From positions 1 through 38,652 of the forward strand of contig QCRZ01000006.1 of the NCBI GenBank assembly GCA_003209225.1: a DNA stretch of 38,652 nt, written 5' to 3'. Shown here piece by piece: positions 1 to 38,652 of the stretch. Within the stretch, counting starts at the first letter, position 1. Each line of letters opens with the position of its first letter. The notes below the pieces were generated by a model, which was not told the origin of the DNA, searched no databases, and saw only the letters and a program-made list of their open reading frames with translations. Source of the stretch: Pelagibacteraceae bacterium AG-464-B04. Its GTDB lineage: Bacteria; Pseudomonadota; Alphaproteobacteria; Pelagibacterales; Pelagibacteraceae. Position numbers and translations under genes: made by a program.

Positions 1-2
1 AT

Positions 3-68
3 ATAAGCACTGTTTGGGATGGTTATAATGTGATTGAATCTCTCTCAAGAATAATTAATTTGGAATAA
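3..68 (+). CDS. C-terminal tail of an upstream gene (partial)
   Basis: An open frame enters from the left edge and ends at TAA 66-68, one base before the next ATG. It encodes 21 residues ending in VIESLSRIINLE. The tight spacing suggests it is the preceding member of the same operon. The tail loosely resembles the C-terminal end of Gfo/Idh/MocA sugar oxidoreductases (an EDG..V...L..I pattern), but this is a guess from a few residues and I do not assign a function. Confidence 0.5.
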   Translation: MSTVWDGYNVIESLSRIINLE

Positions 69-69
69 C

Positions 70-531
70 ATGAAACTTGATAAAAAAAAAATACTAGAGC
101 TTCAAAAAAATAGACCCCCCTATTTAATGATTGATTATGCTGAAGAAGTTATTCCAGGTAAATCAGCAAAAGGTTATAAAGATTTACCAGAAGATGAATG
201 GTTCTTTAAAGTACATTGGGAAAATGACCCTAATGTTCCAGGAATGCTTCAAGTTGAAGCTTTAGTGCAAATGTGCGCTTTATCAATATTATGCCTACCA
301 GGAAACAAGGGTAAAGTGATGTACCTTGTTTCAGCTACAAATTTAAAATTTATTAAAAAAATTCTTCCCAAAAATAGATTATATATTGAAACTAAAGTTA
401 AAAGCTATAAACGTGGTTTGGCTATCTGTGAAGGAGTTGGTTTAGTCGATAAAAAGATAGTTTGTAAAGCAGAATTTAACTTAATATTGCCAGAAGAAAT
501 TAAAAAGTATAATTTACAAAAAAATAGTTAA
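70..531 (+). CDS. FabZ-like hotdog-fold 3-hydroxyacyl-ACP dehydratase
   Basis: A 153-residue protein, the usual length of FabZ. The N-terminal NRPPYLMID matches the FabZ substrate-pocket start (R-P-F-L-x-x-D). His49 in VHWENDPNVPGMLQVEAL aligns with the catalytic His of the FabZ HFPGxPxxPG motif, and Glu63 with the catalytic acid in the following helix. The usual FPG stretch is altered to WEND, so this is a divergent paralogue and probably not the housekeeping FabZ. By family it would dehydrate a 3-hydroxyacyl group on an acyl carrier protein. The ACP at 4169-4408 in the same operon is the likely partner. It could also be a hotdog thioesterase, though the His/Glu pair favours a dehydratase. 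No SD is visible; it follows the upstream stop by one base. Confidence 0.8.
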   Translation: MKLDKKKILELQKNRPPYLMIDYAEEVIPGKSAKGYKDLPEDEWFFKVHWENDPNVPGMLQVEALVQMCALSILCLPGNKGKVMYLVSATNLKFIKKILPKNRLYIETKVKSYKRGLAICEGVGLVDKKIVCKAEFNLILPEEIKKYNLQKNS

Positions 532-549
532 AAATATAATTTAAAAAAT

Positions 550-1611
550 ATGCCTATTGCATCATCATTATTGAATAAGCCCAGATTGGTTGAAAAACTT
601 AGAAAATTTTATGACTATGTACAAAAAAATGACGGTAAAGTTGGAAACAAAACTAGAGGAATTGATTTAAACTTTAATAATGCATGTAATCTTAGATGTA
701 AATATTGTTTTACAAATTCTCCTAAGGGAGATCATGTAAAAGAGTATCTTGATATTGGCGCAATAAAGAAACTTGCGGACGATGCTGATGAATTAGGATA
801 TTTTGAATTTGATTTACAAGGTGGTGAATTACTTCTGCAACCAGAAAAGTTATTTTTAGTTTTAGAAGCAATAAAGCCTGAAAGATTTTACTTGTATGTT
901 ACAACAAATGGATTTCATCTAGATAAAAAAATGGCTGAAAAACTTGCAGAATATAAAGTAAGTAGAGTCTCTGTAAGTATAGACAGTATGGATGAAAAAG
1001 TTCATGACGAAATTAGAGGTAAAAAAGATTCTTGGAGAAGAGCTATAGAAGCTCTTAAACATGTAAAAGCCGCAGGTATGGATCCGTATTTAAATATAAC
1101 TGTAGGCCATTACAATGCTAACACAGATCATTTTAAAAAATTATTAGATTATTCTAAAGATAACAATTATAAAACTCTTCTAAATGTTGCTGTACCATCT
1201 GGAATGTGGCAAAAAATGACAGACATAATATGTGATGAAAAAGATCGCTCTTACTTAAAAAAAATGAGAAAAGATTATAAAAATCTTGTGAGAAATATTT
1301 GGAATCCATTTGATCGAAATAATGAAAAAATATTGGGATGCACTACCGTAAACAGATTGTACATAACACCAATAGGTGATGTTTTGGTTTGCCCTTATGT
1401 TCATATTAAAATAGGAAATATATTTGAAAATTCTTTAAAAGAAATTGTGGATTACGGTTTTAGCATTAAATACTTTAAAAACCACAGTGATCTATGTTTG
1501 GCTGGCGAGGATAAAGAATTTATAAAAAATTTTATGACTAAGAGTGGTCAAACTATATTTAAACCTGCCTTGGCTAAAGATATTTTTTCTAAAGAAGATT
1601 TTATTAATTGA
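550..1611 (+). CDS. radical SAM protein with C-terminal auxiliary-cluster (SPASM/twitch-like) region
   Basis: 353 residues. Cys46, Cys50 and Cys53 in NNACNLRCKYCF form the CxxxCxxC motif that holds the SAM-cleaving 4Fe-4S cluster, followed by QGGELLLQPEK (the GGEPLL motif, about 90-100) and VTTNG near 117-121. Further Cys residues at 264, 281 and 316 sit in a GC...GDVLVCP...IGNI context typical of SPASM or twitch domains, which bind extra Fe-S clusters. Family members modify peptides or small molecules by radical chemistry. The substrate here is unknown. The neighbouring SDR, split transketolase and ACP suggest a small-molecule or ACP-bound substrate rather than a ribosomal peptide, and no precursor peptide gene was seen. 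Its TGA overlaps the next ATG by one base. Confidence 0.85.
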   Translation: MPIASSLLNKPRLVEKLRKFYDYVQKNDGKVGNKTRGIDLNFNNACNLRCKYCFTNSPKGDHVKEYLDIGAIKKLADDADELGYFEFDLQGGELLLQPEKLFLVLEAIKPERFYLYVTTNGFHLDKKMAEKLAEYKVSRVSVSIDSMDEKVHDEIRGKKDSWRRAIEALKHVKAAGMDPYLNITVGHYNANTDHFKKLLDYSKDNNYKTLLNVAVPSGMWQKMTDIICDEKDRSYLKKMRKDYKNLVRNIWNPFDRNNEKILGCTTVNRLYITPIGDVLVCPYVHIKIGNIFENSLKEIVDYGFSIKYFKNHSDLCLAGEDKEFIKNFMTKSGQTIFKPALAKDIFSKEDFIN

Positions 1612-2354
1612 TGTTACTTAAAAATAAAAATGCAGTTGTCACTGGCTGTAATAGAGGTATTGGAAATAAAATTTTAGAAATTTTTTCATCAAATGGAGCA
1701 AATGTCTTTGCTTGTGCAAGAAATATAAATAATGATTTTAAATCATATTTAGATAATCTTAAAAAGAAATTTAAAAATGAAATTGTTCCTATCGAATTTG
1801 ATTTAAACTATCAAGATCAAGTTAAAGAAGCTGCTAATAAAATACTTGCTTCGAATAAACCAATAGACATTTTAGTTAATAATGCTGCAACAATTCATAC
1901 TGGATTATTTCAAATGACCTCTGTTAAAAAATTGAAAGAAATTTTTGAAACTGATTTTTTTTCTCAAACTATGCTGACGCAATATATCTTGAAGTCTATG
2001 ATTAAAAATAAATGTGGTAGTATATTATATATTTCATCAAATTCAGCATTAGATGGAAATGAAGGGAGAAGCGCTTATTCATCTGCTAAAGCGGCAATAA
2101 TTGCTCAATCTAAATCTCTATCTCGAGAAGTGGGCATACATAACATTAGAGTTAATGCTATAGCGCCCGGACTAACAGATACTGATATGATGAGAAAAAA
2201 CACCACAAAGGAAATTATTAATAATGTTATATTAACAACATCTCTAAAAAGAGTTGCTGCACCAGAAGAAATTGCAAACGCGGCATTATTGTTATCTTCA
2301 GATCTATCAAGTTATATTACCGGTCAAGTTATAAGAGTTGATGGAGGAATGTAA
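1611..2354 (+). CDS. short-chain dehydrogenase/reductase (FabG-like)
   Basis: About 247 residues from ATG 1611. A TTG three bases upstream (1608) is also possible, but ATG in a TGATG overlap with the radical SAM gene is preferred. The Rossmann motif TGCNRGIG (residues 11-18), the NNAA motif, the catalytic Ser region (YISSNSA) and YSSAKAA (Tyr and Lys near 155-159) are all present. The C-terminus VITGQVIRVDGGM is classical SDR. These enzymes reduce ketones or oxidise alcohols with NAD(P)H. Next to a FabZ-like protein and an ACP, reduction of a 3-oxoacyl-ACP is the simplest role, but sugar-type SDRs share these motifs. Its final GGAGG codons lie six bases before the next start and double as that gene's SD. 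Confidence 0.9.
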   Translation: MLLKNKNAVVTGCNRGIGNKILEIFSSNGANVFACARNINNDFKSYLDNLKKKFKNEIVPIEFDLNYQDQVKEAANKILASNKPIDILVNNAATIHTGLFQMTSVKKLKEIFETDFFSQTMLTQYILKSMIKNKCGSILYISSNSALDGNEGRSAYSSAKAAIIAQSKSLSREVGIHNIRVNAIAPGLTDTDMMRKNTTKEIINNVILTTSLKRVAAPEEIANAALLLSSDLSSYITGQVIRVDGGM

Positions 2355-3190
2355 TGACAATTGAGGCAAACTCTAAAGTCGAAAAAATTAAAAAATTTGC
2401 ATTTAATGTTAGAAAAAATATTCTTGATATGGCCGTTTCTGCTGGATCTAGTAGTGCTCATTTTGGAGGAGCATTATCTATAACTGAGATAGTTTCTACA
2501 TTGTTTGCGTATCAAATGAAAATTGATAAAAAAAATGCAAATTGGGAAGAAAGAGATAGATTTATTTTAAGTAAAGGTCATGCTTGCTTAGCCTACTATG
2601 CTGCTTTATGCGAAGTGGGGTACATTTCAAAGGCGGAATTAAAAACATTTGAAAAAAATGATACTAATTTATTAGGTCATCCAGTTATAAATAAAAATTT
2701 AGGAATTGATTTTTCAAATGGGTCTCTTGGAATGGGTCTCTCCTTAGGAATTGGTGTAGCTGTATCCTCAAAAAAAAAGAAAAAAAACTTCAATGTTTAC
2801 GTTGTTGTTGGGGATGGTGAATGTAATGAAGGTTCTGTTTGGGAAGCTGCAATGGCCGCACCTAATTTTAAACTTAACAATCTTTATGTAATAATTGATA
2901 AAAATAATTATCAACAAACTGGATCAAATAAAGAAATAATGAATGTAGAAAATTTAAAAGATAAATGGGAAAGCTTTGGCTGGTATACTACTGAACTAGA
3001 TGGACATAATATTGAACAACTTTTAAATTTTTTTAACGAAAGCAAAAATATTAATAAGCCAAAAGCAATTGTTGCAAATACAATCAAAGGAAAAGGATTT
3101 TCTTTTTCTGAAAATAACAATGATTGGCATCACTCAATTTTGAGTAAATCTTTTCATGAAAAAGCTCTCAAAGAATTGATAGAAAAATAA
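2354..3190 (+). CDS. transketolase, N-terminal (TPP-binding) subunit
   Basis: 278 residues, the size of the N-terminal half of split transketolases. SSSAHFGGALS (His36) and SKGHA (His76) are conserved substrate/TPP-contacting motifs. GDGECNEGSVWEA (from 153) to IDKNNYQ (about 181-187) is the GDG...N thiamine pyrophosphate motif. The start overlaps the SDR stop (TAATG) and has GGAGG at 2343-2347. It needs the partner encoded at 3198-4160. Split transketolases occur in archaea and in bacterial specialised pathways, for example the rif15A/15B pair of the aminoshikimate route. The ordinary pentose-phosphate transketolase is usually one chain of about 650 residues. Its position beside an ACP suggests a two-carbon or acyl transfer in a dedicated pathway, which is inferred. 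Confidence 0.93.
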   Translation: MTIEANSKVEKIKKFAFNVRKNILDMAVSAGSSSAHFGGALSITEIVSTLFAYQMKIDKKNANWEERDRFILSKGHACLAYYAALCEVGYISKAELKTFEKNDTNLLGHPVINKNLGIDFSNGSLGMGLSLGIGVAVSSKKKKKNFNVYVVVGDGECNEGSVWEAAMAAPNFKLNNLYVIIDKNNYQQTGSNKEIMNVENLKDKWESFGWYTTELDGHNIEQLLNFFNESKNINKPKAIVANTIKGKGFSFSENNNDWHHSILSKSFHEKALKELIEK

Positions 3191-3197
3191 ATATATA

Positions 3198-4160
3198 ATG
3201 AATATCACTGAAAAGAATATTAAAATTTGGTCTACTATTGGGGCAAGAGCAACGTTGGGAATAGCTGCTTTAGAGTTGGCAAAAAAAATTGACAATTTAA
3301 TGATTTTAACTTGTGATGTATCAACTTCTGCTGGGTTGGATAGATTTAGAAAAACATATCCTGAAAAATATCTTGATTTAGGAATTGCTGAACAAAATAT
3401 GATTGGTGTTGCCGCAGGTCTGGCTAGTGAAAATTTTAATGTAATTACAACTACATTTGCCCCATTTCAAACAATGAGATGTTGTGAACAAATTAAAGTA
3501 AATTTAGGTTATATGGGTCAAAAAGTTTGCATGGTTGGAATAGCTAGCGGCTTAGCTTTAGGAACATTAGGATATACACATTGCTGCATTGAAGATGTCG
3601 GAATTTTAAGATCCATACCTGGTTTAACTATTGTATCGCCAGCAGATTCTCTTGAAACAGTTAAAGCTTTAGAAGCAGCAATTAATTTAAAAAATCCTTC
3701 TTATTTAAGACTAACAGGATCATCAAATAATCCAATTGTATATAAAAATGATTATGAATTTAAAATTGGAAAATCTATTACACTTAAAGATGGTCGCGAT
3801 ATAACAATTTTTTGTGCTGGACGAATGGTTTATGAATGTTTAGAGGCAGCAAAAATTTTAGAATCAAAAAAAATATATGCAAAAATAGTTAATATGCATA
3901 CTATAAAACCTATTGATAAAGATGCTATTGAAGATTCCTGTAATTCAAAATTAATAGTGTCAGTAGAGGAACATAATATTATTGGTGGTCTAGGAAGTGC
4001 TATAGCGGAACATAAAGCCAAACTAAAAAAATCTCCAAAGCAATTGTTTTTAGGAATTAATGACACTTATACTAAGGGTGGTGGGTACAAATTTCTTCAA
4101 GAAAAACATAGACTGACATCTGATAAAATAGTAGAGGATATTCTTTTAAATATTAATTAA
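3198..4160 (+). CDS. transketolase, C-terminal subunit
   Basis: 320 residues. It contains the pyrimidine-binding domain with DLGIAEQNMIGVAAGLA (Glu65, the residue that activates TPP in transketolase and DXS) and a C-terminal domain (about 190-320) with VNMHTIKPIDKDAI and EEHNIIGGLGSAIAE, typical of transketolase and dehydrogenase E1 beta. It begins seven bases after the N-terminal subunit, and the two together rebuild a complete TPP enzyme. The active site would lie at the subunit interface. Whether donor and acceptor are sugars or an acyl group cannot be told from the sequence. No frameshift joins the halves, so the split is real. Confidence 0.93.
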   Translation: MNITEKNIKIWSTIGARATLGIAALELAKKIDNLMILTCDVSTSAGLDRFRKTYPEKYLDLGIAEQNMIGVAAGLASENFNVITTTFAPFQTMRCCEQIKVNLGYMGQKVCMVGIASGLALGTLGYTHCCIEDVGILRSIPGLTIVSPADSLETVKALEAAINLKNPSYLRLTGSSNNPIVYKNDYEFKIGKSITLKDGRDITIFCAGRMVYECLEAAKILESKKIYAKIVNMHTIKPIDKDAIEDSCNSKLIVSVEEHNIIGGLGSAIAEHKAKLKKSPKQLFLGINDTYTKGGGYKFLQEKHRLTSDKIVEDILLNIN

Positions 4161-4168
4161 TTTACTTA

Positions 4169-4408
4169 ATGAACAATAAACAAAAATATAACGATATATT
4201 TATAAAAACTTTATCTATAGATAGTAAAAAATTTAGTGAAGAAATTAAATACAATGAAATTCCCGAATGGGATTCGATTGGGCATATGACTCTTATGTCA
4301 GGTTTGGAAGAAGGGTTTAAAATTACCTTAGATACAGATGATATTGTTGATTTCAGTTCTTTTAAAAAGGGATTTGAAATACTTGAAAAATATGGAATTA
4401 AATTTTAA
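4169..4408 (+). CDS. acyl carrier protein
   Basis: 79 residues, typical of a free-standing ACP. EWDSIGHMTLM carries the DSx motif (Asp35-Ser36), and Ser36 is the predicted site of 4'-phosphopantetheine attachment. The rest fits a four-helix ACP (SGLEEGFKITLDTDDIVDFSSF matching helices II-III). It is more divergent than the housekeeping AcpP, as expected of a carrier dedicated to this operon. It lies eight bases after the transketolase C-subunit and ends the run; the next gene starts 59 bases on. Likely partners are the FabZ-like protein and the SDR, and possibly the radical SAM enzyme. Confidence 0.88.
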   Translation: MNNKQKYNDIFIKTLSIDSKKFSEEIKYNEIPEWDSIGHMTLMSGLEEGFKITLDTDDIVDFSSFKKGFEILEKYGIKF

Positions 4409-4467
4409 TTACTAGATTGTTGTTATAAAGTAATTGAAGAAAATATCATAAATGATAAAAAATATTA

Positions 4468-5067
4468 ATGATTATAGAATGTAAAAGCTGTCTTACAAAA
4501 TTTGAAGTCAAAGATAGCGATATTCCAACAAAGGGAAGAGTTGTTCAATGCGGTAATTGCTCAACAAAATGGGTGCAAAAACATATTGCAAAAAATATTA
4601 AAAAAATTAAACCAAAAATAGAAATTGGTGCTTTGAATCCTAATGTTGATAGAACTTCTGCTGAATCGGTCACTTCGGGACAAATCAAAACATATAAGGG
4701 AAAAGAATACACATTCTTGGGAAACCAATGGGCAGAAATTTTACCTTCAGGAAAAACTGGAAAACTAGCTAAAAAAGTAATTGGAATTGAACTAGATAAA
4801 ATGTCTGGAAGATCGAGACAAACAACAAGAGTGTTAAAAGAAAATGAAAACCAAATATTTTCTGAAGAGCAAAAAAAAGGAATGGGATTTTTTAGTATTA
4901 TTTTTATTTTATTAATGTTTTTTTGTGCTTCAATACTTTTTTTGGATACTTTTAAAAATCATATAACTCCATACTGGCCGAAATTAGATGATTATTTAGT
5001 TTATATATTTGAAACACTAAAAAATATTTATATTATTATTAAAGATATAATTAATAATTATAAATAA
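4468..5067 (+). CDS. MJ0042-type zinc-ribbon membrane protein
   Basis: 199 residues. The N-terminus MIIECKSCLTKFEVKDSDIP...VVQCGNCSTKW has two CxxC knuckles (Cys5/Cys8 and Cys28/Cys31) of the MJ0042 zinc-finger family, common at the N-terminus of alphaproteobacterial membrane proteins. A basic linker follows, then one hydrophobic segment near residues 132-155 (FFSIIFILLMFFCASILFL). The finger would therefore be cytoplasmic, with a short C-terminal region beyond the membrane. Function is unknown. The stop touches the nhaA ATG with no gap, so the two are almost certainly co-transcribed and possibly translationally coupled. An ACP-end to ATG gap of 59 bases could hold a promoter. Confidence 0.8.
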   Translation: MIIECKSCLTKFEVKDSDIPTKGRVVQCGNCSTKWVQKHIAKNIKKIKPKIEIGALNPNVDRTSAESVTSGQIKTYKGKEYTFLGNQWAEILPSGKTGKLAKKVIGIELDKMSGRSRQTTRVLKENENQIFSEEQKKGMGFFSIIFILLMFFCASILFLDTFKNHITPYWPKLDDYLVYIFETLKNIYIIIKDIINNYK

Positions 5068-6246
5068 ATGATCAATTACATTACCGTCCCTTTTAAATGG
5101 TTCTTTAAATTAGAAGCTGCAAGTGGTTTGGTTCTTCTTATTGCCGCTTTAATAGCGTTAATACTTAGCAATACAAACTTAAGTGATTATTATTTTAACA
5201 TTTTAAATATACACCTACTAATTGGTACAAAAGATTTTGGCTTAAATTTAACTTTGCTTCATTGGATTAATGATGCATTAATGGCAATTTTCTTTTTTGT
5301 TGTTACTTTAGAAATTAAAAGAGAATTTATTCAAGGCGAACTTTCAAAACCTAAACAAGCTCTATTACCCATAATAGGAGCTGTAGGAGGAATGGTTTTA
5401 CCAGCTTTAATATATATCATTTTAAATTTAAAAACAGAATATACACTTAGAGGCTGGGCTATTCCCTCAGCTACTGATATAGCTTTTTCTATAGGTGTAT
5501 TATCTTTATTAGGTACAAGAATTCCAATTTCATTAAAGGTTTTCCTTACTGCCTTAGCAATAATTGATGATCTTGGTGCAATAATTATTATAGCGTTATT
5601 TTATTCGGGTGAGCTTCAATATACTTATTTACTGTTAATGTTGATTTCTTTTGTTGGATTATTGGTTCTTAATAAATTTGGAATAAAAAAATTTTTCCCA
5701 TATTTAATTATAGGACTGCTTCTTTGGTTATTTACACACGGATCAGGCATACATTCAACAATTTCTGGGGTTTTGTTAGCCGCAACGATACCACATAGAA
5801 ATAAAGAAAAAGATTATTCCCTACTTTTAAAATTGGAACACTTTCTTTCCCCATACGTAGCTTTTGGGATTATGCCTTTATTTGCTTTAGCTAATGCAGG
5901 AGTCATCTTAAATAATATATCAATTAATAGTTTTTTAGCTCCTGTGCCTTTAGGTATTATGTGTGGATTGTTTTTTGGTAAACAAATAGGTGTTTTTTTA
6001 TTTTCATTTATATCAATAAAATTAAAAATAGCAGAAATGCCATCTAATTCAAATTGGGTTAAATTGTATGGAGTAGGTATTTTGACAGGTATTGGTTTTA
6101 CTATGAGTTTATTTGTTGGTAATTTGGCTTTTGTTGACCACTCAAATTATTTACCAGGTGTTAAAATTGGTGTTTTAGTTGGATCTTCATTGTCTGCTCT
6201 AACTGGTTATTTTTTGTTATTAATAGTTACAAAAAAAAAAAAATAG
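5068..6246 (+). CDS. nhaA: Na+/H+ antiporter NhaA
   Basis: 392 residues, close to E. coli NhaA (388). Hydrophobicity fits 12 membrane segments. The ion-binding site is intact: IPSATDIAFSIGVLSLLG carries Asp137 (E. coli Asp133) and AIIDDLGAI carries Asp167/Asp168 (E. coli Asp163/164). GLFFGKQIGV supplies the conserved Lys of segment X. It exchanges Na+ for protons across the inner membrane and sets sodium and pH balance, which is relevant for a marine cell. It starts directly after the zinc-ribbon stop. The gene ends in a run of 13 A residues (6231-6243) encoding the terminal lysines. Confidence 0.96.
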   Translation: MINYITVPFKWFFKLEAASGLVLLIAALIALILSNTNLSDYYFNILNIHLLIGTKDFGLNLTLLHWINDALMAIFFFVVTLEIKREFIQGELSKPKQALLPIIGAVGGMVLPALIYIILNLKTEYTLRGWAIPSATDIAFSIGVLSLLGTRIPISLKVFLTALAIIDDLGAIIIIALFYSGELQYTYLLLMLISFVGLLVLNKFGIKKFFPYLIIGLLLWLFTHGSGIHSTISGVLLAATIPHRNKEKDYSLLLKLEHFLSPYVAFGIMPLFALANAGVILNNISINSFLAPVPLGIMCGLFFGKQIGVFLFSFISIKLKIAEMPSNSNWVKLYGVGILTGIGFTMSLFVGNLAFVDHSNYLPGVKIGVLVGSSLSALTGYFLLLIVTKKKK

Positions 6247-6253
6247 TTTAAAT

Positions 6254-6817
6254 ATGCTAGATAAAATAAAACTTATAACATTAATATTTATGATATCTTT
6301 TTTAGGCAACCAATCTTCAGCAAACTATGAAAAATTAGCATATGATTTTAAATTCAAAGATTTAGATGGGAGCGATTTAAATTTAAATGATTTTAAAGAA
6401 AAAGTGATTGTAGTAGTGAATGTTGCAAGCCAATGTGGGTTTACAAATCAATATGCAGATATGCAGAAAGTATGGGAAAAATATCAAAATGATGGCCTTA
6501 TAATGATAGGTGTTCCTTCAAACGATTTTGGTAAGCAGGAACCTGGTACTAGTCAAGAAATTAAGAACTTTTGTGAAGCTAAATTTGGAATCTCATTTTT
6601 AATGACAGAAAAAGTTATTGTTAAAGGTGATAAAGCTCACCCTTTTTATCTATGGGCTAAAAAGAATTATGGTAAACAAGCTGTACCTAAGTGGAATTTT
6701 CATAAAATAATAATTAATAGATATGGTAAAGTAGAAGAAACTTTTACTTCTATTACCAATCCATCTTCAAAAAAATTTATTTTCACATTAGAAACCGCAT
6801 TAAATAAAAAAAAATAA
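6254..6817 (+). CDS. glutathione peroxidase family protein, exported
   Basis: 187 residues. An N-terminal hydrophobic stretch (residues 7-23) looks like a signal peptide, so a periplasmic location is likely. NVASQCGFTNQY carries the peroxidatic Cys61 (Cys rather than selenocysteine). GVPSNDFGKQEPG and KWNFHK supply the Gln, Trp and Asn of the GPx catalytic tetrad. FCEAKFG (Cys107) may be a resolving Cys, as in thioredoxin-dependent GPx enzymes. It reduces hydrogen or lipid peroxides. It lies seven bases after nhaA and ends three bases before the convergent MBL gene. Confidence 0.92.
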   Translation: MLDKIKLITLIFMISFLGNQSSANYEKLAYDFKFKDLDGSDLNLNDFKEKVIVVVNVASQCGFTNQYADMQKVWEKYQNDGLIMIGVPSNDFGKQEPGTSQEIKNFCEAKFGISFLMTEKVIVKGDKAHPFYLWAKKNYGKQAVPKWNFHKIIINRYGKVEETFTSITNPSSKKFIFTLETALNKKK

Positions 6818-6820
6818 ATT

Positions 6821-7591
6821 TTATAACAAGATTTTCATATTATCAAAGGCAGGGATAATATTTGAAGGTGTGTTTTTAAGTAAAAAATTATAATCTAAAT
6901 CTGAGTGAAGATTAGTTAATATAGTTTTTTTGGGTTTTAGAATATTAACTAATTTTAAAACCTCATTATAACTAAAATGTGCCGGATGTGATTTTAATCT
7001 AAGGCAGTCAATTATAAAATATTTTAATTTTTTTAATTTATTGAAATTTTTCACATTTATATCACTGCAATCACTTATATATGCAGTTTTATTAAAAATA
7101 TAACCAATACTATTTATCTTGCCGTGTTTGACTGTAATGGATTTAAATAAAATTTTTTCTTTACCTTGACCTAATGAAAAAGAAGATTTAACCGGATTTG
7201 CAGATAATATTGCTGGATAACCATATTTTTCTGTAAAACAATAAGAAAAATTATTTTTTAAATAAGATAAAGTATTTTTATCTGCGTATATATTTGTTTT
7301 TTTTTTATTCTTAAAATAAAAAGCTCTTAAATCATTTATTCCATGCGTTTGATCTGCGTGATGATGAGTATATAAAACTGAAGAGATATCTTTTACTTTA
7401 CTTTTTAGCAATTGAAACCTTAAATCTGGAGAGGTATCAATTAAAATAGAATTTTTTCCTTTTGAGATTAAAACAGAACACCTTGTTCTCAAATTTTTTT
7501 TATTTTTAGAATTACATTTACCCCAAAACCCATCGGATCTAGGTACCCCTAGAGAACTTCCACATCCTAAAATTGTTAAAAAAGTTTTCAC
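6821..7591 (-). CDS. MBL-fold metal-dependent hydrolase (PhnP-like)
   Basis: 256 residues. LYTHHHADQTHGINDLRAF (His75-Asp80 and His83) is the metallo-beta-lactamase HxHxDH signature. Additional ligands are IDTSPD, the YISDCSD Asp and the LTNLHSDLDY His near the end. The opening LGCGSSLGVPRSDGFWGKC is typical of the PhnP/RNase Z-like MBL subfamily found downstream of tatD and metG in many alphaproteobacteria. The likely activity is phosphodiesterase on cyclic or linear phosphoesters; the exact substrate is unknown. It overlaps tatD by four bases and is the last gene of the long minus-strand run. Confidence 0.88.
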   Translation of the reverse strand: MKTFLTILGCGSSLGVPRSDGFWGKCNSKNKKNLRTRCSVLISKGKNSILIDTSPDLRFQLLKSKVKDISSVLYTHHHADQTHGINDLRAFYFKNKKKTNIYADKNTLSYLKNNFSYCFTEKYGYPAILSANPVKSSFSLGQGKEKILFKSITVKHGKINSIGYIFNKTAYISDCSDINVKNFNKLKKLKYFIIDCLRLKSHPAHFSYNEVLKLVNILKPKKTILTNLHSDLDYNFLLKNTPSNIIPAFDNMKILL

Positions 7592-8358
7592 AGTTTTAAT
7601 GAAAATAATTTAATAAAATTTTTAGATGTATAATCTATTAATTCTTGAAAAGTAATATTTTTAATTTCTGCTAACTTTTTAGCTGTATACTTGATAAAAG
7701 AAGGTTCGTTATTTGACCCCCTTTTTGGTATAGGCGCAAGAAAAGGGGAATCGGTTTCAATAAGCAATCTATCTAGAGGAATTTTCGACGCTGTAATTTT
7801 CAAGCTAGCAGCTTTATTAAAAGTAATAATTCCACTTAAAGAAATATAAGCACCCATATCAAGTAACTTCTTTGAAAACTTTTCAGATCCGGTAAAACAA
7901 TGCATTAATATTTTTAAATTTTTTGATGAGAAGTCATTTAAAATGTTAAATGTATCATCTTCAGCTTCCCTAGTGTGAACTATGATTGGTAAATCTAGTT
8001 CAATAGCAGCCTCGATATGTTCAACAAATTTTTCTTTTTGGATAGATTTATCGCTATTTTGATAATAATAATCTAAACCCGTTTCTCCGATTCCAATAAT
8101 TTTATTATTATTATTTTTAAGATTTAAAAGCATTTTTTTATCCAAATTAATATGATTTTTAGTTTCGTGAGGGTGAATTCCCAACGATCCAAATATATTA
8201 TTGTGTTTTGAAGTAATTTTTTTAATATTTTCAAAACTTTTCAAGTTAGTTGAAATGGTTAATAGAAATTTCACCCCTTCTTCTTCTGCTCTTTTTAATA
8301 CATCATCTAAATCATCAAATAATAGTGAATGATCTAAATGACAATGTGAATCAATCAT
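7588..8358 (-). CDS. tatD: TatD/YcfH-family metal-dependent deoxyribonuclease
   Basis: About 256 residues from the second ATG (8358). An ATG four codons upstream (8370) would lengthen the overlap with metG from 8 to 20 bases, and family members normally start at MIDSHCHLD. Metal ligands are visible: HCH in SHCHLDH, the Glu in GIGETGLDYYY, His in PIIVHTREAEDD, His in LMHCFTGS, and Asp in IETDSPFLAP. TatD proteins are 3'-5' exonucleases of single-stranded DNA and RNA with a TIM-barrel fold. The metG-tatD-MBL order is a conserved neighbourhood. Confidence 0.93.
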   Translation of the reverse strand: MIDSHCHLDHSLLFDDLDDVLKRAEEEGVKFLLTISTNLKSFENIKKITSKHNNIFGSLGIHPHETKNHINLDKKMLLNLKNNNNKIIGIGETGLDYYYQNSDKSIQKEKFVEHIEAAIELDLPIIVHTREAEDDTFNILNDFSSKNLKILMHCFTGSEKFSKKLLDMGAYISLSGIITFNKAASLKITASKIPLDRLLIETDSPFLAPIPKRGSNNEPSFIKYTAKKLAEIKNITFQELIDYTSKNFIKLFSLKL

Positions 8359-9895
8359 CGGATTTATCAATTTTCTTAAAAAGTATTCCTTGATTTCTTA
8401 ATTTAGTCCCTGGTTTATTGGTTAGATGTTCTTTAATACTTTCTATATTTAAGTCTTTTATATTTAGTCCTAAGGAAATTAAAGCTTTGTTTGTAACGAT
8501 TGGCATTATTGGAGATAATAAAATTGAAATTTTTCTTACTATTTCTAATGACACATAAACAATCGTGTTAAGTCTTTTTTTATTATCCTTTTTCTTCCAT
8601 GGTTCTTGATCATTGAAATATTTGTTAGCATCAAATGATCTGTTTATTACAAATTTAACATATTCATTTAAATGCTGACTATCTATTAATGATCGTATTT
8701 TTTCTAAATTATCACTAAAAGTATTTAAGATATTCTTATCATCATCATCTAAACTAATATCTCCAGGTATCAATCCTTTACAATTTTTTTCAGCAAAAGA
8801 TAGGGTTCTTTGACAAAGATTCCCATAATTATTTGCTAGGTCACTGTTTATACAATTTTCAATATTTTGATTACTTATATTTCCATCATTACCCAAAGAA
8901 ACTTCTTTTACTAAATAATATCTTAATTGATCTAAACCATATGTTTTAATAATTTCTAAGGGATCAAGTATATTTCCTTTTGATTTTGACATTTTTTTTT
9001 CGTCAGAAAGTATCCAACCATGGCCATATACTCTATTTGGAGGCTCAATATCAGCTGCTAATAAAAAAGCAGGCCAGTATATTGCGTGAAATCTTAAAAT
9101 ATCTTTTCCAATAATATGTAAAGAAGCTGGCCAGAACTTTTTATACAATTGATCTTCTTTGTTTGGAAAATTTAAAGCACTTAAATAATTTGTTAGAGCA
9201 TCTAACCATACATAAATAACATGGGTTTCATTATTTGGAACCTTTATGCCCCAAGAAAATGACTTTCTGCTAACCGACAAATCTTTCAATCCACCTTTAA
9301 CAAAACTAATCACCTCATTTTTTCTTGAATCAGGTAAAATAAAATAAGGATTTTTACTATAAAATTTTAACAATTTTTCTTTAAATGCTGATAATTTGAA
9401 AAAAAAAGATTCTTCTTCAACCCACTCAACAATAGATCCCGAAACAACAGAAACTTTTTTTCCATCTCTATCAATAATTTCATCTTCATTGTAATACGCT
9501 TCATCAGAAACTGAATACCAACCATTATATTTTGACAAATAAATATAATTATTTTCAACTAATTTATTCCACAAAAATTTAACCGATTCATGATGTCTGG
9601 CTTCGGTAGTTCTTATAAAATCATCATTAGAAAGATTTAATGTTTTGGTAAGGTCAAAAAATATTTTACTAATATTATCACAAAATTCTTTTGGTTTTTG
9701 ATTATTCTTTTCAGCGGCTTTTTGTATTTTTAAACCATGTTCATCAGTCCCTGTTAAAAAAAAAACGTTATATTCATCTAATCTTTTAAATCTTGCAAAG
9801 ACATCAGCAATAATACTTGAATAAGCATGACCCATATGAGGTTTACCAGAAGGATAATAGATTGGAGTAGTTATATAATAATTTTTTTTATCCAT
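8351..9895 (-). CDS. metG: methionyl-tRNA synthetase
   Basis: 514 residues. The class I signatures are HMGH at residues 20-23 (HIGH motif) and KMSKS at 301-305. FLTGTDEHGLK and YVWLDALTNYLSAL are MetRS-specific. The connective region lacks zinc-knuckle cysteines (GWYSVSDEAYYNEDEI), and there is no C-terminal EMAP/tRNA-binding domain, so it is the short zinc-free type. It charges tRNA-Met in the cytoplasm. It overlaps holB by eight bases upstream and tatD downstream. Confidence 0.97.
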   Translation of the reverse strand: MDKKNYYITTPIYYPSGKPHMGHAYSSIIADVFARFKRLDEYNVFFLTGTDEHGLKIQKAAEKNNQKPKEFCDNISKIFFDLTKTLNLSNDDFIRTTEARHHESVKFLWNKLVENNYIYLSKYNGWYSVSDEAYYNEDEIIDRDGKKVSVVSGSIVEWVEEESFFFKLSAFKEKLLKFYSKNPYFILPDSRKNEVISFVKGGLKDLSVSRKSFSWGIKVPNNETHVIYVWLDALTNYLSALNFPNKEDQLYKKFWPASLHIIGKDILRFHAIYWPAFLLAADIEPPNRVYGHGWILSDEKKMSKSKGNILDPLEIIKTYGLDQLRYYLVKEVSLGNDGNISNQNIENCINSDLANNYGNLCQRTLSFAEKNCKGLIPGDISLDDDDKNILNTFSDNLEKIRSLIDSQHLNEYVKFVINRSFDANKYFNDQEPWKKKDNKKRLNTIVYVSLEIVRKISILLSPIMPIVTNKALISLGLNIKDLNIESIKEHLTNKPGTKLRNQGILFKKIDKSDD

Positions 9896-10859
9896 GAATA
9901 ATTTTTTCTTTTAAGTAATGAAATGTATTATTCATATCAATATTATATTTTTTAAACTCTTCGAATTTATTGATAAATTTAGAATAATTGTAAAATATTT
10001 TTTTTTTATCACCAGGATGATGAATTTTTTTTTGAAAAAAAAGCTCAATTAAAGTCTGCAAAAAATGTAGGTTAAAAATATTTTTATTTTTTGAAATATT
10101 TTGCATAAGTTTCAAAATAATATCTTTTAAATCTGAACTTTCATTATCATCAACAGCATGTTCTATCAAATTTATTAAATTTAAAGTTGTACCTGGTGAA
10201 TTGTAGTGATAGTTAATTTTGTTAAAAACTTTATTGTCATCATTAATATTGTAATACTTCATTAAATCATAAATAATTTTTTGTCTAGTTTCGCTAGAAA
10301 AGGAAATTTTAAACTCAACGCATCGAGATTTAAGAGTTGAAGCTATTTTTCTTGATGAATTATGAATTATAAAAAAGAAAGTTCCTGGATTTGGCTCTTC
10401 AACAATTTTTAGTAATGCATTTAAAGAGTATTTATTTAAATATTCAGCATTATCAATTAAAATAAGTTTAATACTTTTGTTAAATGAAGTTGTGTTTGCA
10501 TAATTAATCATATTTGTTATTTGCTTAACATCAATAAATTGTTTGTTTAAAAGAATATCAACAAGAAAGAAATTTGGGTGACTGCATTGCATTACTAAAT
10601 TGTAGGATTTATTTGATGGATTAATAGTATTTGAATTAATATCGTAAGGATGATTTTCGTTATTGCTTAAAATATAATTTATAAAATGATAGGCAAACGT
10701 TGATTTGCCTAGTCCTGATTGACCACTTAACAATATTTTATTAGGTAGTAAATTTTTTTTATACTGATTAATAAAAAAATCAAAATAATTTTTGTAGAAA
10801 AATAGTTTGGTTTGCTTATTAGGTAGTAATATTTGGTCTTGTAATTTATTTTTAATCAT
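9888..10859 (-). CDS. holB: DNA polymerase III subunit delta'
   Basis: 323 residues. The Walker A-like GQSGLGKST is at 46-54. LILIDNAEYLNKYSLNALLKIVEEP and the SRC motif in STLKSRCVEFKI are hallmarks of the clamp-loader delta'/gamma AAA+ family. It loads the sliding clamp with the DnaX and delta subunits. The first 60 residues and the C-terminal collar are AT-biased and divergent. It follows tmk with no gap (tmk stop 10860, holB start 10859), and the tmk-holB-metG order is widespread in proteobacteria. Confidence 0.92.
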   Translation of the reverse strand: MIKNKLQDQILLPNKQTKLFFYKNYFDFFINQYKKNLLPNKILLSGQSGLGKSTFAYHFINYILSNNENHPYDINSNTINPSNKSYNLVMQCSHPNFFLVDILLNKQFIDVKQITNMINYANTTSFNKSIKLILIDNAEYLNKYSLNALLKIVEEPNPGTFFFIIHNSSRKIASTLKSRCVEFKISFSSETRQKIIYDLMKYYNINDDNKVFNKINYHYNSPGTTLNLINLIEHAVDDNESSDLKDIILKLMQNISKNKNIFNLHFLQTLIELFFQKKIHHPGDKKKIFYNYSKFINKFEEFKKYNIDMNNTFHYLKEKIIHG

Positions 10860-11483
10860 TTATTTCATTAAATTATTAACTTTTTGATAAATTATTCTAT
10901 GATTTGCATGAAAATCGTTAGAAGAATTAACAATCATATATTTTGATTTATTTTTTTGGATTATTTTTAAAAAACCTTTCTGAACTTTGTCATAAAACGA
11001 TTTTGTAAATTGATCATATCTATTAATTTTTTTTCTATTGGATACTCTTGATTTTAATTTATTTACATTTAAATACATAAAAAAAGTAAAATCTGGCTTA
11101 ATTGATTTAGTAATTTCTTTATTAAGAAAATCAATAATTCTTTTTTTAACTCCTAACCCATAATGTTGGTAAGCCATTGTTGAATCGACAAAACGATCAC
11201 AAATAATTATTTTTTTTTTATAAAAAGGCTCAATCATAGATACAAAATTTTCATTTCTAGCAGCTAAATATAGCAAAGTATCAGTTAATGAATTGAATTT
11301 TTTATTTTCTTCTCTCAACAAAAATTTTCTAATTCTCTCTGCTTCATTAGATCCACCAGGTTCTCTCAAATATATACATGGAACTTTTAATAATTTTAAT
11401 TTTTTTAATAATAATAACGAATGGGTTGATTTTCCAGATCCCTCGATTCCTTCAAATGTAATAAACGGAATCTTTCTAAACAT
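10860..11483 (-). CDS. tmk: thymidylate kinase
   Basis: About 207 residues from ATG 11483. An ATG four codons upstream (11495) is possible but lengthens the overlap with the carboxypeptidase gene from 8 to 20 bases. FEGIEGSGKSTHS is the P-loop. CDRFVDSTMAYQHYG is the DR[YF]xxSxxAYQ thymidylate kinase motif, and REPGG (LREPGGSNEAERIR) contacts dTMP. It phosphorylates dTMP to dTDP. It is a minus-strand operon member between the peptidoglycan genes and holB. Confidence 0.96.
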   Translation of the reverse strand: MFRKIPFITFEGIEGSGKSTHSLLLLKKLKLLKVPCIYLREPGGSNEAERIRKFLLREENKKFNSLTDTLLYLAARNENFVSMIEPFYKKKIIICDRFVDSTMAYQHYGLGVKKRIIDFLNKEITKSIKPDFTFFMYLNVNKLKSRVSNRKKINRYDQFTKSFYDKVQKGFLKIIQKNKSKYMIVNSSNDFHANHRIIYQKVNNLMK

Positions 11484-12630
11484 CACCCCAAACAAGAAAA
11501 TTGAAAGATTTAAAAATCCTGGAAAAAATATTTACTTTATGAATTTGTTCCATCGAAAAAACATCATGCTCGGATAATAACTCGTCATTTAAAAAAACAC
11601 TAAGCACACCTATTTTGTCATCTTTTTCAATCGGAGCTGGAACTGGTTTAATATATTCTATAAATGCACTTATTGTCTTTTTTTTCCTTTTAGGAACGGT
11701 TACATATACGTCGTCTTTTGTATATACATCAACTTTCTTTTTTTTGCCAAGCCATGTATCTAAAGAAATAAATTTTTCATTATTTTTAGCAATTTTAATT
11801 GTATCAAATTTAGTTAATCCCCATAGTAAAAGTTTTTTAGATTTCTTACCTCTATCCGATTTAGATTTAAATCCACTACCTACAGCAATTAATCTTCTTT
11901 CATTTCTTAGAATAGATGAAGCTAACGAGTATTTTTCTACTGTCAAAAAACCTGTTTTTAAACCATCAACACCAATATCATGGTATAATAAAGGATTTCT
12001 GTTTCCCTGAGTAATGGGATCACCACCTGTACGATACCAAGTAAAAGTTGTCTCTTTGAAAAAAACATAATATTCAGGATAATTTTTTATTAAAAATTCT
12101 GACATAATTAAAATATCTTTAACTGTCGAATAGTTATCTGCATCAGATATTCCTGATGAATTAGAAAATTTAGTATTATTCATCCCAAGTTCTTTTGCTT
12201 TATTGTTCATCAAGACTACAAATTCCTCTTCTGTTCCCGCTATACCTTCAGCTAAGGCAACACAGGCATCATTACCTGAGACAATGATAATTCCTTTTAA
12301 TAGATCTTCAACGGTGACTTCGTCATTTAGCATTATAAACATAGAGGAGTATCCACTGGTTGACATTCTCCAAGCTTTTTCAGAAATAACAAATTTTTCA
12401 TCTAAAGTGATTTCTTTAGTTTTTAATAATTCAAAAGCTATTAATGCTGTCATTATTTTTGTCATTGAGGCTGGATATATTTTCATGTCAGGTTCTTTTT
12501 CGTATAAAATTTTACCTGATAAATAATCTTGCAAGATTCCAGTTTTAGCGCCAATATCTATTTCGGCATTTAAAAAGGAATTGCTAAATAAAATTAAGAT
12601 TAGTAAAGATTTAAAGATAAGTTTATTCAT
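11476..12630 (-). CDS. D-alanyl-D-alanine carboxypeptidase (penicillin-binding protein 5/6 type)
   Basis: 384 residues. A signal peptide covers about residues 1-22 (cleavage near LNA/E). The three penicillin-binding motifs are SMTK (Ser55-Lys58), SGN (118-120) and KTG (225-227). A C-terminal domain (about 280-384) and a final hydrophobic/amphipathic segment (IFSRIFKSFNFLVW) fit the PBP5 beta domain and membrane anchor. It removes the terminal D-Ala of peptidoglycan pentapeptides in the periplasm. It overlaps the RlpA-like gene by four bases, forming a wall-remodelling group with mltB. Confidence 0.94.
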   Translation of the reverse strand: MNKLIFKSLLILILFSNSFLNAEIDIGAKTGILQDYLSGKILYEKEPDMKIYPASMTKIMTALIAFELLKTKEITLDEKFVISEKAWRMSTSGYSSMFIMLNDEVTVEDLLKGIIIVSGNDACVALAEGIAGTEEEFVVLMNNKAKELGMNNTKFSNSSGISDADNYSTVKDILIMSEFLIKNYPEYYVFFKETTFTWYRTGGDPITQGNRNPLLYHDIGVDGLKTGFLTVEKYSLASSILRNERRLIAVGSGFKSKSDRGKKSKKLLLWGLTKFDTIKIAKNNEKFISLDTWLGKKKKVDVYTKDDVYVTVPKRKKKTISAFIEYIKPVPAPIEKDDKIGVLSVFLNDELLSEHDVFSMEQIHKVNIFSRIFKSFNFLVWGDV

Positions 12631-13373
12631 TTTTTAATATTTGTAATATTTAAATTTTCAAAACCTAATTTATTCATAGCTAGATAAATTTCCTTCATAG
12701 AGTTAAATGAATCATATGGGCCCGCATATACTTTAAATTTAGTTTTTGAAATTTCTTTAATTTTTATGCTAAACAAATTTGCTTCATTTTCAAATCTATT
12801 TTTCACTAATTGTGCTGATTCATAATAATAAAATTCAGCAATATCAATGATATATGAATATTCCTTTTTTTTTATTTTTTTCTTTGATTTAGAAGCGGAC
12901 AAATCATTTATCGAAATAGATTCAACTGGAGCTTTGTCTGCAACTTTCTTTTCTTCTTCAAATATTGAAGCTTCTTTTGCTATAAACTTATCATTTTTTT
13001 TAATTTTGACTACTTCAACATAGGGATTCATTATATCTAAGCTTAAATCATTAGCCATTTTTTTTGTAATTACAATGTTATAAATTGATGGATAATTTGA
13101 AATTTTTTTTACTTTTGCAGTTAATGATTTTGAATTAAATGGATTATAAATCGTTACTAAAACTCCACTATTTAAAAAAGAATGTAAGACAAAGTTCTGA
13201 TCATTAATTAATTTATTGTCTACAATACCCTTTTCAAAATCAGAATCCTCATAAATTAGAGCAAATCCCTTTGAAGAAAAAGCTGGTCCTTCAGGTTCTT
13301 TAAAAACTTTGGTTTCTTGTACACAAGAATATAAAAAAATAAAAATAAATAAATATGTATAATTAAACTTCAT
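12627..13373 (-). CDS. RlpA-like lipoprotein with degenerate double-psi barrel and C-terminal SPOR domain
   Basis: 248 residues. A lipoprotein signal ends at LYSC (Cys17). Residues about 35-120 match the RlpA barrel: GFALIYEDSDFEKG, NDQNFVLHSFLNSGVLVTIYNPFNSKSL and ITKKMANDL align with the GxASwYG, HPTLPxGTxVxVxN and aAxxL elements. The His is kept, but the usual vNDRGP, whose Asp is part of the RlpA active site, is replaced by KKISNYP. Residues about 165-248 form a SPOR domain (YIIDIAEFYYYESAQLVKNRF...KVYAGPY), which binds denuded glycan at division sites. It is probably a septal binding protein that is catalytically weak or dead. It overlaps both neighbours. Confidence 0.75.
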   Translation of the reverse strand: MKFNYTYLFIFIFLYSCVQETKVFKEPEGPAFSSKGFALIYEDSDFEKGIVDNKLINDQNFVLHSFLNSGVLVTIYNPFNSKSLTAKVKKISNYPSIYNIVITKKMANDLSLDIMNPYVEVVKIKKNDKFIAKEASIFEEEKKVADKAPVESISINDLSASKSKKKIKKKEYSYIIDIAEFYYYESAQLVKNRFENEANLFSIKIKEISKTKFKVYAGPYDSFNSMKEIYLAMNKLGFENLNITNIKK

Positions 13374-14355
13374 TTTTAATCAAATTTGCTAAGGTACAAA
13401 TGGTAACACCAAATCTTAAAGATCTATTCCATTTTAATATTTTCTCGTAATTTTTAAATACTAAGTATGCAGGAAAATCTTCATTTGTATCAAGCACTGC
13501 TAAATCGGGAATTACTAAAGCGGCTTTATTTTCTTCATTAAAATCCTCAACGCCAATTATACCCATTTGTTTCCATTTTTTAATTGATTGATAATTTTTT
13601 ATCTTTTTAGCTGATACATTAATTAATTTTTTAGATATTACTTTATTTAATCGAACTTTAATTAAGCATGTTGATTTATACTGCCAACCGATTTTATTTA
13701 TATAGTTTGCGGCTGAAGCTGTTGCATCGTTAAGTGATTTTTTTAATTCTATTTTTTTGTTATTATCATAATCGATAGCATAATTATCAATAGCAGATGG
13801 CATAAACTGAAAATTTCCAAATGCTCCAGCCCAAGAACCATACAATGTATCAACATCGATAATTTTATTGTCAATAAGTTTCAATAAAATTAATAATTCA
13901 TTTGAAAAAAATTCACTTCTTCTTTTATCAAAACTAAGTGTTGCTAATGATGATATAATATCCATTTTACCAACATGGTTTCCAAAATTAGTTTCTACGG
14001 CCCATAAAGCTAAAAGTAATTCTTTTTCAACTTTAAATTTTTTTTCAATTTCTTCAAAGAGTTTTTTGTTCTTAGCTAATAATTTTTTTGCTTTAAGTGC
14101 TCTAGAACGAGTAGCTCTTCTTGTAACATATGTTTTTGTATCTTCAAAAAACTCTGGTTGCCTTCTATCATATTTTATTACTTGTTCTAAATATTTTGTG
14201 TTTTTAAAACTATTATTAATAGTTTCTTGACTTATACCCTTCTCTAACGCTAAAATTTTAAATTTACTTAACCAGATTTTAAAATCTACATTGTCACTAG
14301 ATTGAGAAAACTGAGGATAGACTAGTAAAAAAATAAGCAATAATTTTTTAATCAT
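13363..14355 (-). CDS. lytic murein transglycosylase, MltB family
   Basis: 330 residues with a signal peptide (about 1-20). LLALWAVETNFGNHVGKMD contains the catalytic Glu121. LYGSWAGAFGNFQFMPSAI and DATASAANYINKIGW are MltB-type SLT motifs (GAMGxxQFMPS, DAIxSxANYL). It cleaves the MurNAc-GlcNAc bond to give 1,6-anhydromuropeptides in the periplasm. No lipobox Cys is evident, so it looks soluble or signal-anchored. It overlaps the RlpA-like gene by 11 bases and lies seven bases from rarD. Confidence 0.92.
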   Translation of the reverse strand: MIKKLLLIFLLVYPQFSQSSDNVDFKIWLSKFKILALEKGISQETINNSFKNTKYLEQVIKYDRRQPEFFEDTKTYVTRRATRSRALKAKKLLAKNKKLFEEIEKKFKVEKELLLALWAVETNFGNHVGKMDIISSLATLSFDKRRSEFFSNELLILLKLIDNKIIDVDTLYGSWAGAFGNFQFMPSAIDNYAIDYDNNKKIELKKSLNDATASAANYINKIGWQYKSTCLIKVRLNKVISKKLINVSAKKIKNYQSIKKWKQMGIIGVEDFNEENKAALVIPDLAVLDTNEDFPAYLVFKNYEKILKWNRSLRFGVTICTLANLIKNEV

Positions 14356-14362
14356 TGTCTGT

Positions 14363-15238
14363 TTATTTATTTTTATTTAAATCTTGCAAATAAACAGTTA
14401 CAGCAATCCAAATAAAAATGAAACCAATTAACCTATATAGAGTAAATACTTCATTAAAATAAAAAACACCAAGTAAAAAGTGGCATGTTGGTGTAATAAA
14501 AAAAATCATTCCCGACGTACTTAGGCCAGCGCCTTCAACCCCACGTAGATACATATATAATGGTATGACGGTCATTGGACCAGCCAAGAAAAGTAAAAAC
14601 ATAATTTTTGGATTAGATAAACTAAAATCATTCATGTCATTTATTACTATAAAATAAAAAATAGTAAGTGCTACTGGACTTATAAAAACACTTTCTATAA
14701 AAAGACCTATGTCTGTTGGAACATTAATTTTTTTTCTTAATAAATTATATATGCTCCAACTTAAAGCAACCGTAAAACCAATCCACGGAATTGATTTAAA
14801 ATTAATTAAAAGATAAATTATGGAAACTAAAACTAAAAAAACTGAAATTTTTTTTTTCTTATTCAATTTTTCCTTAAAAAAAATGTATCCAAACAAAATA
14901 CTCAAAATTGGAAAAATAAAATAACCAAAGCTAGCATCAATTAAACGATTTGTTGTTACAGCATATATCCAGGTAACCCAATTAATAAGAATTAATATTC
15001 CTGTTATTAAAAGCAAAAAAATTTTTTTTTTATCTTTTAGTGTTTCAAAAAAAAAACTCCATCTAGAATAAATAGAAAAAATAACCGCTAGTACAAAAAC
15101 TGTCCAAATAGTTCGATGGATAACTAACTCAATTGAACCAACAAAGGAAACTTTTTTAAAATAAAAGACACCAATAATACCCCACCAGAAAGATCCTGCA
15201 GCACTGTACAAAATACCATTTAATATTTTTTTATTCAT
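14363..15238 (-). CDS. rarD: EamA/RarD-family transporter
   Basis: 291 residues with about ten hydrophobic segments in the two EamA repeats. RarD features are GSFWWGIIGVFYFKKVSFVGSIELVIHRTIWT at the start, TNRLIDASFGYFIFPILSILFGYIFFKEKLN in the first half, and LAGPMTVIPLYMYLRGVEGAGLSTSGMIFFITPT in the second. It is an inner-membrane permease, and the substrate of the RarD group is uncertain. It sits between the UbiH-like gene (36 bases) and mltB and is probably co-transcribed with the minus-strand run. Confidence 0.88.
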   Translation of the reverse strand: MNKKILNGILYSAAGSFWWGIIGVFYFKKVSFVGSIELVIHRTIWTVFVLAVIFSIYSRWSFFFETLKDKKKIFLLLITGILILINWVTWIYAVTTNRLIDASFGYFIFPILSILFGYIFFKEKLNKKKKISVFLVLVSIIYLLINFKSIPWIGFTVALSWSIYNLLRKKINVPTDIGLFIESVFISPVALTIFYFIVINDMNDFSLSNPKIMFLLFLAGPMTVIPLYMYLRGVEGAGLSTSGMIFFITPTCHFLLGVFYFNEVFTLYRLIGFIFIWIAVTVYLQDLNKNK

Positions 15239-15274
15239 AAAATTATAGTTAGGTATATTTTTAAAAGTGAAAAA

Positions 15275-16465
15275 TTATTTTAGTGCATGTAAAAATGTTT
15301 TTTTAACAGGTTTAATTAAATTAACCATCCTTAATATTACTTGCCTTGCCACTTTTGCAGGAAAAAAATTGTTTGTATATAAGCTCACTATACCATTAGT
15401 TGCAAGATATAGAGGAATAGCAACTTTATGAAGTTTAATTTGATAACGTCTAAGTATTTTTTGCGAACCTATATCTTCCTTATTTTTTAAAGCCAATTTA
15501 ATCTCGTTAGTCAATATTTCAATACCTTGTAAATTTAAATTAAACCCATGTGCTGTAACAGGATGCATGCCAACAGCAGCATCTCCAATTAAAGCAAATC
15601 TAGAACTAATAAAGCTTTTGGAATAAGTTGTTACCATTGGATAACAATAGCGTTTACCTTTTAATTTCATTTTTCCGAAAGAATAATTAAAATTATTTTG
15701 CATATGGTAATTAAATTCTTTTTCACTTAACTTCATTAAATTTGATGTTTCATTTTTAGACGCTGTTGTAACTATCGAAGATTGATTATTTTTGTACGGT
15801 AATAATGCCTGAGTTTGTTGATAACGAAAATATTCATAAGCAATATTTTTATGGGATTTTTCATGCTCCATTCTACAAACTATCATATTTTTACTAAAAT
15901 CATGAACAAAGGCAGAAATTCCCATTGCCTTTCTTGTTTTAGAAAATCTACTGTCTGCGGCTACAACCATTGATGTGGTAACTTTTTTTCCATTTGATAA
16001 CTGTATTGTAGAAAATTTTTTTTCATCAGTTTTAATAGATGAACATTCAACTCCAGTAATTAAGTTAACATTTGAAATTTTCTCAATTTTTTTGAAAAGG
16101 TATTTTTTAATTAGATAATTTGGAATTAAATATCCCAAACATTCTTTTTGTATTTCAAAATGCTTAAAATTTAAAAAATAATTAGAAATTCCATCTAATA
16201 CTCTAGCTTCCTTAATTTCTGAAATAAATTTTTTTGGAATATTTTTCCATACTCCAATTTTTTTTAAAAAAGAAACAGAGTTATGTGTAAGTGCAATTTC
16301 ACGACCATCAACTTTAGGGTTAGAAATAATTCTTTTGGGCATTTTGTCAATAATTGCAATTTTGATTTTAGAATTTGAAAATGCAGAAGCGAAAGCAATT
16401 CCAACTGGGCCACTGCCTATAATTACAATATCAAAATCTACTATTTCATTTTTTTTAAAACTCAT
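15275..16465 (-). CDS. FAD-dependent ubiquinone-biosynthesis hydroxylase (UbiH/UbiF/COQ6 family)
   Basis: About 396 residues from ATG 16465. A start 13 codons upstream (16504) adds only a basic, unconserved stretch. DIVIIGSGPVGIAFASAF is the ADP-binding GxGxxG. The DG motif region is VVAADSRFSKTRKAMGI, and ALIGDAAVGMHPVTAHGFNLNLQGIEIL is the GD...HP...G.N FAD-ribityl motif of UbiH-type monooxygenases. It hydroxylates the aromatic ring in ubiquinone synthesis at the membrane. Which ring position cannot be told from sequence, because alphaproteobacterial UbiL/UbiM/UbiH paralogues are alike. It is the first gene of the minus-strand run. Confidence 0.88.
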   Translation of the reverse strand: MSFKKNEIVDFDIVIIGSGPVGIAFASAFSNSKIKIAIIDKMPKRIISNPKVDGREIALTHNSVSFLKKIGVWKNIPKKFISEIKEARVLDGISNYFLNFKHFEIQKECLGYLIPNYLIKKYLFKKIEKISNVNLITGVECSSIKTDEKKFSTIQLSNGKKVTTSMVVAADSRFSKTRKAMGISAFVHDFSKNMIVCRMEHEKSHKNIAYEYFRYQQTQALLPYKNNQSSIVTTASKNETSNLMKLSEKEFNYHMQNNFNYSFGKMKLKGKRYCYPMVTTYSKSFISSRFALIGDAAVGMHPVTAHGFNLNLQGIEILTNEIKLALKNKEDIGSQKILRRYQIKLHKVAIPLYLATNGIVSLYTNNFFPAKVARQVILRMVNLIKPVKKTFLHALK

Positions 16466-16641
16466 AATATAATAAGTGATATTTCTTTTTTTTTTAAAAA
16501 GCACCTGTATATTTTTACACAGCTACAATACTTGGATATATAAGCTTAAATCATAAAAATCATAAATTTAATCTTATAATATAATGATTTTAAGTAAGTA
16601 AAGAAGATTTTGATACAAAAAATTATACATTTCATAATTTC

Positions 16642-16670
16642 TTGAATGAATAAAATAATCATATTATATA
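16642..16670 (+). promoter_or_regulatory. candidate promoter for the methyltransferase gene
   Basis: TTGAAT (16642-16647), a 17-base spacer and TATATA (16665-16670), with a perfect TATAAT overlapping at 16667-16672, stand just before the ATG at 16682. The predicted transcript would have almost no leader. Such elements arise easily by chance in DNA this AT-rich. Confidence 0.35.
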
Positions 16671-16681
16671 ATAATTTTTAA

Positions 16682-17494
16682 ATGGATATTTTAAAAATAA
16701 AAAAAATGTCAAATTATAAAAATAAACAAAAAATTCATATTTTTTGGAAAGAAAGATTAAAAAGAAAAGAGTCACTAGTTTGTTCTAATGATGAGGTAAT
16801 TGATAATTACGAAACTTCAGAATTTATTAAGTTAATCAATAGTAACAAAGCCATCTTAGAACTGGGATGTGGAAATGGTAAATTTATAAGAAAGCTAATA
16901 ACCCAAAAAAAAATTAAAACTTACCTGGGTATAGATTTTGTAGATGAGTTAATCAACTATTCTAAGAAAAGAAACAAATTTAAAAATATTAATTTTAAGA
17001 AATTTGACATGTCCCAAATTAATAAAAATTCTTTTAACAGAAATTGGGATCTCATAATTTCCAAGAGAGCTATACAAAATATATTGTCGGAAAAATTACA
17101 ATTACAAATAATAGATAATCTAGGTTTTTTTTTAAAAAAGACTGGAAAGATTATTTTATGTGAAAGTTCAAAAACTTCACAAAATAATATAAATAAGTAT
17201 AGAAAGATTTTTGGATTACATAAGATTAACCCGCCCTTTCATAACTTATTCTTCAATGATGCTAAAATAAAAAAGTTTAATTTTATGAATCTTAAATTAT
17301 CACAAATAATAAATTTTAGTTCGAATTTTTATTTTACTACAAGAATTATTAATGCTGCTTTGAAAAAAAAAATGAATCAAAAAATTAAAAATAACGATAT
17401 CTTAAATAAAATTGGCACCTCAATTCCAAATGATGTTTTTGCTAAAGATTTTTCACAAGTAAAGTTCTACGTATTTGTTCCAAAAAAAAAGTAA
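16682..17494 (+). CDS. class I SAM-dependent methyltransferase
   Basis: 270 residues. AILELGCGNGKFIRKL (from about 58) is motif I, LGIDFVDELINYSKKR motif II with the acidic ribose-binding residue, and WDLIISKRAIQNI (about 122-134) the later strand. After the Rossmann core, the C-terminal third is Lys/Asn-rich and unfamiliar. The substrate is unknown. Neighbouring aminotransferase, epimerase and glycosyltransferase-like genes suggest a sugar or surface-glycan substrate, but it is on the opposite strand to the first two and may act alone. It ends four bases from the convergent DegT gene. Confidence 0.82.
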   Translation: MDILKIKKMSNYKNKQKIHIFWKERLKRKESLVCSNDEVIDNYETSEFIKLINSNKAILELGCGNGKFIRKLITQKKIKTYLGIDFVDELINYSKKRNKFKNINFKKFDMSQINKNSFNRNWDLIISKRAIQNILSEKLQLQIIDNLGFFLKKTGKIILCESSKTSQNNINKYRKIFGLHKINPPFHNLFFNDAKIKKFNFMNLKLSQIINFSSNFYFTTRIINAALKKKMNQKIKNNDILNKIGTSIPNDVFAKDFSQVKFYVFVPKKK

Positions 17495-17497
17495 AAA

Positions 17498-18625
17498 TTA
17501 CTTATTAAAAAAACCAGTTATAACTTTAGAAATAAAATTAATATCTTTTTTTTCCAATTTTTGATGAAATGGAAGACTCAGAGTTTGTTTCGACCATTTT
17601 TCACTTTTTGGAAAAGTATTTTTCTTAATTTTATATTTATTCTTATAATAATTTAGTTGTGTAATTGATTTATAATTTACAGTAACAAAAATATTTTTCT
17701 TCAACAAATATTCAATAAGTTTGTCTCTATACTTTTCATTAACTCCTATTGGAAATAAATGAAAATCGCGATTAACAAAAGATGATTTTGGGAAAAAAAT
17801 ATCATTAATATTCTTAAATGCCTTAATGTATTGATCAAAAATTTTTTTTCTATTATTTCTTAGTTTACTATAGTTAATTACTTGTTCTTCGAGCAAAGAA
17901 GCATTAACATCACTTAGATTAGCTTTAAATCCAACTTGCTTTACATCCCATGGTACATATTTCTTTTTAACAAATCTCTTAAAAGCAGGTTTTGTCATTC
18001 CATTATTTGATATTGATTTAATCTTTTCCATCAAATTTTTATGATTCGATATAATAGCGCCGCCCTCACCACATGTTATATTTTTTGTCGCATAAAATGA
18101 GAAAACTGCAAAATCTGAATAGTACCCTAAAGGTTTATAATTAGGATAAAGGCCATAAAAAGTGTGAGCACAATCTTCGATAATAAAAATTTTTTTTTTT
18201 GTAGCAATTTTTTTTTTTAATTTCCGTGAATCAAAAAGATTACCATAAAGATGTACAGGCATAATAACTTTAGTTTTTTTTGTAATTTTTTTAATGCAAT
18301 CTTCTACGTCAAGTAACTTTGTTTTCTCATCTATGTCAGCAAACACAACTTTTCCCCCTACCATCTCAACTACGTTAGCGCACGCAACAAATGTACAGGC
18401 AGGAACAATTACTTCGTCATCTTTCTTTAAATTTATTGACATTAAAATTGAGATTAATCCATTAGTCCAAGAATTTGTAAGATAACAATATTTCTTATTA
18501 AAACGTTCTGAAATTAATCTCTCCACATTTTCAGAAATTGGACCAGATGTTAAATAAAGACTATTTAAAGCTTTCTTTAAGTAATTTTTGTTTTTTTTAA
18601 GGTTGTGTTTATAAAAATGAATCAT
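17498..18625 (-). CDS. DegT/DnrJ/EryC1-family PLP-dependent sugar aminotransferase
   Basis: 375 residues. FSFYATKNITCGEGGAI holds the PLP-binding Lys181. IIEDCAHTFYG carries Asp151 (contacts the PLP nitrogen) and the following His. VPACTFVACANVVEMVGGKVVFADID is the conserved cofactor loop, and LFPIGV with NYKSITQLNYY is the C-terminal domain. These enzymes aminate nucleotide-linked keto-sugars such as 4-keto-6-deoxyhexoses for surface glycans. The gene overlaps the upstream SDR gene by four bases, so a keto-sugar made by an SDR could be handed to this aminotransferase. The precise sugar is unknown. Confidence 0.92.
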   Translation of the reverse strand: MIHFYKHNLKKNKNYLKKALNSLYLTSGPISENVERLISERFNKKYCYLTNSWTNGLISILMSINLKKDDEVIVPACTFVACANVVEMVGGKVVFADIDEKTKLLDVEDCIKKITKKTKVIMPVHLYGNLFDSRKLKKKIATKKKIFIIEDCAHTFYGLYPNYKPLGYYSDFAVFSFYATKNITCGEGGAIISNHKNLMEKIKSISNNGMTKPAFKRFVKKKYVPWDVKQVGFKANLSDVNASLLEEQVINYSKLRNNRKKIFDQYIKAFKNINDIFFPKSSFVNRDFHLFPIGVNEKYRDKLIEYLLKKNIFVTVNYKSITQLNYYKNKYKIKKNTFPKSEKWSKQTLSLPFHQKLEKKDINFISKVITGFFNK

Positions 18626-19602
18626 ATTTTTTTTTTAATTAAATAATCTTTATAGACATTTAAAGTAATTTTTTTACTATCAAAAGGCGTTTTATCTCTT
18701 TTTATGGACTTGTAGCATTTAATTATTGATTTGCTTACATAAGAATTAAAATTAAATTTTCCAACAACAAATTTTTTAGCAGAATTCATAGACACTTTGT
18801 AAGATCTTTTGTCGATATTATGTTTTTCATGTGAGACAAGAACATTTTTATGTTTTGTTAAGTTAATAATTTTTTGAGTTAACGAAACGATATTTGAATT
18901 AAAAACGCCCAGGTTGAAAATTTTATTTAAAAAATATTTTTTTTTATCTTGAATTATTTGGTTTATGGCCAAGCAAACAAACTCGTTAAAACAAAAAAAC
19001 CTTTGTTGCTCTCCACCTAAAATTTCAATTTTTTTTAAGTAAATCATGTCTTTAATTATTTTGTTTATAGCTAAATCATATCTCATTCTTGGAGACCATC
19101 CGTATAAAGTTCCCAATCTAAGAATTGTAAAACTAAAATAATTATTTTTAATTATTTTTTTTTCGTATTTTAAGCAAAGCTTGCTGTACAAAGATATCGG
19201 AGCTGGATTAGTTTTTTCGTTAATGACTTTTGAGTTATTTCCATAAACAGAACATGACGACATGTAAATGTATCTTTTTAAATTTTTGCATTTTCTAATT
19301 TTTTTAATCATTTTTATTTTATTTAGATAGTTTATTTTATTTGTAAACTTTGGATTGAGTTCAGATGCTGGATCATTAGAAATATTAACCAAATCAATAA
19401 TAAAATAAAATTTTTTAAAGAAAATTTCCTTTAATGAATTATAATCTTTGCGTATTAACTTATAATTTTTTAATTTTTTAGAATTATTTCTTCCAAAAAA
19501 ACATTTATCAATACCTGTAATAAAATAACCTTTTTTTGCCAAATATGGGACTAAAATTGACCCAAGGTATCCCTCCGAACCTAATACTAAAACGTCATAC
19601 AT
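18622..19602 (-). CDS. NAD-dependent epimerase/dehydratase (extended SDR), catalytic Lys replaced
   Basis: 326 residues. VLVLGSEGYLGSILVPYL has the GxxGxxG motif (Gly8, Gly11, Gly14). YIYMSSCSVYG (about 111-121) gives the SDR Ser region and ILRLGTLYGWSPRMRYDLAIN the substrate-binding loop. At the YxxxK site, Tyr139 is followed by SKLC, so residue 143 is Cys (codon at 19174-19176) instead of the catalytic Lys. Lys141 and Lys145 flank it. It may therefore have altered or no redox activity, unless a neighbouring Lys substitutes. By family it acts on a nucleotide sugar. It is co-transcribed with the DegT aminotransferase downstream. Confidence 0.8.
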   Translation of the reverse strand: MYDVLVLGSEGYLGSILVPYLAKKGYFITGIDKCFFGRNNSKKLKNYKLIRKDYNSLKEIFFKKFYFIIDLVNISNDPASELNPKFTNKINYLNKIKMIKKIRKCKNLKRYIYMSSCSVYGNNSKVINEKTNPAPISLYSKLCLKYEKKIIKNNYFSFTILRLGTLYGWSPRMRYDLAINKIIKDMIYLKKIEILGGEQQRFFCFNEFVCLAINQIIQDKKKYFLNKIFNLGVFNSNIVSLTQKIINLTKHKNVLVSHEKHNIDKRSYKVSMNSAKKFVVGKFNFNSYVSKSIIKCYKSIKRDKTPFDSKKITLNVYKDYLIKKKI

Positions 19603-19715
19603 AAAATATCTTCTTAATTAAAATTTACTCATTAAAGATATTCTCATATATTATAGTTTTATTGTTATATAAATAAAAAAATATCCTGAATAAATATGGA
19701 CAAAATTTCTTAAAA

Positions 19716-20603
19716 ATGAAAATTTACTTAACGACATTTGCTTCTTCAGACCTAAAGCAATCTGCTAAAAGATTTAGAAAACAGGCTGAACAGATGGGTA
19801 TTTATGACAAAATTTTTATATTTAATGAAAATGATTTCGATGAGGACTTTAAAAAATATGTATTTTCGCTGATAAAAAAAGGTAAATCAAATGGATATGG
19901 TTATTTTGTATGGCAATGTTACTTTCATAAAATAATTTTAAATAAAATTGATACAGGGGATATTTATCATTGGTGTGATGTAGGTTGTCATTTTAATTAT
20001 TACGGTCTTAAAAGATTAAAAGAGTATGTAAAAATTGTTAATACATGTGAATCTGGTATTCTCGCTTTTCAGTATAAAAACCCTAATTTTATGAATCAAA
20101 ATAAAAGTTTTACCTTTCCTAATTATATGGAGTATGAATACACAAAAGCAGATTTGATTAAATTTTTTAAATTAAATTATGATCACGATATTATTAATTC
20201 TCCACAAATTTGGGGAGGTTCTTTTTTCTTAAAAAAAAACAAATCATCACAAGAAATAATGAATCAATATTATAACATCACTAGAAATCGTTTTGACTTA
20301 ATTGATGATGATGAAAAAAAATTTATTGAAAAAAATTGTTCTAGCTTTATACAACATCGACATCCACAAAGTGTTTTATCTATTCTATTCAAGATGTACA
20401 ATTGTGAACTTTTGTCAGCTTACGAATCTGAGTGGGCTTTAGACAAAGATGGTAAAAGAACATGGTCACACTTAGAACAATATCCAATTTTAGCTAAAAG
20501 AGATAAAAAAAAAAATATTTTTTTTAGATTTATTGATAGACAAAAAAGAACAATTAGAAGAAAAAGAAAAATTATTAGCAAATGGATAAAATTTAACAAT
20601 TAA
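19716..20603 (+). CDS. glycosyltransferase-like protein of unknown specificity
   Basis: 295 residues. KIYLTTFASSDLKQSAKRFRKQAEQMG at the start, GYGYFVWQCYFHKIIL (60-75) and DIYHWCDVGCHFN (82-94) match a poorly characterised family in which a GxGYWxWKPY segment precedes a YxDxG sequence resembling a GT-A metal motif. A conserved IWGGSFFLKKN (about 164-174) follows, and the C-terminus is very basic (KRTIRRKRKIISKW). Transfer of a sugar in surface glycan assembly is a reasonable guess, supported by the neighbouring sugar genes, but no function is established here. Its Phe/Tyr/Lys-rich, AT-biased codons resemble its accessory neighbours. Confidence 0.6.
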   Translation: MKIYLTTFASSDLKQSAKRFRKQAEQMGIYDKIFIFNENDFDEDFKKYVFSLIKKGKSNGYGYFVWQCYFHKIILNKIDTGDIYHWCDVGCHFNYYGLKRLKEYVKIVNTCESGILAFQYKNPNFMNQNKSFTFPNYMEYEYTKADLIKFFKLNYDHDIINSPQIWGGSFFLKKNKSSQEIMNQYYNITRNRFDLIDDDEKKFIEKNCSSFIQHRHPQSVLSILFKMYNCELLSAYESEWALDKDGKRTWSHLEQYPILAKRDKKKNIFFRFIDRQKRTIRRKRKIISKWIKFNN

Positions 20604-20748
20604 ACTTTTGCATAATTATTCAACTTTATTATAATAATTTTAACATTTAAATAGTTTATAATAAAACTTTATATTATTAATATTTGACGCTACAAAAATT
20701 TTTAAATTAACTTTGTTTGATCTAATTATTAGATTTTCTCCGATTAAA

Positions 20749-20778
20749 TTGACAATTATTCATTAATAAAACAATAAT
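20749..20778 (+). promoter_or_regulatory. candidate promoter for tRNA-Ser
   Basis: TTGACA (20749-20754), an 18-base spacer and AATAAT (20773-20778) lie about 64 bases before the mature tRNA 5' end, in the 238-base gap after the glycosyltransferase-like gene. The -35 is a perfect match and the -10 five of six. I see no other structure in this gap. Confidence 0.4.
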
Positions 20779-20841
20779 TAAAAATTGTAGTTGTGTTAGA
20801 TTCTAAAAAAATATATTAAATTCCTTGAACAACATAACTTG

Positions 20842-20931
20842 GGAAAGGTGGCTGAGCGGTTGAAAGCACTGGTCTTGAAAACCAGCAATGGGGCAACTCA
20901 TTCGTGGGTTCGAATCCCACCCTTTCCGCCA
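20842..20931 (+). tRNA. tRNA-Ser (anticodon UGA)
   Basis: The acceptor stem GGAAAGG (20842-20848) pairs with CCTTTCC (20921-20927), followed by discriminator G and an encoded CCA (20929-20931). The anticodon stem CTGGT/ACCAG (20869-20873, 20881-20885) encloses the loop CTTGAAA with anticodon TGA at 20876-20878, reading UCA and related Ser codons. A long variable arm (about 20886-20903), typical of serine tRNAs, and the T arm GTGGG-TTCGAAT-CCCAC are present. The CCA end abuts the stop codon of the convergent sdhE gene with no base between. Confidence 0.97.
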
Positions 20932-21192
20932 TCATTGCTTAAATTTAAAATTTTTTAAAAGATTTGATACATTGTTAATAGGAATTTTTTTTTTAAGATC
21001 TTTGTTTAAATACCACTTTAAAAGACTATCATCATCTATATTTAATAATTTTTCTAAATATTTTAATTCATTTATATTAAAATTATTAAGATATTTTTTT
21101 ACAAATTTGCTGAGTATTAAATCCATCTCCTTCATCCCTCGATGTTCAGATCTAAACAAAATTTTTTTTTTAAGCTGTTCTATATTGTTCAT
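20932..21192 (-). CDS. sdhE: succinate dehydrogenase flavinylation factor SdhE
   Basis: 86 residues, the family size. SEHRGMKEMDLIL contains the invariant RGxxE (Arg18-Gly-Met-Lys-Glu22) that binds the flavoprotein. LEKLLNIDDDSLLKWYL matches the conserved D..L..W helix. SdhE promotes covalent FAD attachment to SdhA in the cytoplasm. It is divergent from recG (33 bases between starts), an arrangement common in alphaproteobacteria. Its TGA ends exactly where the tRNA-Ser CCA begins on the other strand, so the two transcripts must overlap at their 3' ends. Confidence 0.9.
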   Translation of the reverse strand: MNNIEQLKKKILFRSEHRGMKEMDLILSKFVKKYLNNFNINELKYLEKLLNIDDDSLLKWYLNKDLKKKIPINNVSNLLKNFKFKQ

Positions 21193-21225
21193 AATTTAAT
21201 AAAAATAAGTATATAATATAAAACA

Positions 21226-23289
21226 ATGAGTCACACAAAAAGTTATGAATTTTTGTTAAATGATATTTCTACACTAAAAGGTGTGGGCAAAAAAACAAAA
21301 CAGTTATTAAGAAAAAAAAACATTAAAACTTTGTTTGATATTTTATGGCATCTACCTCAGGCATTTACTGATAGATCAAATCTAGTGAAAGCAAACAAAC
21401 TAGAAATTGGTAAAATTTGCACAATTAAGGTTCAGGTTTTGAAACATAATATCCCAAGAATTAGAAATTTACCGAACACTGTAAAATGTGAAGATGCAAC
21501 TGGTAAATTAGATATAGTTTTCTTTAATAGTAGAGAAGGATATATAAAAAAAATACTACCAATTAATAAATGGGTCATAATTAGTGGAAAAGTAAATTTT
21601 TATAATAAAAAATACCAAATCACAAATCCTGATTATATAGTTCCTTTAGATAAAGAAGAATTTGTAAAAAAAGTTATTCCAAAATACTCTTTGACAGAAG
21701 GAATTACTGAGAAAATTTATAGAAATATTATTGAACAAGTTCTACGAAAATTACCCTCAATTCCTGAGTGGCATAATCAGAATATATTAAAATATTTTAA
21801 TAATAAGAGTTGGAAAGAATCAATATTACACCTTCATAATCATAAAAATAAAAATAATCTAAGATCAAATTTTTTTAAGAGATTAGTTTACGATGAAATA
21901 TTATCACATTTTTTAGTATTGTCTCAATTAAGAATAAAAATAAAAAAAATAAAAAAAATAAAAAAAGTATTTAATAATAAATTAGAAAAAATTCTTACCA
22001 AAAATTTTAATTTTTTTCTTACAAAAAATCAAATTGAAATAATAAAGGAAATTAATAAAGATTTATCTTCACATTCTAAAATGTTTAGACTTTTGCAAGG
22101 AGATGTGGGCTCTGGTAAAACAATTGTATCATTAATTGCTGCAGCAAATGTGGCTGAGGCTGGATACAAAGTTGCCTTCATGGCACCAACCGAAATACTT
22201 TCTAATCAACATTATTTGCTAGCAAAGAAAATTTTTAAAGGAACTAATGTAGGAATTGAACTCTTAACTGGTAAGTCTTTATCTGTTGATAAAAAAAAAA
22301 TAATTAGTTTATTAAAAAAAAAAAATTCCATTATTTTATTTGGAACACATGCTTTGTTTCAAAAAAAAATTGAGTATAACAATTTAGGTTTAATAGTCAT
22401 AGACGAACAACATAAATTTGGAGTCAAACAGAGAATGGAGTTATCCAATAAAGGTGGTGATAATTGCGATATACTAGTTATGTCAGCCACACCCATTCCT
22501 CGGACTTTAATAATGACAATTTATGGTGATATGGATGTTTCAAAAATAACTGAAAAGCCCTCTTATAGAAAGAAAATTAAAACATTTAGTAAACCAGAAT
22601 TTAAATTAAATGAAGTAATTAATTTTATAAAAACTGAAATTAATAATAACAATCAAGTTTTTTGGGTTTGCCCTTTGATAGAAGAGTCTAAGATATTAAA
22701 TTATGAAGCTGCAGTAAAGAAGTATGATTTTTTAAAAAATTTATTTCCTAAAAAAGTTGGACTAATACATGGGTCTTTACAAAAAGAAGAAAAAGATGAT
22801 GTATTGAAAAAGTTTTTGCTCAACAAAATTCAAATACTAGTTTCTACTACTGTTATTGAAGTAGGAATTGATTTTCCTAATGCCAACGTTATTGTAATAG
22901 AAAACTCTAATAAATTTGGATTATCTCAACTTCATCAGCTAAGGGGAAGAGTTGGTAGAAGCAATAGACAGGGAACTTGTATTTTATTATATAAAAAGGG
23001 TTTAAGTGAAAATGCAAAAAAAAGAATTAATATCCTTAAATCAACAAACAATGGTTTTGAAATAGCTGAAGAAGATATGAAGTTAAGGGGATTTGGAGAT
23101 ATGCTTGGATATAAACAAAGTGGTATTAAAGATTTTAAATTGGCTGACCCTGTCCATCATGAGGATTTATTTGAACTGGTTAAACAAAACATTAAGCAAA
23201 TTGAAAATAATATTGCTATTGAGCAAAAATATGAGCCACTATTAAAATTGTATGATCAAGCTGATATTATTAATGAAATAAACAGTTAG
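21226..23289 (+). CDS. recG: ATP-dependent DNA helicase RecG
   Basis: 687 residues, full length. The N-terminal wedge domain (ISTLKGVGKKTKQLL, WHLPQAFTDRS) is followed by helicase motifs: LLQGDVGSGKTIV (Walker A, about 288-300), MAPTEILSNQH, VIDEQHKFGVKQR (DEQH box), MSATPIPRTL, STTVIEVGIDFPNA, and HQLRGRVGRS (motif VI). LRGFGDMLGYKQSG is a RecG-specific C-terminal element. It remodels stalled forks and Holliday junctions. A TATAAT lies at 21212-21217, only nine bases before the ATG, suggesting a very short leader. Its end overlaps the convergent DUF502 gene by four bases. Confidence 0.97.
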   Translation: MSHTKSYEFLLNDISTLKGVGKKTKQLLRKKNIKTLFDILWHLPQAFTDRSNLVKANKLEIGKICTIKVQVLKHNIPRIRNLPNTVKCEDATGKLDIVFFNSREGYIKKILPINKWVIISGKVNFYNKKYQITNPDYIVPLDKEEFVKKVIPKYSLTEGITEKIYRNIIEQVLRKLPSIPEWHNQNILKYFNNKSWKESILHLHNHKNKNNLRSNFFKRLVYDEILSHFLVLSQLRIKIKKIKKIKKVFNNKLEKILTKNFNFFLTKNQIEIIKEINKDLSSHSKMFRLLQGDVGSGKTIVSLIAAANVAEAGYKVAFMAPTEILSNQHYLLAKKIFKGTNVGIELLTGKSLSVDKKKIISLLKKKNSIILFGTHALFQKKIEYNNLGLIVIDEQHKFGVKQRMELSNKGGDNCDILVMSATPIPRTLIMTIYGDMDVSKITEKPSYRKKIKTFSKPEFKLNEVINFIKTEINNNNQVFWVCPLIEESKILNYEAAVKKYDFLKNLFPKKVGLIHGSLQKEEKDDVLKKFLLNKIQILVSTTVIEVGIDFPNANVIVIENSNKFGLSQLHQLRGRVGRSNRQGTCILLYKKGLSENAKKRINILKSTNNGFEIAEEDMKLRGFGDMLGYKQSGIKDFKLADPVHHEDLFELVKQNIKQIENNIAIEQKYEPLLKLYDQADIINEINS

Positions 23290-23900
23290 TTATCTTGCAT
23301 TTTAGGATTTGAAGTTCCTGCTGAAACTATAAATGTAGAAGCTTCTTCAAAGGACATATCTAAATATTTTACTTCACTTTTTTCAAACATTAATAAAAAT
23401 CCACTCGTAGGATTTGGTGTGGTGGGAATAAAAACATTTATTAATTCTTTGTTAGTTTTTGAAGTTATTTCACCTTTATTTTCTTGAGTAGCAAATCCAA
23501 CAGCCCAAGATCCTTTTCTTGGATATTCTACTAAAACCACACTTTTTTTTTTATTTTTATTAGTTTTGGCAAAAGTTTCTGTCATTTGACCAATAGCTGA
23601 ATAAATTGTTCTTAAAAAAGGAATTTTTTTAAAAATATCATTCACAAATTTTAAAAGTCTTCTCCCTAAAAAGGATAATGATAACCAACCAATAAGAGTA
23701 ATAGCAAATATTGAAATGATAATCTCTATTCCCGGAATCGAATATGGAAGATAGCTATTTGGATTAATTTCACTAGGTAAAATTTTGGAAGAAATTTTAA
23801 TAATAAACAAAGTTAAATACAGAGTAATTCCAATTGGTATTAAAACTACAATTCCTGCTATAAAATAATTTCTTAATCTGGCAAATATTGAAACTTTCAT
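23286..23900 (-). CDS. DUF502-family membrane protein
   Basis: 204 residues. Two hydrophobic segments (about 11-33 and 52-74: NYFIAGIVVLIPIGITLYL and IEIIISIFAITLIGWLSLSF) precede a soluble domain. GRRLLKFVNDIFKKIPFLRTIYSAIGQMTETF, KKSVVLVEYPRKGSWAVGFATQE and VFIPTTPNPTSGFLLMF are the diagnostic DUF502 blocks. The biochemical role is unknown. Its place beside recG is seen in other alphaproteobacteria. It overlaps the 3' end of recG on the opposite strand. Confidence 0.9.
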   Translation of the reverse strand: MKVSIFARLRNYFIAGIVVLIPIGITLYLTLFIIKISSKILPSEINPNSYLPYSIPGIEIIISIFAITLIGWLSLSFLGRRLLKFVNDIFKKIPFLRTIYSAIGQMTETFAKTNKNKKKSVVLVEYPRKGSWAVGFATQENKGEITSKTNKELINVFIPTTPNPTSGFLLMFEKSEVKYLDMSFEEASTFIVSAGTSNPKMQDN

Positions 23901-24019
23901 TTTAGTTATTTATATATATCAATATTTAATATAAAATAATCAAATTAAAAACTAACTTTTATGCATTTTCTATTTAAAATCGCTTATTTTTACAATAAAT
24001 TTATATATAATGACAAAAT

Positions 24020-24844
24020 ATGAATAGAAGAAAGTTTATTAGCTATATTGGCTGTAGTTGTTGTAGTCTACTTTTAAATCAATGTAGCACTGTTCCAATT
24101 ACTGATAGAAGGCAGCTAAGATTAATACCTGAGTCTTCATTAAATAATCAAGCGGCACAAATATATGAGCAGGTTAAAAAAAAAGAAAAGTTAAGTGATG
24201 ATTTAAATCAATTAAATCAAATCAAAGAAATTGGAGGTCGAATTGAAGATGCTGTAAGTGAATACTTTGATCGAAATAACATTCCAGATCCTACAGTTAA
24301 TTTTGATTGGGAATATATTTTGGTAGAAAATAAAAAAGTTAAAAATGCCTGGTGTATGCCTGGAGGAAAAATTGCTGTATACACAGGAATTTTAGAAGTT
24401 ACAAAAAACAAGCATGGATTGTCAGCTGTAATGGGTCATGAGATTGCTCATGCTGTCGCAAAGCATTCCATTGAAAGAGCTAGCAGAAGTATGGTTTTAA
24501 ATGTTGGAACTCAAATAGCAGATATAGCGACGGGTGGTAAACTCTCTCAAGCATCAAGGGTTACTGGTGTTAATGTAGCTGGGATGCTTGCTCAATTCGG
24601 AATTAATAATCCCTTTAACAGAAAACAAGAAAGTGAAGCTGATTATCTTGGTTTAATTTTTTCTTCATTATCAGGATATGATATTAGAGAAACAACTAAA
24701 ATTTGGGAGAGAATGAAAAAAGCTAATAAAGGAAAAGAACCACCTGAATGGATGAGCACTCATCCCTCAACAACTAGAAGAATTCAACAGATTTCCGATT
24801 GGATACCAGGAATAATACTTGATTATCCGCCAGTCAAAACCTAA
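24020..24844 (+). CDS. M48-family zinc metalloprotease, probable exported lipoprotein
   Basis: 274 residues. VMGHEIAHAVAKHS holds the HExxH zinc motif (His140, Glu141, His144) and QESEADYLGL supplies the third ligand Glu. The N-terminus has twin arginines (NRRKFI) and a Cys-rich hydrophobic stretch ending in LNQC (Cys22) before STVPITDRRQLRLI, a segment that in homologues follows the lipidated Cys. The -1 residue Gln is unusual for a lipobox, so lipidation is uncertain. Relatives (YggG/LoiP, BepA) degrade or assemble outer-membrane proteins. TATAAT at 24006-24011 suggests an almost leaderless transcript. Confidence 0.9.
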   Translation: MNRRKFISYIGCSCCSLLLNQCSTVPITDRRQLRLIPESSLNNQAAQIYEQVKKKEKLSDDLNQLNQIKEIGGRIEDAVSEYFDRNNIPDPTVNFDWEYILVENKKVKNAWCMPGGKIAVYTGILEVTKNKHGLSAVMGHEIAHAVAKHSIERASRSMVLNVGTQIADIATGGKLSQASRVTGVNVAGMLAQFGINNPFNRKQESEADYLGLIFSSLSGYDIRETTKIWERMKKANKGKEPPEWMSTHPSTTRRIQQISDWIPGIILDYPPVKT

Positions 24845-24888
24845 TAGAATTTTTTATTATTTATATTATATTAAATCTTAAGATTATT

Positions 24889-24916
24889 TTGACAATTATA
24901 CAGATTTAAATATAGT
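24889..24916 (+). promoter_or_regulatory. strong promoter before two tiny ORFs
   Basis: A perfect TTGACA (24889-24894), a 16-base spacer and TATAGT (24911-24916, five of six) form the best promoter match I found in the window. Predicted initiation near 24923 leaves about 20 bases before the first tiny ORF. No regulator site was recognised. Confidence 0.7.
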
Positions 24917-24934
24917 GGATTAATTAATATTAAA

Positions 24935-24938
24935 GGAG
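24935..24938 (+). promoter_or_regulatory. Shine-Dalgarno for tiny ORF 1
   Basis: GGAG within AAAGGAGAC, five bases before ATG 24944. SD sequences this good are rare at gene starts in the window, which supports translation. Confidence 0.7.
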
Positions 24939-24943
24939 ACATA

Positions 24944-25012
24944 ATGGCTGATGTAATAGTTTTTTTTGCTGTGGCACACATAATTGCTACTCTATTTTAT
25001 AACATGCAATAA
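24944..25012 (+). CDS. tiny membrane peptide 1 (22 residues)
   Basis: ATG 24944 to TAA 25010-25012 encodes MADVIVFFAVAHIIATLFYNMQ, nearly all hydrophobic and long enough to cross a membrane once. It has a near-consensus promoter, a strong SD at ideal spacing and a terminator after the second ORF, so it looks like a real gene despite its size. I do not recognise a family. The ending FYNMQ resembles the ending YYWMQ of the next tiny ORF, so the two may be related. Possible roles are a small accessory subunit of a membrane complex, like CydX, a membrane regulator, or a type I toxin-like peptide. None is shown by the sequence. Confidence 0.65.
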   Translation: MADVIVFFAVAHIIATLFYNMQ

Positions 25013-25061
25013 ACAAATTTAGTGGAACACAATATAATAAAGAGAAAGAATTAGATAAAAT

Positions 25062-25066
25062 GGAGG
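25062..25066 (+). promoter_or_regulatory. Shine-Dalgarno for tiny ORF 2
   Basis: GGAGG, four bases before ATG 25071. It also contains an in-frame alternative ATG at 25060 for a 9-codon frame (MEDKWKLRF), which is less convincing. Confidence 0.65.
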
Positions 25067-25070
25067 ATAA

Positions 25071-25127
25071 ATGGAAATTGCGCTTTTAATTTTTCTAGCT
25101 GCTGCTATGTACTATTGGATGCAATAG
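25071..25127 (+). CDS. tiny membrane peptide 2 (18 residues)
   Basis: ATG 25071 to TAG 25125-25127 encodes MEIALLIFLAAAMYYWMQ, a single short hydrophobic segment. The GGAGG four bases upstream is among the strongest ribosome sites in the window. It lies 58 bases after tiny ORF 1 and before the shared terminator, so both are likely on one transcript. A TATAAT at 25033-25038 could give it an extra start site, though no -35 was found. The similar small size, hydrophobic core and aromatic-x-MQ end suggest an ancient duplication or convergent membrane function. The function is unknown. Confidence 0.6.
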   Translation: MEIALLIFLAAAMYYWMQ

Positions 25128-25153
25128 CTACAACTAATAATTTAATTAATTAT

Positions 25154-25212
25154 AAAAAAAACATCATTTTAACTAAAAAGGTATTTTCTTAGTTTTAATG
25201 ATGTTTTTTTTT
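25154..25212 (+). terminator. bidirectional intrinsic terminator
   Basis: Eight A plus CATCATT (25154-25168) pairs with AATGATG plus nine T (25197-25212). An inner AACTAA/TTAGTT stem (25171-25176, 25189-25194) is separated by a TT/TT internal loop, with a 12-base apical loop. The T tract serves the plus strand (tiny ORFs), and the A tract gives a U tract for the minus-strand gene that ends at 25233. Confidence 0.85.
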
Positions 25213-25232
25213 CGAAAAAGGATAATAAAAAA

Positions 25233-26687
25233 TTATTTAAAAATATATATTATTTTTTTTAAGATTATGACTTTTAACATTTTCAAGGCAGTGATTGAGA
25301 CCTTTAAATAAGTATCCGAAAATTTAGAAACTCCATATAATCTAGGATAATAATTGACAGGAATTTCAATAATTCTACAACCACTATTTATAAACTCAAT
25401 TGTTAATTCTGGAGCAAATGCAGGGCTATCAGAAATTATATTTTTTTTAATTTTATTATATTTCGTTTTCCAGAAAGCCCTATAAGTACAACCAACATCT
25501 GATAAAAGTGTTTTATTTTTTGACCAAAGTAAAGAAACAAAAGTAGCAAAAAGTTTATTAAAAAATATTCTAGGTTTATTCATATTAGCTTTATATTGTA
25601 TATAACTAGGATTTGTTCTTGTTCCTTGAACTACGTCATTATCCATCAAGCAATTTAACATTTTTTTTAAGTCAGAACTCCTGAAAGTTCCATCAGCTTC
25701 TGCTAAAACTATAATATCTGCTTTGGAATGCTCTATTGCTGTTTTTAAAGCGTGACCATAACCACGATAATTATCTGATAGAACTTTTGCACCATGTTTA
25801 ACTGCTATTTCATCAGTTTTATCTGAAGAAATTTTATTTGCTACAATAACATTATTAACAATTTTTTTAAAATCATCGATAACAAAAGATATAGTTTCTT
25901 CTTCAAGAAAAGCTGGGATAATAACATCAACAATAAATTTTTTATTAATTCTTAATTTTTTTTCTAGTTCATAAATATCTACTCTAGTGTTAATATTAGA
26001 ATAAGTGTTTTTAAGTACATGATACATTGGTAAGTCAACTTTATTAAACAATGAAAAAAGTGGAGTTTTTATACCATTATTTAGATTTTTAACGATTAAC
26101 TCAGTAAAAACTTTATTTATACAAATTAATCCAGTTCCAAAGTAATCTGAAATAATTTTATCGCTTTTTTCTATAGATTGAACAATTAGTTTTTTTTCCT
26201 CATCAATTGTTACAGCGTAATTTTTTAAATATTCTTCGGGAAAAACAAATTTTTTAATTCCCGCCATGATAGAAAATTGATTAACATTGATAGAATTGCA
26301 AAATTCTTTAAAATCATTTTCGTCATAATATTCATCCACCAATGTGACTAATGTATGTTCGTCTTTTTCCAAAAATTTATTAATATTTTTTATTGCTAAT
26401 AGTAATTCTAAACCTCCAACATTGCTTATTTTTTCATTAAATAATAATTCGACACCATCAAAGTCTTTAATATTTTCTTTAAAAATTTCTTCATGTCCTG
26501 TAATTACAACGTAGATTTTTTCCGGATTTAAATTTTGTTTTATAAGATTGATATGTCTATTTAAGAGTTTTTGATTATCAATTTCTATAAATGCCTTGAG
26601 ATTTTTTTTTTTATCTAATTTAATCCTATCGCCCTTACCACCAGCTAAAATAAAAGCTTTTTTTATTTTTTTTGCCTTTTCGATCAT
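25233..26687 (-). CDS. fusion of sugar nucleotidyltransferase and family 2 glycosyltransferase
   Basis: 484 residues. Residues 1-245 are a nucleotidyltransferase: AFILAGGKGDRIKLD (12-26) is the NTP-binding LAGGxGxR loop, KAFIEIDNQKLLNRHI follows, and LVTLVDEYY may hold a metal-binding Asp. Residues about 253-484 are a GT2 fold: DVIIPAFLEEETISFVIDDF, NVIVANKISSDKTDEIA, and VLAEADGTFRSSDL with a DxD-like ADG, resembling dolichol-phosphate-mannose-type transferases. A C-terminal hydrophobic segment (ALKMLKVIILKKIIYIF) may anchor it. It could activate a sugar or alditol phosphate and then transfer it to a lipid or glycan. The donor for the divergent GT-C neighbour is a plausible product. Confidence 0.85.
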   Translation of the reverse strand: MIEKAKKIKKAFILAGGKGDRIKLDKKKNLKAFIEIDNQKLLNRHINLIKQNLNPEKIYVVITGHEEIFKENIKDFDGVELLFNEKISNVGGLELLLAIKNINKFLEKDEHTLVTLVDEYYDENDFKEFCNSINVNQFSIMAGIKKFVFPEEYLKNYAVTIDEEKKLIVQSIEKSDKIISDYFGTGLICINKVFTELIVKNLNNGIKTPLFSLFNKVDLPMYHVLKNTYSNINTRVDIYELEKKLRINKKFIVDVIIPAFLEEETISFVIDDFKKIVNNVIVANKISSDKTDEIAVKHGAKVLSDNYRGYGHALKTAIEHSKADIIVLAEADGTFRSSDLKKMLNCLMDNDVVQGTRTNPSYIQYKANMNKPRIFFNKLFATFVSLLWSKNKTLLSDVGCTYRAFWKTKYNKIKKNIISDSPAFAPELTIEFINSGCRIIEIPVNYYPRLYGVSKFSDTYLKVSITALKMLKVIILKKIIYIFK

Positions 26688-26806
26688 TTATATCATTAAA
26701 ATTATTTAGATTAATCAACAAATCACACAAAATAGTAATCTTTATAATCTGAAAATTGTTAATTTAGTTCCTTTTAATTCCAAAAAAATTTTATTATAGA
26801 TTAATT

Positions 26807-28417
26807 ATGCTTAAGATTAAACACTTAATATATCTATCCATCTTTCTGATAACATCATACATTTTTTCTTCACTTTTTATTAACTTTAATTCACACCCAT
26901 ATGAAGATGCTGCGATGACAATGAGATACGCTTTAAATCTTGCAAATGGGCACGGACTTGTTTGGAATGTTGGTGAGCAGCCAGTCTCTGGTTCTAATGA
27001 TTTTTTATTTATAATTATAGTTGGTGGATTAAAATTTATTGGCTTAAATATAGAATCGGCAGTTTTATATGTAAATATTTTTTCTTTCGTATTAATTTTA
27101 TTTCTACTCTATTACGCATTAAATAAAATATTTAATGCAGGCACCTTAGCAACTTTATTTGTTTGTTTATTTTTCATATTTAGTCCAATTCTGTTCATTA
27201 GTTCAGCTTATTTTGGTACTGTGTTTTTTTCACTCTTTGTACTATCAACTTGGATACTAGCTTTAAATATTATTATAAAAGGAAAAAAAAATAGATCTTA
27301 TTTTTGGCTTTTTTCTATTTCTTCATTGTTGATGGGCATGTCTAGAGCGGAAGGATGTATTATTGCTCTTTTTATGTTTATTTCACTGTTATTTTCACTT
27401 AGCAGAAAACAAATTAAAGATTTATTTATAATTTTTACTTTCATTTTTTTATTCTTTGGTGGAGCATATTTAATCTGGAGATGGAATTATTTTGGATATT
27501 TATTTCCAAATCCATTTTATATAAAAGAAGGTGGAAATCTTTATTTAGCAAGTCTCCAAGAATCTACTCATAATGTGAGAAAATTAAGTCTTCCATTTAT
27601 TATTTGTTTGTTTAGTGGTTTTGTTTTTAAAGATACTAGAAAAATTTCTTTTCAACTATTTATTCCCGTTTTTGGAGCTACTTTAATGTGGATGATTATA
27701 TCTAACTGCGAAATATGCCACGGAATGAACTTTGCTGGGCGTTATCAGTTTCCTGTAATGGTCATATTGATTCTTTCATGGTATCCTCCGAGTATTAAAA
27801 TATTTACAAATTATATTAAACCAAAATTAAAAAACTTTAATAAAAAAACCAGTTTATCTCTAAAGCTTATATATATTTTTCTACTTATATTTGTCCTAGC
27901 AAAAGAAATTGAAAGTTCAAGAAAATGGACCAGACATGTTTATATAAAAGATGGAAGATATGATGTGGCTATTATGTTAAAAAAATACATAAAAAATAAT
28001 TATACAATGGCAGTAACAGAAGCTGGGCTATTGCCCTTATATTCTACCTGGAAAACTTTGGATGCTTATGGTTACAATGATTCATGGATAGCTCATAATG
28101 GAACTATTGATAAAGAATACTTAAGTAATTTTTCACCTGAAATAATAATGTGGCACGAATATTTTTCTCCAATAACACCACCAAAAAAAGAAAGGGAAAA
28201 CGATTCATGGTTTAAAATGGTAAAAGTTTTAAAGGATTATGCAGAAGAAAATGAATATGTTTTAGCAGCTGTTTATGGCGTACAAAGTGATAATACCCAT
28301 TATTACTATGTAAGCCCTAACATTGTTGAAAAAGATGAAATTGTCTCATCAATTAAAAATATGGATTATTATTGGTATGAGTCAGGTGAAATAAGTACAA
28401 ATTTCAATGAAAAATAA
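26807..28417 (+). CDS. GT-C-type polytopic membrane glycosyltransferase (predicted)
   Basis: 536 residues with about nine to ten hydrophobic segments in the first 370 and a soluble C-terminal domain (about 385-536). The first loop, HPYEDAAMTMRYALNLANGHGLVWNVGEQPVSGSND, matches the GT-C pattern of an acidic catalytic residue, R-Y-x-x-N-L-x-x-G-x-G, found in arabinofuranosyl- and mannosyltransferase-like proteins that use polyprenyl-phosphate sugars. It would act from the periplasmic face. It is divergent from the GT2 fusion (119-base gap), which resembles enzymes making lipid-linked sugar donors. Acceptor unknown. Confidence 0.78.
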   Translation: MLKIKHLIYLSIFLITSYIFSSLFINFNSHPYEDAAMTMRYALNLANGHGLVWNVGEQPVSGSNDFLFIIIVGGLKFIGLNIESAVLYVNIFSFVLILFLLYYALNKIFNAGTLATLFVCLFFIFSPILFISSAYFGTVFFSLFVLSTWILALNIIIKGKKNRSYFWLFSISSLLMGMSRAEGCIIALFMFISLLFSLSRKQIKDLFIIFTFIFLFFGGAYLIWRWNYFGYLFPNPFYIKEGGNLYLASLQESTHNVRKLSLPFIICLFSGFVFKDTRKISFQLFIPVFGATLMWMIISNCEICHGMNFAGRYQFPVMVILILSWYPPSIKIFTNYIKPKLKNFNKKTSLSLKLIYIFLLIFVLAKEIESSRKWTRHVYIKDGRYDVAIMLKKYIKNNYTMAVTEAGLLPLYSTWKTLDAYGYNDSWIAHNGTIDKEYLSNFSPEIIMWHEYFSPITPPKKERENDSWFKMVKVLKDYAEENEYVLAAVYGVQSDNTHYYYVSPNIVEKDEIVSSIKNMDYYWYESGEISTNFNEK

Positions 28418-28470
28418 TTCTGTAAAGAACCCAACTTTTATTTTTTTGATATGCTTATTTGCAAATTTTT

Positions 28471-28546
28471 TGGTGAGCCGTATTGGATTCGAACCAATGA
28501 CACATTCCTTAAAAGGGAATTGCTCTACCAACTGAGCTAACGGCCC
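28471..28546 (-). tRNA. tRNA-Lys (anticodon UUU)
   Basis: Read on the minus strand: acceptor GGGCCGT pairs with ACGGCTC (one G-U), discriminator A, and encoded CCA (complement of 28471-28473). The D arm is GCTCAGTTGGTAGAGC. The anticodon stem ATTCC/GGAAT encloses CTTTTAA with anticodon TTT (28513-28511). The T arm is ATTGG-TTCGAAT-CCAAT. It lies 62 bases downstream of tgt on the same strand. Confidence 0.97.
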
Positions 28547-28550
28547 ATAG

Positions 28551-28572
28551 AAAAAAGTTTTTAAACTTTTTT
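28551..28572 (-). other. AT-rich perfect palindrome between tgt and tRNA-Lys
   Basis: AAAAAAGTTT, two T, then AAACTTTTTT form a 10-base inverted repeat four bases from the tRNA-Lys 5' end. It could be a weak terminator for tgt or part of the tRNA leader. With one G-C pair it may equally be chance in AT-rich DNA. Confidence 0.3.
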
Positions 28573-28607
28573 TGAAAAACAATCAATTATAAAAATTAAT
28601 TTATATT

Positions 28608-29720
28608 TTAAATTATATTGACATATTTGTCGTGAAATTCATCAAAGGTTCCATTTTTAATAGTTTTTCTTATTTGCCTCATTAAATCTTGATAAAAGTT
28701 AATGTTATGAAGGGTGAGTAGCATTGATGCCAATATTTCATTAGTATTAAATAAATGATTTAAGTAATTTTTACTATATTTATTTAATTCACATAAATTA
28801 ACTTTTTCATCTAATGGCGAATTATCAGTTTTAAATTTAGCATTTCTAATATTAATTTGTCCTTTCCAAGTAAAAGCCAATCCCGTTCTTCCTGATCTTG
28901 TTGGTAAAACACAATCGAACATATCTATTCCTCTTTTGACTGAACCAAGTATATCAGATGGTGTTCCAACACCCATTAAATATCTAGGTTTATCTTTGGG
29001 CATATATTCTTTTATTGCATCTAAAACATTAAACATTTGCTCTTGTGTTTCTCCAACTGCTAAACCACCTAAAGCAAAACCATCAAATTCAATATCAATT
29101 AGCTTTTCTAAAGATTCAAGTCTTAAATCGTTATACAGTCCACCTTGAACAATTCCAAAAATACCTTTTTGTGGATTAATTCCAAATTCATTTTTTGACC
29201 TTAAAGCCCATTCAAGTGACAATTGCAATGATTTACTTAAATCTTTTTTACTTCTTTTTATTTTTGGACACTCATCAAGAACCATTACAATATCTGAATT
29301 TAAATTTTTTTGAATATTGACACTTTCTTCTGGGCTTAAAATAAACTTTTTACCATCAATGTGAGAATTAAATATTGCTCCAACTTTTCTATCAATTTTT
29401 GTCAATTTGGATAAAGACATAATTTGAAATCCACCTGAGTCAGTTAAAATTGGAATTTTACAATTCATAAATTCATGCAAACCACCTAATGACATAATTC
29501 TTTTTATTCCAGGCCTTATCATTAAATGATAGGTATTGGATAGAATCATTTGACTTCCAGTAGAAATCAGATCTTTAAGAAATACAGCTTTTACAGTTCC
29601 CTGCGTACCTACAGGCATAAAAGCGGGGGTATCTACTTCTCCATGGGAAGTTAAAATTTTTCCACATCTTGCGTATTTATTTTTATTATTAACACTAAAA
29701 GAAAAATTTTTTAATGTCAT
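28608..29720 (-). CDS. tgt: tRNA-guanine transglycosylase lacking the zinc cysteines
   Basis: 370 residues, normal length. Catalytic features are kept: LTDSGGFQIMSL (Asp94), GIVQGG, LGGLAVGE, and MFDCVLPTRSGRTG (nucleophile Asp269). Bacterial Tgt then has a CxCxxC zinc knuckle before the YSRAYLHHL segment. Here the aligned segment is DEKVNLCELNKYSKNYLNHL, so the ligand positions are Val307, Leu309 and Leu312, with only His338 (LTLHN) retained and a Cys at 310 out of register. The enzyme swaps guanine-34 of GUN tRNAs for a queuosine precursor. It lies eight bases after the cyclophilin gene; queA, often adjacent in alphaproteobacteria, is absent here. Confidence 0.94.
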   Translation of the reverse strand: MTLKNFSFSVNNKNKYARCGKILTSHGEVDTPAFMPVGTQGTVKAVFLKDLISTGSQMILSNTYHLMIRPGIKRIMSLGGLHEFMNCKIPILTDSGGFQIMSLSKLTKIDRKVGAIFNSHIDGKKFILSPEESVNIQKNLNSDIVMVLDECPKIKRSKKDLSKSLQLSLEWALRSKNEFGINPQKGIFGIVQGGLYNDLRLESLEKLIDIEFDGFALGGLAVGETQEQMFNVLDAIKEYMPKDKPRYLMGVGTPSDILGSVKRGIDMFDCVLPTRSGRTGLAFTWKGQINIRNAKFKTDNSPLDEKVNLCELNKYSKNYLNHLFNTNEILASMLLTLHNINFYQDLMRQIRKTIKNGTFDEFHDKYVNII

Positions 29721-29728
29721 AAAAAAAT

Positions 29729-30283
29729 TTATTTCACACTTTTTAAACTAACTATTATGTCTGGATCTTTTACAGAACCGTTAGGGCCATCTCCTTTTTT
29801 GATCTTGTCAACATATTCCATTCCTTCGACAACTTTTCCAAAAACTGTATAATTTCTATCTAAATGTGAAGCATCAGTAAAACAAATAAAAAACTGACTA
29901 TTAGCACTGTTAGGGTCAGATGATCGTGCCATTGACAAACTTCCACGTGTATGTGGAACGTTACTGAATTCAGCTTTTAAGTTTGGTAAATTTGAAGATC
30001 CAGTGCCAGCTCTTCTTAAGTCAAATTGATCGTTGGTTGAATTGCCAAATTGAACATCGCCTGTTTGAGCCATAAATCCTTCTATAACCCTATGAAAAAC
30101 TACTCCATCATATTTTTTTAAGTCTGCCAATTCCTTAAATCTTTTAACATGATTTGGAGCAATGTCTGGGAAAAGCTTAATTTTAATATCTCCATGTTTA
30201 ACTTTTAAAATCATTATATCCTCCTTTGCATATAAATGAGTCGACAATAAAAAGACGATTATTAAATAGAAAAATTTATTCAT
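29729..30283 (-). CDS. cyclophilin-type peptidyl-prolyl isomerase, with possible internal start
   Basis: 184 residues. A signal peptide (1-19, ending LYA) is followed by a cyclophilin domain: VVFHRVIEGFMAQTGDVQ (catalytic Arg and Phe), LPNLKAEFSNVPHTRGSLSMARSSDPNSANSQFFICFTDASHLDRNYTVFGKVVEGMEYVDKI. It catalyses proline isomerisation in protein folding; the full-length form is periplasmic. The start overlaps coaD by four bases. Codons 20-22 form AAAGGAGG, and Met24 (ATG 30214-30212) follows after five bases, so a signal-less 161-residue cytoplasmic form is possible. Nearby homologues often come as two tandem genes, whereas only one is present here. Confidence 0.93.
   Translation of the reverse strand: MNKFFYLIIVFLLSTHLYAKEDIMILKVKHGDIKIKLFPDIAPNHVKRFKELADLKKYDGVVFHRVIEGFMAQTGDVQFGNSTNDQFDLRRAGTGSSNLPNLKAEFSNVPHTRGSLSMARSSDPNSANSQFFICFTDASHLDRNYTVFGKVVEGMEYVDKIKKGDGPNGSVKDPDIIVSLKSVK
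30220..30227 (-). promoter_or_regulatory. near-perfect Shine-Dalgarno inside the cyclophilin gene
   Basis: AAAGGAGG on the minus strand, five bases before the in-frame ATG at 30214-30212 that begins MILKVKHGDIKIKLFPD, the start of the mature domain. It is the longest match to the 16S anti-SD that I saw in the window. Confidence 0.55.
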
Positions 30284-30774
30284 TTTAATTTTTCCTTTAA
30301 AGTTTTAATAGTACTTTTTGTTGTAAATTTTTTAATATCACCACCTAGTTCAGCTATTTCTTTAACAAATTTTGATGATATAATTTGATTTTCAATGTTT
30401 GACATTAAAAATATTGTTTCAATACTGCTATTTAGTTTCTTATTCATGCCTGCTAGTTGAAATTCATACTCAAAGTCTGATACAGCTCTTAAACCTCTTA
30501 GTATTAAATTTGCATTATATTTTTTGCATAGAGAAGTTGTTAAATTATTAAAAGATATTACTTTGACTCTCAATTTACTTATTCTTAAATCTTTAAATAA
30601 AGCTTTCTTAATTATAGACATTCTTTCATCTGGTGTGAAAAGATGATCTTTATTCATACCAGCTGAAATTGCTACATAAATTTTATCAACAACTTTTAAA
30701 CCTTTGGTTATTAGATCAATATGTCCAAAAGTTATTGGGTCAAATGTTCCAGGATAAATGGCTGCTTTAATCAT
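30280..30774 (-). CDS. coaD: phosphopantetheine adenylyltransferase
   Basis: 164 residues. [18 protein letters not shown] contains the nucleotidyltransferase TxGH motif (Gly17-His18). [26 protein letters not shown] and [16 protein letters not shown] are CoaD-specific. It makes dephospho-CoA from phosphopantetheine and ATP, the penultimate step of CoA synthesis. It overlaps both gyrA and the cyclophilin gene by four bases, so the group is translationally coupled. Confidence 0.97.
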
Positions 30775-33377
30775 TGAATCAAATTATTATCTATTTTGAT
30801 TGCAGAAACAACTTTTTCTTCACCTGAAAGTTTAAAAATTCGAACTCCTTGTGTACTTCTTCCAGCTATTCTTATTTCTTTTACAGCACATCTAATTACT
30901 CTTCCCTTATCTGTTGAGATCAAAATTTCATCTCCCTCATCTACAGGAAATGATGCAGCAACATTTCCGTTTCGTGGAGAATTTACTATACCTATAATTC
31001 CCTTTCCACCTCTGTTAGTTACACGATAATCATAAAATGATGTTCTTTTGCCGTATCCATTTTGAGTGATTGATAGAATATATTTTTGCATAGCAACTAC
31101 TTCTGAAAATTTTCCTTTGTTAGTTTTTCCATTTTTAAGTGTTTCTTTAGCAACTTTTCCATTAATTTTAACACTATTAACCACAGATAAAGAAATAATT
31201 GAGTCATTTTCAACTAAATTTATACCTCTTATTCCTTTAGACGATCTTCCCTTAAACACTCTCAACTTTTTTGACATAAATCTTATACATTTTCCTAAAT
31301 TAGTACTTAAAATAATATCTTGATCATCACTGCATATTTTAACTCCAATAATTTTGTCATCATTATCAAGTTTCATTGCTATTTTTCCTGTAGACTGAAT
31401 GTTTGAGAAATCTTCCAAACTATTTTTTCTTACCTTACCCTTGCTCGTAGCAAAAACAACTTGCATTTTTTTCCACTCAATTTCATTTTCTGGTAATGGC
31501 ATAATTGAACTAATAGATTGGTGGCTTTTAAGAGGTAATATATTGAATAAAGTCTTTCCTTTTGAGCTTGACGTACCTTGCGGAATTTTCCAAGCTTTAA
31601 TTTTAAAAACTAATCCTTGAGTTGAAAAAAATAAAACTGGAGTATGTGAATTAACAGCAAACATTTGAACAACTGAATCTTCTTCTCTGGTTCTTATGCC
31701 AGTCTTTCCTTTGCCTCCTCTTTTTTGTTGCTTAAAGCTTGTTAGAGGGCCCCTTTTTATATAACCTTTATGAGTAATTGTGATTACAACAGATTCTTTT
31801 TGGATAGTTTCTTCAATATCATAATTAAGTATAGCATCGATAATTTTGGTTCTTCTAGGTACAGAAAATTTTTCTTTTATGTATGTTAATTCTTCTTTAA
31901 TAACATTTAATAATTCTTTTTTAGAATTTAAAATTTTATTCAATTTATTTATTAAATCAGATAATTTTTTAATTTCAGCCTCAATTTCATTGATACCAAA
32001 TGCAGTTAATTTTTGTAATCTCAAATCTAAAATTGCTAAAACTTGAGACTCAGTCAAAGTGTAAGATGATTTATTCTTTTTACTTTCAATTAATTTAATA
32101 AATTTTGAAGTTTTTGCTATTTTCCATTTTACATCCAACAAAGTTTTTTTTGCAGTATCTGGATCTTTGGAATTTTTAATAATTTTAACAATTTTATCTA
32201 AATTTTCAACGGCGACCGAGATTCCAATTAAAATATGCGCTCTATTTTTTGCTTTATTTAAATCAAATTTTGTTTTTTTTGTTACAGTATCTTCTCTAAA
32301 AATTAAAAAATGACCTATAAATTCTTTTAAAGATAAAGTTTTAGGTTTATTGTCTACTATTGCTAATGAGTTAAATCCAAAAGAGCTTTCAATTGATGTA
32401 AATTTATAAAGTTGTCTTTTGATAGTTTCTGCTTCAACATTTCTTTTTAAATCAATTACAACTCTAATTCCTTCTCTATTTGATTCATCTCTTATATCTG
32501 TAATGCCTTCTATTTTTTTATTTCTAGCAAGATCTGCTATTTTTTCATTCAAAATAGATTTGTTTACCTGATATGGTATTGATTTAATTATTAATCTTTC
32601 TCTTCCATTTTTTAAAGTTTCTTCTTTTATCTCTCCACGAATTTTAAAGGAACCTCTTCCTTTATTATACCCTTGCTTAATCATGTCCTTGCCTATTATA
32701 TTTCCTCCGGTAGGAAAATCTGGGCCAGGTATATGTTTCATTAACTGATTGTTTGTTATATCTTTGTTTTCTATAAAAGCCTTAGTGGCATCAATAACTT
32801 CACCTAAATTATGCGGAGGAATACTTGTAGCCATACCAACTGCAATTCCACCTGCTCCATTAACTAGTAGATTTGGATATTGTGAAGGCAATACAGTAGG
32901 TTCTTTTTCCGTTTCATCATAATTACTTTTAAATTTAACGGTATCTTTTTCAATATCATCTATAAGGTGTTGCGAAACTTTAGATAATTTAGTTTCTGTA
33001 TATCTCATTGCGGCTGGAGCATCACCATCTATTGAACCAAAATTTCCTTGACCATCAATCAATGGTAAACTCATTGAAAAATTTTGAACCATTCGAACTA
33101 AAGCATCGTATACGGCTTGATCTCCATGAGGATGATATTTACCAATAACATCACCTACTATTCTTGCTGATTTTCTAAAGGATTTAGACCAATCAAATCC
33201 ACCTTTATACATAGCATAAATAATTCTTCTATGAACTGGCTTTAAACCATCTCTTACATCAGGTAAGGCTCTACTAATAATAACACTCATCGCATAAGAC
33301 AAATACGACGAACTCATCTCATCATACAAAACTACAGATTTAAATTTTGGCTTATTAACTATTTCAGTTTTTTGCAT
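30771..33377 (-). CDS. gyrA: DNA gyrase subunit A
   Basis: 868 residues. [10 protein letters not shown] holds the DNA-cleaving Tyr126 (E. coli Tyr122), and [16 protein letters not shown] and [19 protein letters not shown] form the winged-helix region. The C-terminal beta-pinwheel includes a GyrA box, QKRGGKG, which marks GyrA rather than ParC. The position equal to E. coli Ser83 is Gln87 and the Asp87 equivalent is kept (Asp91). It introduces negative supercoils with GyrB. It lies five bases after ssb and overlaps coaD. Confidence 0.97.
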
Positions 33378-33382
33378 AAAAA

Positions 33383-33832
33383 CTAGAAAGGTATTTCATC
33401 ATCTAATTCGTCAGGTATGGCTTGGGAAGTGTTGTTAGAAGTTTGTTCATTATTTTGATTTATATTGGCAGTATCACTTCTTCCTCCAAGCATAGTTAGA
33501 GAAGAATTAAAACCTTGTAAAACAACTTCAGTAGAATATTTATCCATTCCAGATTTTTCATCTTTCCATTTTCTGGTTGATAATTGTCCCTCAATATATA
33601 CTTGCGCTCCTTTTTTTAAATATTGCTGTACAACATTTACTAAACCTTCATTGAAAATGACGATTCTATGCCATTCGGTTTTTTCTTTTTTTTCACCTGT
33701 ATTTTTATCTTTCCAACTCTGGCTTGTGGCCAAACTTAACCTAGCGACATTTTTACCATTCACCATTTGCTTAATTTCAGGGTCTGCACCTAATCTGCCT
33801 ATTAATAAAACTTTATTTAAACTGCCTGCCAT
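33383..33832 (-). CDS. ssb: single-stranded DNA-binding protein
   Basis: 149 residues. An OB fold at 1-110 ([50 protein letters not shown]) is followed by a Gln/Asn-rich linker and the acidic tip DELDDEIPF that recruits partner proteins. It coats single-stranded DNA in replication and repair. It is divergent from uvrA and upstream of gyrA, a typical alphaproteobacterial order. A TATAAT on the minus strand at 33845-33850 suggests a very short leader. Confidence 0.97.
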
Positions 33833-33868
33833 ATTAATTTAATGATTATATTTTTGATTTATTTTAAG

Positions 33869-33897
33869 TTGAGAATATAGCATATTTTTTCTATAAA
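33869..33897 (+). promoter_or_regulatory. candidate uvrA promoter
   Basis: TTGAGA (33869-33874), a 17-base spacer and TATAAA (33892-33897), each five of six, with predicted initiation about 25 bases before the uvrA ATG. No alphaproteobacterial SOS box (GTTC-N7-GTTC) is visible in the ssb-uvrA gap. Confidence 0.55.
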
Positions 33898-33928
33898 ATT
33901 AATATATTAGATTTAAATTAAGATAATT

Positions 33929-36805
33929 ATGATAAAAAAAATCGTTATAAAAGGGGCAAAAGAACACAATTTAAAAAATATTTCTCTCGATATACCAAAA
34001 GACAAATTTATTGTAATTACGGGGCTATCTGGTTCGGGAAAATCATCATTAGCGTTCGATACAATTTATGCTGAAGGTCAGAGAAGATATGTGGAAAGTT
34101 TATCAGCTTACGCTAGACAATTTTTAGACAAAATGAAAAAGCCAAATGTTGATCTAATAGAAGGCTTAAGTCCCGCTATTTCTATTGAACAAAAAAATAC
34201 CTCAAAAAACCCAAGATCAACCGTTGCAACAGTAACTGAAATTTATGATTATATGAGAGTTTTATTTGCAAGAATAGGAATTCCTTATTCCCCATTCACT
34301 GGTAAACAAATTAAATCTCAAACAGTAAGTCAAATGGTAGATAAAATTTTAGAAATTCCAAAAAAAAGTACAATTTATTTATTATCACCAGTGGTAAGAG
34401 GTAGAAAAGGAGAATATAAAAAAGATATATTAAATTATAAAAAAAGAGGTTTTCAAAAAATAAAAATTGATGGAACTTTATATAATATAGATGAAATTCC
34501 TGAATTAAATAAAAAAACTAAACATGAAATTTCAATACTTGTTGATAGAATAGTTTTAAATTCAAATCTTGGAAATAGAATTGCTGAAAGTGTAGAAACT
34601 TCTCTTAATTTATCTGGTGGTCTTCTATTTGTTGAATATGAAAATGAAACTTTACCTAAAAAATATCGAAAAAAAGAAAAAATAATTTTTTCTTCTAAAT
34701 TTGCATGCCCAGAAAGCGGATTTACTATAGAAGAGATAGAACCAAGACTTTTTTCATTTAACAGCCCTTATGGAGCTTGTGAAGAGTGTGAAGGAATTGG
34801 AGTTAATTTAAATGTTGATCCAAACTTAGTTGTGCCAAACGGTAAAAAATCTTTAGCTGATGGTGCTATTGAACCATGGTCTAAAAGTACTTCTTTATAC
34901 TATGCTCAAACTTTGTCCTCTCTAGCAAGACATTATAAAATATCTCTTTCGGATTCTTGGAACGGTTTATCAAAAAAAATAAAAAATATAATCTTATATG
35001 GATCGGATGATGAAGAAATCAAATTTACTTATGATGATGGTTATGAAAAATATTCTAATAAAAAAACATTTGAAGGTGTAATTAATAATTTAGAAAGAAG
35101 ATATCTAGAGACAGATAGTGATTGGAAGAGAGAAGAAATTTCTCAGTATCAAACAGAGTCTGATTGTGAAAGATGCAAAGGTCAAAGATTAAAAGATGAA
35201 GCACTTTGTGTAAAAATTGATGACAAAAATATAAGTGAAATTACAAAAAAATCTATAGTTGACTCAAAAAAATGGTTCGAATCTCTTAGTAATAAGCTTG
35301 ACCCTAGAGATCAAAAAATAGCTAAACACATACTAAAGGAAATAAATGAAAGACTTAACTTCTTACTAAATGTTGGGTTAGATTATTTAACTTTATCTAG
35401 AGAATCTGGAACTTTATCTGGTGGAGAAGCGCAAAGAATAAGATTAGCTTCACAAATAGGTTCTGGACTAACTGGTGTTTTATATGTTTTAGATGAACCT
35501 TCAATAGGTTTGCATCAAAAAGATAATATAAAATTAATCAATGCTCTTAAGAGATTAAGAGATTTAGGAAATACTGTCATAGTAGTTGAGCATGATATAG
35601 AAACTATGGAAAATGCGGATCATATAATTGATTTAGGTCCAGAAGCAGGCAAAGATGGAGGATACGTAGTAGCTCAAGGAAACATAAATGAAATAATTAA
35701 TAACGAAAAAAGTATTACAGGAAGTTATTTATGTAAAAAGAAAAATATACATTTACCCAAGATTAGAAGAACTGCAAAAAATGGAAGATTTTTAGAAATT
35801 TCCGGCGCTACAGGAAATAATTTAAAAAATATTAACTTAAAAATTCCATTAGGAACTTTTACCTGTGTAACTGGAGTATCAGGTAGTGGAAAATCTACTT
35901 TAATACTTCAAACATTATTTAATGCTTTAAATCTAACTTTAAATAATAATAAATCACGTAAAATTCCAAAGCCTTTTAAAAGTTACAAAGGAATTGAATT
36001 AATAGATAAAGTAATAGATATAGATCAATCACCCATAGGGAGAACACCAAGATCTAATCCGGCTACTTATACTGGGGCATTTGGTCCTATTAGAGATTGG
36101 TTTACCAATCTACCAGAATCAAAAACAAGAGGCTACAAACCAGGTAGATTTTCTTTTAATGTAAAAGGAGGAAGGTGCGAAGCTTGCGAAGGCGATGGTG
36201 TTATAACTTATGAAATGCATTTTTTACCAGATGTTTATATAGCTTGCGATGAATGCAAAGGAAGTAGATACAATAGGGAAACTTTAGAAATAAAATTTAA
36301 AGATAAAAACATATCTGAAGTTTTAAATATGACCGTTGATGAAGGATGTGTTTTTTTTGAAAATATTTCTAACATCAGATCAAAATTACTCACTTTAAAA
36401 AAAGTTGGTTTAGGGTACATAAAAATAGGTCAACAGGCTACAACATTGTCTGGTGGTGAAGCACAAAGAATTAAATTGGCTAAAGAATTGTCTAAACGTT
36501 CGACAGGAAGAACTATGTACATACTGGATGAGCCAACCACAGGATTACATTCTCATGATATAAAGAAACTTTTAGAAATCTTACAAACTTTTGTATCTCT
36601 GGGCAATACTGTTGTGGTTATTGAGCATAATTTGGATGTAATCAAAACAGCTGATTGGATAATAGATATGGGCCCTGAGGGCGGTGTGAGAGGTGGAGAA
36701 ATTATTGCTGAAGGAAATCCTGAAAAAATAAGCATTTCTAAAAACAGCTATACAGGCAGCTTTTTAAAGGACATGTTTAAAAAAAATTATAAAAAAATTG
36801 CATAG
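33929..36805 (+). CDS. uvrA: excinuclease ABC subunit A
   Basis: 958 residues. There are two ABC ATPase modules: Walker [10 protein letters not shown] (32-40) with signature [16 protein letters not shown], and a second Walker [10 protein letters not shown] (about 648-656) with [16 protein letters not shown]. The zinc hook in the second module is intact (CEAC...CDEC near 750-775). The first zinc module reads CPES...CEEC, lacking one Cys, as is usual in alphaproteobacteria. It scans DNA for bulky lesions and loads UvrB. It is transcribed away from ssb. Confidence 0.97.
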
Positions 36806-36823
36806 TCATATCTTTAATAAATA

Positions 36824-36832
36824 TGATATAAT
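36824..36832 (+). promoter_or_regulatory. extended -10 element before the PuuD-like gene
   Basis: TGATATAAT (TGn plus a perfect TATAAT) lies 11 bases before the ATG at 36844, in the 38-base gap after uvrA, implying a leaderless or nearly leaderless start. No -35 was found. Confidence 0.4.
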
Positions 36833-36843
36833 TCAAAAGAATC

Positions 36844-37443
36844 ATGATCAACATACTTCAGTCACTACCTAAAACAATTCATTTATCAATTGTTATTAGC
36901 ATATTGCTATTTTTAGGTTTATTTTTTGGAGGAGATTTAGCTTTGGACAGAATTTTCTGGAGTTGGTTATTTAGATATTTTCATGTTCTTTCTGGTGTTA
37001 TGTGGATAGGACTTCTTTGGTACTTAAACTTTGTTCAAATACCGAGTATGCCAAAAATTCCAGATGAACAAAAACCAGCTATTGGTAAAATAATAGCCCC
37101 AGCTGTCTTATTTTGGTTCAGATGGGCCGCTTTAGCAACAATTGTGACTGGTTTAATAGTTGCAACTTTAAATGGCTACGTTCATCAAGCTATGACTTTG
37201 GGTTTTGGAAGTGGAGGAGGAAAAAATACAGCTATTGGAATTGGAATGTGGCTCGGCTTAATTATGGCGTATAATGTATGGTTCATCATTTGGCCAAATC
37301 AAAAAAAAGCTCTTGGAATTGTAGAAGTCTCACCTGAAGATAAAGCAAAATCCGCAAAAACTGCAATGTTAACTTCTAGAGTTAATACTTTATTATCACT
37401 ACCAATGCTATTGTCTATGGTAGCAGCACAAAATTTATATTAA
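36844..37443 (+). CDS. PuuD-like membrane protein (urate oxidase N-terminal domain family)
   Basis: 199 residues with about five hydrophobic segments. FRYFHVLSGVMWIGLLWYLNFVQIPSMPKI, WFRWAALATIVTGL and GIGMWLGLIMAYNVWFIIWPNQKKALGI match the membrane domain of PuuD, the cytochrome-c-linked urate hydroxylase. The C-terminal cytochrome c domain of PuuD is absent (no CxxCH). Conserved His in FRYFHVLSG may bind haem or metal. Stand-alone versions are common in marine alphaproteobacteria and their function is not established, so I do not assign urate oxidation. It is convergent with secF (nine-base gap). Confidence 0.8.
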   Translation: MINILQSLPKTIHLSIVISILLFLGLFFGGDLALDRIFWSWLFRYFHVLSGVMWIGLLWYLNFVQIPSMPKIPDEQKPAIGKIIAPAVLFWFRWAALATIVTGLIVATLNGYVHQAMTLGFGSGGGKNTAIGIGMWLGLIMAYNVWFIIWPNQKKALGIVEVSPEDKAKSAKTAMLTSRVNTLLSLPMLLSMVAAQNLY

Positions 37444-37452
37444 ATATTTTAA

Positions 37453-38355
37453 TTAATCTTGCTTTAAAACAGACTTTTGAGTTACTTTAAGTTTAATTAA
37501 GATCGGATTAGCAATAAATATTGAAGAGTAAGTTCCAAAGACAACTCCCAATATCATGGCAAAAGAGAAACCATGTAATATCGTTCCACCAAAAAAGAAG
37601 ATGGACAGCAAAGCTAAAAGAGTAGTTGTTGATGTAATAATAGTTCTGGAAAGAGTTTGATTTATTGAAATGTTGGAAATTTCATCAATTTTTTTAGATG
37701 CATATCTTCTTAAATTTTCTCTTACTCTATCAAAAATAACTACCGTATCATTCATTGAATAGCCAACGATTGTTAAAACAGCAGCAACAATTGATAAATT
37801 TATTTCAAAAGCAAAAATTGAAAAAAATCCAATAGTTATAATCACATCATGAACCAAAGCTATTATTGCACCTAAACTAAATTGCCACTCAAATCTAATC
37901 CAGATATAAATTAACATAACAGATAGAGATAGTACAATTGCTATTAGACCAGCTTTTAATAATTCAGAACTAACTTTAGGACCAACGTTTTCCACTCTTC
38001 TGAAATTAAAATTGGTTCCTAAATTTTTAGATAGTTGATTTTTAATATTTTCTATAAAATTTGGATTATTATCTTTGGTTGCTTCAAATTTAATTAAATA
38101 ATCACCTTCTTTACCAAATTTTTTAACATTTACATCACCTAAATTCATTTTAATAAATGAATTTCTTACTTCTGATATACTTATCTCTTTATTTTCTATT
38201 CTAAGTTCAATTAAGGTACCTCCTTTAAAGTCAACACCAAAGTTTAGACCTTTATAAAAAATTGATCCAATAGAAATTAAAATTAGTATTATTGATATTA
38301 AATTAAATATCTTAAAATAATTTACAAAAGGAATATTTGATTTCAAATTAAACAT
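37453..38355 (-). CDS. secF: protein translocase subunit SecF
   Basis: 300 residues with six membrane segments. GLNFGVDFKGGTLIELRI (first periplasmic loop), ENVGPKVSSELLKAGL, VGYSMNDTVVIFDRVRENLR and SRTIITSTTTLLALLSIFFFGG are SecF signatures. With SecD it uses the proton-motive force to help preproteins leave the Sec channel on the periplasmic side. It begins one base after the end of secD (TAATG-type junction). Confidence 0.97.
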   Translation of the reverse strand: MFNLKSNIPFVNYFKIFNLISIILILISIGSIFYKGLNFGVDFKGGTLIELRIENKEISISEVRNSFIKMNLGDVNVKKFGKEGDYLIKFEATKDNNPNFIENIKNQLSKNLGTNFNFRRVENVGPKVSSELLKAGLIAIVLSLSVMLIYIWIRFEWQFSLGAIIALVHDVIITIGFFSIFAFEINLSIVAAVLTIVGYSMNDTVVIFDRVRENLRRYASKKIDEISNISINQTLSRTIITSTTTLLALLSIFFFGGTILHGFSFAMILGVVFGTYSSIFIANPILIKLKVTQKSVLKQD

Positions 38356-38652
38356 TAGAGCAAAATAGTTTTATCTTTATTTTTTGATACATATATTGAG
38401 GTAAGGTGTCTTGCAAAATAAAAAACCGAGAACAAAGTTGATATAATGCCAATACCCAAGGTTAAGGCAAAACCTTTAACAGGACCTGAACCAAAGAAAA
38501 ATAATATAACAGCTGCAATTAAAGTTGTAATATTTGCGTCTAGTACTGTTGTTCTTGCTCTTTTATATCCACCATCAAAAGCTATTAAATTATTTTTTTC
38601 AAATTTAGTTTCTTCCTTTATTCTTTCAAATATTAAAACATTGGCATCCACC
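38355..38652 (-). CDS. secD: protein translocase subunit SecD, C-terminal part (cut by window edge)
   Basis: Only the last 99 or so codons are inside the window; the frame runs off the right edge, where GTG-GAT-GCC-AAT encodes VDAN of the SecD motif GMAVDANVLIFERI. The remainder, including GGYKRARTTVLDANITTLIAAVILFFFGSGPVKGFALTLGIGI, spans the last membrane segments. It partners SecF. No start codon should be inferred inside the window. Confidence 0.96.
   Translation of the reverse strand, partial: VDANVLIFERIKEETKFEKNNLIAFDGGYKRARTTVLDANITTLIAAVILFFFGSGPVKGFALTLGIGIISTLFSVFYFARHLTSIYVSKNKDKTILL

Follow-up and report, generated by a model that had tools for sequence, protein, structure and literature searches.

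A probable strain-specific transcription unit for two single-span membrane micropeptides in an intergenic gap of a Pelagibacteraceae genome

Does the intergenic gap at positions 24889–25211 of the window, i.e., the whole 38,652-nucleotide stretch of Pelagibacteraceae DNA analyzed here, contain a gene of its own? An earlier note described it as a self-contained transcription unit for two tiny membrane peptides, located in the only gene-free gap above 300 bases. The latter point proved incorrect, as positions 4161–4467 (307 bases) and 20604–21225 (622 bases, with only a tRNA-Ser inside) form gaps of this kind as well. A promoter-like TTGACA-N18-AATAAT is also present in the longer of these two gaps (20749–20778), upstream of the tRNA-Ser (20842–20931). 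As for the unit itself, we consider it rather probable, judging from the DNA sequence, that the gap is a real, strain-specific transcription unit, which would give rise to a bicistronic mRNA for two duplicated single-span membrane micropeptides.

The plus strand of the gap begins with a near-consensus sigma-70 promoter, TTGACA-N16-TATAGT (24889–24916). Eleven of its 12 positions match the consensus, and the two hexamers named in the earlier note, TTGACA at 24889–24894 and TATAGT at 24911–24916, are present exactly, with a 16-nt spacer. The genome to which the window belongs (G+C content 0.29) is a draft of 966,640 bases in 50 contigs, estimated to be 63% complete, of which 934 kb was analyzed; genes for genome-wide counts were called crudely, as non-overlapping long ORFs. 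Within these 934 kb, the pattern TTGACA-N15..19-TATANT occurs at four sites, all of which are intergenic, against an expected number of 0.37 in intergenic DNA. The other three sites lie directly upstream of genes that we take, from their sequences, to encode DksA, the ribosomal protein L21 (rplU), and an acyl-CoA ligase, and the dksA promoter of this class is present again in another member of the genus (G004). Since the four intergenic sites exceed expectation, the other three lie close to genes, and one recurs in a relative, this promoter class is genuine and rare in this genome. The genome-wide comparison thus supports the description of the locus as a self-contained transcription unit, its promoter belonging to a class found otherwise before dksA, rplU, and the acyl-CoA ligase gene. 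A possible second promoter for the downstream ORF, TAAACA-N17-TATAAT (25010–25038, plus strand, 10 of 12 positions), is weak, given that a score of at least 10 is the best score on 18 of the 76 intergenic strands of at least 200 bases.

Downstream of the promoter, two short ORFs are located on the plus strand, each preceded by a Shine–Dalgarno (SD) sequence at the spacing of 4–5 bases that had been claimed. ORF1 (24944–25012) encodes the 22-residue peptide MADVIVFFAVAHIIATLFYNMQ and follows a GGAG (24935–24938) 5 nt before its ATG, and ORF2 (25071–25127) encodes the 18-residue peptide MEIALLIFLAAAMYYWMQ and follows a GGAGG (25062–25066) 4 nt before its ATG. Such sequences are scarce in this organism: GGAG or GAGG precedes only one of the 35 genes in the window, in agreement with the earlier observation that most of these genes lack an SD, and 60 of the 903 called genome-wide. 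Among those preceded by the stronger AGGAG or GGAGG are, as we presume from sequence reading, rpsC, rpoA, rpsP, atpH, groEL, and the genes for proteorhodopsin, a peroxiredoxin, and several periplasmic binding proteins. Judged by this list, strong SDs, which are rare in this genome, seem to mark genes of expected high expression. The proposal that the unit was selected for high expression is therefore supported, since the rare promoter class otherwise precedes dksA, rplU, and the acyl-CoA ligase gene, and a strong SD is elsewhere in this genome a feature of genes typical of high expression. Strong SDs (e.g., those at loci L103–L162 of the same genome) might also serve as a predictor of expression in such genomes.

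Each peptide is predicted to form a single membrane span and contains neither Lys nor Arg, and ORF1 has one His within the span. The maximum hydropathy over 14 residues is 2.64 for ORF1 and 2.10 for ORF2, in keeping with short hydrophobic single-span peptides. The C-termini of the two peptides, ATLFYNMQ in ORF1 and AAMYYWMQ in ORF2, are related, and their C-anchored similarity is above that of shuffles of the same peptides (p = 0.002); none of the 760 longer genes of the genome ends in MQ. At the DNA level, a 27-nt direct repeat, 70% identical, links ORF2 to the 3′ end of ORF1. The G+C content is 0.33 in the ORFs vs 0.17 in the remainder of the gap (p = 6e-4), and the codon-usage scores of both ORFs are in the top 5–8% of stop-free intergenic stretches, which is weak evidence when taken alone. 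The SDs, the G+C contrast limited to the ORFs, the similar C-termini, and the lack of RNA structure outside the terminator lend indirect support to the claim of two tiny membrane peptides, and both ORFs are likely translated.

A genome-wide count places these features in context. Only two SD-led hydrophobic ORFs of 14–59 codons exist in the intergenic DNA of the genome, and both are in this gap, against 0.12 in shuffles; the same-strand pair of such ORFs is the only one in the genome, with 0.01 expected, although these figures are optimistic because the feature was chosen before the tests were designed. Judged by this context, the unit is more than chance. Its layout is that of a stand-alone gene for a small membrane protein, i.e., its own promoter, an SD, an ORF of fewer than 50 codons with one predicted span, and a terminator.

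The terminator is a hairpin at 25154–25211 with T runs on both strands, common to the unit and to the convergent gene at 25233–26687. Its folding energy is −19 kcal/mol on the plus strand and −21 kcal/mol on the minus strand (z = −6.1 and −8.2, respectively, vs shuffles), which confirms the strong bidirectional terminator reported earlier. The rest of the predicted transcript is no more stably folded than its shuffles (z = +0.75), and the SDs are predicted to be accessible because this RNA body is unstructured.

These folding results bear first on the alternative that the locus is a type I toxin pair, in which two Ibs-like hydrophobic peptides would depolarize the membrane and be restrained by an antisense RNA from the opposite strand. 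The very short length and the single hydrophobic helix are shared with the Escherichia coli toxins Ibs, ShoB, TisB, and ZorO; IbsC, of similar size and hydrophobicity, has 19 residues, small hydrophobic toxin ORFs are often tandemly duplicated, and tandem duplication of such ORFs was a search criterion that yielded ZorO (PMC8309996). In addition, yonT/yoyJ is a polycistronic toxin pair (PMC5848175). A weak minus-strand site at 25177–25149 with a perfect TATAAT (25149–25154) is also directed across ORF2, as an antisense promoter would be, but it matches at only 9 of 12 positions, the commonest best score of intergenic strands (46 of 76), and sits in the terminator arm. The mRNAs of type I toxins often have a long or SD-hiding leader. 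In contrast to these toxins, the unit has a short leader and two perfect, open SDs on one predicted mRNA with no excess structure, so that the structure-hidden translation of a primary toxin mRNA is not seen here. Neither peptide has a basic residue. A toxin pair is thus an unlikely explanation, although it is the leading alternative and the perfect TATAAT on the minus strand speaks for it.

In the second alternative, the transcript of about 290 nt would act as a regulatory RNA, and the ORFs would be incidental. A strong promoter and a terminator do enclose a stretch below normal gene length, as such an RNA would require, but no Rfam covariance model matched the unit even in a permissive search, and the body folds like its shuffles. 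The suggestion of a dual-function or structured small RNA is consequently supported by neither folding nor Rfam. Moreover, two well-spaced perfect SDs, a rise in G+C content limited to the ORFs, and the similarity of the C-termini would be left unexplained. An mRNA is favored because the body is unstructured and has no Rfam match, the C-termini are alike, the MQ ending is unique, and the ORFs are G+C-rich; we regard a regulatory RNA as rather improbable.

The surroundings of the unit are those of a variable site. Upstream lies an M48 peptidase gene that is conserved in 93 of 118 genomes, and in 19 of the 29 relatives that were read a tRNA-Lys follows 35–72 bases past the M48 stop codon and is itself followed, in several, by tgt. 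Here, the M48 gene and the tRNA-Lys are separated by an insert of 3.6 kb (24845–28470), which contains the micropeptide unit, a fusion of an NTP transferase and a GT2 glycosyltransferase (25233–26687, minus strand), and a large membrane protein. At 1e-40, none of 196 other family genomes yielded a match to the fusion gene. Three other members of the genus that were read also lack the short M48–tRNA-Lys arrangement, but their DNA differs from the insert found here. Because the two genes lie close together in most relatives and different DNA occupies the site in other genus members, the unit is regarded as cargo of a variable site. Phage attachment at the tRNA-Lys was considered as well and rejected, as the tRNA end is not repeated at the other border.

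Searches for relatives are consistent with a restricted distribution. DNA comparisons within the genus returned AT-rich chance matches only. No relatives of the ORF1 peptide were found in 147 family genomes, or of the ORF2 peptide in 197, the weak matches lying inside other genes or lacking an SD-led small ORF. The tail pattern of ORF1 recovered no ORF with this tail in 247 family genomes, and that of ORF2, with one mismatch permitted, gave chance stretches but no hydrophobic SD-led ORF in 397. A search of 297 genomes for the architecture SD-ATG-MQ-stop combined with a hydrophobic peptide listed matches within ordinary genes, with no second case among those listed. When the two peptides were aligned without gaps to all short ORFs of the genus member G004 (977 kb) that start with ATG, nothing rose above background. 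Phage records yielded no match, and viral contigs yielded 19 tail matches with no small hydrophobic ORF among them. The one match among genome contigs, a 52-codon open stretch in a Saprospiraceae genome, was rejected for lack of similarity. ORF1 showed no relationship to entries of Pfam, NCBIfam, PHROGs, or PDB, a comparison confined to this peptide as ORF2 is below the 20-residue limit. Thus, the comparison of the gap across related genomes that the earlier note had proposed recovered neither the reading frames nor the DNA in any genome searched; cross-species conservation of the reading frames was found neither in these sets of family genomes nor among the short ORFs of G004, although distant relatives could escape such a search because the first-look filters are coarse at 18–22 residues. 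A chance origin, in which a fortuitous promoter and short ORFs, or the remnants of a decayed gene, lie in an AT-rich gap of a variable insert with only the terminator of the convergent gene being functional, would agree with this lack of conservation, the weak codon score, and the choice of the feature afterwards, but it is the least probable explanation, as it would have to account for an almost unique promoter, a pair of SDs, C-termini that match, and a terminator occurring together in the correct order.

Under the preferred reading of a bicistronic mRNA for two membrane micropeptides, RNA polymerase would start about 7 bases past position 24916, and the mRNA of about 290 nt would have its 3′ end at the hairpin. 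Ribosomes would then bind at the two perfect SDs and produce two related single-span peptides of 22 and 18 residues, whose C-terminal likeness suggests an origin by tandem duplication, and both peptides would insert into the membrane. These uncharged peptides may sit in the inner membrane and associate with a larger protein or complex there, in the manner of small accessory subunits. Such a role as abundant accessory membrane micropeptides is put forward tentatively; it is preferred over a locked toxin because of the high-expression signals, the SDs that are not occluded, and the absence of cationic residues. It is more speculative still that two uncharged, tandemly duplicated micropeptides, carried as island cargo and expressed at a housekeeping level, might act jointly on a membrane complex or against phage.

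Among known systems, the closest parallels are bacterial small membrane proteins of fewer than 50 residues, such as YohP, CydX, KdpF, and AcrZ. CydX, KdpF, and AcrZ are small membrane proteins that are either stand-alone or accessory. Like these proteins, ORF1 and ORF2 each have one predicted span and their own SD; unlike them, they are shorter than nearly all such proteins, and no known partner gene adjoins them. Even YohP of E. coli, whose membrane insertion depends on SRP together with SecYEG or YidC, has 27 residues (PMC7549839). If the reading is true, micropeptides of 18 and 22 residues could be among the smallest known, a claim that we hold doubtful. The unit would be a new orphan small-membrane-protein gene, unusual for how small it is, for the signals of high expression it carries, and for being confined to one genome among those searched. 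It would belong to an already known kind, since at least three intergenic short ORFs with ribosome-binding sites, independent of downstream genes, were reported earlier in the SAR11 strain HIMB5 (PMC6429828). Those ORFs resemble the present ones in having a ribosome-binding site and in lying between the genes of an AT-rich genome of SAR11, the group to which the present organism probably belongs, judging from genome size, G+C content, and the genes it carries, but they were found by conservation (RNAcode), whereas the unit described here has no detectable relatives.

If the unit is real, even extremely streamlined genomes acquire micropeptide genes that are missed by gene callers and express them strongly, and genes of this kind can form island cargo varying between strains. 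It would also offer a usable screen in AT-rich genomes, namely a near-consensus promoter together with a strong SD, both of which are rare and mark high expression.

Separately from this locus, a 35-residue ORF led by AGGA, MKEYFEKKFGQGTAFDLDYGKLLIVALLVYIAFFK, was observed to be identical in two members of the genus (L270, G000:C17:8660–8764, minus strand; L271, G004:C8:1674–1778, plus strand), and it has no match in Pfam or NCBIfam. By its sequence, it is a better conserved micropeptide candidate than ORF1 and ORF2.
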